DNA of 35,201 bases from Candidatus Hydrogenedentota bacterium (GTDB taxonomy: Bacteria; UBA8481; J006): NCBI GenBank assembly GCA_003697085.1, contig RFFU01000092.1, positions 1-35,201 of the forward strand, given 5' to 3'. Position 1 is the stretch's first letter. The number at the start of each line of letters is the position of its first letter. The notes beneath the pieces are model-generated. The model saw nothing but the letters and a program-made list of their open reading frames with translations, had not been told where the DNA came from and did not search any database. Below are positions 1 through 35,201 of the stretch, in pieces. A program made the translations under genes and the position numbers.

Positions 1-218
1 ACAGTATTGCGAAGCAGCCGGATCCGTTCCTCGCGCGGCAATTTCATAAATTCCCGGGCCGTCTTGAGTCGAGGGGTTGGTAGCAGAATCATTCGTGTAA
101 GACGGTGAGGGAATTCGACTCTTGCCATTCGATACCGATTGCTCTCGTCGCTTTCGACACGCTTGAGACATCCCCAGCCGTACTCCTCGTGAAAGACGCG
201 ATCGCCGAGCCGATACAT
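1..218 (-). CDS. Partial protein with SH3/Tudor-like N-terminal segment (3' end outside window)
   Basis: This is an open frame of 72 codons with no stop, reading leftward from an ATG at 216-218 and truncated by the window edge. A strong Shine-Dalgarno (AAGGAGGGAG on the minus strand, about 228-237) lies about 10 bases before the ATG, which is why I call it real. The product begins MYRLGDRVFHEEYGWG and continues with a beta-rich stretch. The pattern GDRV-H-x-x-(F/Y)-G-x-G is like the small SH3/Tudor-like barrel at the C-terminus of UvrD/PcrA helicases or CarD-like RNA polymerase binders, here at the N-terminus. The following segment is charged and helical. The fold assignment is inference from a short motif; function is unknown. 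It diverges from the plus-strand genes. Confidence 0.6.
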   Translation of the reverse strand, partial: MYRLGDRVFHEEYGWGCLKRVESDESNRYRMARVEFPHRLTRMILLPTPRLKTAREFMKLPREERIRLLRNT

Positions 219-892
219 TCTTCAATTCTCCCTCCTTTCCTTATCGAAATTCGTGGAAGAAGTCGTTGGCTTCCGCCACGTTACTTCCTGTCGCAAAACC
301 CCATTCGTTCGTTGTTATTCCCAGAGGCCGCGTTTTCGTGGTTCGAAGAGGTGTTCGATCCGCGACACTGGGAAATAAAACAGCATTTATCGTGCCTGTG
401 TAACTCTAATGAAATGAAGAGGGCTCGAGAGGGGGTGGAAAGCAAAAACGAAATAGGTGTTTCAAAATTGTAGAGAGCCGAAAAAGGTGGAATACGGTTT
501 CTAAAGGATCGGTGTCACGGAAGGAAGCCAGTATTATCTTCTTTTGAGCACCATGTTTTGTTTCCAAAAAACGCTTGTCGACCGAAATTTATCTTCGCCG
601 ATAATTTGTCGTATCCTGTTCCAGCGGGCTTTCTGGAAAATAACTGTCGGGCGTGGGGATCAAAATGGCACGCGGCACCAATCGGGGAGTTGTTGAATCT
701 TCATGCAGAGAGGAAAGTCTACAAATGGCTTGAAATGAGATGAAAATTTTGTGGTAGAGGGATCTTTTGGTACAAAGGACCAATTTCACGACATAGCTTC
801 CCGTCGCGAAAAAACTTGTTCCTTATCCAAAGCCTTTGATACGATGAACCACCTTTTTCAAGGGGGACCGATGGGAACTCAGTGCGTCGCTG
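219..892. other. Long spacer without a supportable gene
   Basis: These 674 bases separate the divergent minus-strand gene from the plus-strand SPOR-like gene. The stretch looks more AT-rich than its flanks. Short open frames at 105-473, 558-743 and 589-789 lack Shine-Dalgarno sequences and have no recognisable protein pattern. A weak inverted repeat TTGGT/ACCAA lies at about 768-783. I see no tRNA, no clear sigma-70 promoter and no terminator. It presumably holds the divergent promoters, but I cannot place them. Confidence 0.5.
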
Positions 893-1789
893 ATGGGGAG
901 TGAATCGCTGGGAAATAAGATGCTGAGGGAGATACGAGAGTTTCGGATGGAACGGGGAAGGAAGTCGGGAGAACAACGAAGACGGCCGTGGTATCTGGCC
1001 CCCGTCGGACGGCGCCGGGGAGATATCATTTTAAGGGTGAGTCCAAAACGGCTGCGGATCATTGTACCAACCGCGGCGGCGGTCATTATTTTTGTCTTCG
1101 TGGTCGGATTCCTGGCAGGCCGGCTTTCGGCTCCGGAACCGGTCATTATCGCCGATCTACCGGTGACACACCGTTCGGATTCCGCCGCGTTTTCCCCCGT
1201 CGGTGAGACGTTACTGGTCGAAACTGGGACGAGGGCGGAGAAAGGAGGGGAACGATCGCGGGGGAAGAAATCACCGTCTCACCACAATTCTCGCGCGATG
1301 GAGAAAAGGATCAGCAAGATCAGTCCGTCCGGAGAGGGAAGAAGGAGAAGTTCGGCGGAGGGAACGGCGGCCCTGAAGAAGGATCGCGCGTTGAAGAACG
1401 CGGGTTCGAATACGAGGGAGAGAGTCGTTTCGCGGAAGGGGGACGAAAAACGAGCGGCGAAGCCAATGGTGAAGGAATCAGCCTTGGCCGCGGAGAAAAT
1501 GGTTGGGAAGGGAACGCTTTTTGCGATTGTCGTTCGGTCGATGGAATTGACTCAGGATACGGAGGCTGTATGGAGGCGGGCGCGGGCGTTGCGGGACGAT
1601 CTACGCTCGTCGGGGTTCCCGAACGCCTATCTTCGAGAAGCGCGTGTTCGGGGGAAAGGGGCCTATCTCCGTGTGATAGCGGAGGAACGGCGTTTTCCCT
1701 CGGCATTGGCCGCGCGAAGGGAGATCGAACGAATGAAGAAGGCCGGCCGCATTCCGTCGGGATGGCCGTTGATGTTGGGAGGTAAATAA
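893..1789 (+). CDS. Membrane-anchored protein with SPOR-like C-terminal domain
   Basis: The 298-residue product has a basic cytoplasmic N-terminus (about 1-55), one transmembrane segment (about 56-77, rich in Ile, Val, Phe and Ala), a long low-complexity Arg/Lys/Ser/Glu linker (about 95-200) and a folded C-terminal segment (about 205-298). That layout, with a final beta-alpha-beta-like region containing YLREARVRGKGAYLRVI, resembles SPOR-domain proteins that bind denuded peptidoglycan at division sites. The SPOR call is inference from architecture and a weak pattern. The start is uncertain: ATGs at 920 and 949 are alternatives, and no strong ribosome binding site decides it. The stop overlaps the next ATG by one base (TAATG), so it is cotranscribed with the kinase gene. 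Confidence 0.65.
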   Translation: MGSESLGNKMLREIREFRMERGRKSGEQRRRPWYLAPVGRRRGDIILRVSPKRLRIIVPTAAAVIIFVFVVGFLAGRLSAPEPVIIADLPVTHRSDSAAFSPVGETLLVETGTRAEKGGERSRGKKSPSHHNSRAMEKRISKISPSGEGRRRSSAEGTAALKKDRALKNAGSNTRERVVSRKGDEKRAAKPMVKESALAAEKMVGKGTLFAIVVRSMELTQDTEAVWRRARALRDDLRSSGFPNAYLREARVRGKGAYLRVIAEERRFPSALAARREIERMKKAGRIPSGWPLMLGGK

Positions 1790-2727
1790 TGGGAGACGAG
1801 GAAGATCGAAAGACAGGCGATCCGATATTGGTGGTAGGCTCGGTGGCCTTTGACAACGTTCGAACACCATACGGAGAAGCGCGGGAGGCATTAGGAGGCG
1901 CAGCCACCTATTTTTCCGTCGCCGCGACGGTTCGTTACCGTCCCGTTCATCTTGTGGGGGTGGTGGGAGAGGACTTTCCGGATGACGTGGTCAAGCGACT
2001 TACGGAGCGCGGCGTTGATTGTTCGGGACTCGAACAAGCCGCGGGGGCGACATTCCGGTGGAGCGGGTACTATGAGGGGGATATGAATGTCGCGCAAACG
2101 GAGGAGACGTGTCTGAACGTCTTTGCGGAATTCCGGCCTAAGCTGCCGGAGACATTTCGGAAACCGGGCTATCTTTTCTTGGCGAACATTGATCCCGACC
2201 TTCAGCTCGATGTGTTGCAGCAGGTGGAGCGGCCACGGGTGGTGGCGGCCGATACGATGAACTTTTGGATTGAGTCAAAGAAGGACCGTGTGGAAGCCGT
2301 AGTGGAAGCAGTGGATGTTATGTTCATCAACGATGCGGAGGCGGTGCAATTCACGGGTGAACGGAATCTGGTGAGCGCGGCGAGAGAATTGTTGCGGCGC
2401 GGGCCGCGGGCGGTCGTCATCAAGAAGGGAGCCCACGGGTGCCTGCTCTTTTCCGGAACGGAGGTCGCGGCGATTCCCGCCGTGCCGCTGGAGACGGTCG
2501 TCGATCCGACGGGAGCGGGCGACTCCTTCGGCGGTGCCTTTATGGCCGCGATTGCGCGGCGCGGGGCGGACGCGAGGGATTTCCGCATTTTGCGGGAGGC
2601 GGCCGGATATGGTTCCGTGATCGCCGCGTTCAACTGCGAGGCCTTTTCGATGGAGCGGACATTGGCGTTGACGGAGGAGGAAGTCGAGGAACGACTGGAG
2701 CAGCTTCGGAGGGTGGCGGAATTTTGA
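1789..2727 (+). CDS. PfkB-family (ribokinase-like) carbohydrate or nucleoside kinase
   Basis: The 312-residue product has the ribokinase fold. An N-terminal ILVVGSVAFDNV strand is followed by the substrate-binding GGAATYFSVAA segment and a VGVVGEDFPDD motif. The PfkB signature 2, DPTGAGDSFGGAF, starts at residue 239, with Asp245 as the expected catalytic base and GAGD as the anion hole. Length is normal for the family. The enzyme should transfer the ATP gamma-phosphate to a sugar or nucleoside hydroxyl; the substrate cannot be read from sequence. GGGAGG at 1777-1782 serves the ATG. The 3' end overlaps the TTG start of homoserine dehydrogenase, so the pair is likely translationally coupled, though that does not show a shared pathway. 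Confidence 0.9.
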   Translation: MGDEEDRKTGDPILVVGSVAFDNVRTPYGEAREALGGAATYFSVAATVRYRPVHLVGVVGEDFPDDVVKRLTERGVDCSGLEQAAGATFRWSGYYEGDMNVAQTEETCLNVFAEFRPKLPETFRKPGYLFLANIDPDLQLDVLQQVERPRVVAADTMNFWIESKKDRVEAVVEAVDVMFINDAEAVQFTGERNLVSAARELLRRGPRAVVIKKGAHGCLLFSGTEVAAIPAVPLETVVDPTGAGDSFGGAFMAAIARRGADARDFRILREAAGYGSVIAAFNCEAFSMERTLALTEEEVEERLEQLRRVAEF

Positions 2728-4031
2728 GCGAAGGGAAAGGAGAAAGCCCACGGCGGGGGCGGAATTTGCGAATCGGTCTGATCGGGTGCGGCGTCGTCGG
2801 CGGCGGCGTGGCCGAACTTCTTCTTGATTCGGATCGGCCATGGGAAAAGGACGGGGTGAGGTTACATCTCGTGCGCGTGGCGGATCTGAAGTTTCCACGC
2901 GGGTCAAGGATACCAGCGAAAATACGGACCCATAGAATCGAAGATATTATCGCAGACCCATCGATCGATGTCGTCGTCGAGTTGGTTGGAGGAACCGGAG
3001 TGGCAAACGAGATTGCGACATCGGCTCTGAGTGCGGGGAAGGATGTCGTGACGGCCAACAAGGCTCTGTTGGCCGAGCGAGGGGAAGCGTTGTTCCGGCT
3101 GGCGGGAGACATGGGGCGGGAGATCGCTTTTGAAGCCGCCGTAGGCGGCGGAATACCGGTGCTCCAGAATCTTCTTGCCGATGTTGCGGCCAACCGATTC
3201 GATACGGTTTACGGAATCCTCAATGGCACCACGAACTATATTCTCACGCGGATGACCGAAGAGAATCTCTCCTTCGAGGATGCGTTGAGTGAGGCGCAGC
3301 AGTTGGGGTTTGCCGAGGCCGATCCCACATTGGACGTCGAGGGGGTCGACGCGGCCCACAAGATTCAGTTACTTGCGGCGTTGGCTTTCGGCCGCCGCGT
3401 CGCTATGAAAAAAATTCCGACGAAGGGTATCCGTCGGGTGGCCCCCTTGGATATCGAATACGCCGCACAGTTGGGTTGCGTAATCAAATTGCTCGCGGTG
3501 GCGCGGATGGTCGGAAGCGGTTTGGAAATGAGCGTCGCTCCAACGTTGATTACGCGAGAACATCCCGTGGCCGGTATTTCGCGGGAGATCAATGCCGTTT
3601 TTCTCTCGGGAAATCGTGTCGGAGAACTGCTTCTGGTGGGGCGCGGCGCGGGACGGTATCCGACGGCTTCGGCCGTGGTCGGGGATCTCATCCGCCTCGC
3701 GCAGGATCCGCAACCGCGCTATGTTCGGCGTATGCTTGCCGCCCGCCCTTGTGATCCGCTGCCGCCGTCGCGTTACCGTTCCCGTTACTATCTACGATTA
3801 ACGGCCGTGGAACGTCCGGGAGTTCTGGCGAAGGTAACGGGAATTCTCGGGAGACACGAGATCTCCATCGCCTCCGTGGTGCAACTGGAGGCCGGAAGAA
3901 CGGGCCGGAAGATTCCCGTGGCTCTTTTGACGCACGAGACGACGGCCGAGCGGCTCCGAAAGGCCGTCAAAGAGATCAATAGGCTCGACGTCATAAAGGG
4001 ACGCACCGTGGTCTTTCCGATGGTAACGTGA
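2724..4031 (+). CDS. hom: Homoserine dehydrogenase with C-terminal ACT domain
   Basis: This enzyme reduces aspartate semialdehyde to homoserine with NAD(P)H, the branch point to threonine and methionine. The 435-residue product has the nucleotide-binding motif GLIGCGVVGGG (about residues 17-27), the NKALLA motif near 112, the catalytic-domain block NGTTNYILTRM and the stretch GFAEADPTLDVEGVDAAHK. A C-terminal ACT domain (about 355-430, YYLRLTAVERPGVLAKV) indicates feedback control, probably by threonine. I chose TTG 2724, which overlaps the kinase stop as TTGA: it gives the usual family length and has GGAGGG upstream at 2708-2713. The open frame extends back to an ATG at 2439, but that would lie inside the kinase gene. 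Confidence 0.95.
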   Translation: MSEGKGESPRRGRNLRIGLIGCGVVGGGVAELLLDSDRPWEKDGVRLHLVRVADLKFPRGSRIPAKIRTHRIEDIIADPSIDVVVELVGGTGVANEIATSALSAGKDVVTANKALLAERGEALFRLAGDMGREIAFEAAVGGGIPVLQNLLADVAANRFDTVYGILNGTTNYILTRMTEENLSFEDALSEAQQLGFAEADPTLDVEGVDAAHKIQLLAALAFGRRVAMKKIPTKGIRRVAPLDIEYAAQLGCVIKLLAVARMVGSGLEMSVAPTLITREHPVAGISREINAVFLSGNRVGELLLVGRGAGRYPTASAVVGDLIRLAQDPQPRYVRRMLAARPCDPLPPSRYRSRYYLRLTAVERPGVLAKVTGILGRHEISIASVVQLEAGRTGRKIPVALLTHETTAERLRKAVKEINRLDVIKGRTVVFPMVT

Positions 4032-4032
4032 C

Positions 4033-5220
4033 ATGGCCCACGGTGGAATGGAACAAAAGCGGTTGCTCCTGATTCTTGACGGAGCCGCCGACCGCCCCTG
4101 CTTGGAATTGGGAAATCGAACGCCGCTCGAAGCGGCGCAGACCCCCAATACCGATCGTTTGGCTCGAAACGGTGTCGTGGGGAGAGCGCGGACGGTTCCC
4201 GAGGAATTCACCGCGGCCAGTGACGTCGCCAATCTCTCCCTGCTCGGTCATAATCCCATCGGCGTTTACACCGGTCGCGGGCCGCTCGAGGCCGCCGCGA
4301 TGGGGGTGGACTTAGAACCGGACGACATTGCCTTTCGGGTCAATACCGTGACCTTGGCCGAAGAGAAGTTGAAGGATTATTCCGCGGGACATATCACCAC
4401 GGAAGAATCCCGGCGGATTATCGAGGACCTTCAACCTGTTGTGAAGGAACTCGGCGGTGCGCTTTATCCCGGAGTTCAATACCGTCATCTTATGGTGCGC
4501 AGGGACGGCGCGGAATGGAGGAGTTTTCCGCCTCACGACAACATCGGTCGCTCCGTCGAGGAGATGCTGCCGCCTTCGGGACCGTTGCGGGAGATTTTCG
4601 AGCGAAGCCGGGATCTCTTGCGAGAGCATCCCGTGAACGAGAAGCGGAGGGCGGAGGGGAAAAACACGGTGGACGCACTTTGGCCGTGGGGGCAAGGAAA
4701 GGCCGTTCGGTTGCGTTCGATTCGGGAAGAATACGGAGTTCGCGGCGCGCTCGTGTCAGCCGTCGATCTCGTTCGAGGGATTGGAGTTTTAGCCGGCTAC
4801 GAGATCCTCCGCGTGGAGGGAATAACGGGCTATTACAACACGAACTACGCGGGGAAAGGTGAGGCGATGATCGAGGCTTTTGCGTCGGGAGTGACGGTGG
4901 GCGTCGTTCACGTGGAGCCTCCCGATGAGGCGGGGCATGAAGGAAAAGCGGACGAAAAGGTACGGGCCTTGGAGAGGATCGACGAGTTCATCCTGGGGCC
5001 GATTCTGGAGGCGTTTCCTGATATAAAAGTCTTGATTGCGCCGGACCATCCTACCTATTTAGAGACACGGTGTCACGGATCGGAACCCGTGCCGTTTCTC
5101 TTTTACGACTCCCGCGTGCCCTGTCAGGGACCGGAGAAGTACGCTGAAAGTACGGCATCCGGGGAAGTTGTGGAGGGGTGGTCGCTTTTGCCGCGATTGA
5201 TGGAAGGAGTATCAAAATAG
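4033..5220 (+). CDS. ApgM-family phosphomutase-like protein; possible homoserine kinase
   Basis: The 395-residue product belongs to the alkaline-phosphatase superfamily, archaeal-type cofactor-independent phosphoglycerate mutase (ApgM) branch. Visible hallmarks are the metal-binding LLLILDGAADRP (Asp16), PNTDRLARNG, the likely nucleophile Ser63 in TAASDVANLSLLG, YTGRGPLEAAAMG, and late metal sites in HVEPPDEAGHEG and APDHPTY. Known members interconvert 2- and 3-phosphoglycerate. A subgroup next to threonine genes has been proposed to act as homoserine kinase. The gene begins one base after hom and no classical ThrB is in the window, so the threonine role is plausible but unproven. ATG 4048 is an alternative start with a nearby GGTGG. 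Confidence 0.85.
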   Translation: MAHGGMEQKRLLLILDGAADRPCLELGNRTPLEAAQTPNTDRLARNGVVGRARTVPEEFTAASDVANLSLLGHNPIGVYTGRGPLEAAAMGVDLEPDDIAFRVNTVTLAEEKLKDYSAGHITTEESRRIIEDLQPVVKELGGALYPGVQYRHLMVRRDGAEWRSFPPHDNIGRSVEEMLPPSGPLREIFERSRDLLREHPVNEKRRAEGKNTVDALWPWGQGKAVRLRSIREEYGVRGALVSAVDLVRGIGVLAGYEILRVEGITGYYNTNYAGKGEAMIEAFASGVTVGVVHVEPPDEAGHEGKADEKVRALERIDEFILGPILEAFPDIKVLIAPDHPTYLETRCHGSEPVPFLFYDSRVPCQGPEKYAESTASGEVVEGWSLLPRLMEGVSK

Positions 5221-5356
5221 AAAGGAAGACGGTCCGGAAAGGCGTTTACGAAGGAAGGCGTTTTTCTTCTGAAGAAACGCTGCCCGGCTTCGTGCAGAAC
5301 GGTTCCAAGCGGAAGTTTATTACGGTGCTCACGAAGGGGACACGCGGAGAAGTTCT

Positions 5357-6481
5357 ATGATGGGAGAAGAGATGATCCCCCTGAATCGGCCGACGATGGT
5401 GGAGTTGGATTCGATGCGCTGGGAGGCCTCCGACTTTTCCTCGGACGGCACCGCGGCGCAAGAGATCAACCGTATCTTTCGCGAGGTTCTTGGTGTCGGA
5501 ATGTCGCTTTTGACTCCCTCGGGAACGGCGGCGTTGGAATTGACAGCGCTTCTGTTGGGGTTGGGACCGGAGGACGAGGTCATTGTTCCGGCGTACACGT
5601 TTGTTTCGACCGCCAATGCCTATTTGCTCCGTGGTGCGCGCATCGTTTTTGCCGATATTCGGAGGGACACATTCAATATTGATGAGAGGCTTCTACCGGA
5701 ACGAGTGACTTCCCGAACGAAAGCGGTCGTGGTCGTGCATTACGCAGGCCATGCTTGCGCAATGGATGAAATTTGTTCGCTATCGGAAGAGCGAAGGTTT
5801 GTTGTGATCGAAGACAACGCGCACGGGCTTTTTGCATCCTACAAGGGGCGGTACCTTGGTTCGCTGGCGCCCTTGGCGGCGCAGAGTTTTCATTCGACGA
5901 AGAACTTTCAGTGCGGCGAGGGAGGGGCCTTGTTCGTTAATCAAAAGTGTTACGAGGAAGAAGCGGAGATACTTCGCGAGAAGGGGACGGATCGGGGCCG
6001 ATTTCTCCGGGGAGAGGTGGATCGCTACACGTGGCGGAGCATGGGATCGAGTTTCCTGTTGGCGGAACCTTTGGCCAGGATTCTCTTGGCACAGATTCAA
6101 CGGCGGCGGGAGATTCTCGAAAAACGCCGGGAACACTGGGAATATTATCAGCGAAATCTGCGTGATTGGGCGCGGGCCAACGGTGTCCAACTTCCGATCA
6201 TTCTTCCCGAATGTAGGATCAATTATCATCTTTTTTCCCTCTTGATGCCGGACAAGGACTCGCGGGATCGCTTGATGAAGCATCTCGAGGAGCGCGGCAT
6301 CCAATCCGCAACGCATTATCCGCCGTTACCGATAACGCCGATGGGACGAACCCTGGGGGGAAAGCCGGGGCAGTGTCCCGTGGCGGAAGAGGTCTATGAT
6401 CGCCTTTTGCGTTTGCCGTTCTTCACGTCACTGACGAATGAAGAGCGGGAGCGGGTAGTGGAGGCGGTCAGGGAGTTTTAG
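5357..6481 (+). CDS. wecE: dTDP-4-amino-4,6-dideoxygalactose transaminase (WecE/RffA-like)
   Basis: This PLP-dependent DegT/DnrJ/EryC1-family aminotransferase has 374 residues and closely follows E. coli WecE as I recall it. Shared blocks are LLTPSGTAALE, VIVPAYTFVSTANA, VVVHYAG, VIEDNAHG, SFHSTKNF with the PLP-binding lysine at 182, EILREKGTDR, VDKYTWR-like DRYTWRSMGSS and a C-terminal RLLRLPFF. WecE converts dTDP-4-keto-6-deoxyglucose with glutamate into dTDP-4-amino-4,6-dideoxygalactose for surface glycans. ATG 5372 (MIPLN), with GGGAG at 5362-5366, matches the usual WecE start better than ATG 5357; both have usable binding sites. About 136 bases separate it from the preceding gene. No other glycan genes are nearby, so the exact sugar is inferred. 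Confidence 0.9.
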   Translation: MMGEEMIPLNRPTMVELDSMRWEASDFSSDGTAAQEINRIFREVLGVGMSLLTPSGTAALELTALLLGLGPEDEVIVPAYTFVSTANAYLLRGARIVFADIRRDTFNIDERLLPERVTSRTKAVVVVHYAGHACAMDEICSLSEERRFVVIEDNAHGLFASYKGRYLGSLAPLAAQSFHSTKNFQCGEGGALFVNQKCYEEEAEILREKGTDRGRFLRGEVDRYTWRSMGSSFLLAEPLARILLAQIQRRREILEKRREHWEYYQRNLRDWARANGVQLPIILPECRINYHLFSLLMPDKDSRDRLMKHLEERGIQSATHYPPLPITPMGRTLGGKPGQCPVAEEVYDRLLRLPFFTSLTNEERERVVEAVREF

Positions 6482-6490
6482 AAAAGAGAC

Positions 6491-6517
6491 CACGGAAGAC
6501 ACGGAGGGCACGGAAGG
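6491..6517 (+). repeat. Three tandem 9-bp units, CACGGA(A/G)G(A/G)
   Basis: CACGGAAGA, CACGGAGGG and CACGGAAGG follow each other without gaps directly after the wecE stop. Two further copies, CACGGAAGG at 6685-6693 and CACGGAACA at 6702-6710, lie in the same spacer. Function is unknown. Confidence 0.8.
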
Positions 6518-6539
6518 GAAAAGAAAAAAGGGCGAAGGT

Positions 6540-6559
6540 CAAAAGGCAAAAGGGAGCGG
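6540..6559 (+). repeat. 20-bp dispersed element, inverted copy at 20632-20651
   Basis: CAAAAGGCAAAAGGGAGCGG here is matched in reverse complement by CCGCTGCCTTTTGCCTTTTG at 20632-20651, with one mismatch in 20. Both copies lie in non-coding spacers 14 kb apart, which suggests a dispersed intergenic repeat. Part of the match is simple AAAAGGC repetition, so chance similarity is not excluded. Confidence 0.55.
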
Positions 6560-6786
6560 AAGGTGTAGTATTCGTTCGTCGTTCACCGTTTATGGTTTGC
6601 GGGTTCAAAGGCCCCGTTCAAGGTCGTAAAATGAAAAACGAAGAATGGCGAACGAAAAACAGTAAACGAAAAACCCACCGAACACACGGAAGGGAGGAAA
6701 CCACGGAACATCTGTAGTACCCGAAAAAGGGAAATGGGAAAGGGCAAGAGGAAGAAAAAGGGGAGAAAAAAAAAGGCAAAAATTTC

Positions 6787-6814
6787 TTGACCGTTTCGAA
6801 ACCACGTGTAAAAC
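6787..6814 (+). promoter_or_regulatory. Candidate sigma-70-type promoter of the str leader
   Basis: TTGACC at 6787-6792 matches five of six -35 bases. After 16 bases comes TAAAAC (6809-6814), four of six for the -10. Transcription would begin near 6820, about 300 bases ahead of rpsL. The -10 is imperfect and overlaps the left arm of the first hairpin (ACTCCG/CGGAGT), so the call is tentative. A second TTGACC at 7008-7013 has no matching -10. Confidence 0.4.
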
Positions 6815-7006
6815 TCCGCGCTCTTGTTGGCGAACGGAGTCTTCCGTCCGCTCCGGAAAGGGGCGGAGGAGACGAAATGGAGAAGCGACAGAAGGGTGTC
6901 CCGATCGGGAGGCTCGTCTTCCTCGCGAGTGTGAAGGAGACGGGCTACCCGTGCGTGGTGCCGGTTCCGAGCGGGGAATCGGGAAGTCGCGCGGAAGCCC
7001 TTTTTT
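6813..7006 (+). ncRNA. Structured str-operon leader or small RNA, ending in an intrinsic terminator
   Basis: Five consecutive hairpins can be drawn by eye. P1 is 6813-6840 (ACTCCG/CGGAGT plus CGC/GCG). P2 is 6839-6873 (GTCTTC/GGAGAC, a 2-base bulge, then 8 bp closing a GGAAA loop at 6855-6859). P3 is 6899-6910 (palindrome TCCCGATCGGGA). P4 is 6916-6941 (GTCTTC/GGAGAC again). P5 is the terminator stem. P2 and P4 use identical helix halves, so GGAGACGA (6868-6875) can instead pair with TCGTCTTC (6914-6921), including one G-U pair. No known riboswitch or housekeeping RNA signature was recognised. It could be a cis-acting attenuator of rpsL-rpsG-fusA or an independent RNA. The structure is a hand fold; regulation is inference. 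Confidence 0.5.
6942..7006 (+). terminator. Intrinsic terminator (attenuator) 118 bases before rpsL
   Basis: GGGCT (6942-6946) pairs with AGCCC (6996-7000). CCGTGCG (6949-6955) pairs with CGCGCGG (6988-6994), separated from the first helix by a small internal loop. A nested hairpin CCGGTTCC/GGAATCGG (6961-6968 and 6975-6982) fills the loop. Six T residues follow at 7001-7006. It sits inside the spacer ahead of rpsL, so it would cut off transcripts before the ribosomal genes unless read through. Confidence 0.65.
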
Positions 7007-7124
7007 ATTGACCGCGGCCCGGCCGGCAGAGCTTGTTGGCGGGGGAAAAATGAAAACGGAAGAGGCGATGGGAAGTGTCAAGAGACGGTAAGGAAGGAAG
7101 TCAGAGGAAGAAGGAGGAAGAGAA

Positions 7125-7502
7125 TTGCCGACGGTAAACCAGTTGGTGAAGCAACGGCGGAAGAAGATCAAGGCGAAGTCTTCGGCTCCGGCGTTAAAGG
7201 GGTGTCCCCAGCGGCGGGGAGTTTGCACTCGGGTATACACGGTGACCCCGAAGAAGCCGAATTCCGCGTTGAGGAAGGTTGCACGTGTGCGTTTGACTTC
7301 GGGGATCGAGGTTACGGCGTACATCCCCGGAGCGGGGCACAATCTTCAGGAGCACTCGGTGGTTCTCGTTCGTGGCGGTCGTGTCAAGGACCTTCCGGGA
7401 GTGAAGTATCACATCGTTCGCGGAAGCCTGGACACGATGGGCGTCGAAAAGCGCGGCCGGTCCCGTTCGAAGTACGGGGCGAAGCGGCCGAAGAAGGGGT
7501 GA
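7125..7502 (+). CDS. rpsL: 30S ribosomal protein S12
   Basis: S12 sits at the decoding centre of the small subunit and affects accuracy and streptomycin response. The 125-residue protein has the conserved block [20 protein letters not shown] and the [15 protein letters not shown] and [12 protein letters not shown] motifs, with both lysines of the streptomycin-related loops present. It starts at TTG 7125, giving [10 protein letters not shown] as in the family, with AAGGAGG at 7111-7117. It is the first gene of the ribosomal run, behind the structured leader. rpoB and rpoC, its common upstream neighbours, are absent. rpsG follows after 6 bases. Confidence 0.98.
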
Positions 7503-7508
7503 GCGGGG

Positions 7509-7985
7509 ATGCCGCGGCGTCGTGTAGCAAAGAAGAGGGAGATTCAACCGGACGCGGTCTATCAATCGCGTTTGGTGGCGAAGTTCATTAATTGTATGAC
7601 GTGGGACGGGAAAAAATCGACGGCGGCGAAGCAGTTCTACAAGGCGATGGAAGAGATAGCCAAGAAGGTTCCGCAGTCGCCGATGGCGGTTTTCCGGCAG
7701 GCGGTTGAGAACGCCAAGCCGCTGGTTGAGACGAAGTCGCGGCGTGTCGGCGGGGCGAATTATCAGGTTCCGGTGGAGGTGCGGCCGGAGCGGAGGTCGG
7801 CTCTGGCGACGCGATGGCTGATCAATTTCGCGCGCGCGCGGAAGGGCAAAGCGTTCTATTTGCGCCTGGCGGACGAGATTCTCGATGCGGCCAACAACAA
7901 CCCGCAATGCGGAACGATCAAGAAGAAGGAAGAGACTCACCGGATGGCCGAGGCGAACAAGGCGTTCGCCCATTATCGGTGGTAG
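7509..7985 (+). CDS. rpsG: 30S ribosomal protein S7
   Basis: S7 nucleates assembly of the 30S head and contacts E-site tRNA. The 158-residue sequence shows the family start [10 protein letters not shown], the block [14 protein letters not shown], the conserved [20 protein letters not shown] and the C-terminal [15 protein letters not shown]. Length matches the shorter, common S7 form. ATG 7509 follows GAGCGGGG closely. It lies 6 bases after rpsL and 9 bases before fusA, the classic str order rpsL-rpsG-fusA-tuf. Confidence 0.98.
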
Positions 7986-7994
7986 AGGTGACTT

Positions 7995-10115
7995 ATGGCT
8001 GCTGAGATTACCGTTCCGCTGTCCCGCGTCCGTAATATCGGGATCGCGGCGCACATCGATGCCGGGAAGACGACGACGACGGAGCGGATTCTCTATTACA
8101 CGGGACGGACGCACAAGATCGGCGAGGTTCATGACGGGAACGCCGAGATGGATTGGATGGAGCAGGAGCGCGAGCGGGGGATCACGATCACGGCCGCCGC
8201 GACCACCTGTTTCTGGTCGGTCAGCGCGCACAACGGGGATCCGTCGAACAAGGACCTGCATCGCATCAACATCATCGACACACCGGGGCATGTGGATTTT
8301 ACGGTGGAGGTGGAGCGTTCGCTGCGGGTTCTGGACGGAGCGATTGCGGTCTTCGACGCCGTAGCGGGGGTTGAACCGCAGTCCGAGACGGTCTGGAGGC
8401 AAGCGGACCGTTACAATGTTCCGCGAATCTGTTTCGTCAACAAGATGGATCGTGTGGGCGCGGATTTTGATCGATGTGTCGAAATGATCGTGGAACGGCT
8501 TAACGGGAGACCGGCCGTGATGACCTTACCGATCGGGGTGGAGGATTCCTTCGCGGGAGTCGTGGACCTGGTGGCGGAGAAAGCGATCATCTGGACGGGA
8601 GAGGAGTTGGGGGCGAAATACGAGGTTCAGGAGATTCCGGAGGATTTGGCGGAGAAGGCGGCGGAGGCTCGGAAGGCCTTGGTCGAGGTGGCCGCGGATT
8701 TCGACGATGAGATTATGGAAGCGTATCTCGAGGACGGAGAAATCTCGAGCGAAGCGCTGGACAGGGCCGTCCGGAAGGGAACGCTGGCCGGCGAGATTAC
8801 TCCGGTTTATTGCGGGTCCGCCTTCAAGAACAAAGGTGTCCAGCCCTTGCTCGACGCCGTCGTCAAGTTCCTCCCCTCTCCGCTCGACATTCCGGACGTG
8901 ATTGGGAAGAAGCCGGGGAGCGAGGAGGAAGTCATTCGGAAGACCGATCCCTCGGGCCCCTTCTCCGCGCTGGCCTTCAAGATTGCAACGGATCCCTTCG
9001 TGGGAACCTTGACGTTCTTCCGCGTCTATTCGGGTGCTGTCGAGAGCGGCTCTTATGTTTACAATTCCACGAAGGACAAGAAGGAGCGTGTAGGACGGCT
9101 ATTGAGGATGCACGCAAACAAACGGGAGGAGATCAAGAAGGTAGCAGCGGGTGATATCGCGGCGGTTGTCGGGTTGAAGTTTACGAAGACGGGAGACACG
9201 CTCTGTGATGAGTCCGACCCGGTGATATTGGAGTCAATCAAGTTTCCGGAACCGGTGATCTCGGTGGCGATCGAGCCGAAGACGAATGCGGACCAAGAGA
9301 AGATGGTGACGGGGTTGCAGAAGTTGGGTGACGAGGACCCGACGTTCCGCATGAAATCGGACGAAGAGACGGGGGAGTGCATCATTTCGGGGATGGGTGA
9401 GTTGCATCTGGAGATCATCGTGGACCGACTGATGCGCGAATTCAAGGTCGAGGCGAACGTGGGCAAACCTCAGGTGGCCTATCGCGAGACGATCACGAAG
9501 CCGGCGGAGGCGGAGGGGAAATACATCCGACAGACGGGCGGGCGCGGTCAATACGGTCATGTTGTGATCAAGATCGAACCGAAGGAGCGCGGTTCGGGCT
9601 TCGAATTCACGAACAAGATCGTGGGAGGAGTTATTCCGAAGGAGTTCATTCCGGCGGTTGAAAAGGGGATTCGGGAGGCCTTGGAAGCGGGGGTTTTGGC
9701 GGGCTACCCGGTTGTGGACGTCGCGGTAACGCTTTTCGACGGTTCCTTCCACGAGGTCGATTCTTCGGAGATTGCCTTCAAGATCGCGGGGTCGATGGCC
9801 TTCAAAGAAGCGTGCCGAAATGCCGGGGCGCAGTTATTGGAGCCGATGATGAAGGTTGAGGTGGTGGTTCCGGAGGAGTACATGGGGGAGATCATAGGAG
9901 ATTTGAATTCTCGTCGAGGACGGATCGAGGCGATGGACGAGCGGAAGGGGGCGCGTGTGATCCGCGCGATGGTTCCTTTAGCGACGATGTTCGGTTACGC
10001 GACGGATCTTCGTTCGAATTCCCAGGGCCGCGCCACGTACTCGATGGAATTCAGTCATTACGAACCGGTGCCGACGCAGATCGCGCAAGAGATCATGGCG
10101 AAGGTGCGGGGCTAG
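7995..10115 (+). CDS. fusA: Translation elongation factor G
   Basis: EF-G is the GTPase that drives tRNA-mRNA translocation and, with RRF, ribosome recycling. The 706-residue product has the G1 loop AHIDAGKTT, switch-region [13 protein letters not shown]3 DTPGHVDF and G4 NKMD, followed by domains II to V, with the domain IV segment GGRGQYGHV and the late [16 protein letters not shown]. Length is typical of bacterial EF-G, without signs of the EF-G2 or tetracycline-resistance paralogues. It starts at ATG 7995 after AGAGGTG. The spacer to tuf carries two hairpins. Confidence 0.98.
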
Positions 10116-10156
10116 GAGAAGGGGGATGGGAAGGATGGTGACCGGCTGGTACGGGG

Positions 10157-10180
10157 GCATCGGTCCTGATGGACGGATGC
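10157..10180 (+). other. Hairpin in the fusA-tuf spacer
   Basis: GCATC-G-GTCC (10157-10166) pairs with GGAC-G-GATGC (10171-10180) around a TGAT loop: nine base pairs with one G-G mismatch. It lies 42 bases after the fusA stop and has no T-tract, so it is not a standard terminator. A role in RNA processing or differential tuf expression would be inference. Confidence 0.5.
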
Positions 10181-10196
10181 GGAGGAAGGAAAACTG

Positions 10197-10214
10197 GGTA
10201 TCCCGCGGGATACC
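10197..10214. promoter_or_regulatory. Perfect 18-bp palindrome just upstream of tuf
   Basis: GGTATCCCGCGGGATACC is a perfect palindrome of two 9-bp halves with no spacer, ending 6 bases before GGGAGG (10221-10226), the tuf ribosome binding site. As DNA it could be a dimeric regulator's operator. As RNA only the outer bases could form a small hairpin. No copy was found elsewhere in the window by eye. Confidence 0.55.
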
Positions 10215-10236
10215 GGCTATGGGAGGTAGGTAAGTC

Positions 10237-11427
<1,191 letters not shown>

Positions 11428-11494
11428 GAGAGGATGGAGGAAGACGTGAGAGAGAGAAGGAGAGAGGCGTTGGAGCGGCTCGGGAGGAACGGCG

Positions 11495-11806
11495 ATGGTT
11501 GCGAGTAACAAGATTCGGATCCGTCTCCGGGCTTACGACGTCAAGCTCCTGGACGAGTCATCCGCGAATATTGCGCAGGCGGCGCGCCGGACCGGTGCAA
11601 AGGTCGTCGGGCCCGTGCCGCTGCCGACGCGTATCGAGCGTTTTACGGTGAATCGTTCTCCTCACGTCGACAAGAAATCCCGGGAGCAGTTCGAGATCAG
11701 AACGCACAAACGGCTTTTGGATGTGATCAACCCGACTCCGGAGACGATCAATGCTTTGATGAAGATGGAGTTGCCGGGCGGCGTTGACGTGGCGATGAAA
11801 CTTTGA
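11495..11806 (+). CDS. rpsJ: 30S ribosomal protein S10
   Basis: S10 is a head protein of the 30S subunit and in other bacteria also the NusE partner in transcription antitermination. The 103-residue product begins [20 protein letters not shown] and carries the conserved [21 protein letters not shown] loop region and a C-terminal [11 protein letters not shown]. It opens the S10 gene group, following tuf in the same direction. GGGAGG at 11480-11485 supports ATG 11495. The stop codon lies 12 bases before the GTG of rplC. Confidence 0.97.
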
Positions 11807-11817
11807 GAGGCGAAACG

Positions 11818-12441
11818 GTGATCAACGAGATAATCGGTCGAAAAATCGGAATGACGCAGGTTTATAACGAAGCGGGGGAAGTGGTTCCGGTGACCGTGAT
11901 CGAGGCGGGGCCGTGCATTGTGGTCAGTAAGCGTTCCGTGGCTCGAGATGGTTACAATGCTTTGCGGATCGGGTACGAAGCCGCGAAGGAGAAACACATT
12001 ACAAAGCCCGTCCGCGGTCAGTTTCCCGAAGGCGTAGCGCCCGTACGAATGATACGAGAGGTTAAGACGGACGACATCGAGGAGTACAATGTGGGAGACG
12101 AGATTCGCGCGACGATCTTTTCGCCCGGGGATGCGGTCGATGTGACCGGCGTCTCGAAGGGCAAGGGATTCCAGGGAGTGGTCAAGCGGCACGGCTTCCA
12201 CGGAGGGCGCGAAACGCACGGTTCCAACTTCCACCGCCGGGCCGGTTCGATCGGAGCCTCGGCGGACCCCTCGAAGGTCTTCAAGGGGACTCCGATGCCG
12301 GGGCGAATGGGCGGCCGGAAGGTAACGATTCGGAACCTCAATGTCGAGCGTGTCGATGTTGAGAGGAACCTGCTGCTCGTGCGCGGCGCGGTGCCGGGTG
12401 CGCGCGGAAGTTACGTGACCGTTCGGAAGAGGGTGCAGTGA
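11818..12441 (+). CDS. rplC: 50S ribosomal protein L3
   Basis: L3 binds 23S rRNA early in assembly and reaches the peptidyl-transferase centre. I start it at GTG 11818 (INEIIGRKIGMTQVY), preceded by GAGAGG at 11806-11810, giving 207 residues. The frame is open back to TTG 11803, which has no binding site. The hallmark block runs GFQGVVKRHGFHGG, then SNFHRRAGSIG, KGTPMPGRMGG and NVERVDVERNLLLVRGAVPG. The glutamine in GFQGV is the residue methylated by PrmB in E. coli. The stop overlaps the rplD start as TGATG. Confidence 0.97.
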   Translation: MINEIIGRKIGMTQVYNEAGEVVPVTVIEAGPCIVVSKRSVARDGYNALRIGYEAAKEKHITKPVRGQFPEGVAPVRMIREVKTDDIEEYNVGDEIRATIFSPGDAVDVTGVSKGKGFQGVVKRHGFHGGRETHGSNFHRRAGSIGASADPSKVFKGTPMPGRMGGRKVTIRNLNVERVDVERNLLLVRGAVPGARGSYVTVRKRVQ

Positions 12442-13097
12442 TGGCGGTGGTTCCCGTAATGACGTTGGAGGGAGTGCGGGCCAGTGAGATTGCGGTACCG
12501 GACGGGATGTTTGCGGCCCGGGTGGCGCGGCATATCATCCACGACGTTTTGCGTGCGGAGGAGGCCGCGCGCCGGCAAGGAAACGCCAAAGTCAAGACGC
12601 GCGGAGAGGTTCGCGGCGGCGGCGCGAAGCCGCATCGGCAAAAGGGAACGGGCCGGGCGCGCCAGGGCTCGATCCGCTCTCCGCTCTGGGTCGGCGGGGG
12701 AACGGTTTTCGGCCCCCGGCCGCGTTCCTACCGACAGAAGCGAAATCGGAAGGAGCGCCGGGCCGCCTTGGCGGGCGCATTGAGTGCGCGGTTGAGCGAG
12801 GAGAGGCTGGTGGGGTTGCGGGCGGAGGGGCTCGAGGCTCCTAAGACCTCCGCCGTCGCTCGATTCCTCGATTCGCTTCCGGAGCCGGTGCGAAAACCGA
12901 TGCTCGTTCATTCCGACGGAGACGATGTCCTTGTGAAATCGTTTCGGAACATCTCCGGTGCACGGACGGCGAGGTGGGAGAGTGTAAGTGTGCGGGGAGT
13001 CATGGTCTCGGATTTCGTTCTTTTCTCTGAGGAAGCGCTGAAGCAATTCGCCGCGCGGTACTCGAAAACAGCATCCGGCGAGGAGGGCGAGGAATGA
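12441..13097 (+). CDS. rplD: 50S ribosomal protein L4
   Basis: L4 lines the nascent peptide exit tunnel and in E. coli autoregulates the S10 operon; no E. coli-type S10 leader was recognised here. The 218-residue product has the tunnel-loop region, the KTRGEVRGGGAKPHRQKGTG segment followed by RARQGSIRSPLWVGGG, and the basic block YRQKRNRKERRAALAGALSAR. ATG 12441 overlaps the rplC stop; GTG 12438 just before it is the alternative. The 3' end overlaps rplW by 4 bases (ATGA), consistent with translational coupling. Confidence 0.96.
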   Translation: MAVVPVMTLEGVRASEIAVPDGMFAARVARHIIHDVLRAEEAARRQGNAKVKTRGEVRGGGAKPHRQKGTGRARQGSIRSPLWVGGGTVFGPRPRSYRQKRNRKERRAALAGALSARLSEERLVGLRAEGLEAPKTSAVARFLDSLPEPVRKPMLVHSDGDDVLVKSFRNISGARTARWESVSVRGVMVSDFVLFSEEALKQFAARYSKTASGEEGEE

Positions 13098-13408
13098 AAT
13101 CTGCCTTCGATGTCATCCGGTATCCCGTGACGACGGAAAAGGCACGGCGCGGATGGACACAGGAGTCCCCGGGGCGCCTCTACACCTTCGAGGTGGACCC
13201 GCGCGCGAACAAATCGGCGATCAAATCCGCGATCGAAAGGGCCTTTGGAGTGAGGGTCAAGCAGGTTCGAACAATGGTCCGGAAGGGGAAATTTCGTCGT
13301 CGCCTCGGTTTTCGCGGAGGGAACCGGGGGGGGTATACGGCGACACGGAAACGAGCGATTGTAACTTTGGCTCCGGGCGAAAAGATCGCCTTCTTTGACG
13401 GAATTTAG
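13094..13408 (+). CDS. rplW: 50S ribosomal protein L23
   Basis: L23 lies at the tunnel exit and is the docking site for trigger factor and SRP. The 104-residue protein shows the family start AFDVIRYPVTTEKA, the beta-strand YTFEVDPRANKSAIKSAIE and the loop KFRRRLGFRGGNRGGYTATR, then KRAIVTLAPGEKIAFFDGI. The ATG overlaps the rplD stop by four bases. GGCGAGGAGGGCGAGG just before it provides the binding site. A 45-base gap separates it from rplB. Confidence 0.96.
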   Translation: MKSAFDVIRYPVTTEKARRGWTQESPGRLYTFEVDPRANKSAIKSAIERAFGVRVKQVRTMVRKGKFRRRLGFRGGNRGGYTATRKRAIVTLAPGEKIAFFDGI

Positions 13409-13453
13409 GGAGGAGCGTGCGATGAGACGGGACAGTTTGGAGGAGACGGATCG

Positions 13454-14281
13454 ATGGCGATGAAGAAGTTTCATCCGACGAGTCCCGCCCGTCGGACGAT
13501 GACGATCGAGGACTTCTCCTTGCTGACAAAGAAGAAGCCGGAGAAGCGTTTGACGAGGGGCCGCGCGCGGACGGGGGGGCGAAACAGTCGCGGGAGGGTA
13601 ACGGCGCGGCATCGCGGCGGCGGGGCGAAGCGAAAGTATCGCGTAATCGACTTTCGGAGGAACAAGGACGGAATTCCGGCTCGTGTGGCGGCGATCGAGT
13701 ACGATCCAAATCGTTCGGCGCGGATTGCGCTTCTCGTTTATCGGGATGGAGACAAGCGATACATTCTTTCGCCTCGCGGGGTGAAGATCGGCCAGGAGAT
13801 TCTTTCGGGGCCGTCGGCTCCGATCCAGCCGGGGAACGCGCTTCCTCTTTCGGCGATCCCCGTTGGCACCGTGGTGCATGCCGTGGAGTTGGCTCTGGGG
13901 CGCGGGGCGGCGATGGCGCGGTCGGCCGGCACCTCCGCCCAGGTTGTTGCGCGTGAGGGAGGGTATGCAACGCTGCGGTTGCCTTCCGGCGAGATGCGCA
14001 AGGTGCATGAAGGGTGTCGAGCGACGATTGGAGTGGTGGGGAACGAAGAACACGAAAACGTCACGATCGGCAAAGCGGGGCGTTCTCGGTGGCGCGGGCG
14101 CCGTCCCCATGTCCGCGGTGTCGTGATGAACCCCGTCGACCATCCGCATGGCGGGGGGGAAGGGAAGGCCCCGCAGGGGAATCCCCATCCGGTGACGCCT
14201 TGGGGCAAGCCGACGAAGGGGGCCAAAACGCGCCGACGACGAAAACCCAGCAACAAGTACATCGTGAAGAGGAGGAAATAA
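13454..14281 (+). CDS. rplB: 50S ribosomal protein L2
   Basis: L2 is among the most conserved large-subunit proteins, needed for subunit association and peptidyl transfer. The 275-residue product begins [14 protein letters not shown] and contains [20 protein letters not shown], a GTVVHAVEL-type KOW/SH3 region and the signature [18 protein letters not shown], whose histidine next to GGGEG corresponds to the functionally important E. coli His229. The basic tail ends [23 protein letters not shown] upstream supports ATG 13454. rpsS starts 3 bases after the stop. Confidence 0.98.
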
Positions 14282-14284
14282 CGC

Positions 14285-14569
14285 ATGGGGCGTTCGCTCA
14301 AAAAGGGACCCTACATCGACAAGAATCTTCTGAAGAAGGTTCAGGCGATGCCTTCGGATCGAAAGACGATCATCAGAACCTGGTCCCGCCGGGCCACGAT
14401 TCTTCCGGAGTTCGTTGGGCACACCTTCGCGGTGCACAACGGGAGGAAATTCCAGACCGTCTTCGTGACGGAGAATATGGTGGATCACAAACTGGGGGAA
14501 TTCGCGCCGACAAGGACCTTCAAAGGGCATTCGGGGAAGACGGACAAGAAGACGGGGGTACGAAAGTAA
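14285..14569 (+). CDS. rpsS: 30S ribosomal protein S19
   Basis: S19 pairs with S13 in the 30S head and touches the A-site tRNA region and inter-subunit bridges. The 94-residue product opens [19 protein letters not shown] and has the conserved [20 protein letters not shown] and [15 protein letters not shown] blocks. Length is within the usual range. GAGGAGG upstream, overlapping the end of rplB, supports ATG 14285. One base separates the stop from rplV. Confidence 0.97.
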
Positions 14570-14570
14570 G

Positions 14571-14951
14571 ATGGAGTTTCGGGCCGTAGCGAAATACAGG
14601 CGGATCTCGCCTCGGAAACTGCGTTTTGTCGCCAAGAGAATCCGCGGGTTGAACGTTATGAAAGCGTTACTCCTGCTCGATACGATTCCGAACCGAGGCG
14701 CGAGGATTTTGAAGGAGGTAATCAAGAGTGCGCGGGCCAACGCCGTGGACCTGGACTCGAAGAAGGACCTGGGGATCAACGCGGACCGGCTTTTTATTTC
14801 GCGTCTCGTGGTTGACGGCGGTCCAACGTTGCGGCGCTACCGGCCGATGTCGATGGGGAGAGCGGGCCGAATTCGGAAGCGGACAAGCCACATCTCCGTG
14901 ACGTTGGAGGAGCCGGCGGCGTTGAGAATCGAGGACGAAGGGAGAGAATAA
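14571..14951 (+). CDS. rplV: 50S ribosomal protein L22
   Basis: L22 contacts all domains of 23S rRNA and its beta-hairpin forms part of the exit-tunnel constriction with L4. The 126-residue product has AKYRRISPRKLRFVAKRIRG at the N-terminus, the helix LKEVIKSARANAV, and the hairpin GGPTLRRYRPMSMGRAGRIR followed by KRTSHISVTLEE. The macrolide-related tunnel hairpin looks intact. GTACGAAAGTAAG precedes ATG 14571; the binding site is weak, and expression may depend on coupling to rpsS. The stop is directly followed by the GTG of rpsC. Confidence 0.97.
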   Translation: MEFRAVAKYRRISPRKLRFVAKRIRGLNVMKALLLLDTIPNRGARILKEVIKSARANAVDLDSKKDLGINADRLFISRLVVDGGPTLRRYRPMSMGRAGRIRKRTSHISVTLEEPAALRIEDEGRE

Positions 14952-15656
14952 GTGGGACAGAAGGTACATCCGAACGGGTTTCGTGTCGGCGTCATTCGCG
15001 GGTGGCAGGCACGATGGTTTGCTCCCCGAGGAAAATACGCGGACTTCCTTCACGAAGACATCAGGTTGCGTGAATTCATCAAGGACTATCTTTCCCACGC
15101 GATGGTGTCCAAGGTGGAGATCGAGCGGCATCCGCAGAAAGTCAGGGTCTTCATTCATAGCGCCCGGCCTGGAATCGTCATCGGTCGGAAGGGGGCTGAG
15201 GTCATGGATTTGAGGCGGAAGGTTCAAAATTTGGCCAAGCAACCCGTGGATATCAGCATTACAGAGGTGCGCAATCCCGCGGTGGACGCCCAGCTGGTGG
15301 CCGAAACGGTGGGGGCGCAGTTACAGAAGAGGGTTTCGTTCCGGCGCGCGGTGAGGAAGGCGATTCATGACGCCTTGCGGGGCGGGGTTCAGGGAATCAA
15401 GATTCAGGTTTCCGGGCGGTTGGGGGGGGCCGAGATCGCGCGGAGCGAGTGGTTTCGAGAGGGGAGGGTTCCCTTACATACCCTTCGGGCGGACATCGAT
15501 TATGGATTGGCCCATGTAAAGACGACCTACGGTGTGATCGGAGTAAAGGTATGGATCTTCACGGAGGAGAAGCTTCCCAAGGGGAAGTCGCTGGTGGGGG
15601 GAGCCGTGAAGGAAGCGCGGAAACGGACGGAAGTCGTCCGTTTGCACGAGAATTAG
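14952..15656 (+). CDS. rpsC: 30S ribosomal protein S3
   Basis: S3 forms part of the mRNA entry channel with S4 and S5. The 234-residue protein starts [18 protein letters not shown]. It has a type-II KH domain with the loop [11 protein letters not shown] (about residues 73-83) and the C-terminal domain with [20 protein letters not shown] and [13 protein letters not shown], then GVKVWIF. Start GTG 14952 abuts the rplV stop, with GGGAGAG in the end of rplV as binding site. The C-terminal extension is short and charged. Confidence 0.98.
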
Positions 15657-15672
15657 TGGGGAGGCGCAGGCG

Positions 15673-16083
15673 ATGTTGATGCCGAAGCGGATCAAATTTC
15701 GGAAGCGGCAGCGTGGTCGGCGCCGGGGATTGGCCACGCGCGGGTGCAATGTCAATTTCGGAGATTTCGGAATCCAAGCGCTCGAACCGGCCTGGATCAC
15801 GAGCCGGCAGATCGAAGCGGCGCGGGTTGCGATGACGAGGAAGGTGAAACGGGGCGGGAAGGTTTGGATACGGATTTTTCCTGACAAACCGTTCACGCGG
15901 AAGCCGGCGGAGACACGGATGGGAAAAGGAAAGGGGAATCCGGAGGGGTGGGTTGCGGTCGTGAAGCCGGGGCGTGTGATGTTCGAACTGGGAGGGGTTT
16001 CGGAGGAACTGGCGATTGCGGCGTTGGAACTGGCGAGGGACAAGTTGCCGTTGAAGACACGGATCCTGGCTCGGGAGGTATGA
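15673..16083 (+). CDS. rplP: 50S ribosomal protein L16
   Basis: L16 binds near the A site and the 5S rRNA region and is needed for late 50S assembly. The 136-residue product has [19 protein letters not shown], the [20 protein letters not shown] block, [20 protein letters not shown], and the strand [18 protein letters not shown]. The RMGKGKG loop, carrying the arginine hydroxylated in E. coli L16, is intact. GGGGAGG at 15657-15663 supports ATG 15673. rpmC follows after 3 bases. Confidence 0.97.
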
Positions 16084-16086
16084 GAC

Positions 16087-16317
16087 ATGGCTGAGAAGGG
16101 ATTACGAGCCTCGGATTTGCGGGCGAAGACGGATGCCGAGTTGCGGATCCTTTTGGAGGAGCGGGCTCAGGAGTTGATGAACCTGCGTTTCCAAAGGGCC
16201 TCCGCACGGCTCGAGAAGCCGGCGAGATTCCGGCAGTTGAAACGGGAGAGGGCACGGATTCTGACCGTCCTGGCGCAGAGGCGGCGGGGATTGCGTGAGG
16301 AAAGGAATGCGAAATGA
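16087..16317 (+). CDS. rpmC: 50S ribosomal protein L29
   Basis: L29 is a small two-helix protein near the tunnel exit beside L23. The 76-residue sequence has the helix ASDLRAKTDAELRILLEERA, the conserved ELMNLRFQRASARLEKPAR and the second helix LKRERARILTVLAQRR, with a short charged tail. Length is at the upper end for the family. ATG 16087 follows CGGGAGG. The last codons overlap the rpsQ start by four bases (ATGA). Confidence 0.95.
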   Translation: MAEKGLRASDLRAKTDAELRILLEERAQELMNLRFQRASARLEKPARFRQLKRERARILTVLAQRRRGLREERNAK

Positions 16318-16631
16318 GTGAGACTGTGACGATTTCCGAGCGCGGCGAAAAGAGGTCGGCGGGACGCCGGAAGGAGTTTGTCGGGGTTGTGAAGAGTGCC
16401 GCTATGGAGAAAAGCATCGTGGTGGACATTGTCACTCCGCGTCCGGATCCTCTCTATCGGAAGTACGTGAAGAAGACGAAGCGGATTATGGCTCACGACG
16501 AGCGTTCGGAGGCGAAGCCGGGGGACACGGTTCGTGTGGTCGAATGCCGGCCGCTTTCGAAGCGGAAACGATGGCGTTTGGTTCAGGTTATCGAGCGGGC
16601 GAAGGCGATCGGAAGGGAGGAGACGCCATGA
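16314..16631 (+). CDS. rpsQ: 30S ribosomal protein S17
   Basis: S17 is an OB-fold primary binder of 16S rRNA. The core is [35 protein letters not shown] and the motif [19 protein letters not shown]. At 105 residues it is longer than the usual 80-90 because of an N-terminal extension of about 20 polar residues ([18 protein letters not shown]). GAGGAAAGG supports ATG 16314, so the extension is probably real. The 3' end overlaps rplN by four bases. Confidence 0.95.
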
Positions 16632-16996
16632 TTCAGAACGAGACGCGCCTGCGTGTCGCGGACAATTCCGGAGCGAAGGAGCTCCTTGTGATTCGGACGC
16701 TCGGGGGTTCCACGCGACGGTACAGTGGAGTCGGGGATATTGTTGTTGCGAGCGTAAAGAAGGCGATTCCAGAGGGAGTGGTCAAGAAGGGGGATGTCGT
16801 GAAGGCCGTGGTGGTCAGGACGGTCCGGCCGACCCGGCGCCCGGACGGCTCGTACATCCGTTTTGACGACAACGCCGGCGTGATCATCACGAAGGACAAC
16901 GAACCGCGTGGAACGCGGATCTTCGGCCCGGTTGCGCGGGAGTTACGCGAGAAGAACTTTATGAAGATCATATCCTTGGCGCCGGAGGTGCTGTAG
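16628..16996 (+). CDS. rplN: 50S ribosomal protein L14
   Basis: L14 forms inter-subunit bridges and is the binding site of the silencing factor RsfS. Starting at ATG 16628 ([19 protein letters not shown]) gives 122 residues, the standard length. Conserved blocks are [22 protein letters not shown], the signature [16 protein letters not shown] and [32 protein letters not shown] upstream is the binding site. The frame is open further upstream to 16544, but that would lie within rpsQ and is not supported. rplX starts 2 bases after the stop. Confidence 0.97.
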
Positions 16997-16998
16997 CG

Positions 16999-17352
16999 AT
17001 GGCGACGCGCTTGAAGAGAGGGATGGAGGTCGTGGTCATCTCGGGGGCGGAGAAGGGCAAGACCGGCAAGATTCTCCATATCGATCACGAGAAGGGACGT
17101 GTGATCGTGGAGGGTGTCAAGATGATTCAGCGGGCCGCGCGCCCGTCGCAGGCGAATCCGACCGGCGGGTTTGTGGAGCGAGAGGGATCGTTATCGATTT
17201 CGAATGTGGCGGCGGTTGATCCGGCCGGGAAAAGCGGCAGCCAACCTCGTCCAACCAAGATCGGGTTTCGCATGCGGGGGGGAGAGAAGGTTCGTTTTGC
17301 CAGAGCCAGTGGCGAGATCATCGAGGTAACGGGAGAGGGGAGTCATGGTTGA
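16999..17352 (+). CDS. rplX: 50S ribosomal protein L24
   Basis: L24 is an assembly-initiator protein with a KOW motif. The 117-residue product has [20 protein letters not shown] (KOW, about residues 5-24), [20 protein letters not shown], a [20 protein letters not shown] block, and the C-terminal RPTKIGFRM. Length is normal to slightly long. ATG 16999 lies two bases after the rplN stop, with GGAGG ahead. The end overlaps the ATG of rplE by 8 bases, a longer overlap than most in this operon. Confidence 0.96.
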
Positions 17353-17911
17353 GGCGACGGTGGAGCGGAGCCGGATGGAGGAGAAGTATCTCACCGAGGT
17401 CCGGCCGGCGCTCAAGGAAAAACTCGGTCGAAAGTCGATCATGGAGGTTCCGCGGCTGGTGAAAATTGTCGTAAACATGGGAATCGGCGAGGCGGTTTCC
17501 GATATCAAAAACCTCGACCATGCCGTCGAGGATTTGCGGGCGATCACCGGTCAGCAACCGAAGATTACGCGCGCCACGCGCAGTGAAGCAAATTTCAAAT
17601 TGCGGAAAGGGATGCCGATCGGCGCGAAGGTGACCTTACGGGGGAGGCGGATGTACGAGTTCCTGGATCGTCTTATTAGTTGTGCCTTGCCGCGCGTGCG
17701 CGATTTTCGTGGGATACCTCGAAAGAAAGGTTTTGACGGGAGGGGAAACTACACGCTGGGCATCCAGGAACAGATCATCTTTCCGGAGATCGATTTCGAC
17801 AAGATCGACAAGGTTCGCGGGATGGATATTTCCTTCGTGACGACGGCGGAGACGGATGATGAAGCGCGGGAACTGCTTTCCCATTTGGGATTGCCGTTCC
17901 GAAAGCGTTGA
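17345..17911 (+). CDS. rplE: 50S ribosomal protein L5
   Basis: L5 anchors 5S rRNA and contacts S13 and P-site tRNA. The 188-residue sequence has [38 protein letters not shown], the [18 protein letters not shown] block, [20 protein letters not shown] and the C-terminal [20 protein letters not shown]. Length is typical. GGGGAG at 17337-17342 precedes ATG 17345, inside the end of rplX. A 37-base gap leads to rpsN. Confidence 0.97.
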
Positions 17912-17948
17912 TTCGAGGAGAAGAGAGAGAGGAGCGCTGAGAAGAACG

Positions 17949-18134
17949 ATGGCGAAACTGTGTTTGAAGGTGAAGGCGCGGAAGCGTCCGAAGTTCCGAG
18001 TGCGAGCCTACAATCGATGTCCGCTGTGCGGTCGCCCGCGGGCGTTTCTCCGCCGCTTCAATATGTGCCGAATTTGTTTTCGGGAGCGTGCGCACCGGGG
18101 AGAAATCCCGGGTGTAACGAAGGCTTCGTGGTAG
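17949..18134 (+). CDS. rpsN: 30S ribosomal protein S14, zinc-binding (type Z)
   Basis: S14 belongs to the 30S head. This is the short 61-residue zinc form with two CxxC pairs, Cys24/Cys27 ([10 protein letters not shown]) and Cys40/Cys43 (NMCRICFRE), and the C-terminal [13 protein letters not shown] of the type-Z family. The presence of type Z at the native spc position suggests the ancestral C+ form was kept; a zinc-free paralogue would have to be elsewhere. The reading frame extends upstream to 17856 but the family start is ATG 17949. Confidence 0.96.
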
Positions 18135-18152
18135 AGGTGGAGGTGCGGAAAT

Positions 18153-18551
18153 ATGTCGCGTCATGACATCATCGGCGATTTTCTGACGGTTTTGAGGAAT
18201 GCCTCCCGCGCGCGGAAGGATTTTGTGGAATTCAAGGGTTCCAACCTTATCCTCCGGATGGCGGAATTGTTGCGGGACGAAGGCTATATCGCCGATGTCA
18301 AGGTCGTCGCTCGAAGACCCCAGATCGTTCTCCGAATCAGTCTGAAGTATGACGAAGCCGGAGAGCCGGTCTTTTCGACCTTGCGCCGGGTCTCACGTCC
18401 TTCGCGGAGGGTATATATTGACGCGGACCGGATCAGAAAAGTTCTGGGGGGGCTCGGAATTTCGATCATTTCGACGTCGCAAGGTCTTATGACCGATCGA
18501 CAGGCCCGTCGTGCACGGCGCGGCGGAGAGATTCTTTGCGAGGTGTGGTAG
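18153..18551 (+). CDS. rpsH: 30S ribosomal protein S8
   Basis: S8 binds the central domain of 16S rRNA and in E. coli represses the spc operon. The 132-residue product has [20 protein letters not shown], an [10 protein letters not shown] strand, [20 protein letters not shown] and the C-terminal signature [20 protein letters not shown], then [20 protein letters not shown] supports ATG 18153. rplF begins 2 bases beyond the stop at GTG 18554. Confidence 0.97.
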
Positions 18552-18553
18552 AA

Positions 18554-19099
18554 GTGTCGAAGATCGCCAAAAGGCCTGTTCCCTGTCCTTCCGGTGTCGA
18601 GATCGCGGTGAAGGATTCTCGATTGAAGGTGAAGGGTCCGAAAGGAGTTCTCGAACGGCCGATTCCGTCTTTTCTTACGATAGAGATCAATGATGGTGCT
18701 GCTCGGGTGCGTCCCGTCGCAGGGGTCGGCGCGAAACGACTCTCGATGCATATGGGAACCGTGCGTTCCCACTTGGCGAATATGGTAGCGGGGGTCACGA
18801 ACGGGTTTCAGAAGGTTCTGTTGATCACCGGCGTCGGCTATCGGGCTCAGGCGAAGGGGAGGGAGGTCCAGTTGTCGTTAGGATTTTCGCACCCGGTGAA
18901 ATACAAAGTCCGGGAGGGGGTCACGGTTCAGACGCCGGAGCCGACGAGGATTGTTGTCGAGGGGATCGACAAGGAGGCCGTCGGGCAGGTAGCAGCGGAG
19001 TTGCGGCGTCTGAAGCCGCCAGAACCCTACAAAGGGAAAGGAATCCGATACGAGAAGGAAGTCATTCGGCGGAAGGCCGGGAAGGCGGCGGGCAAGTGA
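18554..19099 (+). CDS. rplF: 50S ribosomal protein L6
   Basis: L6 lies near the factor-binding site by the sarcin-ricin loop. Start GTG 18554 gives [19 protein letters not shown], which matches the family N-terminus, with GAGGTG at 18540-18545 as binding site and 181 residues, the expected length. An in-frame TTG at 18536 inside rpsH has no binding site. Both tandem L6 domains are present, and the C-terminal signature [19 protein letters not shown] is complete. The end overlaps rplR by four bases (GTGA). Confidence 0.96.
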
Positions 19100-19458
19100 T
19101 ACGGAAGGAAAGGCGCGGAAAGGTAAACCGGTTGGCGCGGCGGCGGCGGCGGATACGGAAACGGGTCCGGGGGACGGCCGAGCGCCCCCGGCTGTCGGTG
19201 GCTCGGACCTGCAAGCACATCTACGCACAGGTGATCGACGACGAAGCGGCCAAGACGTTGGCGTTCGCCGCAACGACTTCGAAGAGCGCTGTCGGGAAGA
19301 CGAAGACGGAGCGGGCCCGGTGGGCGGGAGCGCGTGTTGCGGAACTGGCTTTGGAGCGTGGAATCAAGAAGGTCGTCTTCGACCGCGGCGGCCGTCGCTA
19401 CCACGGGCGGATCAAGGCTGTGGCCGACGGAGCGCGGGAAGCCGGGTTGGATTTTTAA
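19096..19458 (+). CDS. rplR: 50S ribosomal protein L18
   Basis: L18 binds 5S rRNA with L5. The 120-residue protein has a basic N-terminus ([20 protein letters not shown]), the strand [19 protein letters not shown] and the C-terminal [20 protein letters not shown] followed by EAGLDF, all classic for L18. It starts at GTG 19096 overlapping the rplF stop, with AAGGCGGCGGGC ahead; the binding site is poor and translational coupling is likely. rpsE follows after 23 bases. Confidence 0.96.
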
Positions 19459-19481
19459 GTCGAGGGTAGAGGAGTCGAGGA

Positions 19482-19994
19482 ATGGCAACTGTACAGAGGA
19501 GACGAAAAGAAGATTCAGAGTTTATCGAGAACGTTATCGACATCGCGCGCGTGGCGAAGGTAGTCAAGGGGGGGCGCCGTTTTTCGTTCCGCGCCCTTGT
19601 TGTAATCGGTGACGGTAAAAGCCGGATCGGGCTCGGTTGCGGCAAGGCTTCGGATGTGATGGGGGCGATTCAGAAAGGAATCATCGATGCGAAGAGGAAT
19701 CTCTTCGAGGTGAAGAAGCACCGCAACACGATTCCCCATGAGATAATGGGGCGTTTCAAGGCCGCGCGTGTTCTGCTCAAACCCGCCGCCGAGGGAACGG
19801 GAGTGATTGCCGGCGGGACGGTTCGTGCAATCGCCGAATGCGCCGGGATCTCGAATCTTCTCTCGAAGTCCCTCGGGTCCGATGCCAAAATCAATATCGC
19901 GAAAGCGACGATTTCGGGGTTGCAGAGGATGAAGACGGTGGAGGAAGTGGCGGCGCGGCGCGGAAAGGCGATCACGGAGTTTCGGGAACGATGA
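19482..19994 (+). CDS. rpsE: 30S ribosomal protein S5
   Basis: S5 is part of the mRNA entry site and the fidelity network with S4. The 170-residue product contains the N-terminal double-stranded RNA-binding domain (IDIARVAKVVKGGRRFSFRA, VVIGDGKSRIGLGCGKASDV) and the C-terminal domain with VLLKPAAEGTGVIAGGTVRA and SLGSDAKINIAKATISGL. Length is typical. GAGGAGTCGAGG precedes ATG 19482. Its stop overlaps the ATG of rplO, leaving no room for rpmD, which commonly sits here. Confidence 0.97.
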   Translation: MATVQRRRKEDSEFIENVIDIARVAKVVKGGRRFSFRALVVIGDGKSRIGLGCGKASDVMGAIQKGIIDAKRNLFEVKKHRNTIPHEIMGRFKAARVLLKPAAEGTGVIAGGTVRAIAECAGISNLLSKSLGSDAKINIAKATISGLQRMKTVEEVAARRGKAITEFRER

Positions 19995-20446
19995 AGAAAC
20001 GTTTGACGATCGGCGATCTCGCCCCCGCTCCCGGTTCCCGCCGGCCGGCGAAGCGTGTTGGTCGGGGGCCTGGTTCCGGCACGGGCAAGACCTCCGGCAG
20101 GGGCGAAAAGGGTCAAAAATCCCGCGCGGGGTACTCTCGATCGCCGCTTTTCGAGGGCGGGCGTATGCCGATGGTTCGGAGAATTCCGAAGCGAGGCTTC
20201 CGGTCGCTCTTTCGTGTCTCTTACAAGGGAGTCAACATCGGGTTGTTGGAGAAGCGATTTGACGCGGGGGAAGTCGTGGAACCGAAGGCCTTGTTGGAGA
20301 AGGGACTCATTGACGGAAGAAAACCCGTCAAGATTCTGGGGGGAGGAAAACTGGAGAAGAAGTTGACGGTGAAAGCCCATGCGTTTTCCGAAGCGGCGCG
20401 AAAGGCGATCGAGGCGGCCGGCGGCACGGCGGAAATCCTTCCCTGA
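19991..20446 (+). CDS. rplO: 50S ribosomal protein L15
   Basis: L15 is a mid-assembly 50S protein spanning several rRNA domains. The 151-residue sequence opens MKKRLTIGDLAPAPGSRRPA. Its Gly/Arg-rich extended arm is KRVGRGPGSGTGKTSGRGEK followed by GQKSRAG, then FEGGRMPMVRRIPKRGF and the globular C-terminal domain ending AAGGTAEILP. Start ATG 19991 overlaps the rpsE stop. The upstream-open frame to 19838 lies within rpsE and is rejected. A 289-base spacer separates it from secY. Confidence 0.97.
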   Translation: MKKRLTIGDLAPAPGSRRPAKRVGRGPGSGTGKTSGRGEKGQKSRAGYSRSPLFEGGRMPMVRRIPKRGFRSLFRVSYKGVNIGLLEKRFDAGEVVEPKALLEKGLIDGRKPVKILGGGKLEKKLTVKAHAFSEAARKAIEAAGGTAEILP

Positions 20447-20735
20447 ATTCGATGACTTTTTTCGTGGATGTGATGAATTTTTCCTTTTCTGACGGGGAAC
20501 GAGCAGGTGGGTCAAGAAGCGATTTGCCATCGAGACATGAGAAAAAAGGAAACCGCGGGCCGCAGGAAAGGACTGAACGACGGAAGGCGCCCGAAGCGGG
20601 GAAGAATGCATGGGGGAAGGGTTTGGCGTTCCCGCTGCCTTTTGCCTTTTGCATCTTGCCTTCCCGTCTCTTTTCCGTATCTCCGCGGTTTCTGAAGGGC
20701 GAGTGGTCTCTTTCCGGTTATGAGAGGGAAATGCG
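20447..20735. other. Spacer between rplO and secY
   Basis: These 289 bases are unusually long for the spc operon. They hold no recognisable gene: no L30-like frame, and the open frames at 20452-20754 and 20507-20695 have no family pattern. A pyrimidine-rich patch at 20632-20660 contains an inverted copy of the 6540-6559 element. I see no convincing terminator. A promoter for secY here is possible but I cannot place it. Confidence 0.5.
20632..20651 (-). repeat. Inverted copy of the 20-bp element at 6540-6559
   Basis: CCGCTGCCTTTTGCCTTTTG differs by one base from the reverse complement of 6540-6559. Both copies are intergenic. It is followed by a further CTTGCC, suggesting a degenerate CTTTTGC-type repeat tract. 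Confidence 0.55.
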
Positions 20736-22046
20736 GTGCTCCAGGACGCGCTAGGAAACATCTGGAAGATCGGCGATATTCGTCGCCGGTTGATCTTCAC
20801 GGCCGTGATGCTGGCCGTCTTCCGGCTCGGATCTCATCTTCCCGTGCCAGGCGTTTCCCCTGAGGGTCTGGCGCGTTTTTGGGGAGGTCAAGGCGGCGGG
20901 GGAATCTTTGGAATGATCGATATGTTTTCCGGCGGCGCCTTCCAGAAATTCTCCCTCTTCGCCCTGGGCATTATGCCCTACATCAATGCTTCGATCATCC
21001 TTCAGCTCTTGACGGTCGTCTTTCCGGATTCGTTGGGGAAACTGGCGAAGGAAGGGGAAGCCGGGCGGCAGAAGATCACTCAATACACGCGGTACGGCAC
21101 GGTGGTGCTGGCTTTCATTCAGGGGGCGGGCCTGACGTATTACATGGCGACGGCGGGGGCGGAATACGGGGTCGTTCCGAATCCAAACGCGACCTTCTAT
21201 TTCATCACCGTACTGACCCTGACCACGGGGACGGCCTTTCTGATGTGGGTGGGGGAGCAGATCACGGAGAACGGACTGGGAAACGGCATCTCGATCTTGA
21301 TCTCGTGCGGCATCATCGCGCGCGCCCCGGCGGCTGTTCAGCACACGGTGCGGCTTTTGAGGGAAGGGGAGTTGAGCGTTCCGGGGATGGTATTTCTCGG
21401 CGTCGTCATGCTGGCGGCGACGGCTGCGACGGTCGTAATGACGTTGGGCGTGCGAAAGGTTCCGATTCAATATGCTCGTCAGATTCGCGGTCGAAAGGTT
21501 TACGGGGGAATGAGTCAGTTTCTTCCATTGCGGGTCAACGCGGCGGGCGTGATTCCCGTCATCTTCGCTCAAGCCCTTCTCCAACTTCCGCAGATGGCCG
21601 GAGGGGTGATTGGAGCGGCGAACGATCCGGAATCGATCGTGGGAAAGATTTTCGCGATATTGATGCCGGGAACATGGTTCTACAATTCTCTTTACGTCGT
21701 CGGGCTGATCTTTTTCACCTTCTTCTACACAGCGATCATTATTAATCCGGAGGAATTGGCGGACAATCTCCGAAAGCATGGCGGAAGCATTCCCGGGGTG
21801 CGCCCCGGCCGTCCGACCGCGGCGCATCTCGAATGGATCATTATGCGGATCACGATGGCGGGGGCGATCTTCCTCTGTCTCATTTGTCTTCTTCCGCAGA
21901 TTCTGATTCGGCAGTTCGGCGTTCCCTTTTATTTCGGGGGGACGGCGCTGTTGATCGTCGTGGGCGTCCAGTTGGATACGATCAAACAGTTGGAGGCGCA
22001 GTTGTTGCAGCGCCACTACGACGGTTTCGTGAAGAGTCGGCGATAG
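20736..22046 (+). CDS. secY: Preprotein translocase subunit SecY
   Basis: SecY is the protein-conducting channel of the inner membrane, working with SecE, SecG and SecA. The 436-residue product begins LQDALGNIWKIGDIRRRL and shows the TM1 region AVFRLGSHLPVPGV, the plug-region GGAFQKFSLFALGIMPYINA, and the conserved cytoplasmic loop RKVPIQYARQIRGRKVYGG. The late loop GGSIPGVRPGRPTAAHLEWI lies before TM9. About ten hydrophobic segments are visible. Start is GTG 20736, with GAGAGGG about 8 bases upstream. adk follows after 18 bases. Confidence 0.97.
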   Translation: MLQDALGNIWKIGDIRRRLIFTAVMLAVFRLGSHLPVPGVSPEGLARFWGGQGGGGIFGMIDMFSGGAFQKFSLFALGIMPYINASIILQLLTVVFPDSLGKLAKEGEAGRQKITQYTRYGTVVLAFIQGAGLTYYMATAGAEYGVVPNPNATFYFITVLTLTTGTAFLMWVGEQITENGLGNGISILISCGIIARAPAAVQHTVRLLREGELSVPGMVFLGVVMLAATAATVVMTLGVRKVPIQYARQIRGRKVYGGMSQFLPLRVNAAGVIPVIFAQALLQLPQMAGGVIGAANDPESIVGKIFAILMPGTWFYNSLYVVGLIFFTFFYTAIIINPEELADNLRKHGGSIPGVRPGRPTAAHLEWIIMRITMAGAIFLCLICLLPQILIRQFGVPFYFGGTALLIVVGVQLDTIKQLEAQLLQRHYDGFVKSRR

Positions 22047-22064
22047 GGTCGGGGGAGGGAAAGA

Positions 22065-22718
22065 ATGCGTCTTATTCTTCTGGGCCCCCCCGGCTCGGGA
22101 AAAGGCACCCAAGCGGCGGTTTTAAGCCGGCGTTGGGGGGCGCCGCATGTTTCGACCGGCGAGATTTTTCGTGAGGCGATCCGTTCGGATTCCGAACTGG
22201 GGAGCAAGGTGCGTCGCTACACGGAGACGGGGGAATTGGTGCCGGACGAGATTGTGAATGAAATCGTCTTCGATCGGCTGGCACGGCGGGATTGTCAGGA
22301 GAAGGGATTTCTTCTGGACGGATTTCCGCGGACGGTCGCGCAAGCGCGTGCGTTGGACGGATGGTTGGCTGATCGGGGGGATGGGATTGACCGCGTCGTG
22401 GATTTTGAGATTGGGGACGAAGAATTGATCCGGCGCCTTTCGGGGCGGCGTCATTGTGAAAAATGCGGGCGGGATTACAACATCGTCTTCCGTCCTCCCC
22501 GGAACGCCGGGCTTTGCGACGTTTGTTCCGGAAGGTTGGTGGCGAGAAAGGATGATTCTCCGGAATCGATTCGGCGGAGGTTGGAGGTTACGACGGAGAC
22601 GCTGAATCCGCTGCGTGACTATTATCACGCGAAAGGTCTTGTCTTCGCGATTGACGCAACCGGTGATGTCCAGGAGATAACGGAGGTCCTGCTGGCGGAG
22701 TTGGGGTGCGCGAAGTAG
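22065..22718 (+). CDS. adk: Adenylate kinase, zinc-binding LID form
   Basis: Adenylate kinase catalyses ATP + AMP to 2 ADP. The 217-residue product has the P-loop GPPGSGKGTQ (about residues 7-16), the AMP-site segment STGEIFREAI, the motif FLLDGFPRTVAQA and the long LID domain. The LID carries four cysteines, Cys131/Cys134 (CEKC) and Cys151/Cys154 (CDVC), as in structural-zinc bacterial enzymes. GGGGGAGGG supports ATG 22065. It sits between secY and map, the common bacterial arrangement. Confidence 0.97.
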   Translation: MRLILLGPPGSGKGTQAAVLSRRWGAPHVSTGEIFREAIRSDSELGSKVRRYTETGELVPDEIVNEIVFDRLARRDCQEKGFLLDGFPRTVAQARALDGWLADRGDGIDRVVDFEIGDEELIRRLSGRRHCEKCGRDYNIVFRPPRNAGLCDVCSGRLVARKDDSPESIRRRLEVTTETLNPLRDYYHAKGLVFAIDATGDVQEITEVLLAELGCAK

Positions 22719-22803
22719 GGGACGCGCCGTGGTGGAGTGATAAAAGGATGCGGATCTTTGAAAAGACGCGGGGAACGGTCGAGAAAGCCGGTGGCGGGTC
22801 GGC

Positions 22804-23577
22804 ATGGCGATCGAACTGAAGTCTCCGAAGGAGATCGAGACGATGCGGTTGCCGAACGCGATCGTCGTCGAAGCGCACCGGGTTGTTCGGAAACTGATCC
22901 GTCCCGGGATCAGCACGGCGGATATTGACAGGGCGGTGCGGGAGGTGATCGGAAAGACGCCGGGCGCGACGCCGGCCTTTCTCGGGTACCACGGATTTCC
23001 GGCGGCAACCTGTGTTTCGATTGACGAGGAGGTGGTTCACGGGATTCCGGATCCTCGACGGGTTCTGCGTGCGGGGATGCTGGTTTCCGTCGATATTGGT
23101 GTAAAATTTGCTGGATTTATCGGCGACGCTGCTGTAACATATCCCGTCGGAAAAATCGATTCGGCCGGAGCGGCCTTGTTGAAGGCGACGCGCGAATCGC
23201 TTTACAAGGCCATTGCGGTCGCGCGGATCGGCGGGCGGCTATCGGACATTGGGGCCGCCGTCGAGAACCACGTAGTTCCACGCGGTTTTTCGGTTGTCAG
23301 GGATTATGTCGGCCATGGAGTCGGGCGGCGGATGCATGAAGAGCCCCAGGTGCCGAATTACGGCCCGGCGGGTCTCGGGCCCGTCCTCAAGGCGGGAATG
23401 ACCTTGGCGATCGAGCCGATGGTGAACGAGGGAATGGCGGGAACCCGCGTCTTGGACGATGGTTGGACCGTGGTAACGGCGGACGGTCGCCGTTCGGCTC
23501 ATTTTGAGCATAGTATTGCGATAACGGATGACGGTCCGGTGATCCTCTCCGCGGGATTGCCGGATGATGTTGTTTGA
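22804..23577 (+). CDS. map: Methionine aminopeptidase, type I
   Basis: This dinuclear metalloenzyme removes the initiator methionine from nascent proteins. The 257-residue product has the His-containing FLGYHGFPAATCVSIDEEVV. The expected metal ligands are Asp in VSVDIGVKF, Asp in IGDAAVTYPVG, His in GHGVGRRMHEEP, Glu in LAIEPMVNEG and Glu in HFEHSIAIT. No N-terminal zinc-finger or linker extension is present, so it is type Ia. ATG 22804 follows GGTGGCGGG. The 85-base gap from adk is open but codes for nothing clear. Confidence 0.96.
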   Translation: MAIELKSPKEIETMRLPNAIVVEAHRVVRKLIRPGISTADIDRAVREVIGKTPGATPAFLGYHGFPAATCVSIDEEVVHGIPDPRRVLRAGMLVSVDIGVKFAGFIGDAAVTYPVGKIDSAGAALLKATRESLYKAIAVARIGGRLSDIGAAVENHVVPRGFSVVRDYVGHGVGRRMHEEPQVPNYGPAGLGPVLKAGMTLAIEPMVNEGMAGTRVLDDGWTVVTADGRRSAHFEHSIAITDDGPVILSAGLPDDVV

Positions 23578-23619
23578 AGAAAAAAAAGGAGATCGGTGAC
23601 AGGAAGAGGTTGATGAGAC

Positions 23620-23838
23620 GTGGCGAAGGAAGACACGATACAAGTGGAGGGAACGGTCGTCGAGACGCTTCCCAACACGATGTTCAAGGTCGAGTTGGAG
23701 AACGGCCATCAACTGTTGGCCCATATCTCGGGCAAGATGCGGATGCACTACATTCGAATCTTGCCGGGGGATCGGGTGACGGTGGAGTTGTCCCAATACG
23801 ATCTTTCGCGAGGGCGTATCGTGTACCGGTTCAAGTAG
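23620..23838 (+). CDS. infA: Translation initiation factor IF-1
   Basis: IF-1 is a 72-residue OB-fold protein that occupies the 30S A site during initiation. The sequence [20 protein letters not shown] opens it, then [20 protein letters not shown] and [20 protein letters not shown], a near-perfect family match at the standard length. The start is GTG 23620, 42 bases after map. Its Shine-Dalgarno is weak (AGGTTGATGAG). It keeps the map-infA-rpmJ-rpsM order seen in many bacteria. Confidence 0.97.
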
Positions 23839-23872
23839 GAACTGCGGAAACGGGAAAAGGAGTAGAGGAGCG

Positions 23873-23986
23873 ATGAAAGTCAGGGCTTCGGTGAAGAAGA
23901 TTTGCAAAAAGTGCAAGATTATAAAGCGGCGCGGCGTGGTGCGGGTGATCTGTTCGAACCCGCGCCACAAGCAGCGTCAGGGATAA
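23873..23986 (+). CDS. rpmJ: 50S ribosomal protein L36, zinc-binding form
   Basis: This is a tiny gene of 37 codons plus stop. The product starts [20 protein letters not shown] and carries the zinc ligands Cys11, Cys14, Cys27 and His32 ([12 protein letters not shown]), so it is the C+ form. L36 is the last-joining small protein of the 50S subunit, near the peptidyl-transferase domain. AAGGAGTAGAGGAG lies immediately upstream of ATG 23873. It sits between infA and rpsM, the standard place. Confidence 0.96.
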
Positions 23987-24001
23987 TTCGAGGAGGCGAG
24001 T

Positions 24002-24370
24002 GTGGCACGAATAGCGGGAGTGGATCTTCCTCGGGACAAGAGGATTGAGATCGGCCTGACGGCGATCTACGGAATCGGCCGTTCGTTATCGAACAAGATT
24101 CTCGCCCAGGCGCGGGTCAATCCGGACACGCGGGTGAAGGATTTAACGGACACGGACATTGCCAGCATCCGGGAAGTGATCGACAGGCAGTATCGGGTCG
24201 AGGGGGATTTACGGGCCGATGTCCAAAGGAACATCAAACGATTGATCGACATTGGAAGTTACCGAGGCATTCGCCACCGGCGCGGATTGCCGGTGCGGGG
24301 ACAGAGGACGCACACGAATGCCCGGACGCGGAAGGGACCGCGCCGGCAGATCGGCGTCAGGAAGGGTTAA
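24002..24370 (+). CDS. rpsM: 30S ribosomal protein S13
   Basis: S13 is a head protein that contacts P-site tRNA and bridges to L5. The 122-residue product has [20 protein letters not shown], a helix-hairpin-helix-like [33 protein letters not shown] and the basic C-terminal tail [18 protein letters not shown] that reaches the tRNA. Start is GTG 24002, preceded by GAGGAGGCGAGT. rpsK follows after 5 bases. It opens the alpha-operon part. Confidence 0.97.
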
Positions 24371-24375
24371 GGACG

Positions 24376-24759
24376 ATGGCGAGAAAAGCGGCACGATCGA
24401 AGAAGAAGACGGCTCCGGCCGACTGCATCGCTCACATCAAGGCGACCTTCAACAATACGATCATCAGTATTACGAACCCGGCGGGCGACGTATTGGCGTG
24501 GGCGAGCGCGGGAGGGTGTGGTTTCAAGGGCTCCCGAAAGGGAACTCCTTATGCGGCGCAGGTGGCGGCGGAGAAGGCCGCGCGGGAGGCGGCCGAGATG
24601 GGAGTCAAGCGCGTCAATGTCCGCGTCAAGGGGCCCGGAAGCGGCCGGGAGACGGCGATCCGTGCCCTGGCCGGAGCGGGAATTGAGATCGAAACGATCC
24701 TTGATGTGACGCCGGTTCCGCACAACGGTTGTCGTCCCCCGAAGCGACGCCGGGTCTAG
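24376..24759 (+). CDS. rpsK: 30S ribosomal protein S11
   Basis: S11 forms the platform of the 30S subunit with S18 and S6 and contacts the mRNA Shine-Dalgarno helix. The 127-residue sequence has [40 protein letters not shown], the signature [19 protein letters not shown] and the end [16 protein letters not shown]. Length is standard. AAGGGTTAAGGACG precedes ATG 24376. The rpsD start lies 14 bases after the stop. Confidence 0.97.
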
Positions 24760-24773
24760 AAGGAGAGGAAACG

Positions 24774-25409
24774 ATGGCGAGATACACCGGGCCGGTTTGC
24801 AGGAAATGCCGCCGCGAAGGCCTCAAACTTTATCTCAAGGGAGAAAAGTGTTTCTCCGCGAAGTGCATTTTGGAAAAAAGAAATTTTGCTCCCGGAATGG
24901 GTCGGGGAAGCCGCAACGCGCCGGCGGCGGGCAAGATATCGGAGTACGGACTTCAATTGCGGGAAAAACAGAAGGTCCGTCATATGTACGGAGTGTTAGA
25001 GAAGCAATTTCGAAAGTATTTCGCGACGGCGGTGCGGCAGAAGGGCGTGACGGGAGAAAACCTCCTGCGAATTCTCGAACGGAGGCTCGATAACGTTGTG
25101 TACCGGATGGGTTTTGCTCCGTCCCGGAGGGCCGCGCGTCAATTGGTTCGTCACGGGCACATTCGAATCAACGATCGGAAAGTCAACATTCCTTCCTATA
25201 TTCTCAGGATTGGAGATCGGTTGACGTTGAAGAAGAAGGATCTGGATTTGGTCAAGGCTTCCGTCGAAGCGGCCCGGAAACGGTCGCTTCCGGAGTGGTT
25301 GAAGGTGGATTTGGATAACAGGCAGGGCGAAGTCGTTTCTCTGCCAACGCGGGATTCGATCGAGGTTCCGATCAAGGAGAACCTGATCGTCGAATTGTAT
25401 TCCAAGTAA
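24774..25409 (+). CDS. rpsD: 30S ribosomal protein S4, zinc-binding form
   Basis: S4 initiates 30S assembly and in E. coli represses the alpha operon. The 211-residue product starts [20 protein letters not shown]. It has four N-terminal cysteines (Cys9, Cys12, Cys26, Cys31), the C+ zinc form. The central domain [20 protein letters not shown] leads to the S4 RNA-binding domain [30 protein letters not shown] supports ATG 24774. The frame is open to 24729 but that lies inside rpsK. Confidence 0.97.
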
Positions 25410-25424
25410 GCGAATCGGAGGAGA

Positions 25425-26426
25425 ATGACGATGGATGTACGATTGATCACAAAGGGATTGGAGACGCCGTGGCGCGTCGAGGTGGACGAAGAGAGCCGGA
25501 CGCCGACGTTCGGGAGGTTTTCGGTACGCCCCTTGGAGAAGGGGTTCGGGCACACATTGGGGAATGCCCTGCGCCGCGTTCTGCTCTCCGCGATCCCCGG
25601 CGCGGCCGTCACGGCCGTGAGGATCGAGGGGGTACCGCACGAGTTCTCCGTGATTCCTGGGGTCATCGAGGACGTTGCGGAGATCGTCCTCAATCTCAAA
25701 TCGTTGCGTTTCCGCATCAAGGGAAGCGGAGTCCGCCAGGTCCATCTGAGTGCGACGGGAAACGGGAAGGTAAAGGCGTCGCAATTGGCGCTTCCGGACG
25801 ATGTCGAGATAATGAATCCGGATCAGGTGATTGCCACGATCGAACAGCCGGACGCCTCATTGGAGATGGATCTGACGGTTCGTACGGGACGCGGTTTCGT
25901 TCCGGCGGAGGAACATTCGGTGGAGAAGGAGATCGGCGTTATTCCAATCGACGCTCTCTTTTCACCCGTCCGCCGCGTTTCCTATCGGGTCGAACCGACG
26001 CGGGTTCGCCAACGAACCGATTACGACAAATTGATCATCGAGGTTCAGACGGACGGGATCGTCGATCCCGAGGACGCAATCGGATACGCGGCTCGAATCC
26101 TGACCGATTACCTGCGCATCTTCATCACGTTTGAGGAAAGCGGGGCGGAGGAGGAGACGGAGGAGTCAAAGGAAGACGAGCGGATGCGCAAACTCCTGGC
26201 GACGCCCGTCGAGGAGTTGGAACTCTCGGTTCGTTCTTCGAACTGTCTCAAGGCCGCCAATCTCAAGACGTTGGGAGAATTGGTCATTCGCACGGATCAA
26301 GAGATGCTCAAGTATCGAAATTTCGGAAAGAAGTCGCTTCAAGAGATTAAGGAAAAATTGCAGGAATACGGTTTGACTCTGGGAATGAAGGACAAAATCC
26401 ATCTGACGGGGAGTCGGGAGGCGTAG
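25425..26426 (+). CDS. rpoA: DNA-directed RNA polymerase subunit alpha
   Basis: The alpha dimer scaffolds RNA polymerase assembly and its C-terminal domain binds UP elements and activators. The 333-residue protein has the N-terminal domain with RPLEKGFGHTLGNALRRVLL and IEGVPHEFSVIPGVIEDVAE, then an acidic linker at about residues 230-250 (EEETEESKEDE). The alpha-CTD follows, with LELSVRSSNCLKAANLKTLG and KYRNFGKKSLQEIKEKL. GGAGGAG precedes ATG 25425; ATG 25431 is an alternative. It sits between rpsD and rplQ. Confidence 0.97.
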   Translation: MTMDVRLITKGLETPWRVEVDEESRTPTFGRFSVRPLEKGFGHTLGNALRRVLLSAIPGAAVTAVRIEGVPHEFSVIPGVIEDVAEIVLNLKSLRFRIKGSGVRQVHLSATGNGKVKASQLALPDDVEIMNPDQVIATIEQPDASLEMDLTVRTGRGFVPAEEHSVEKEIGVIPIDALFSPVRRVSYRVEPTRVRQRTDYDKLIIEVQTDGIVDPEDAIGYAARILTDYLRIFITFEESGAEEETEESKEDERMRKLLATPVEELELSVRSSNCLKAANLKTLGELVIRTDQEMLKYRNFGKKSLQEIKEKLQEYGLTLGMKDKIHLTGSREA

Positions 26427-26430
26427 GGGT

Positions 26431-26817
26431 ATGAAACACCGCATCAAACACCGTAAACTCAATCGCTTGGTGCGTGAACGGAAAGCCTTGATGAAGGGTC
26501 TTGCGATTCGCTTGATCGAGAAGGGGCGGGTGAGGACGACGGTGGCGCGTGCAAAGGAACTGCGAAAGTTCGTGGAGCCGTTGGTAACGCGGGCGAAGGT
26601 GGATACCGTGGCGAATCGTCGTCTTGTCGCATCTCGTTTGCCCCACAAACCCTCCGTACGGAAACTCTTCGAGGACTACGGTGCGAAACGTTTTTCGGAC
26701 CGTCCTGGCGGATATCTTCGTGTGATCAAGATCAGCGGATTTCGGACCGGCGACGCGGCGAGGATGGCTGAGGTTCGTTGGTCCGACCGGCGCCCGGGCG
26801 CCTCCTCCCGCGGATAG
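26431..26817 (+). CDS. rplQ: 50S ribosomal protein L17
   Basis: L17 lies near the tunnel exit. The 128-residue product has MKHRIKHRKLNRLVRERKAL, the helix AIRLIEKGRVRTTVARAKEL and FVEPLVTRAKVD, then SVRKLFEDYGAKRFSDRPGG, YLRVIKISGFRTGDAARMAE, and a short Arg/Pro tail. It is the last gene of the continuous ribosomal run, 4 bases after rpoA. A hairpin lies directly after its stop, before alr. Confidence 0.96.
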   Translation: MKHRIKHRKLNRLVRERKALMKGLAIRLIEKGRVRTTVARAKELRKFVEPLVTRAKVDTVANRRLVASRLPHKPSVRKLFEDYGAKRFSDRPGGYLRVIKISGFRTGDAARMAEVRWSDRRPGASSRG

Positions 26818-26824
26818 GTCTCTC

Positions 26825-26847
26825 TTCCGCGGTCCTGATCCGCGGAG
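26825..26847 (+). other. GC-rich hairpin between rplQ and alr
   Basis: TTCCGCGG (26825-26832) pairs with CCGCGGAG (26840-26847) around a 7-base loop; the outermost pair is G-U. It begins 7 bases after the rplQ stop and ends 27 bases before the alr start. No T-tract follows, so it is not a standard intrinsic terminator. It marks the end of the ribosomal block and might act as a partial terminator or as a 3'-end stabiliser. Confidence 0.5.
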
Positions 26848-26874
26848 ATCGCTGCCGAGGGAAAGGCGTACGGG

Positions 26875-28029
26875 GTGGCGATTCTAACGGCCGAGGCTCA
26901 CCTCGAGCGCGCAACGTGGCTTGAAATCGACGCGGACGCCCTCGAACACAACATCGCCGTGTGGAGGCGTCTGATCCGCTCCCGTTTTATGGCTGTCATC
27001 AAGGGAAATGCTTACGGGCACGGAGCGATGGGGGTCGCCCGTTTTTGTGAGCAGGGCGGTGTCGATTGGTTCGGTGTGGCGACGCCGTGCGAGGGAGAAA
27101 ACCTTCGCGCCGTGGGGATCGAAAAGCCGATCCTCGTCCTCAGCCCTACAGTTCCCGCCCAGGCCGGTTCGCTGGTCGCCGGACGGATGTCCTGCGCTGT
27201 TACCACAATTGAAATGGTGCGGGCTCTTGAAGGGACCGGCGCCGGAGTTCATCTCAAGGTGAACACGGGAATGAACAGAAGCGGGCTGGAGCCGGAGGAT
27301 GTGCCGGGGTTTCTCCGGGCCGCTCGATCGGTTCCCGGTGTTCGGATTGAAGGAATCTTTTCCCACTTCCATTCCGCCGACGCGATTGACCGCCTCAGCG
27401 CCTATCGGCAGTTCGAGGTCTTTACAAGGCTTTTGCGGGGGTTGGAAGAGGAAGGACTTCGGCCGCCGTTGGCTCACATCGCAAATTCCGCCGCCGCGAT
27501 CGATATGCCGGAAACCGCTCTCGATATGGTCCGCATCGGCATCGGGCTCTACGGACTCTACCCTTCCGAAAACGTCTCACGCCATCCGAATGTACGACCG
27601 ATCCTTTCTTGGAAGGCGAGAGTCGTGGAGGTTCGGAGGCTGAAGCCGGGAGACGCCGTTTCCTACGGAGCGACCTTCGTGGCCGAAAGGCCGACAACTG
27701 TTGCCTTGCTTCCCGTCGGATACGCCGACGGCTTTCGTCGGATTCTCTCGAACAAAGCCGATGTCCTGATCCGCGGACGGCGTTGTCGTGTCGCCGGCCG
27801 GGTCTGCATGGACCTCACGGTTATCGATTGTGGAGACCTTCCGGTTGAGATCGGAGACGAGGCGGTGTTGATCGGCCGGCAGGGAGAGGAAGAGATTACG
27901 GCCGAGGAAATGGCGGGGTGGCAGAACACGATCAATTATGAAGTCGTGACGCAGATTCGCGAGCGTGTCCCAAGGCGGATCGTCCGCGGCGCTTCTCGAA
28001 TGGAGGTATGCACACCGTCCGATGGATGA
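26875..28029 (+). CDS. alr: Alanine racemase
   Basis: This PLP enzyme interconverts L- and D-alanine, supplying D-Ala for peptidoglycan. The 384-residue product has the PLP-lysine motif AVIKGNAYGHG (Lys43) near the N-terminus of the TIM barrel, the substrate-side SHFHSADAID and HIANSAAAIDMPE blocks, RIGIGLYGLYPS, and the second catalytic residue Tyr264 in VSYGATF followed by LLPVGYADGF and GRVCMDLTVIDCGD. The start is GTG 26875, with AGGGAAAGG a little upstream; its spacing is loose. Its 3' end overlaps thiL by 8 bases. Confidence 0.95.
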   Translation: MAILTAEAHLERATWLEIDADALEHNIAVWRRLIRSRFMAVIKGNAYGHGAMGVARFCEQGGVDWFGVATPCEGENLRAVGIEKPILVLSPTVPAQAGSLVAGRMSCAVTTIEMVRALEGTGAGVHLKVNTGMNRSGLEPEDVPGFLRAARSVPGVRIEGIFSHFHSADAIDRLSAYRQFEVFTRLLRGLEEEGLRPPLAHIANSAAAIDMPETALDMVRIGIGLYGLYPSENVSRHPNVRPILSWKARVVEVRRLKPGDAVSYGATFVAERPTTVALLPVGYADGFRRILSNKADVLIRGRRCRVAGRVCMDLTVIDCGDLPVEIGDEAVLIGRQGEEEITAEEMAGWQNTINYEVVTQIRERVPRRIVRGASRMEVCTPSDG

Positions 28030-28891
28030 GTGGGAAGTGATTGCGCGGGCGCGGGAACGCTTTCCCGTCCGCGGAGGATCTCGCGTTATCGGAATCGGCG
28101 ATGATGCGGCCGTTGTCGGAGAAAGGCTTCTTTCCACGGAACTCTTCGTTGAAGGAGTTCATTTCGACCGCGGGTGGATGAATTGGGATACGATCGGACG
28201 CCGGTGCACCGAGATTGTGCTTTCCGATATCGCCGCGATGGGGGGGACGGTCGACGGCTTGCTCGTCGGTTTCAGCGGCACTCTGGGCTCGGATGAAATC
28301 AATCTGCTCCTGGACGGGATCTCTTCCGCAGAAGTACCCGTCCTGGGAGGTGATACCGTGGGGGGTGGGGGAGAATGCGGGGTGGTTTTGGCAATGACGG
28401 TCTTGGGAAACGCGAAACGGCCGGTTCTGAGAAAGGGAGCCCAGGCCGGAGACGTTGTCTATGTATCGGGAGCACTCGGGGGTGTCCTGGCGGGTCAGAA
28501 ACTTCTGGAAAGGGGAAGACGGGATTCCCCTCTGGTCGAACGTTTTTTGGCGCCTCGGGCACGCCTCGATTTGGCGTCTTTCTGGGGGCGGTCCGCCTCG
28601 GCCATGATCGATATCTCGGACGGTCTCTCCTCGGAACTCTGGCATATCGCCGGCGACTCCCGTGTACGAATCGAGATCGAAAGCGTGCGGATACCGATCT
28701 TCGAGGGGGTCGAGACGGTTTTCGAGAACCCGATCGAGGCCGCGCTTTCCTCGGGAGAAGAACTGGAACTGCTTGCCACGGCTCCGGTCCCCCTGCTCGA
28801 GGGGAAGGAGATCGGTTGCGTGAAGGAAGGGGAGGGGGTCTTTCTCGATGGAACGCTGTTGCGCCGAAGCGGATTTACCCATCGGTGGTGA
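28022..28891 (+). CDS. thiL: Thiamine-monophosphate kinase
   Basis: ThiL phosphorylates thiamine monophosphate to thiamine diphosphate. The product has the AIR-synthase-like fold: VIGIGDDAAVV (Mg-binding Asp pair), VEGVHFDRGWMNWDTIGRRC, LSDIAAMGG, VPVLGGDTVGG, DVVYVSGALGG and MIDISDGLSSELWHI. From ATG 28022 it has 289 residues, at the short end for the family, with a compact C-terminus. The frame is open back to GTG 27965 inside alr. The Shine-Dalgarno is weak. The stop overlaps the GTG codons ahead of tsaE. Confidence 0.92.
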   Translation: MDEWEVIARARERFPVRGGSRVIGIGDDAAVVGERLLSTELFVEGVHFDRGWMNWDTIGRRCTEIVLSDIAAMGGTVDGLLVGFSGTLGSDEINLLLDGISSAEVPVLGGDTVGGGGECGVVLAMTVLGNAKRPVLRKGAQAGDVVYVSGALGGVLAGQKLLERGRRDSPLVERFLAPRARLDLASFWGRSASAMIDISDGLSSELWHIAGDSRVRIEIESVRIPIFEGVETVFENPIEAALSSGEELELLATAPVPLLEGKEIGCVKEGEGVFLDGTLLRRSGFTHRW

Positions 28892-28896
28892 ACTTG

Positions 28897-29373
28897 ATGG
28901 ACTGGTGCGCGCCGGCAGGCGGCCTGGAGGAGCGGCTTCGTTCTCCGGAAGAAACGCGGAATTGGGGAGAGCGATTTGGTGCATCGTTGAAGGGGGGAGA
29001 ATTGATTCTGCTTTGCGGGGAACTCGGTTCGGGAAAGACCGTTCTTGTGAAAGGAATCGCAAAAGGGTTGGGAGTTACCGATCCGGTGACGTCTCCCACG
29101 TTCCTTCTCCAAAAGATTTATGAGGGGCGCCTTCCGCTCTTGCACATCGATCTCTATCGTTTGGAAGCGGGCGAGATGTGGGAATTGGAGATCGACGAGT
29201 GGCGCGCCAGGGGGGCTGTTGTCTGTGTGGAGTGGGGGAACCGTTTGAGTAATCCCGCGGAGCCGGTTTTTTGGATCGATCTGGAGATCCTTCCGGAATG
29301 TCCGGAAGAGCGCCGACTGAGATTCCGGGGATCGGTGCAGGGAGGTGAGCGGGAGGAAGAGACGAGGACGTGA
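28897..29373 (+). CDS. tsaE: tRNA t6A biosynthesis ATPase TsaE
   Basis: TsaE is the P-loop ATPase that works with TsaB and TsaD to make N6-threonylcarbamoyladenosine at position 37 of ANN-decoding tRNAs. The 158-residue product has the P-loop GELGSGKTVL (about residues 41-50), SPTFLLQKIYEG, HIDLYRLEAGE and the late VEWGNRL motif. ATG 28897 follows GGTGGTGA. GTG 28885 and 28888, overlapping the thiL stop, are alternatives. The end overlaps tsaB by four bases. Confidence 0.93.
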   Translation: MDWCAPAGGLEERLRSPEETRNWGERFGASLKGGELILLCGELGSGKTVLVKGIAKGLGVTDPVTSPTFLLQKIYEGRLPLLHIDLYRLEAGEMWELEIDEWRARGAVVCVEWGNRLSNPAEPVFWIDLEILPECPEERRLRFRGSVQGGEREEETRT

Positions 29374-30017
29374 GGAGAGAAAGACTTCTTTTGGCGATCG
29401 ATACAGTGAGTCCGGCGACGGAAGTTCGTCTCTTAGGGAACGGCGGAATCCGGGAACGAGTTGTGGGAGAGGAGGGCGGGGGAGTCTTTTCGAGGCGGGG
29501 GAAGGATGTCGCACCGCTTGTTGCGGATTTGCTTCGGCGTTCGGGGCTCGAATTGACAGAGATCGCCGGGGTTGCCGTGACCATCGGACCGGGGTCTTAT
29601 ACGGGGATTCGTGTCGGGGTCGCCGCCGTTCAAGGTCTTTTTTTCGGGACGGATGTCTCGGTTTACCCGCTTTCCACCTTCGCCCTCTTGGAGGAGGTTT
29701 TGGAGCGTGAGAAGGCCGGCGAGGGAACGGTGGCGGTTCAAACGCGGAGAAATGAGTGGGCCGTTCGAAAGGAAGGGCAAGTTAAGATTATAGAAGGCGG
29801 AGAGTGGAGCCGGGAATTGAGGGAACCCGTGGCGGTACTCGGAACTGTTCCCGAGCATTTTTCTGGACGGTGGTTTTCTGGAAACAATCGGTTGCTCGAC
29901 GGTGTCGGGAGGGTGATTGAGTCAAGAGCGCTTCTTCCGAGCAAGGCGGCGGAACTTGAGCCGTGGTATGTGGGAGACTGTTATGCTATTTCGCGCCGGC
30001 TGGGTGAGGAGCGATGA
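29370..30017 (+). CDS. tsaB: tRNA threonylcarbamoyladenosine biosynthesis protein TsaB
   Basis: TsaB is the inactive ASKHA-fold partner that dimerises with TsaD in t6A synthesis. The 215-residue product opens LLLAIDTVSPATEVRLLG. It has VAVTIGPGSYTGIRVGVAAV, the hallmark TsaB signature (about residues 68-87), then a VYPLSTFALLEEV segment. The C-terminal half is divergent, as usual for this family. It starts at GTG 29370 overlapping tsaE (GTGA) and overlaps rimI by four bases. tsaD is not in the window. Confidence 0.93.
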   Translation: MRRERLLLAIDTVSPATEVRLLGNGGIRERVVGEEGGGVFSRRGKDVAPLVADLLRRSGLELTEIAGVAVTIGPGSYTGIRVGVAAVQGLFFGTDVSVYPLSTFALLEEVLEREKAGEGTVAVQTRRNEWAVRKEGQVKIIEGGEWSRELREPVAVLGTVPEHFSGRWFSGNNRLLDGVGRVIESRALLPSKAAELEPWYVGDCYAISRRLGEER

Positions 30018-30487
30018 AAGGGCGCGAGGATCGAGTGAAGTTACGGCGGCTCCAGGAAAGGGATCTCGACACGGTTCTGGAGATTGAACGTGAGAGTTTT
30101 CCTCATCCGTGGAGAAAGAAGATGTTTGAGGAAGAATTGCGGAATCCTTTGAGTCTCTGTTTTGGTGCGGAGTCGGACGGACGTTTGGTGGGCTTTCTTT
30201 TCTCCTGGAGCATCTTCGAAGATCTCCATATAAACAACATCGCGGTTCTCCCTCGGTACCGCCGGCGCGGCATCGGAAGGAGGTTATTGCAGGAAGCGAT
30301 GGAGAGGGCGAGAGTATTGGGAGCCCGGAACGTGCTTCTGGAGGTGCGGCGTTCGAATGCCGCAGCCGCGCGTTTCTATGAACGGTTGGGTTTCCGGGAG
30401 GTTGGAGTCAGGAAGGGATATTATTCGGATACCGGGGAGGATGCTCGCCTTCTCTTTCGCAAGATTCAACCGGTTTCGGGCTTTTAA
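30014..30487 (+). CDS. rimI: Ribosomal protein N-alpha-acetyltransferase RimI-like (GNAT)
   Basis: RimI is a GNAT-fold enzyme that acetylates the N-terminus of S18 in E. coli. The 157-residue product has the N-terminal helix ERDLDTVLEIERESFPHPW, HINNIAVLPRYRRRGIGRRL with the acetyl-CoA motif RRRGIG, and VLLEVRRSNAAAARFYERLG, then FREVGVRKGYY, the family's conserved C-terminal block. It is the last gene of the alr-thiL-tsaE-tsaB-rimI run; the tsaE-tsaB-rimI linkage is widespread. The substrate is inferred from family. Confidence 0.93.
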   Translation: MKGREDRVKLRRLQERDLDTVLEIERESFPHPWRKKMFEEELRNPLSLCFGAESDGRLVGFLFSWSIFEDLHINNIAVLPRYRRRGIGRRLLQEAMERARVLGARNVLLEVRRSNAAAARFYERLGFREVGVRKGYYSDTGEDARLLFRKIQPVSGF

Positions 30488-30505
30488 TTCGCGGAAGGAC
30501 CAAAA

Positions 30506-30583
30506 TGGGGTGGATAACGGGGATCGAACCCGCAACCTCCGGTTCCACAGACCGGCGCTCTGACCAGTTGAGCTATATCCACC
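30506..30583 (-). tRNA. tRNA-His (anticodon GTG)
   Basis: Read on the minus strand it folds as a complete cloverleaf. The 7-bp acceptor stem pairs GTGGATA with TATCCAC, the D-arm contains AGCTCAACTGGTCAGAGC, and the anticodon stem CCGGT/ACCGG closes the loop CTGTGGA with anticodon GTG. The T-arm is CGGGTTCGATCCCCG. The histidine identity pair is visible: an extra G(-1) at 30583 opposite C73 at 30509. The CCA end is encoded (30506-30508). It lies antisense to the flanking genes, 18 bases after rimI. Confidence 0.97.
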
Positions 30584-30595
30584 GCGACAAGGGAA

Positions 30596-30624
30596 ATTTT
30601 ATATTTTGGGAGGGGGGGTGGCAA
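30596..30624 (-). promoter_or_regulatory. Promoter of tRNA-His
   Basis: On the minus strand TTGCCA (30624-30619) is followed after 17 bases by TAAAAT (30601-30596), five of six matches for both sigma-70 hexamers. Transcription would begin near 30589, a few bases before the tRNA 5' end. The spacer includes a C7 run. Confidence 0.65.
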
Positions 30625-30727
30625 CAGGAAGATTTCCCGGCGCCTTTCGGGGAGCCGAACCGTCCACGGGGGTGCACGGTAAATTGTTGGCAGGATCAAG
30701 TTCAGGTAAACAGGCATTTCAGGGAGC

Positions 30728-30764
30728 GCAGGCCCGCCTGCTGGCTGGCAGGCTTCTTGCCTGC
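30728..30764. repeat. Paired palindrome: four GCAGGC/GCCTGC half-sites
   Basis: The order is GCAGGC (30728-30733), CC, GCCTGC (30736-30741), TGGCTG, GCAGGC (30748-30753), TTCTT, GCCTGC (30759-30764). Thus two 6-bp-stem hairpins sit back to back, and the outer halves can also pair. The layout recalls REP/BIME-type intergenic elements. An A-run follows on the plus strand, so it is not a plus-strand terminator. Confidence 0.7.
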
Positions 30765-31008
30765 AAAAACGGGCTCGTAGGGGGCGACCTTCCGCTCCTT
30801 CCGATCCTATACGGTGTTTCGCCCGGGAGTAGATTGACCCCATCCGTTCATAGGTGCCCATTTTTCGCCATGTACCCCTTCCATGGTTGTCGGGGGTGGA
30901 GAAGGGAATAGAATAAAGTTGATGGTGTTGATGCACGAACGGGTGTTGCCGTGAGATCGATAGGGACCGAGGAACAGGCGATGGAAGGAAGCAAAGGTTG
31001 AACGTGCG

Positions 31009-32559
31009 ATGAAGAAACTACCGATCGGGATACAGGATTTCCGGGAGTTGATCGACGGTGGTTACGTCTATGTGGATAAGACCGAATACCTCTATCGTCT
31101 GATTTCCGAGGGAAAGGTCTATTTCCTTTCACGACCGCGGCGGTTCGGGAAGTCGCTTCTGGTCTCAACGCTGGAGCAGATATTCAGAGGGAACCGGGGA
31201 CTTTTCGAAGGTCTGTATATCCACGACAAGATCGAGTGGCGGAAACATCCGGTGATCAAGTTGGACATGACGCAGTTGGCGTACGAGTCACCGGAAGGGT
31301 TGAAGCAGGCGCTGATGGACCATGTACGTTCGGTAGGCGAGGCATACGGTCTGGAGATATCTGGACGTTCGCCGAAGGACATCTTTGCCGCGCTCATCAA
31401 GGAATTGTCACGGACAGGGAAGGTTGCGTTGTTGATAGACGAATACGACAAACCGATCATCGGAGCGTTGACGAAGACGGAGGAATGCGCGGCGTATCGG
31501 GAGATATTGAAGGACTTCTACGGCGTGATCAAGGGGCTGGACGCGTATTTGAAGTTCGTGTTTTTGACGGGCGTGAGCAAGTTTTCGCGGACGAGTATCT
31601 TTTCGGATCTGAACAACCTCCGAGACATCACGATGGCCGAGGATTACAACGAGATATGCGGGTATCGCGAGGAGGACCTGGAGCGCTATTTTGACGGCTA
31701 TTTCGAACGTTTTGCGGAGAAGCACGGTGTCGGGAAGGAGGCGATTCTCGAACGCTTCCGTACCTGGTACAACGGTTACAGCTGGAACGGAGGAGAGCGG
31801 CTCTACAATCCCTTCTCGACGTTGAATGCTTTGGCCGACAGGCAGTTCCGCAACTACTGGTTCGAGACGGGGACGCCGACGTTTCTGATCAATCTGATGC
31901 GGGAGAAGAGATACGACCTGACGAGGTTGGAGGATCTGCTTTTGATCGAATCGGGATTCAGCAAATTCGAGATCGAAGACATCGCGGTGGAGGCGCTGCT
32001 TTTCCAGACGGGGTATTTGACGATCCAAGAAGTCGTGGACAAGGGGGCGGAACGCTATTACCGCTTGGGTTATCCCAATTACGAAGTCGAGAGATCGTTG
32101 TTGGATCACCTGCTTGTGGGATACACGGAGACGCCGGGGATTCGCGACGGCCGGTTGTTGCTGCAACTCCGTGAGGCTTTGGAGTCCGGAAATCTCGAGG
32201 CGTTCTTTGCCGGTGTGGAGTCGTTCTTTGCAGGAATTCCGTATGCTATTTTCATCGCCCAGGAGTGGTATTTTGCCAGTATCGTTTACGCCGTGTTGGC
32301 GATCCTGGGACTGGAGGGCCGGTTCGAGATGTTGACGAACCGGGGGCGGTTGGACTGTGCGGTGGAGTTGGGAGAGCGGGTGTACATCTTCGGGTTCAAG
32401 TTGAATCAGGCTCCGGAAAAGGCTCTGGAGCAGATCAAGCAGAGAGGATACGCGGAGAAGTACCGCGCGAGCGGGAAGAGGATCACGCTCGTGGGAGTCG
32501 CCTTCGACGCGGAGAAGCGCAATGTCGGCGGATGGAAGGTGGAAGAAGAGAGAGCGTAG
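31009..32559 (+). CDS. AAA-ATPase-like / PDDEXK_9 domain protein with altered nuclease motif
   Basis: The 516-residue product matches, by memory, the AAA-ATPase_like (PF09820) plus PDDEXK_9 (PF08011) architecture, often multi-copy in bacterial genomes and of unknown role. The N-terminus is KKLPIGIQDFRELIDGGYVY with VDKTEYLYRLI. The Walker-like motif SRPRRFGKSLLVSTL lies at about 42-56 and the Walker B-like VALLIDEYDKPI near 142-153. The C-terminal nuclease-like block has GRLD (Asp449) and ALEQIKQRGYAEKY. The usual EFK triad residue is changed: the sequence reads YIFGFKL, with Gly462 (codon GGG, 32392-32394) where Glu is expected. The ATPase part looks intact, nuclease activity is doubtful. 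It stands alone between spacers. The start has only a weak binding site. Confidence 0.88.
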   Translation: MKKLPIGIQDFRELIDGGYVYVDKTEYLYRLISEGKVYFLSRPRRFGKSLLVSTLEQIFRGNRGLFEGLYIHDKIEWRKHPVIKLDMTQLAYESPEGLKQALMDHVRSVGEAYGLEISGRSPKDIFAALIKELSRTGKVALLIDEYDKPIIGALTKTEECAAYREILKDFYGVIKGLDAYLKFVFLTGVSKFSRTSIFSDLNNLRDITMAEDYNEICGYREEDLERYFDGYFERFAEKHGVGKEAILERFRTWYNGYSWNGGERLYNPFSTLNALADRQFRNYWFETGTPTFLINLMREKRYDLTRLEDLLLIESGFSKFEIEDIAVEALLFQTGYLTIQEVVDKGAERYYRLGYPNYEVERSLLDHLLVGYTETPGIRDGRLLLQLREALESGNLEAFFAGVESFFAGIPYAIFIAQEWYFASIVYAVLAILGLEGRFEMLTNRGRLDCAVELGERVYIFGFKLNQAPEKALEQIKQRGYAEKYRASGKRITLVGVAFDAEKRNVGGWKVEEERA

Positions 32560-32677
32560 GAGCGGAACGGAGCGGACGGAATCCCGACGGATACCGTGAT
32601 CAGGGCCTGACTGTCGCGGCCGTCCCTGCTGGGGAAAATCAAGAGGTGGTGGTCTTGACCGGGATGGAATAGAATAG

Positions 32678-32692
32678 CCCTTCAAGGAAGGG
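32678..32692 (+). other. Small hairpin before the Trm112-like gene
   Basis: CCCTTC (32678-32683) and GAAGGG (32687-32692) form a 6-bp stem with an AAG loop, followed by TGATTTTC. It lies 118 bases after the AAA-ATPase-like stop and 24 bases before the next ATG. It could be a weak terminator; the T-tract is short and interrupted. The rest of the 32560-32716 spacer shows nothing else. Confidence 0.35.
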
Positions 32693-32716
32693 TGATTTTC
32701 GAGGAGGAGGAAAGCG

Positions 32717-32896
32717 ATGATCGACAAGGAGCTGCTGGAGATTCTGGCCTGTCCGGCGTGTGATTCGCGTCCGCCGGTGGAGTTGGACGAAGCGGCCGCG
32801 CGGCTCGTCTGTACCGAATGTGGGCGGCGGTATCCGATCCGCGACGGAATTCCCGTGATGCTGGTGGATGAGGCCGAGGAGCCGGAAAAGAGATAG
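32717..32896 (+). CDS. Trm112-family (UPF0434/YcaR-like) small zinc-ribbon protein
   Basis: The 59-residue product begins MIDKELLEILACPACDSRPP and continues VCTECGRRYPIRDGIPVML, ending in an acidic tail. The two pairs CPAC and CTEC plus the YPIRDGIPVML block are the signature of the Trm112/UPF0434 family. Eukaryotic Trm112 activates methyltransferases; the bacterial small proteins have no firmly assigned role. A strong GAGGAGGAGG at 32701-32710 precedes ATG 32717. The TPR-protein start lies at or just before its stop, so they are probably cotranscribed. Confidence 0.9.
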   Translation: MIDKELLEILACPACDSRPPVELDEAAARLVCTECGRRYPIRDGIPVMLVDEAEEPEKR

Positions 32897-32897
32897 C

Positions 32898-34778
32898 GTG
32901 CTGGTTCCGTTTCCGAAGGAAAAGTCGCGGAAGGTACCCGCGAGGCACCGTTACGGAAAGAATCGAGGTTCAAATTCCCGCTCTTCGCGATCCCTCGGAC
33001 GCGATTCCCGCTCGTCCGTTTTCGTCTCGGCCGATGAAGAATGTCGCCGAAGGGCGATTGAACTCCTTCGGAACGGTTTTCTTGCGGAGGGGATCGAGGT
33101 TCTTCTAGAACGGGATTCTGGTACAGTCTCTGATTTACTCGGATGGGGGTATTTTCTCTTTGGTGACCGTGCGAAGGCGGCGTCCTACTGGGAGGCGGCC
33201 GGGGAGCCGTTGGAAACGCTTGCTGCATTGATCAAACGTGGCGGGGGGATCGAAGAAGAAGTCTTAGGGACGTTGCTCAACCATTCTTCGATGATCGTCG
33301 CTTCGACGGCGGCATGGCTTTCCGCGGAGAATCATCTCAAGCATAGCCGGTTTCGCCGCGCCGTCGCTTCCGTCCAAAAGACCGAATGGTATCTTCCGAA
33401 GAATAAAGAACTAAAGAAGATACGGCTCAATGCCGCGTTGGCATTGGGGGAGAATCAACTGGCGGAACGAACCGCGCGAGAAATCCTCGCCTTGGCTCCA
33501 GACGAGGCTTCGGCTTGGGTGAGTCTGGGTGATATTCAAGTCCAGAGACGGAATTTCGAGGAGGCGTTGCTCTCTTTCGAGAAGGCGCTCGAGATTCAGC
33601 CTCTTGACGTGGCGCTAACGCGAAAATTGGCGCGCCTTTCCGAAGAAAAGGGCGATAGGGAGAAGGCGTTGGGATACTGGGATCGGCTTTTGGCGCTTAC
33701 GCCTTCCGATCAGGAAGCGCTCGGAAAAATCGCTTGGGCTTATTTTAACGAGGAAGAATACGAGGAAGCGCTTCACTATTTCCGGCGTTGGTACGAGGAA
33801 GGTTTTCCTCGGGACCAGGAGGAGGCCTGTTTCGAAGCGTACGGTTATCTCCTTCTGGAGGAGATCTTCAGTGGGAGAACGGAGCGTATCGAAGGGGCGG
33901 AGGAATTTCTTATGGGGGCTTGGGAAAAGTACCCCCAGAATCCCTCCTTTCAAATTTTTCTAGTACGTCTTTGTTTGTTCAGAGATGATATCGAGAGGGG
34001 AGTTCGAATATTGAGTGTTCTCGAGGAACACTATCCCGATGTGCCTGAAGTATGGTACGAGAAGGCGCAGGTCTATCGCCGACGGAGCGACTGGCAAGGA
34101 ATGGTCTCTTCGCTCTCCCGCGCCTATCGGCTCAATCCCGATCCCTTCTACGCGGTCGAATTGGGGAGCGTGTTTCTCGAACTGAGGGATTGGCGGAAGG
34201 CCGTCCAATGGCTCCGGCGCGCCTTGTCTTCCGGGGAAGAAATTCCGGATGTCCTTCATGATCTCTACTATGCCTATTACAAATCTTGGGATTTTACGCG
34301 AGCCGAGAATGCTCTCCGGCGCGTCCTTCAAATGCGGAAATCGAATCCCAAACTCGATTTCTTTCTCGCTGAATTGTTCTTTCTAAAAGGGGAATATGAG
34401 CAGGCCTTTGAAAAGTTCGAAGTGTTGCGCGAACGACTTCGGCGCAGGAACTTCCGCCGGGATCCTTCCCTCGAACCGTTCCTCACGTCTGTCGAATGGC
34501 ATCTCGGTTTCGCCGGACTTGCCACAAGGCGTTTTTCTCTTGCGAAGCGTGCCTTTCAACGTGCGTTCGAGTTACCCGGGATCGAGGAGATCTTTCATCC
34601 GGCACTCTTCGAGAGATTAAGGAGGCTCGTTTCGGAAGGAGAATTGTCGGAAGATTTGAAAGCGTCGATTCTCGCAAAGATCCGCGGTTGGGAAGAGGAG
34701 GAGAAGAAGCGGACGAAGACGGAGGGAAAAACCGCTTCGGAGAGGAAGAATAGGAGAGGGAGAAAGGGAGATGTTTGA
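32898..34778 (+). CDS. Large tetratricopeptide-repeat protein
   Basis: The 626-residue product has a basic, Ser/Arg-rich N-terminus (about 1-40) and then helical repeats. Clear TPR units include ASAWVSLGDIQVQRRNFEEA with LLSFEKALEIQP, EALGKIAWAYFNEEEYEEAL with HYFRRW, and KLDFFLAELFFLKGEYEQAF with EKFEVL. The C-terminus is strongly charged (EEEEKKRTKTEGKT). I see no signal peptide or membrane segment, so it is likely cytoplasmic, unless the start is misplaced. Start GTG 32898 lies 1 base after the Trm112-like stop; ATG 32868 is an alternative overlapping that gene. The end overlaps the M48 gene by 8 bases. Partner and function are unknown. Confidence 0.85.
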   Translation: MLVPFPKEKSRKVPARHRYGKNRGSNSRSSRSLGRDSRSSVFVSADEECRRRAIELLRNGFLAEGIEVLLERDSGTVSDLLGWGYFLFGDRAKAASYWEAAGEPLETLAALIKRGGGIEEEVLGTLLNHSSMIVASTAAWLSAENHLKHSRFRRAVASVQKTEWYLPKNKELKKIRLNAALALGENQLAERTAREILALAPDEASAWVSLGDIQVQRRNFEEALLSFEKALEIQPLDVALTRKLARLSEEKGDREKALGYWDRLLALTPSDQEALGKIAWAYFNEEEYEEALHYFRRWYEEGFPRDQEEACFEAYGYLLLEEIFSGRTERIEGAEEFLMGAWEKYPQNPSFQIFLVRLCLFRDDIERGVRILSVLEEHYPDVPEVWYEKAQVYRRRSDWQGMVSSLSRAYRLNPDPFYAVELGSVFLELRDWRKAVQWLRRALSSGEEIPDVLHDLYYAYYKSWDFTRAENALRRVLQMRKSNPKLDFFLAELFFLKGEYEQAFEKFEVLRERLRRRNFRRDPSLEPFLTSVEWHLGFAGLATRRFSLAKRAFQRAFELPGIEEIFHPALFERLRRLVSEGELSEDLKASILAKIRGWEEEEKKRTKTEGKTASERKNRRGRKGDV

Positions 34779-35201
34779 GCGCTGCCTTTTTTGGAGAAGG
34801 CGTCCCGTCGCGGGGATAGTCCTTTCCGCCTTTTTGCTTTCCCTCTCTTCGGCCTGCAGTCAGCGGGATCAGGCCACGCCGGAACAGTCCAATGTTTGGA
34901 TGGTTTCGGAAAAGCGAGAAATCGAAATCGGCGACAAGGTCGCGGCCGAGATTGAGCGGGAGTTTCCTGTCTTCGAGAACGCGGAATTAGCGCGATACAT
35001 CGACGCGGTCGGGCAGACGCTGGCCAAGGTCTCGGACCGCAGCAACCTTCGTTACACGTTCAAGGTTCTCAATACGCCGATCGCAAACGCCTTCGCGACG
35101 CCCGGCGGGCACGTCTATCTCACCAGGGGAATCCTGGGGATTCTCGATGATGAGGCGGAATTGGCCGGAGTCATCGGACACGAGATCGGCCACGTCGCGG
35201 C
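34771..35201 (+). CDS. M48-family metalloprotease lipoprotein (partial, 3' end outside window)
   Basis: The first 143 residues are present. A positively charged N-terminus (MFERCLFWRRRP) and hydrophobic segment lead to the lipobox LSSAC, so it is probably a lipoprotein cleaved before that Cys. The mature part has SEKREIEIGDKVAAEIEREF, RYIDAVGQTLAKVSDR, the family block LNTPIANAFATPGGHVYLTR and the zinc motif HEIGH at 35179-35193, just before the edge. These match the BepA/LoiP-type M48B proteases of the Gram-negative periplasm. GAGAAAGGGAG upstream supports ATG 34771. The overlap with the TPR gene suggests a linked role; BepA itself carries a C-terminal TPR domain. Confidence 0.92.
   Translation, partial: MFERCLFWRRRPVAGIVLSAFLLSLSSACSQRDQATPEQSNVWMVSEKREIEIGDKVAAEIEREFPVFENAELARYIDAVGQTLAKVSDRSNLRYTFKVLNTPIANAFATPGGHVYLTRGILGILDDEAELAGVIGHEIGHVA

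Follow-up and report, generated by a model that had tools for sequence, protein, structure and literature searches.

Terminators that stop transcription prematurely, ahead of the gene for ribosomal protein uS12 (rpsL), occur in many phyla and have no RNA structure in common, and the puzzle that they pose is which signal they sense. The same question is raised by a structured leader upstream of rpsL in the stretch of DNA analysed here (35,201 nucleotides, referred to throughout as the window). In the window, rpsL is followed by rpsG, fusA, tuf, rpsJ and rplC and, further on, by rpsD and rpoA, i.e., the cluster downstream of the leader is a fused str-S10-spc-alpha cluster. The gene upstream of the leader lies on the same strand and is a wecE-like aminotransferase gene rather than rpoC. 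A first-pass annotation had proposed that the leader is either a switchable attenuator or a standalone small RNA. The reading that we favour, with a probability of roughly 0.4, is that it is a transcription attenuator of the cluster, governed by the translation of a short open reading frame (ORF), in a layout resembling that of the pyrBI operon of E. coli. That the leader attenuates rpsL at all, by whatever mechanism, is probable, taking the favoured reading together with the first of the alternatives considered below.

Folding of the leader

The five hairpins upstream of rpsL, P1 to P5, fold where the first-pass annotation had put them, and every string that it quoted was found in its place (Table 1). 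The folding energy of the whole leader (6813-7006) is -97.1 kcal/mol, with z = -3.7 relative to dinucleotide shuffles, compared with z between -1.4 and +1.4 for 19 of 20 coding segments from the window and -3.1 for the remaining one. P3 and P4 together have z = -3.1. The terminator with six T residues, 118 nt before rpsL, is confirmed and is very strong (-36.8 kcal/mol): its hairpin, P5, has z = -3.7 and is the strongest among those at the 66 runs of five or more T on both strands of the window.

Table 1. Positions of the features discussed, numbered from the first nucleotide of the window
Feature	Position	Strand	Description and basis
Likely promoter	6787-6814	+	TTGACC (6787-6792), 16-nt spacer, TAAAAC (6809-6814), A tract upstream; read from sequence
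Leader RNA	6813-7006	+	Five hairpins followed by T6, upstream of rpsL
P1 hairpin	6813-6840	+	Folding; 5' arm overlaps predicted -10 element
P2 hairpin	about 6842-6871	+	GC-rich inner stem of 8 bp, with further pairs outside it; 3' arm contains Shine-Dalgarno sequence of leader ORF
Shine-Dalgarno sequence GGAGGAG	6865-6871	+	Perfect; 5 nt upstream of ATG at 6877; from sequence
Leader ORF	6877-7011	+	44 sense codons and a stop codon, 135 bp in all; MEKRQKGVPIGRLVFLASVKETGYPCVVPVPSGESGSRAEALFY; ORF list and coding score
P3 hairpin	6894-6915	+	Folding; holds GCUC (6912-6915), leaving terminator foot free
Extended P4, candidate antiterminator	6911-6946	+	6911-6921 with 6936-6946; occurs in minimum-energy fold of 6813-7006
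P4 hairpin	6916-6941	+	Folding; helix GTCTTC/GGAGAC
Intrinsic terminator	6942-7006	+	P5, a 59-nt hairpin (6942-7000, -36.8 kcal/mol), then T6 (7001-7006)
rpsL (uS12)	7125-7502	+	TTG start; TIGR00981 and Pfam

P2 and P4 had been described as sharing an identical helix, GTCTTC/GGAGAC. Both copies of the strings are present, but in P2 the full helix, which shares two bases with the 3' arm of P1, forms only partly, whereas the inner stem of P2 has a pairing probability of 0.94-0.99 at every transcript length tested. A duplicated 6-bp hairpin helix was seen in 1.8% of shuffles, and is thus unusual but weak evidence when taken alone. The switch that had been built on this duplication, in which 6868-6875 would pair with 6914-6921 (eight pairs on paper, one of them G-U), is not supported. 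Its predicted probability was 0.25 for the transcript 6780-7125 and 0.00-0.02 for every other length tested, because P2 keeps its GC-rich inner stem, and this stem dominates.

A different candidate switch had been overlooked. At the expense of P3, the extended form of P4 would capture GGGCU (6942-6946), which is the 5' foot of the terminator. Constrained folding gives -63.3 kcal/mol for the terminator state and -62.2 kcal/mol for the extended-P4 state, a gap of about 1 kcal/mol, and the two are predicted to be mutually exclusive, nearly isoenergetic folds. Once the transcript reaches 7000, the terminator foot is predicted to be formed with a probability of 0.7-0.84.

The leader ORF

The first-pass annotation also missed the ORF that runs through the terminator. 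The U tract is itself coding, since it lies within codons 42-44 (CTT TTT TAT), and the TGA stop codon begins three bases past it; a transcript ended at the terminator would therefore be without a stop codon. The coding log-odds of the ORF is +11.0, compared with -11.0 +/- 6.3 for composition-matched random open frames, none of which (0 of 4000) scored as high. Against the frame-averaged background of the window the ORF scores 12.2, which is mid-range for segments of real genes (mean 10.3), and its GC content by codon position (0.64/0.48/0.75) is close to that of rpsL (0.59/0.49/0.74). The coding signal has P = 3e-4 relative to randomised sequences in which the base pairing was preserved, and P5 is stronger than in synonymous recodings of the ORF, with P = 0.0025 (an equally strong hairpin in 0.25% of recodings); these P values are to be read as indicative, since the coding model was trained solely on genes of the window and the ORF was picked after the sequence had been viewed. 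As there is a coding signal and P5 is stronger than the peptide requires, both signals coexist in this region, and the protein code and the terminator hairpin seem to share the same bases.

The Shine-Dalgarno sequence has a predicted probability of being unpaired of 0.02-0.21 over all transcript lengths tested, i.e., it is 79-98% paired, so translation of the ORF may be weak. For the encoded protein, no convincing homologue was found in the approximately 290 genomes searched; the best other match (E = 0.008 over 28 residues, in an unrelated genome) was not considered convincing.

Likely promoter and predicted start of transcription

A promoter is likely at 6787-6814, as judged by its elements, with a poor -10 element; an automatic scan for consensus promoters did not list this TTGACC-16-TAAAAC site. 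The start of the transcript is predicted at about 6821. The 5' arm of P1 (6813-6818) may be untranscribed, because it overlaps the likely -10 element (6809-6814), and a start near 6821 would therefore remove it from the RNA. A matching layout (an A tract, TTGACA, 16 nt and TAAAGT, at L113:1928-1955) was found in a related genome, G001.

Two pairs of direct repeats flank the leader: TTTCTTGACCG and TTTATTGACCG (6783-6793 and 7004-7014), and CTTGTTGGCG, which occurs twice (6823-6832 and 7032-7041). With about 210-220 nt between copies, the arrangement looks like a partial duplication of the promoter region past the terminator. Between the aminotransferase gene and the leader lie two degenerate copies, 77% alike, of a purine-rich repeat, CCACGGAAGACACGGAGGGCACGGAA (6490-6515 and 6675-6700).

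Comparison with other genomes

Within the phylum, the comparative set consisted of one related genome, G001. Upstream of its rpsL there is a promoter-like site and a folded leader, part of which is N (an assembly gap, L113 2188-2322), with a terminator-like hairpin (L113:2060-2112, z = -6.6) followed by UUUUGUU, about 190 nt before rpsL. No ORF led by a Shine-Dalgarno sequence crosses this hairpin, and an alignment of the two leaders did not score above shuffles (P = 0.11), both results applying to a G001 leader that is partly N. The pattern CGA-n-GAAG...CUUC-UCG, common to both leaders and to 0 of 80 others, was noticed post hoc and is not claimed as evidence. Directly before the gap upstream of rpsL, at L113 2139-2187, there are tandem GGGATTCGGATTTA-like repeats, which probably caused the assembly to break there.

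Among 101 regions upstream of rpsL that were surveyed, 26 have a terminator-like hairpin and five, including that of the window, have an ORF led by a Shine-Dalgarno sequence across the hairpin; the other four look incidental. A search with the leader DNA returned no homologue beyond the leader itself, the one match elsewhere under E = 0.001 being of chance length (31 bases).

A model for attenuation by translation

In the model that we favour, RNA polymerase would start near 6821 and transcribe P2 to P5. By default, i.e., if the leader is untranslated, P3, P4 and the terminator would form, and most transcripts would stop near 7007, ahead of the stop codon of the ORF. Initiation at 6877 would take place behind a Shine-Dalgarno sequence that is sequestered in P2. 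A ribosome trailing the polymerase closely would cover the 5' half of P5, which would prevent the terminator from forming; one pausing at codons 3-7 would open P3, allowing the extended P4 to take the terminator foot and transcription to read through; and a ribosome at codons 8-17 would leave the terminator intact. The output would depend on what controls the opening and closing of P2, be it a ribosomal protein, free 30S subunits or the speed of translation.

These effects of ribosome position were modelled by restricting the folding to RNA that lies beyond an assumed ribosome edge, with the footprint assumed and kinetics ignored. The predicted probability of the terminator foot was 0.71-0.95 for a ribosome at codons 1-2, that of the antiterminator was 0.84-0.98 at codons 3-7, and that of the terminator was 0.97-0.99 at codons 8-17; from codon 19 on, the terminator foot was directly blocked. 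As modelled, this is the logic of an attenuator controlled by a leader ORF. Part of the original proposal of a switchable attenuator stands, in that there is a promoter-like start, a structured leader, a strong terminator and two exclusive folds, but the exclusive pairing is a different one and the spanning ORF had been overlooked.

It is a more tentative proposal that the efficiency with which ribosomes translate a short leader ORF, one that spans its own terminator, sets the transcription of the str operon. The coordinates, the coding signal, the strength of the terminator, the near-equality of the two folds in energy and the influence of ribosome position on them are computed results. The promoter, the actual translation of the ORF, the termination and the signal are points that we infer. 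The evidence comes from a single genome, and this is the main weakness of the model: the ORF was found in one of the approximately 290 genomes searched, and G001 is without an ORF led by a Shine-Dalgarno sequence across its hairpin. The predicted pairing of the Shine-Dalgarno sequence and the poor -10 element of the promoter also count against it. If the model is true, the status of translation feeds directly into the synthesis of uS12, uS7, EF-G and EF-Tu, and probably into that of the products of the downstream ribosomal cluster, i.e., there would be direct feedback from translation to the synthesis of the translation machinery. Leaders that sense the translation of a short ORF, instead of binding a protein at a fixed RNA site, would be expected to lack structural conservation.

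Alternative explanations

The alternative that survives best, although we think it somewhat unlikely, is that the leader attenuates with no functional ORF: P2-P4 would be bound by a ribosomal protein encoded in the cluster (uS7, uS12 or another) or by some other ligand, which would tip the balance between the extended P4 and the terminator. In its favour, these two folds are almost equal in energy, and in G001 the promoter-like site and the terminator-like hairpin occur with no such ORF; a precedent is the binding of L10(L12)4 to the leader of rplJL in B. subtilis (summarised in PMC10931766). However, this leaves unexplained a coding signal that is accompanied by a Shine-Dalgarno sequence. Neither leader resembled 16S rRNA above shuffles; the comparison used the 16S rRNA of G001, as the genome of the window (G000) yielded none. 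The Rfam search that had been suggested was run, at curated and permissive thresholds, and matched no ribosomal-protein leader or other family within the leader (best sub-threshold E = 0.88), the only match in the window at the curated score being a tRNA elsewhere.

We regard as unlikely a plain terminator that closes transcription of the wecE-like aminotransferase gene or of a small independent gene, with rpsL having a promoter of its own in 7007-7124. The terminator could simply end transcription of the upstream gene, a point against control by the leader ORF, as that gene is on the same strand and a pattern scan of the interval from it to 6942 detected no terminator in the forward direction; in addition, TTGACC recurs at 7008. 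On the other hand, a pattern scan of 7007-7124 found no promoter-like site, the U tract is about 520 nt beyond the upstream gene, and a promoter-like site precedes the leader in the window and in G001 alike. A terminated transcript without the stop codon of its ORF would also be odd for a gene that makes a peptide.

The coding signal, which matches that of real genes in strength, could mean that the ORF is the first gene of the str operon and encodes a real small protein with a function in the cell, the hairpin being incidental. This is improbable, given that no homologue was found and that the hairpin with its U6 tract goes far beyond what the codons require. The first-pass annotation had also proposed a standalone small RNA. 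A regulatory RNA of this type, about 186 nt long, would account for a promoter-like start and a strong terminator but is very improbable, because a coding-like ORF fills two thirds of the RNA, which lies directly before rpsL, and the corresponding position in G001 is also occupied by a promoter-like site and a terminator-like hairpin.

Relation to known systems

In the pyrBI attenuator, a U-rich tract before the terminator senses UTP. Such a pause tract is absent from the leader in the window, where no run of T is longer than two in 6821-7000, and pyrBI controls pyrimidine genes whereas this leader precedes rpsL, rpsG, fusA and tuf. What the two have in common is a terminator inside a 135-bp leader ORF with a ribosome-binding site (pyrL in the case of pyrBI), and a hairpin that is blocked by a close ribosome (here, as we infer). 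The terminator of E. coli pyrBI sits within the gene for its leader peptide, 135 bp in length (PMC4824070), and tight coupling prevents its hairpin from forming (PMC5021804); the identical length of 135 bp is regarded as a coincidence. Placing a terminator inside the gene for a leader peptide is an established arrangement, to which the leader in the window is likened by analogy, and to this it would add a Shine-Dalgarno sequence held in a hairpin and an antiterminator fold. An amino-acid attenuator of the trp or his type was considered and rejected: no amino acid is specified by a run of codons in the ORF, which ends after the terminator instead of before it.

The earlier statement that the leader matches no RNA family is true for Rfam, but premature terminators before rpsL have already been described as a sequence-diverse group, the 'rpsL-leader', by Naville and Gautheret (2010, PMC2965389; see also the predictions of Merino and Yanofsky). 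Thus, the leader in the window is most likely a fresh form of a known kind and not a new class. It shares with these attenuators a premature intrinsic terminator and a competing antiterminator directly before rpsL (the promoter here being likely and the antiterminator predicted). It differs from them in sequence and structure, neither of which is common across phyla, and the available text of PMC2965389 describes no leader ORF through the terminator; we likewise found no description of such a layout for terminators before rpsL. The SAR11 rpsL motif is also a structured RNA before an rpsL that heads a fused str-S10-spc cluster, but it is a three-stem junction, restricted to Pelagibacter and marine metagenomes (PMC2704228), and it is reported in PMC2965389 to fail the criteria used there for a terminator.

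In E. coli, uS7 controls the same operon, but by acting on translation at the rpsL-rpsG junction rather than on transcription before rpsL (PMC10931766). The rplJL attenuator of B. subtilis, which responds to L10(L12)4, likewise provides transcription attenuation of a ribosomal-protein operon, but has a protein-sensing leader. To our knowledge, no leader ORF crosses the terminator of that leader.

Other observations

Within the cluster, a palindrome, GGTATCCCGCGGGATACC, is present in the gap between fusA and tuf (about 10198-10216) and is a possible second regulatory hairpin. In three other genomes, matches to EF-G contain in-frame stop codons inside fusA (TGA in G115:C12 and G252:C35, TAG in G179:C34); the TGA inside two of the three suggests stop-codon reassignment. 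The ORF at 28375-29370, which overlaps another ORF, has a TsaE domain at residues 189-295 only, i.e., it has either a long N-terminal extension or a start that was placed too early. Downstream of the ribosomal cluster, at 31009-32556, there is a predicted AAA-ATPase with a C-terminal PD-(D/E)XK nuclease domain (PF09820 and PF08011).
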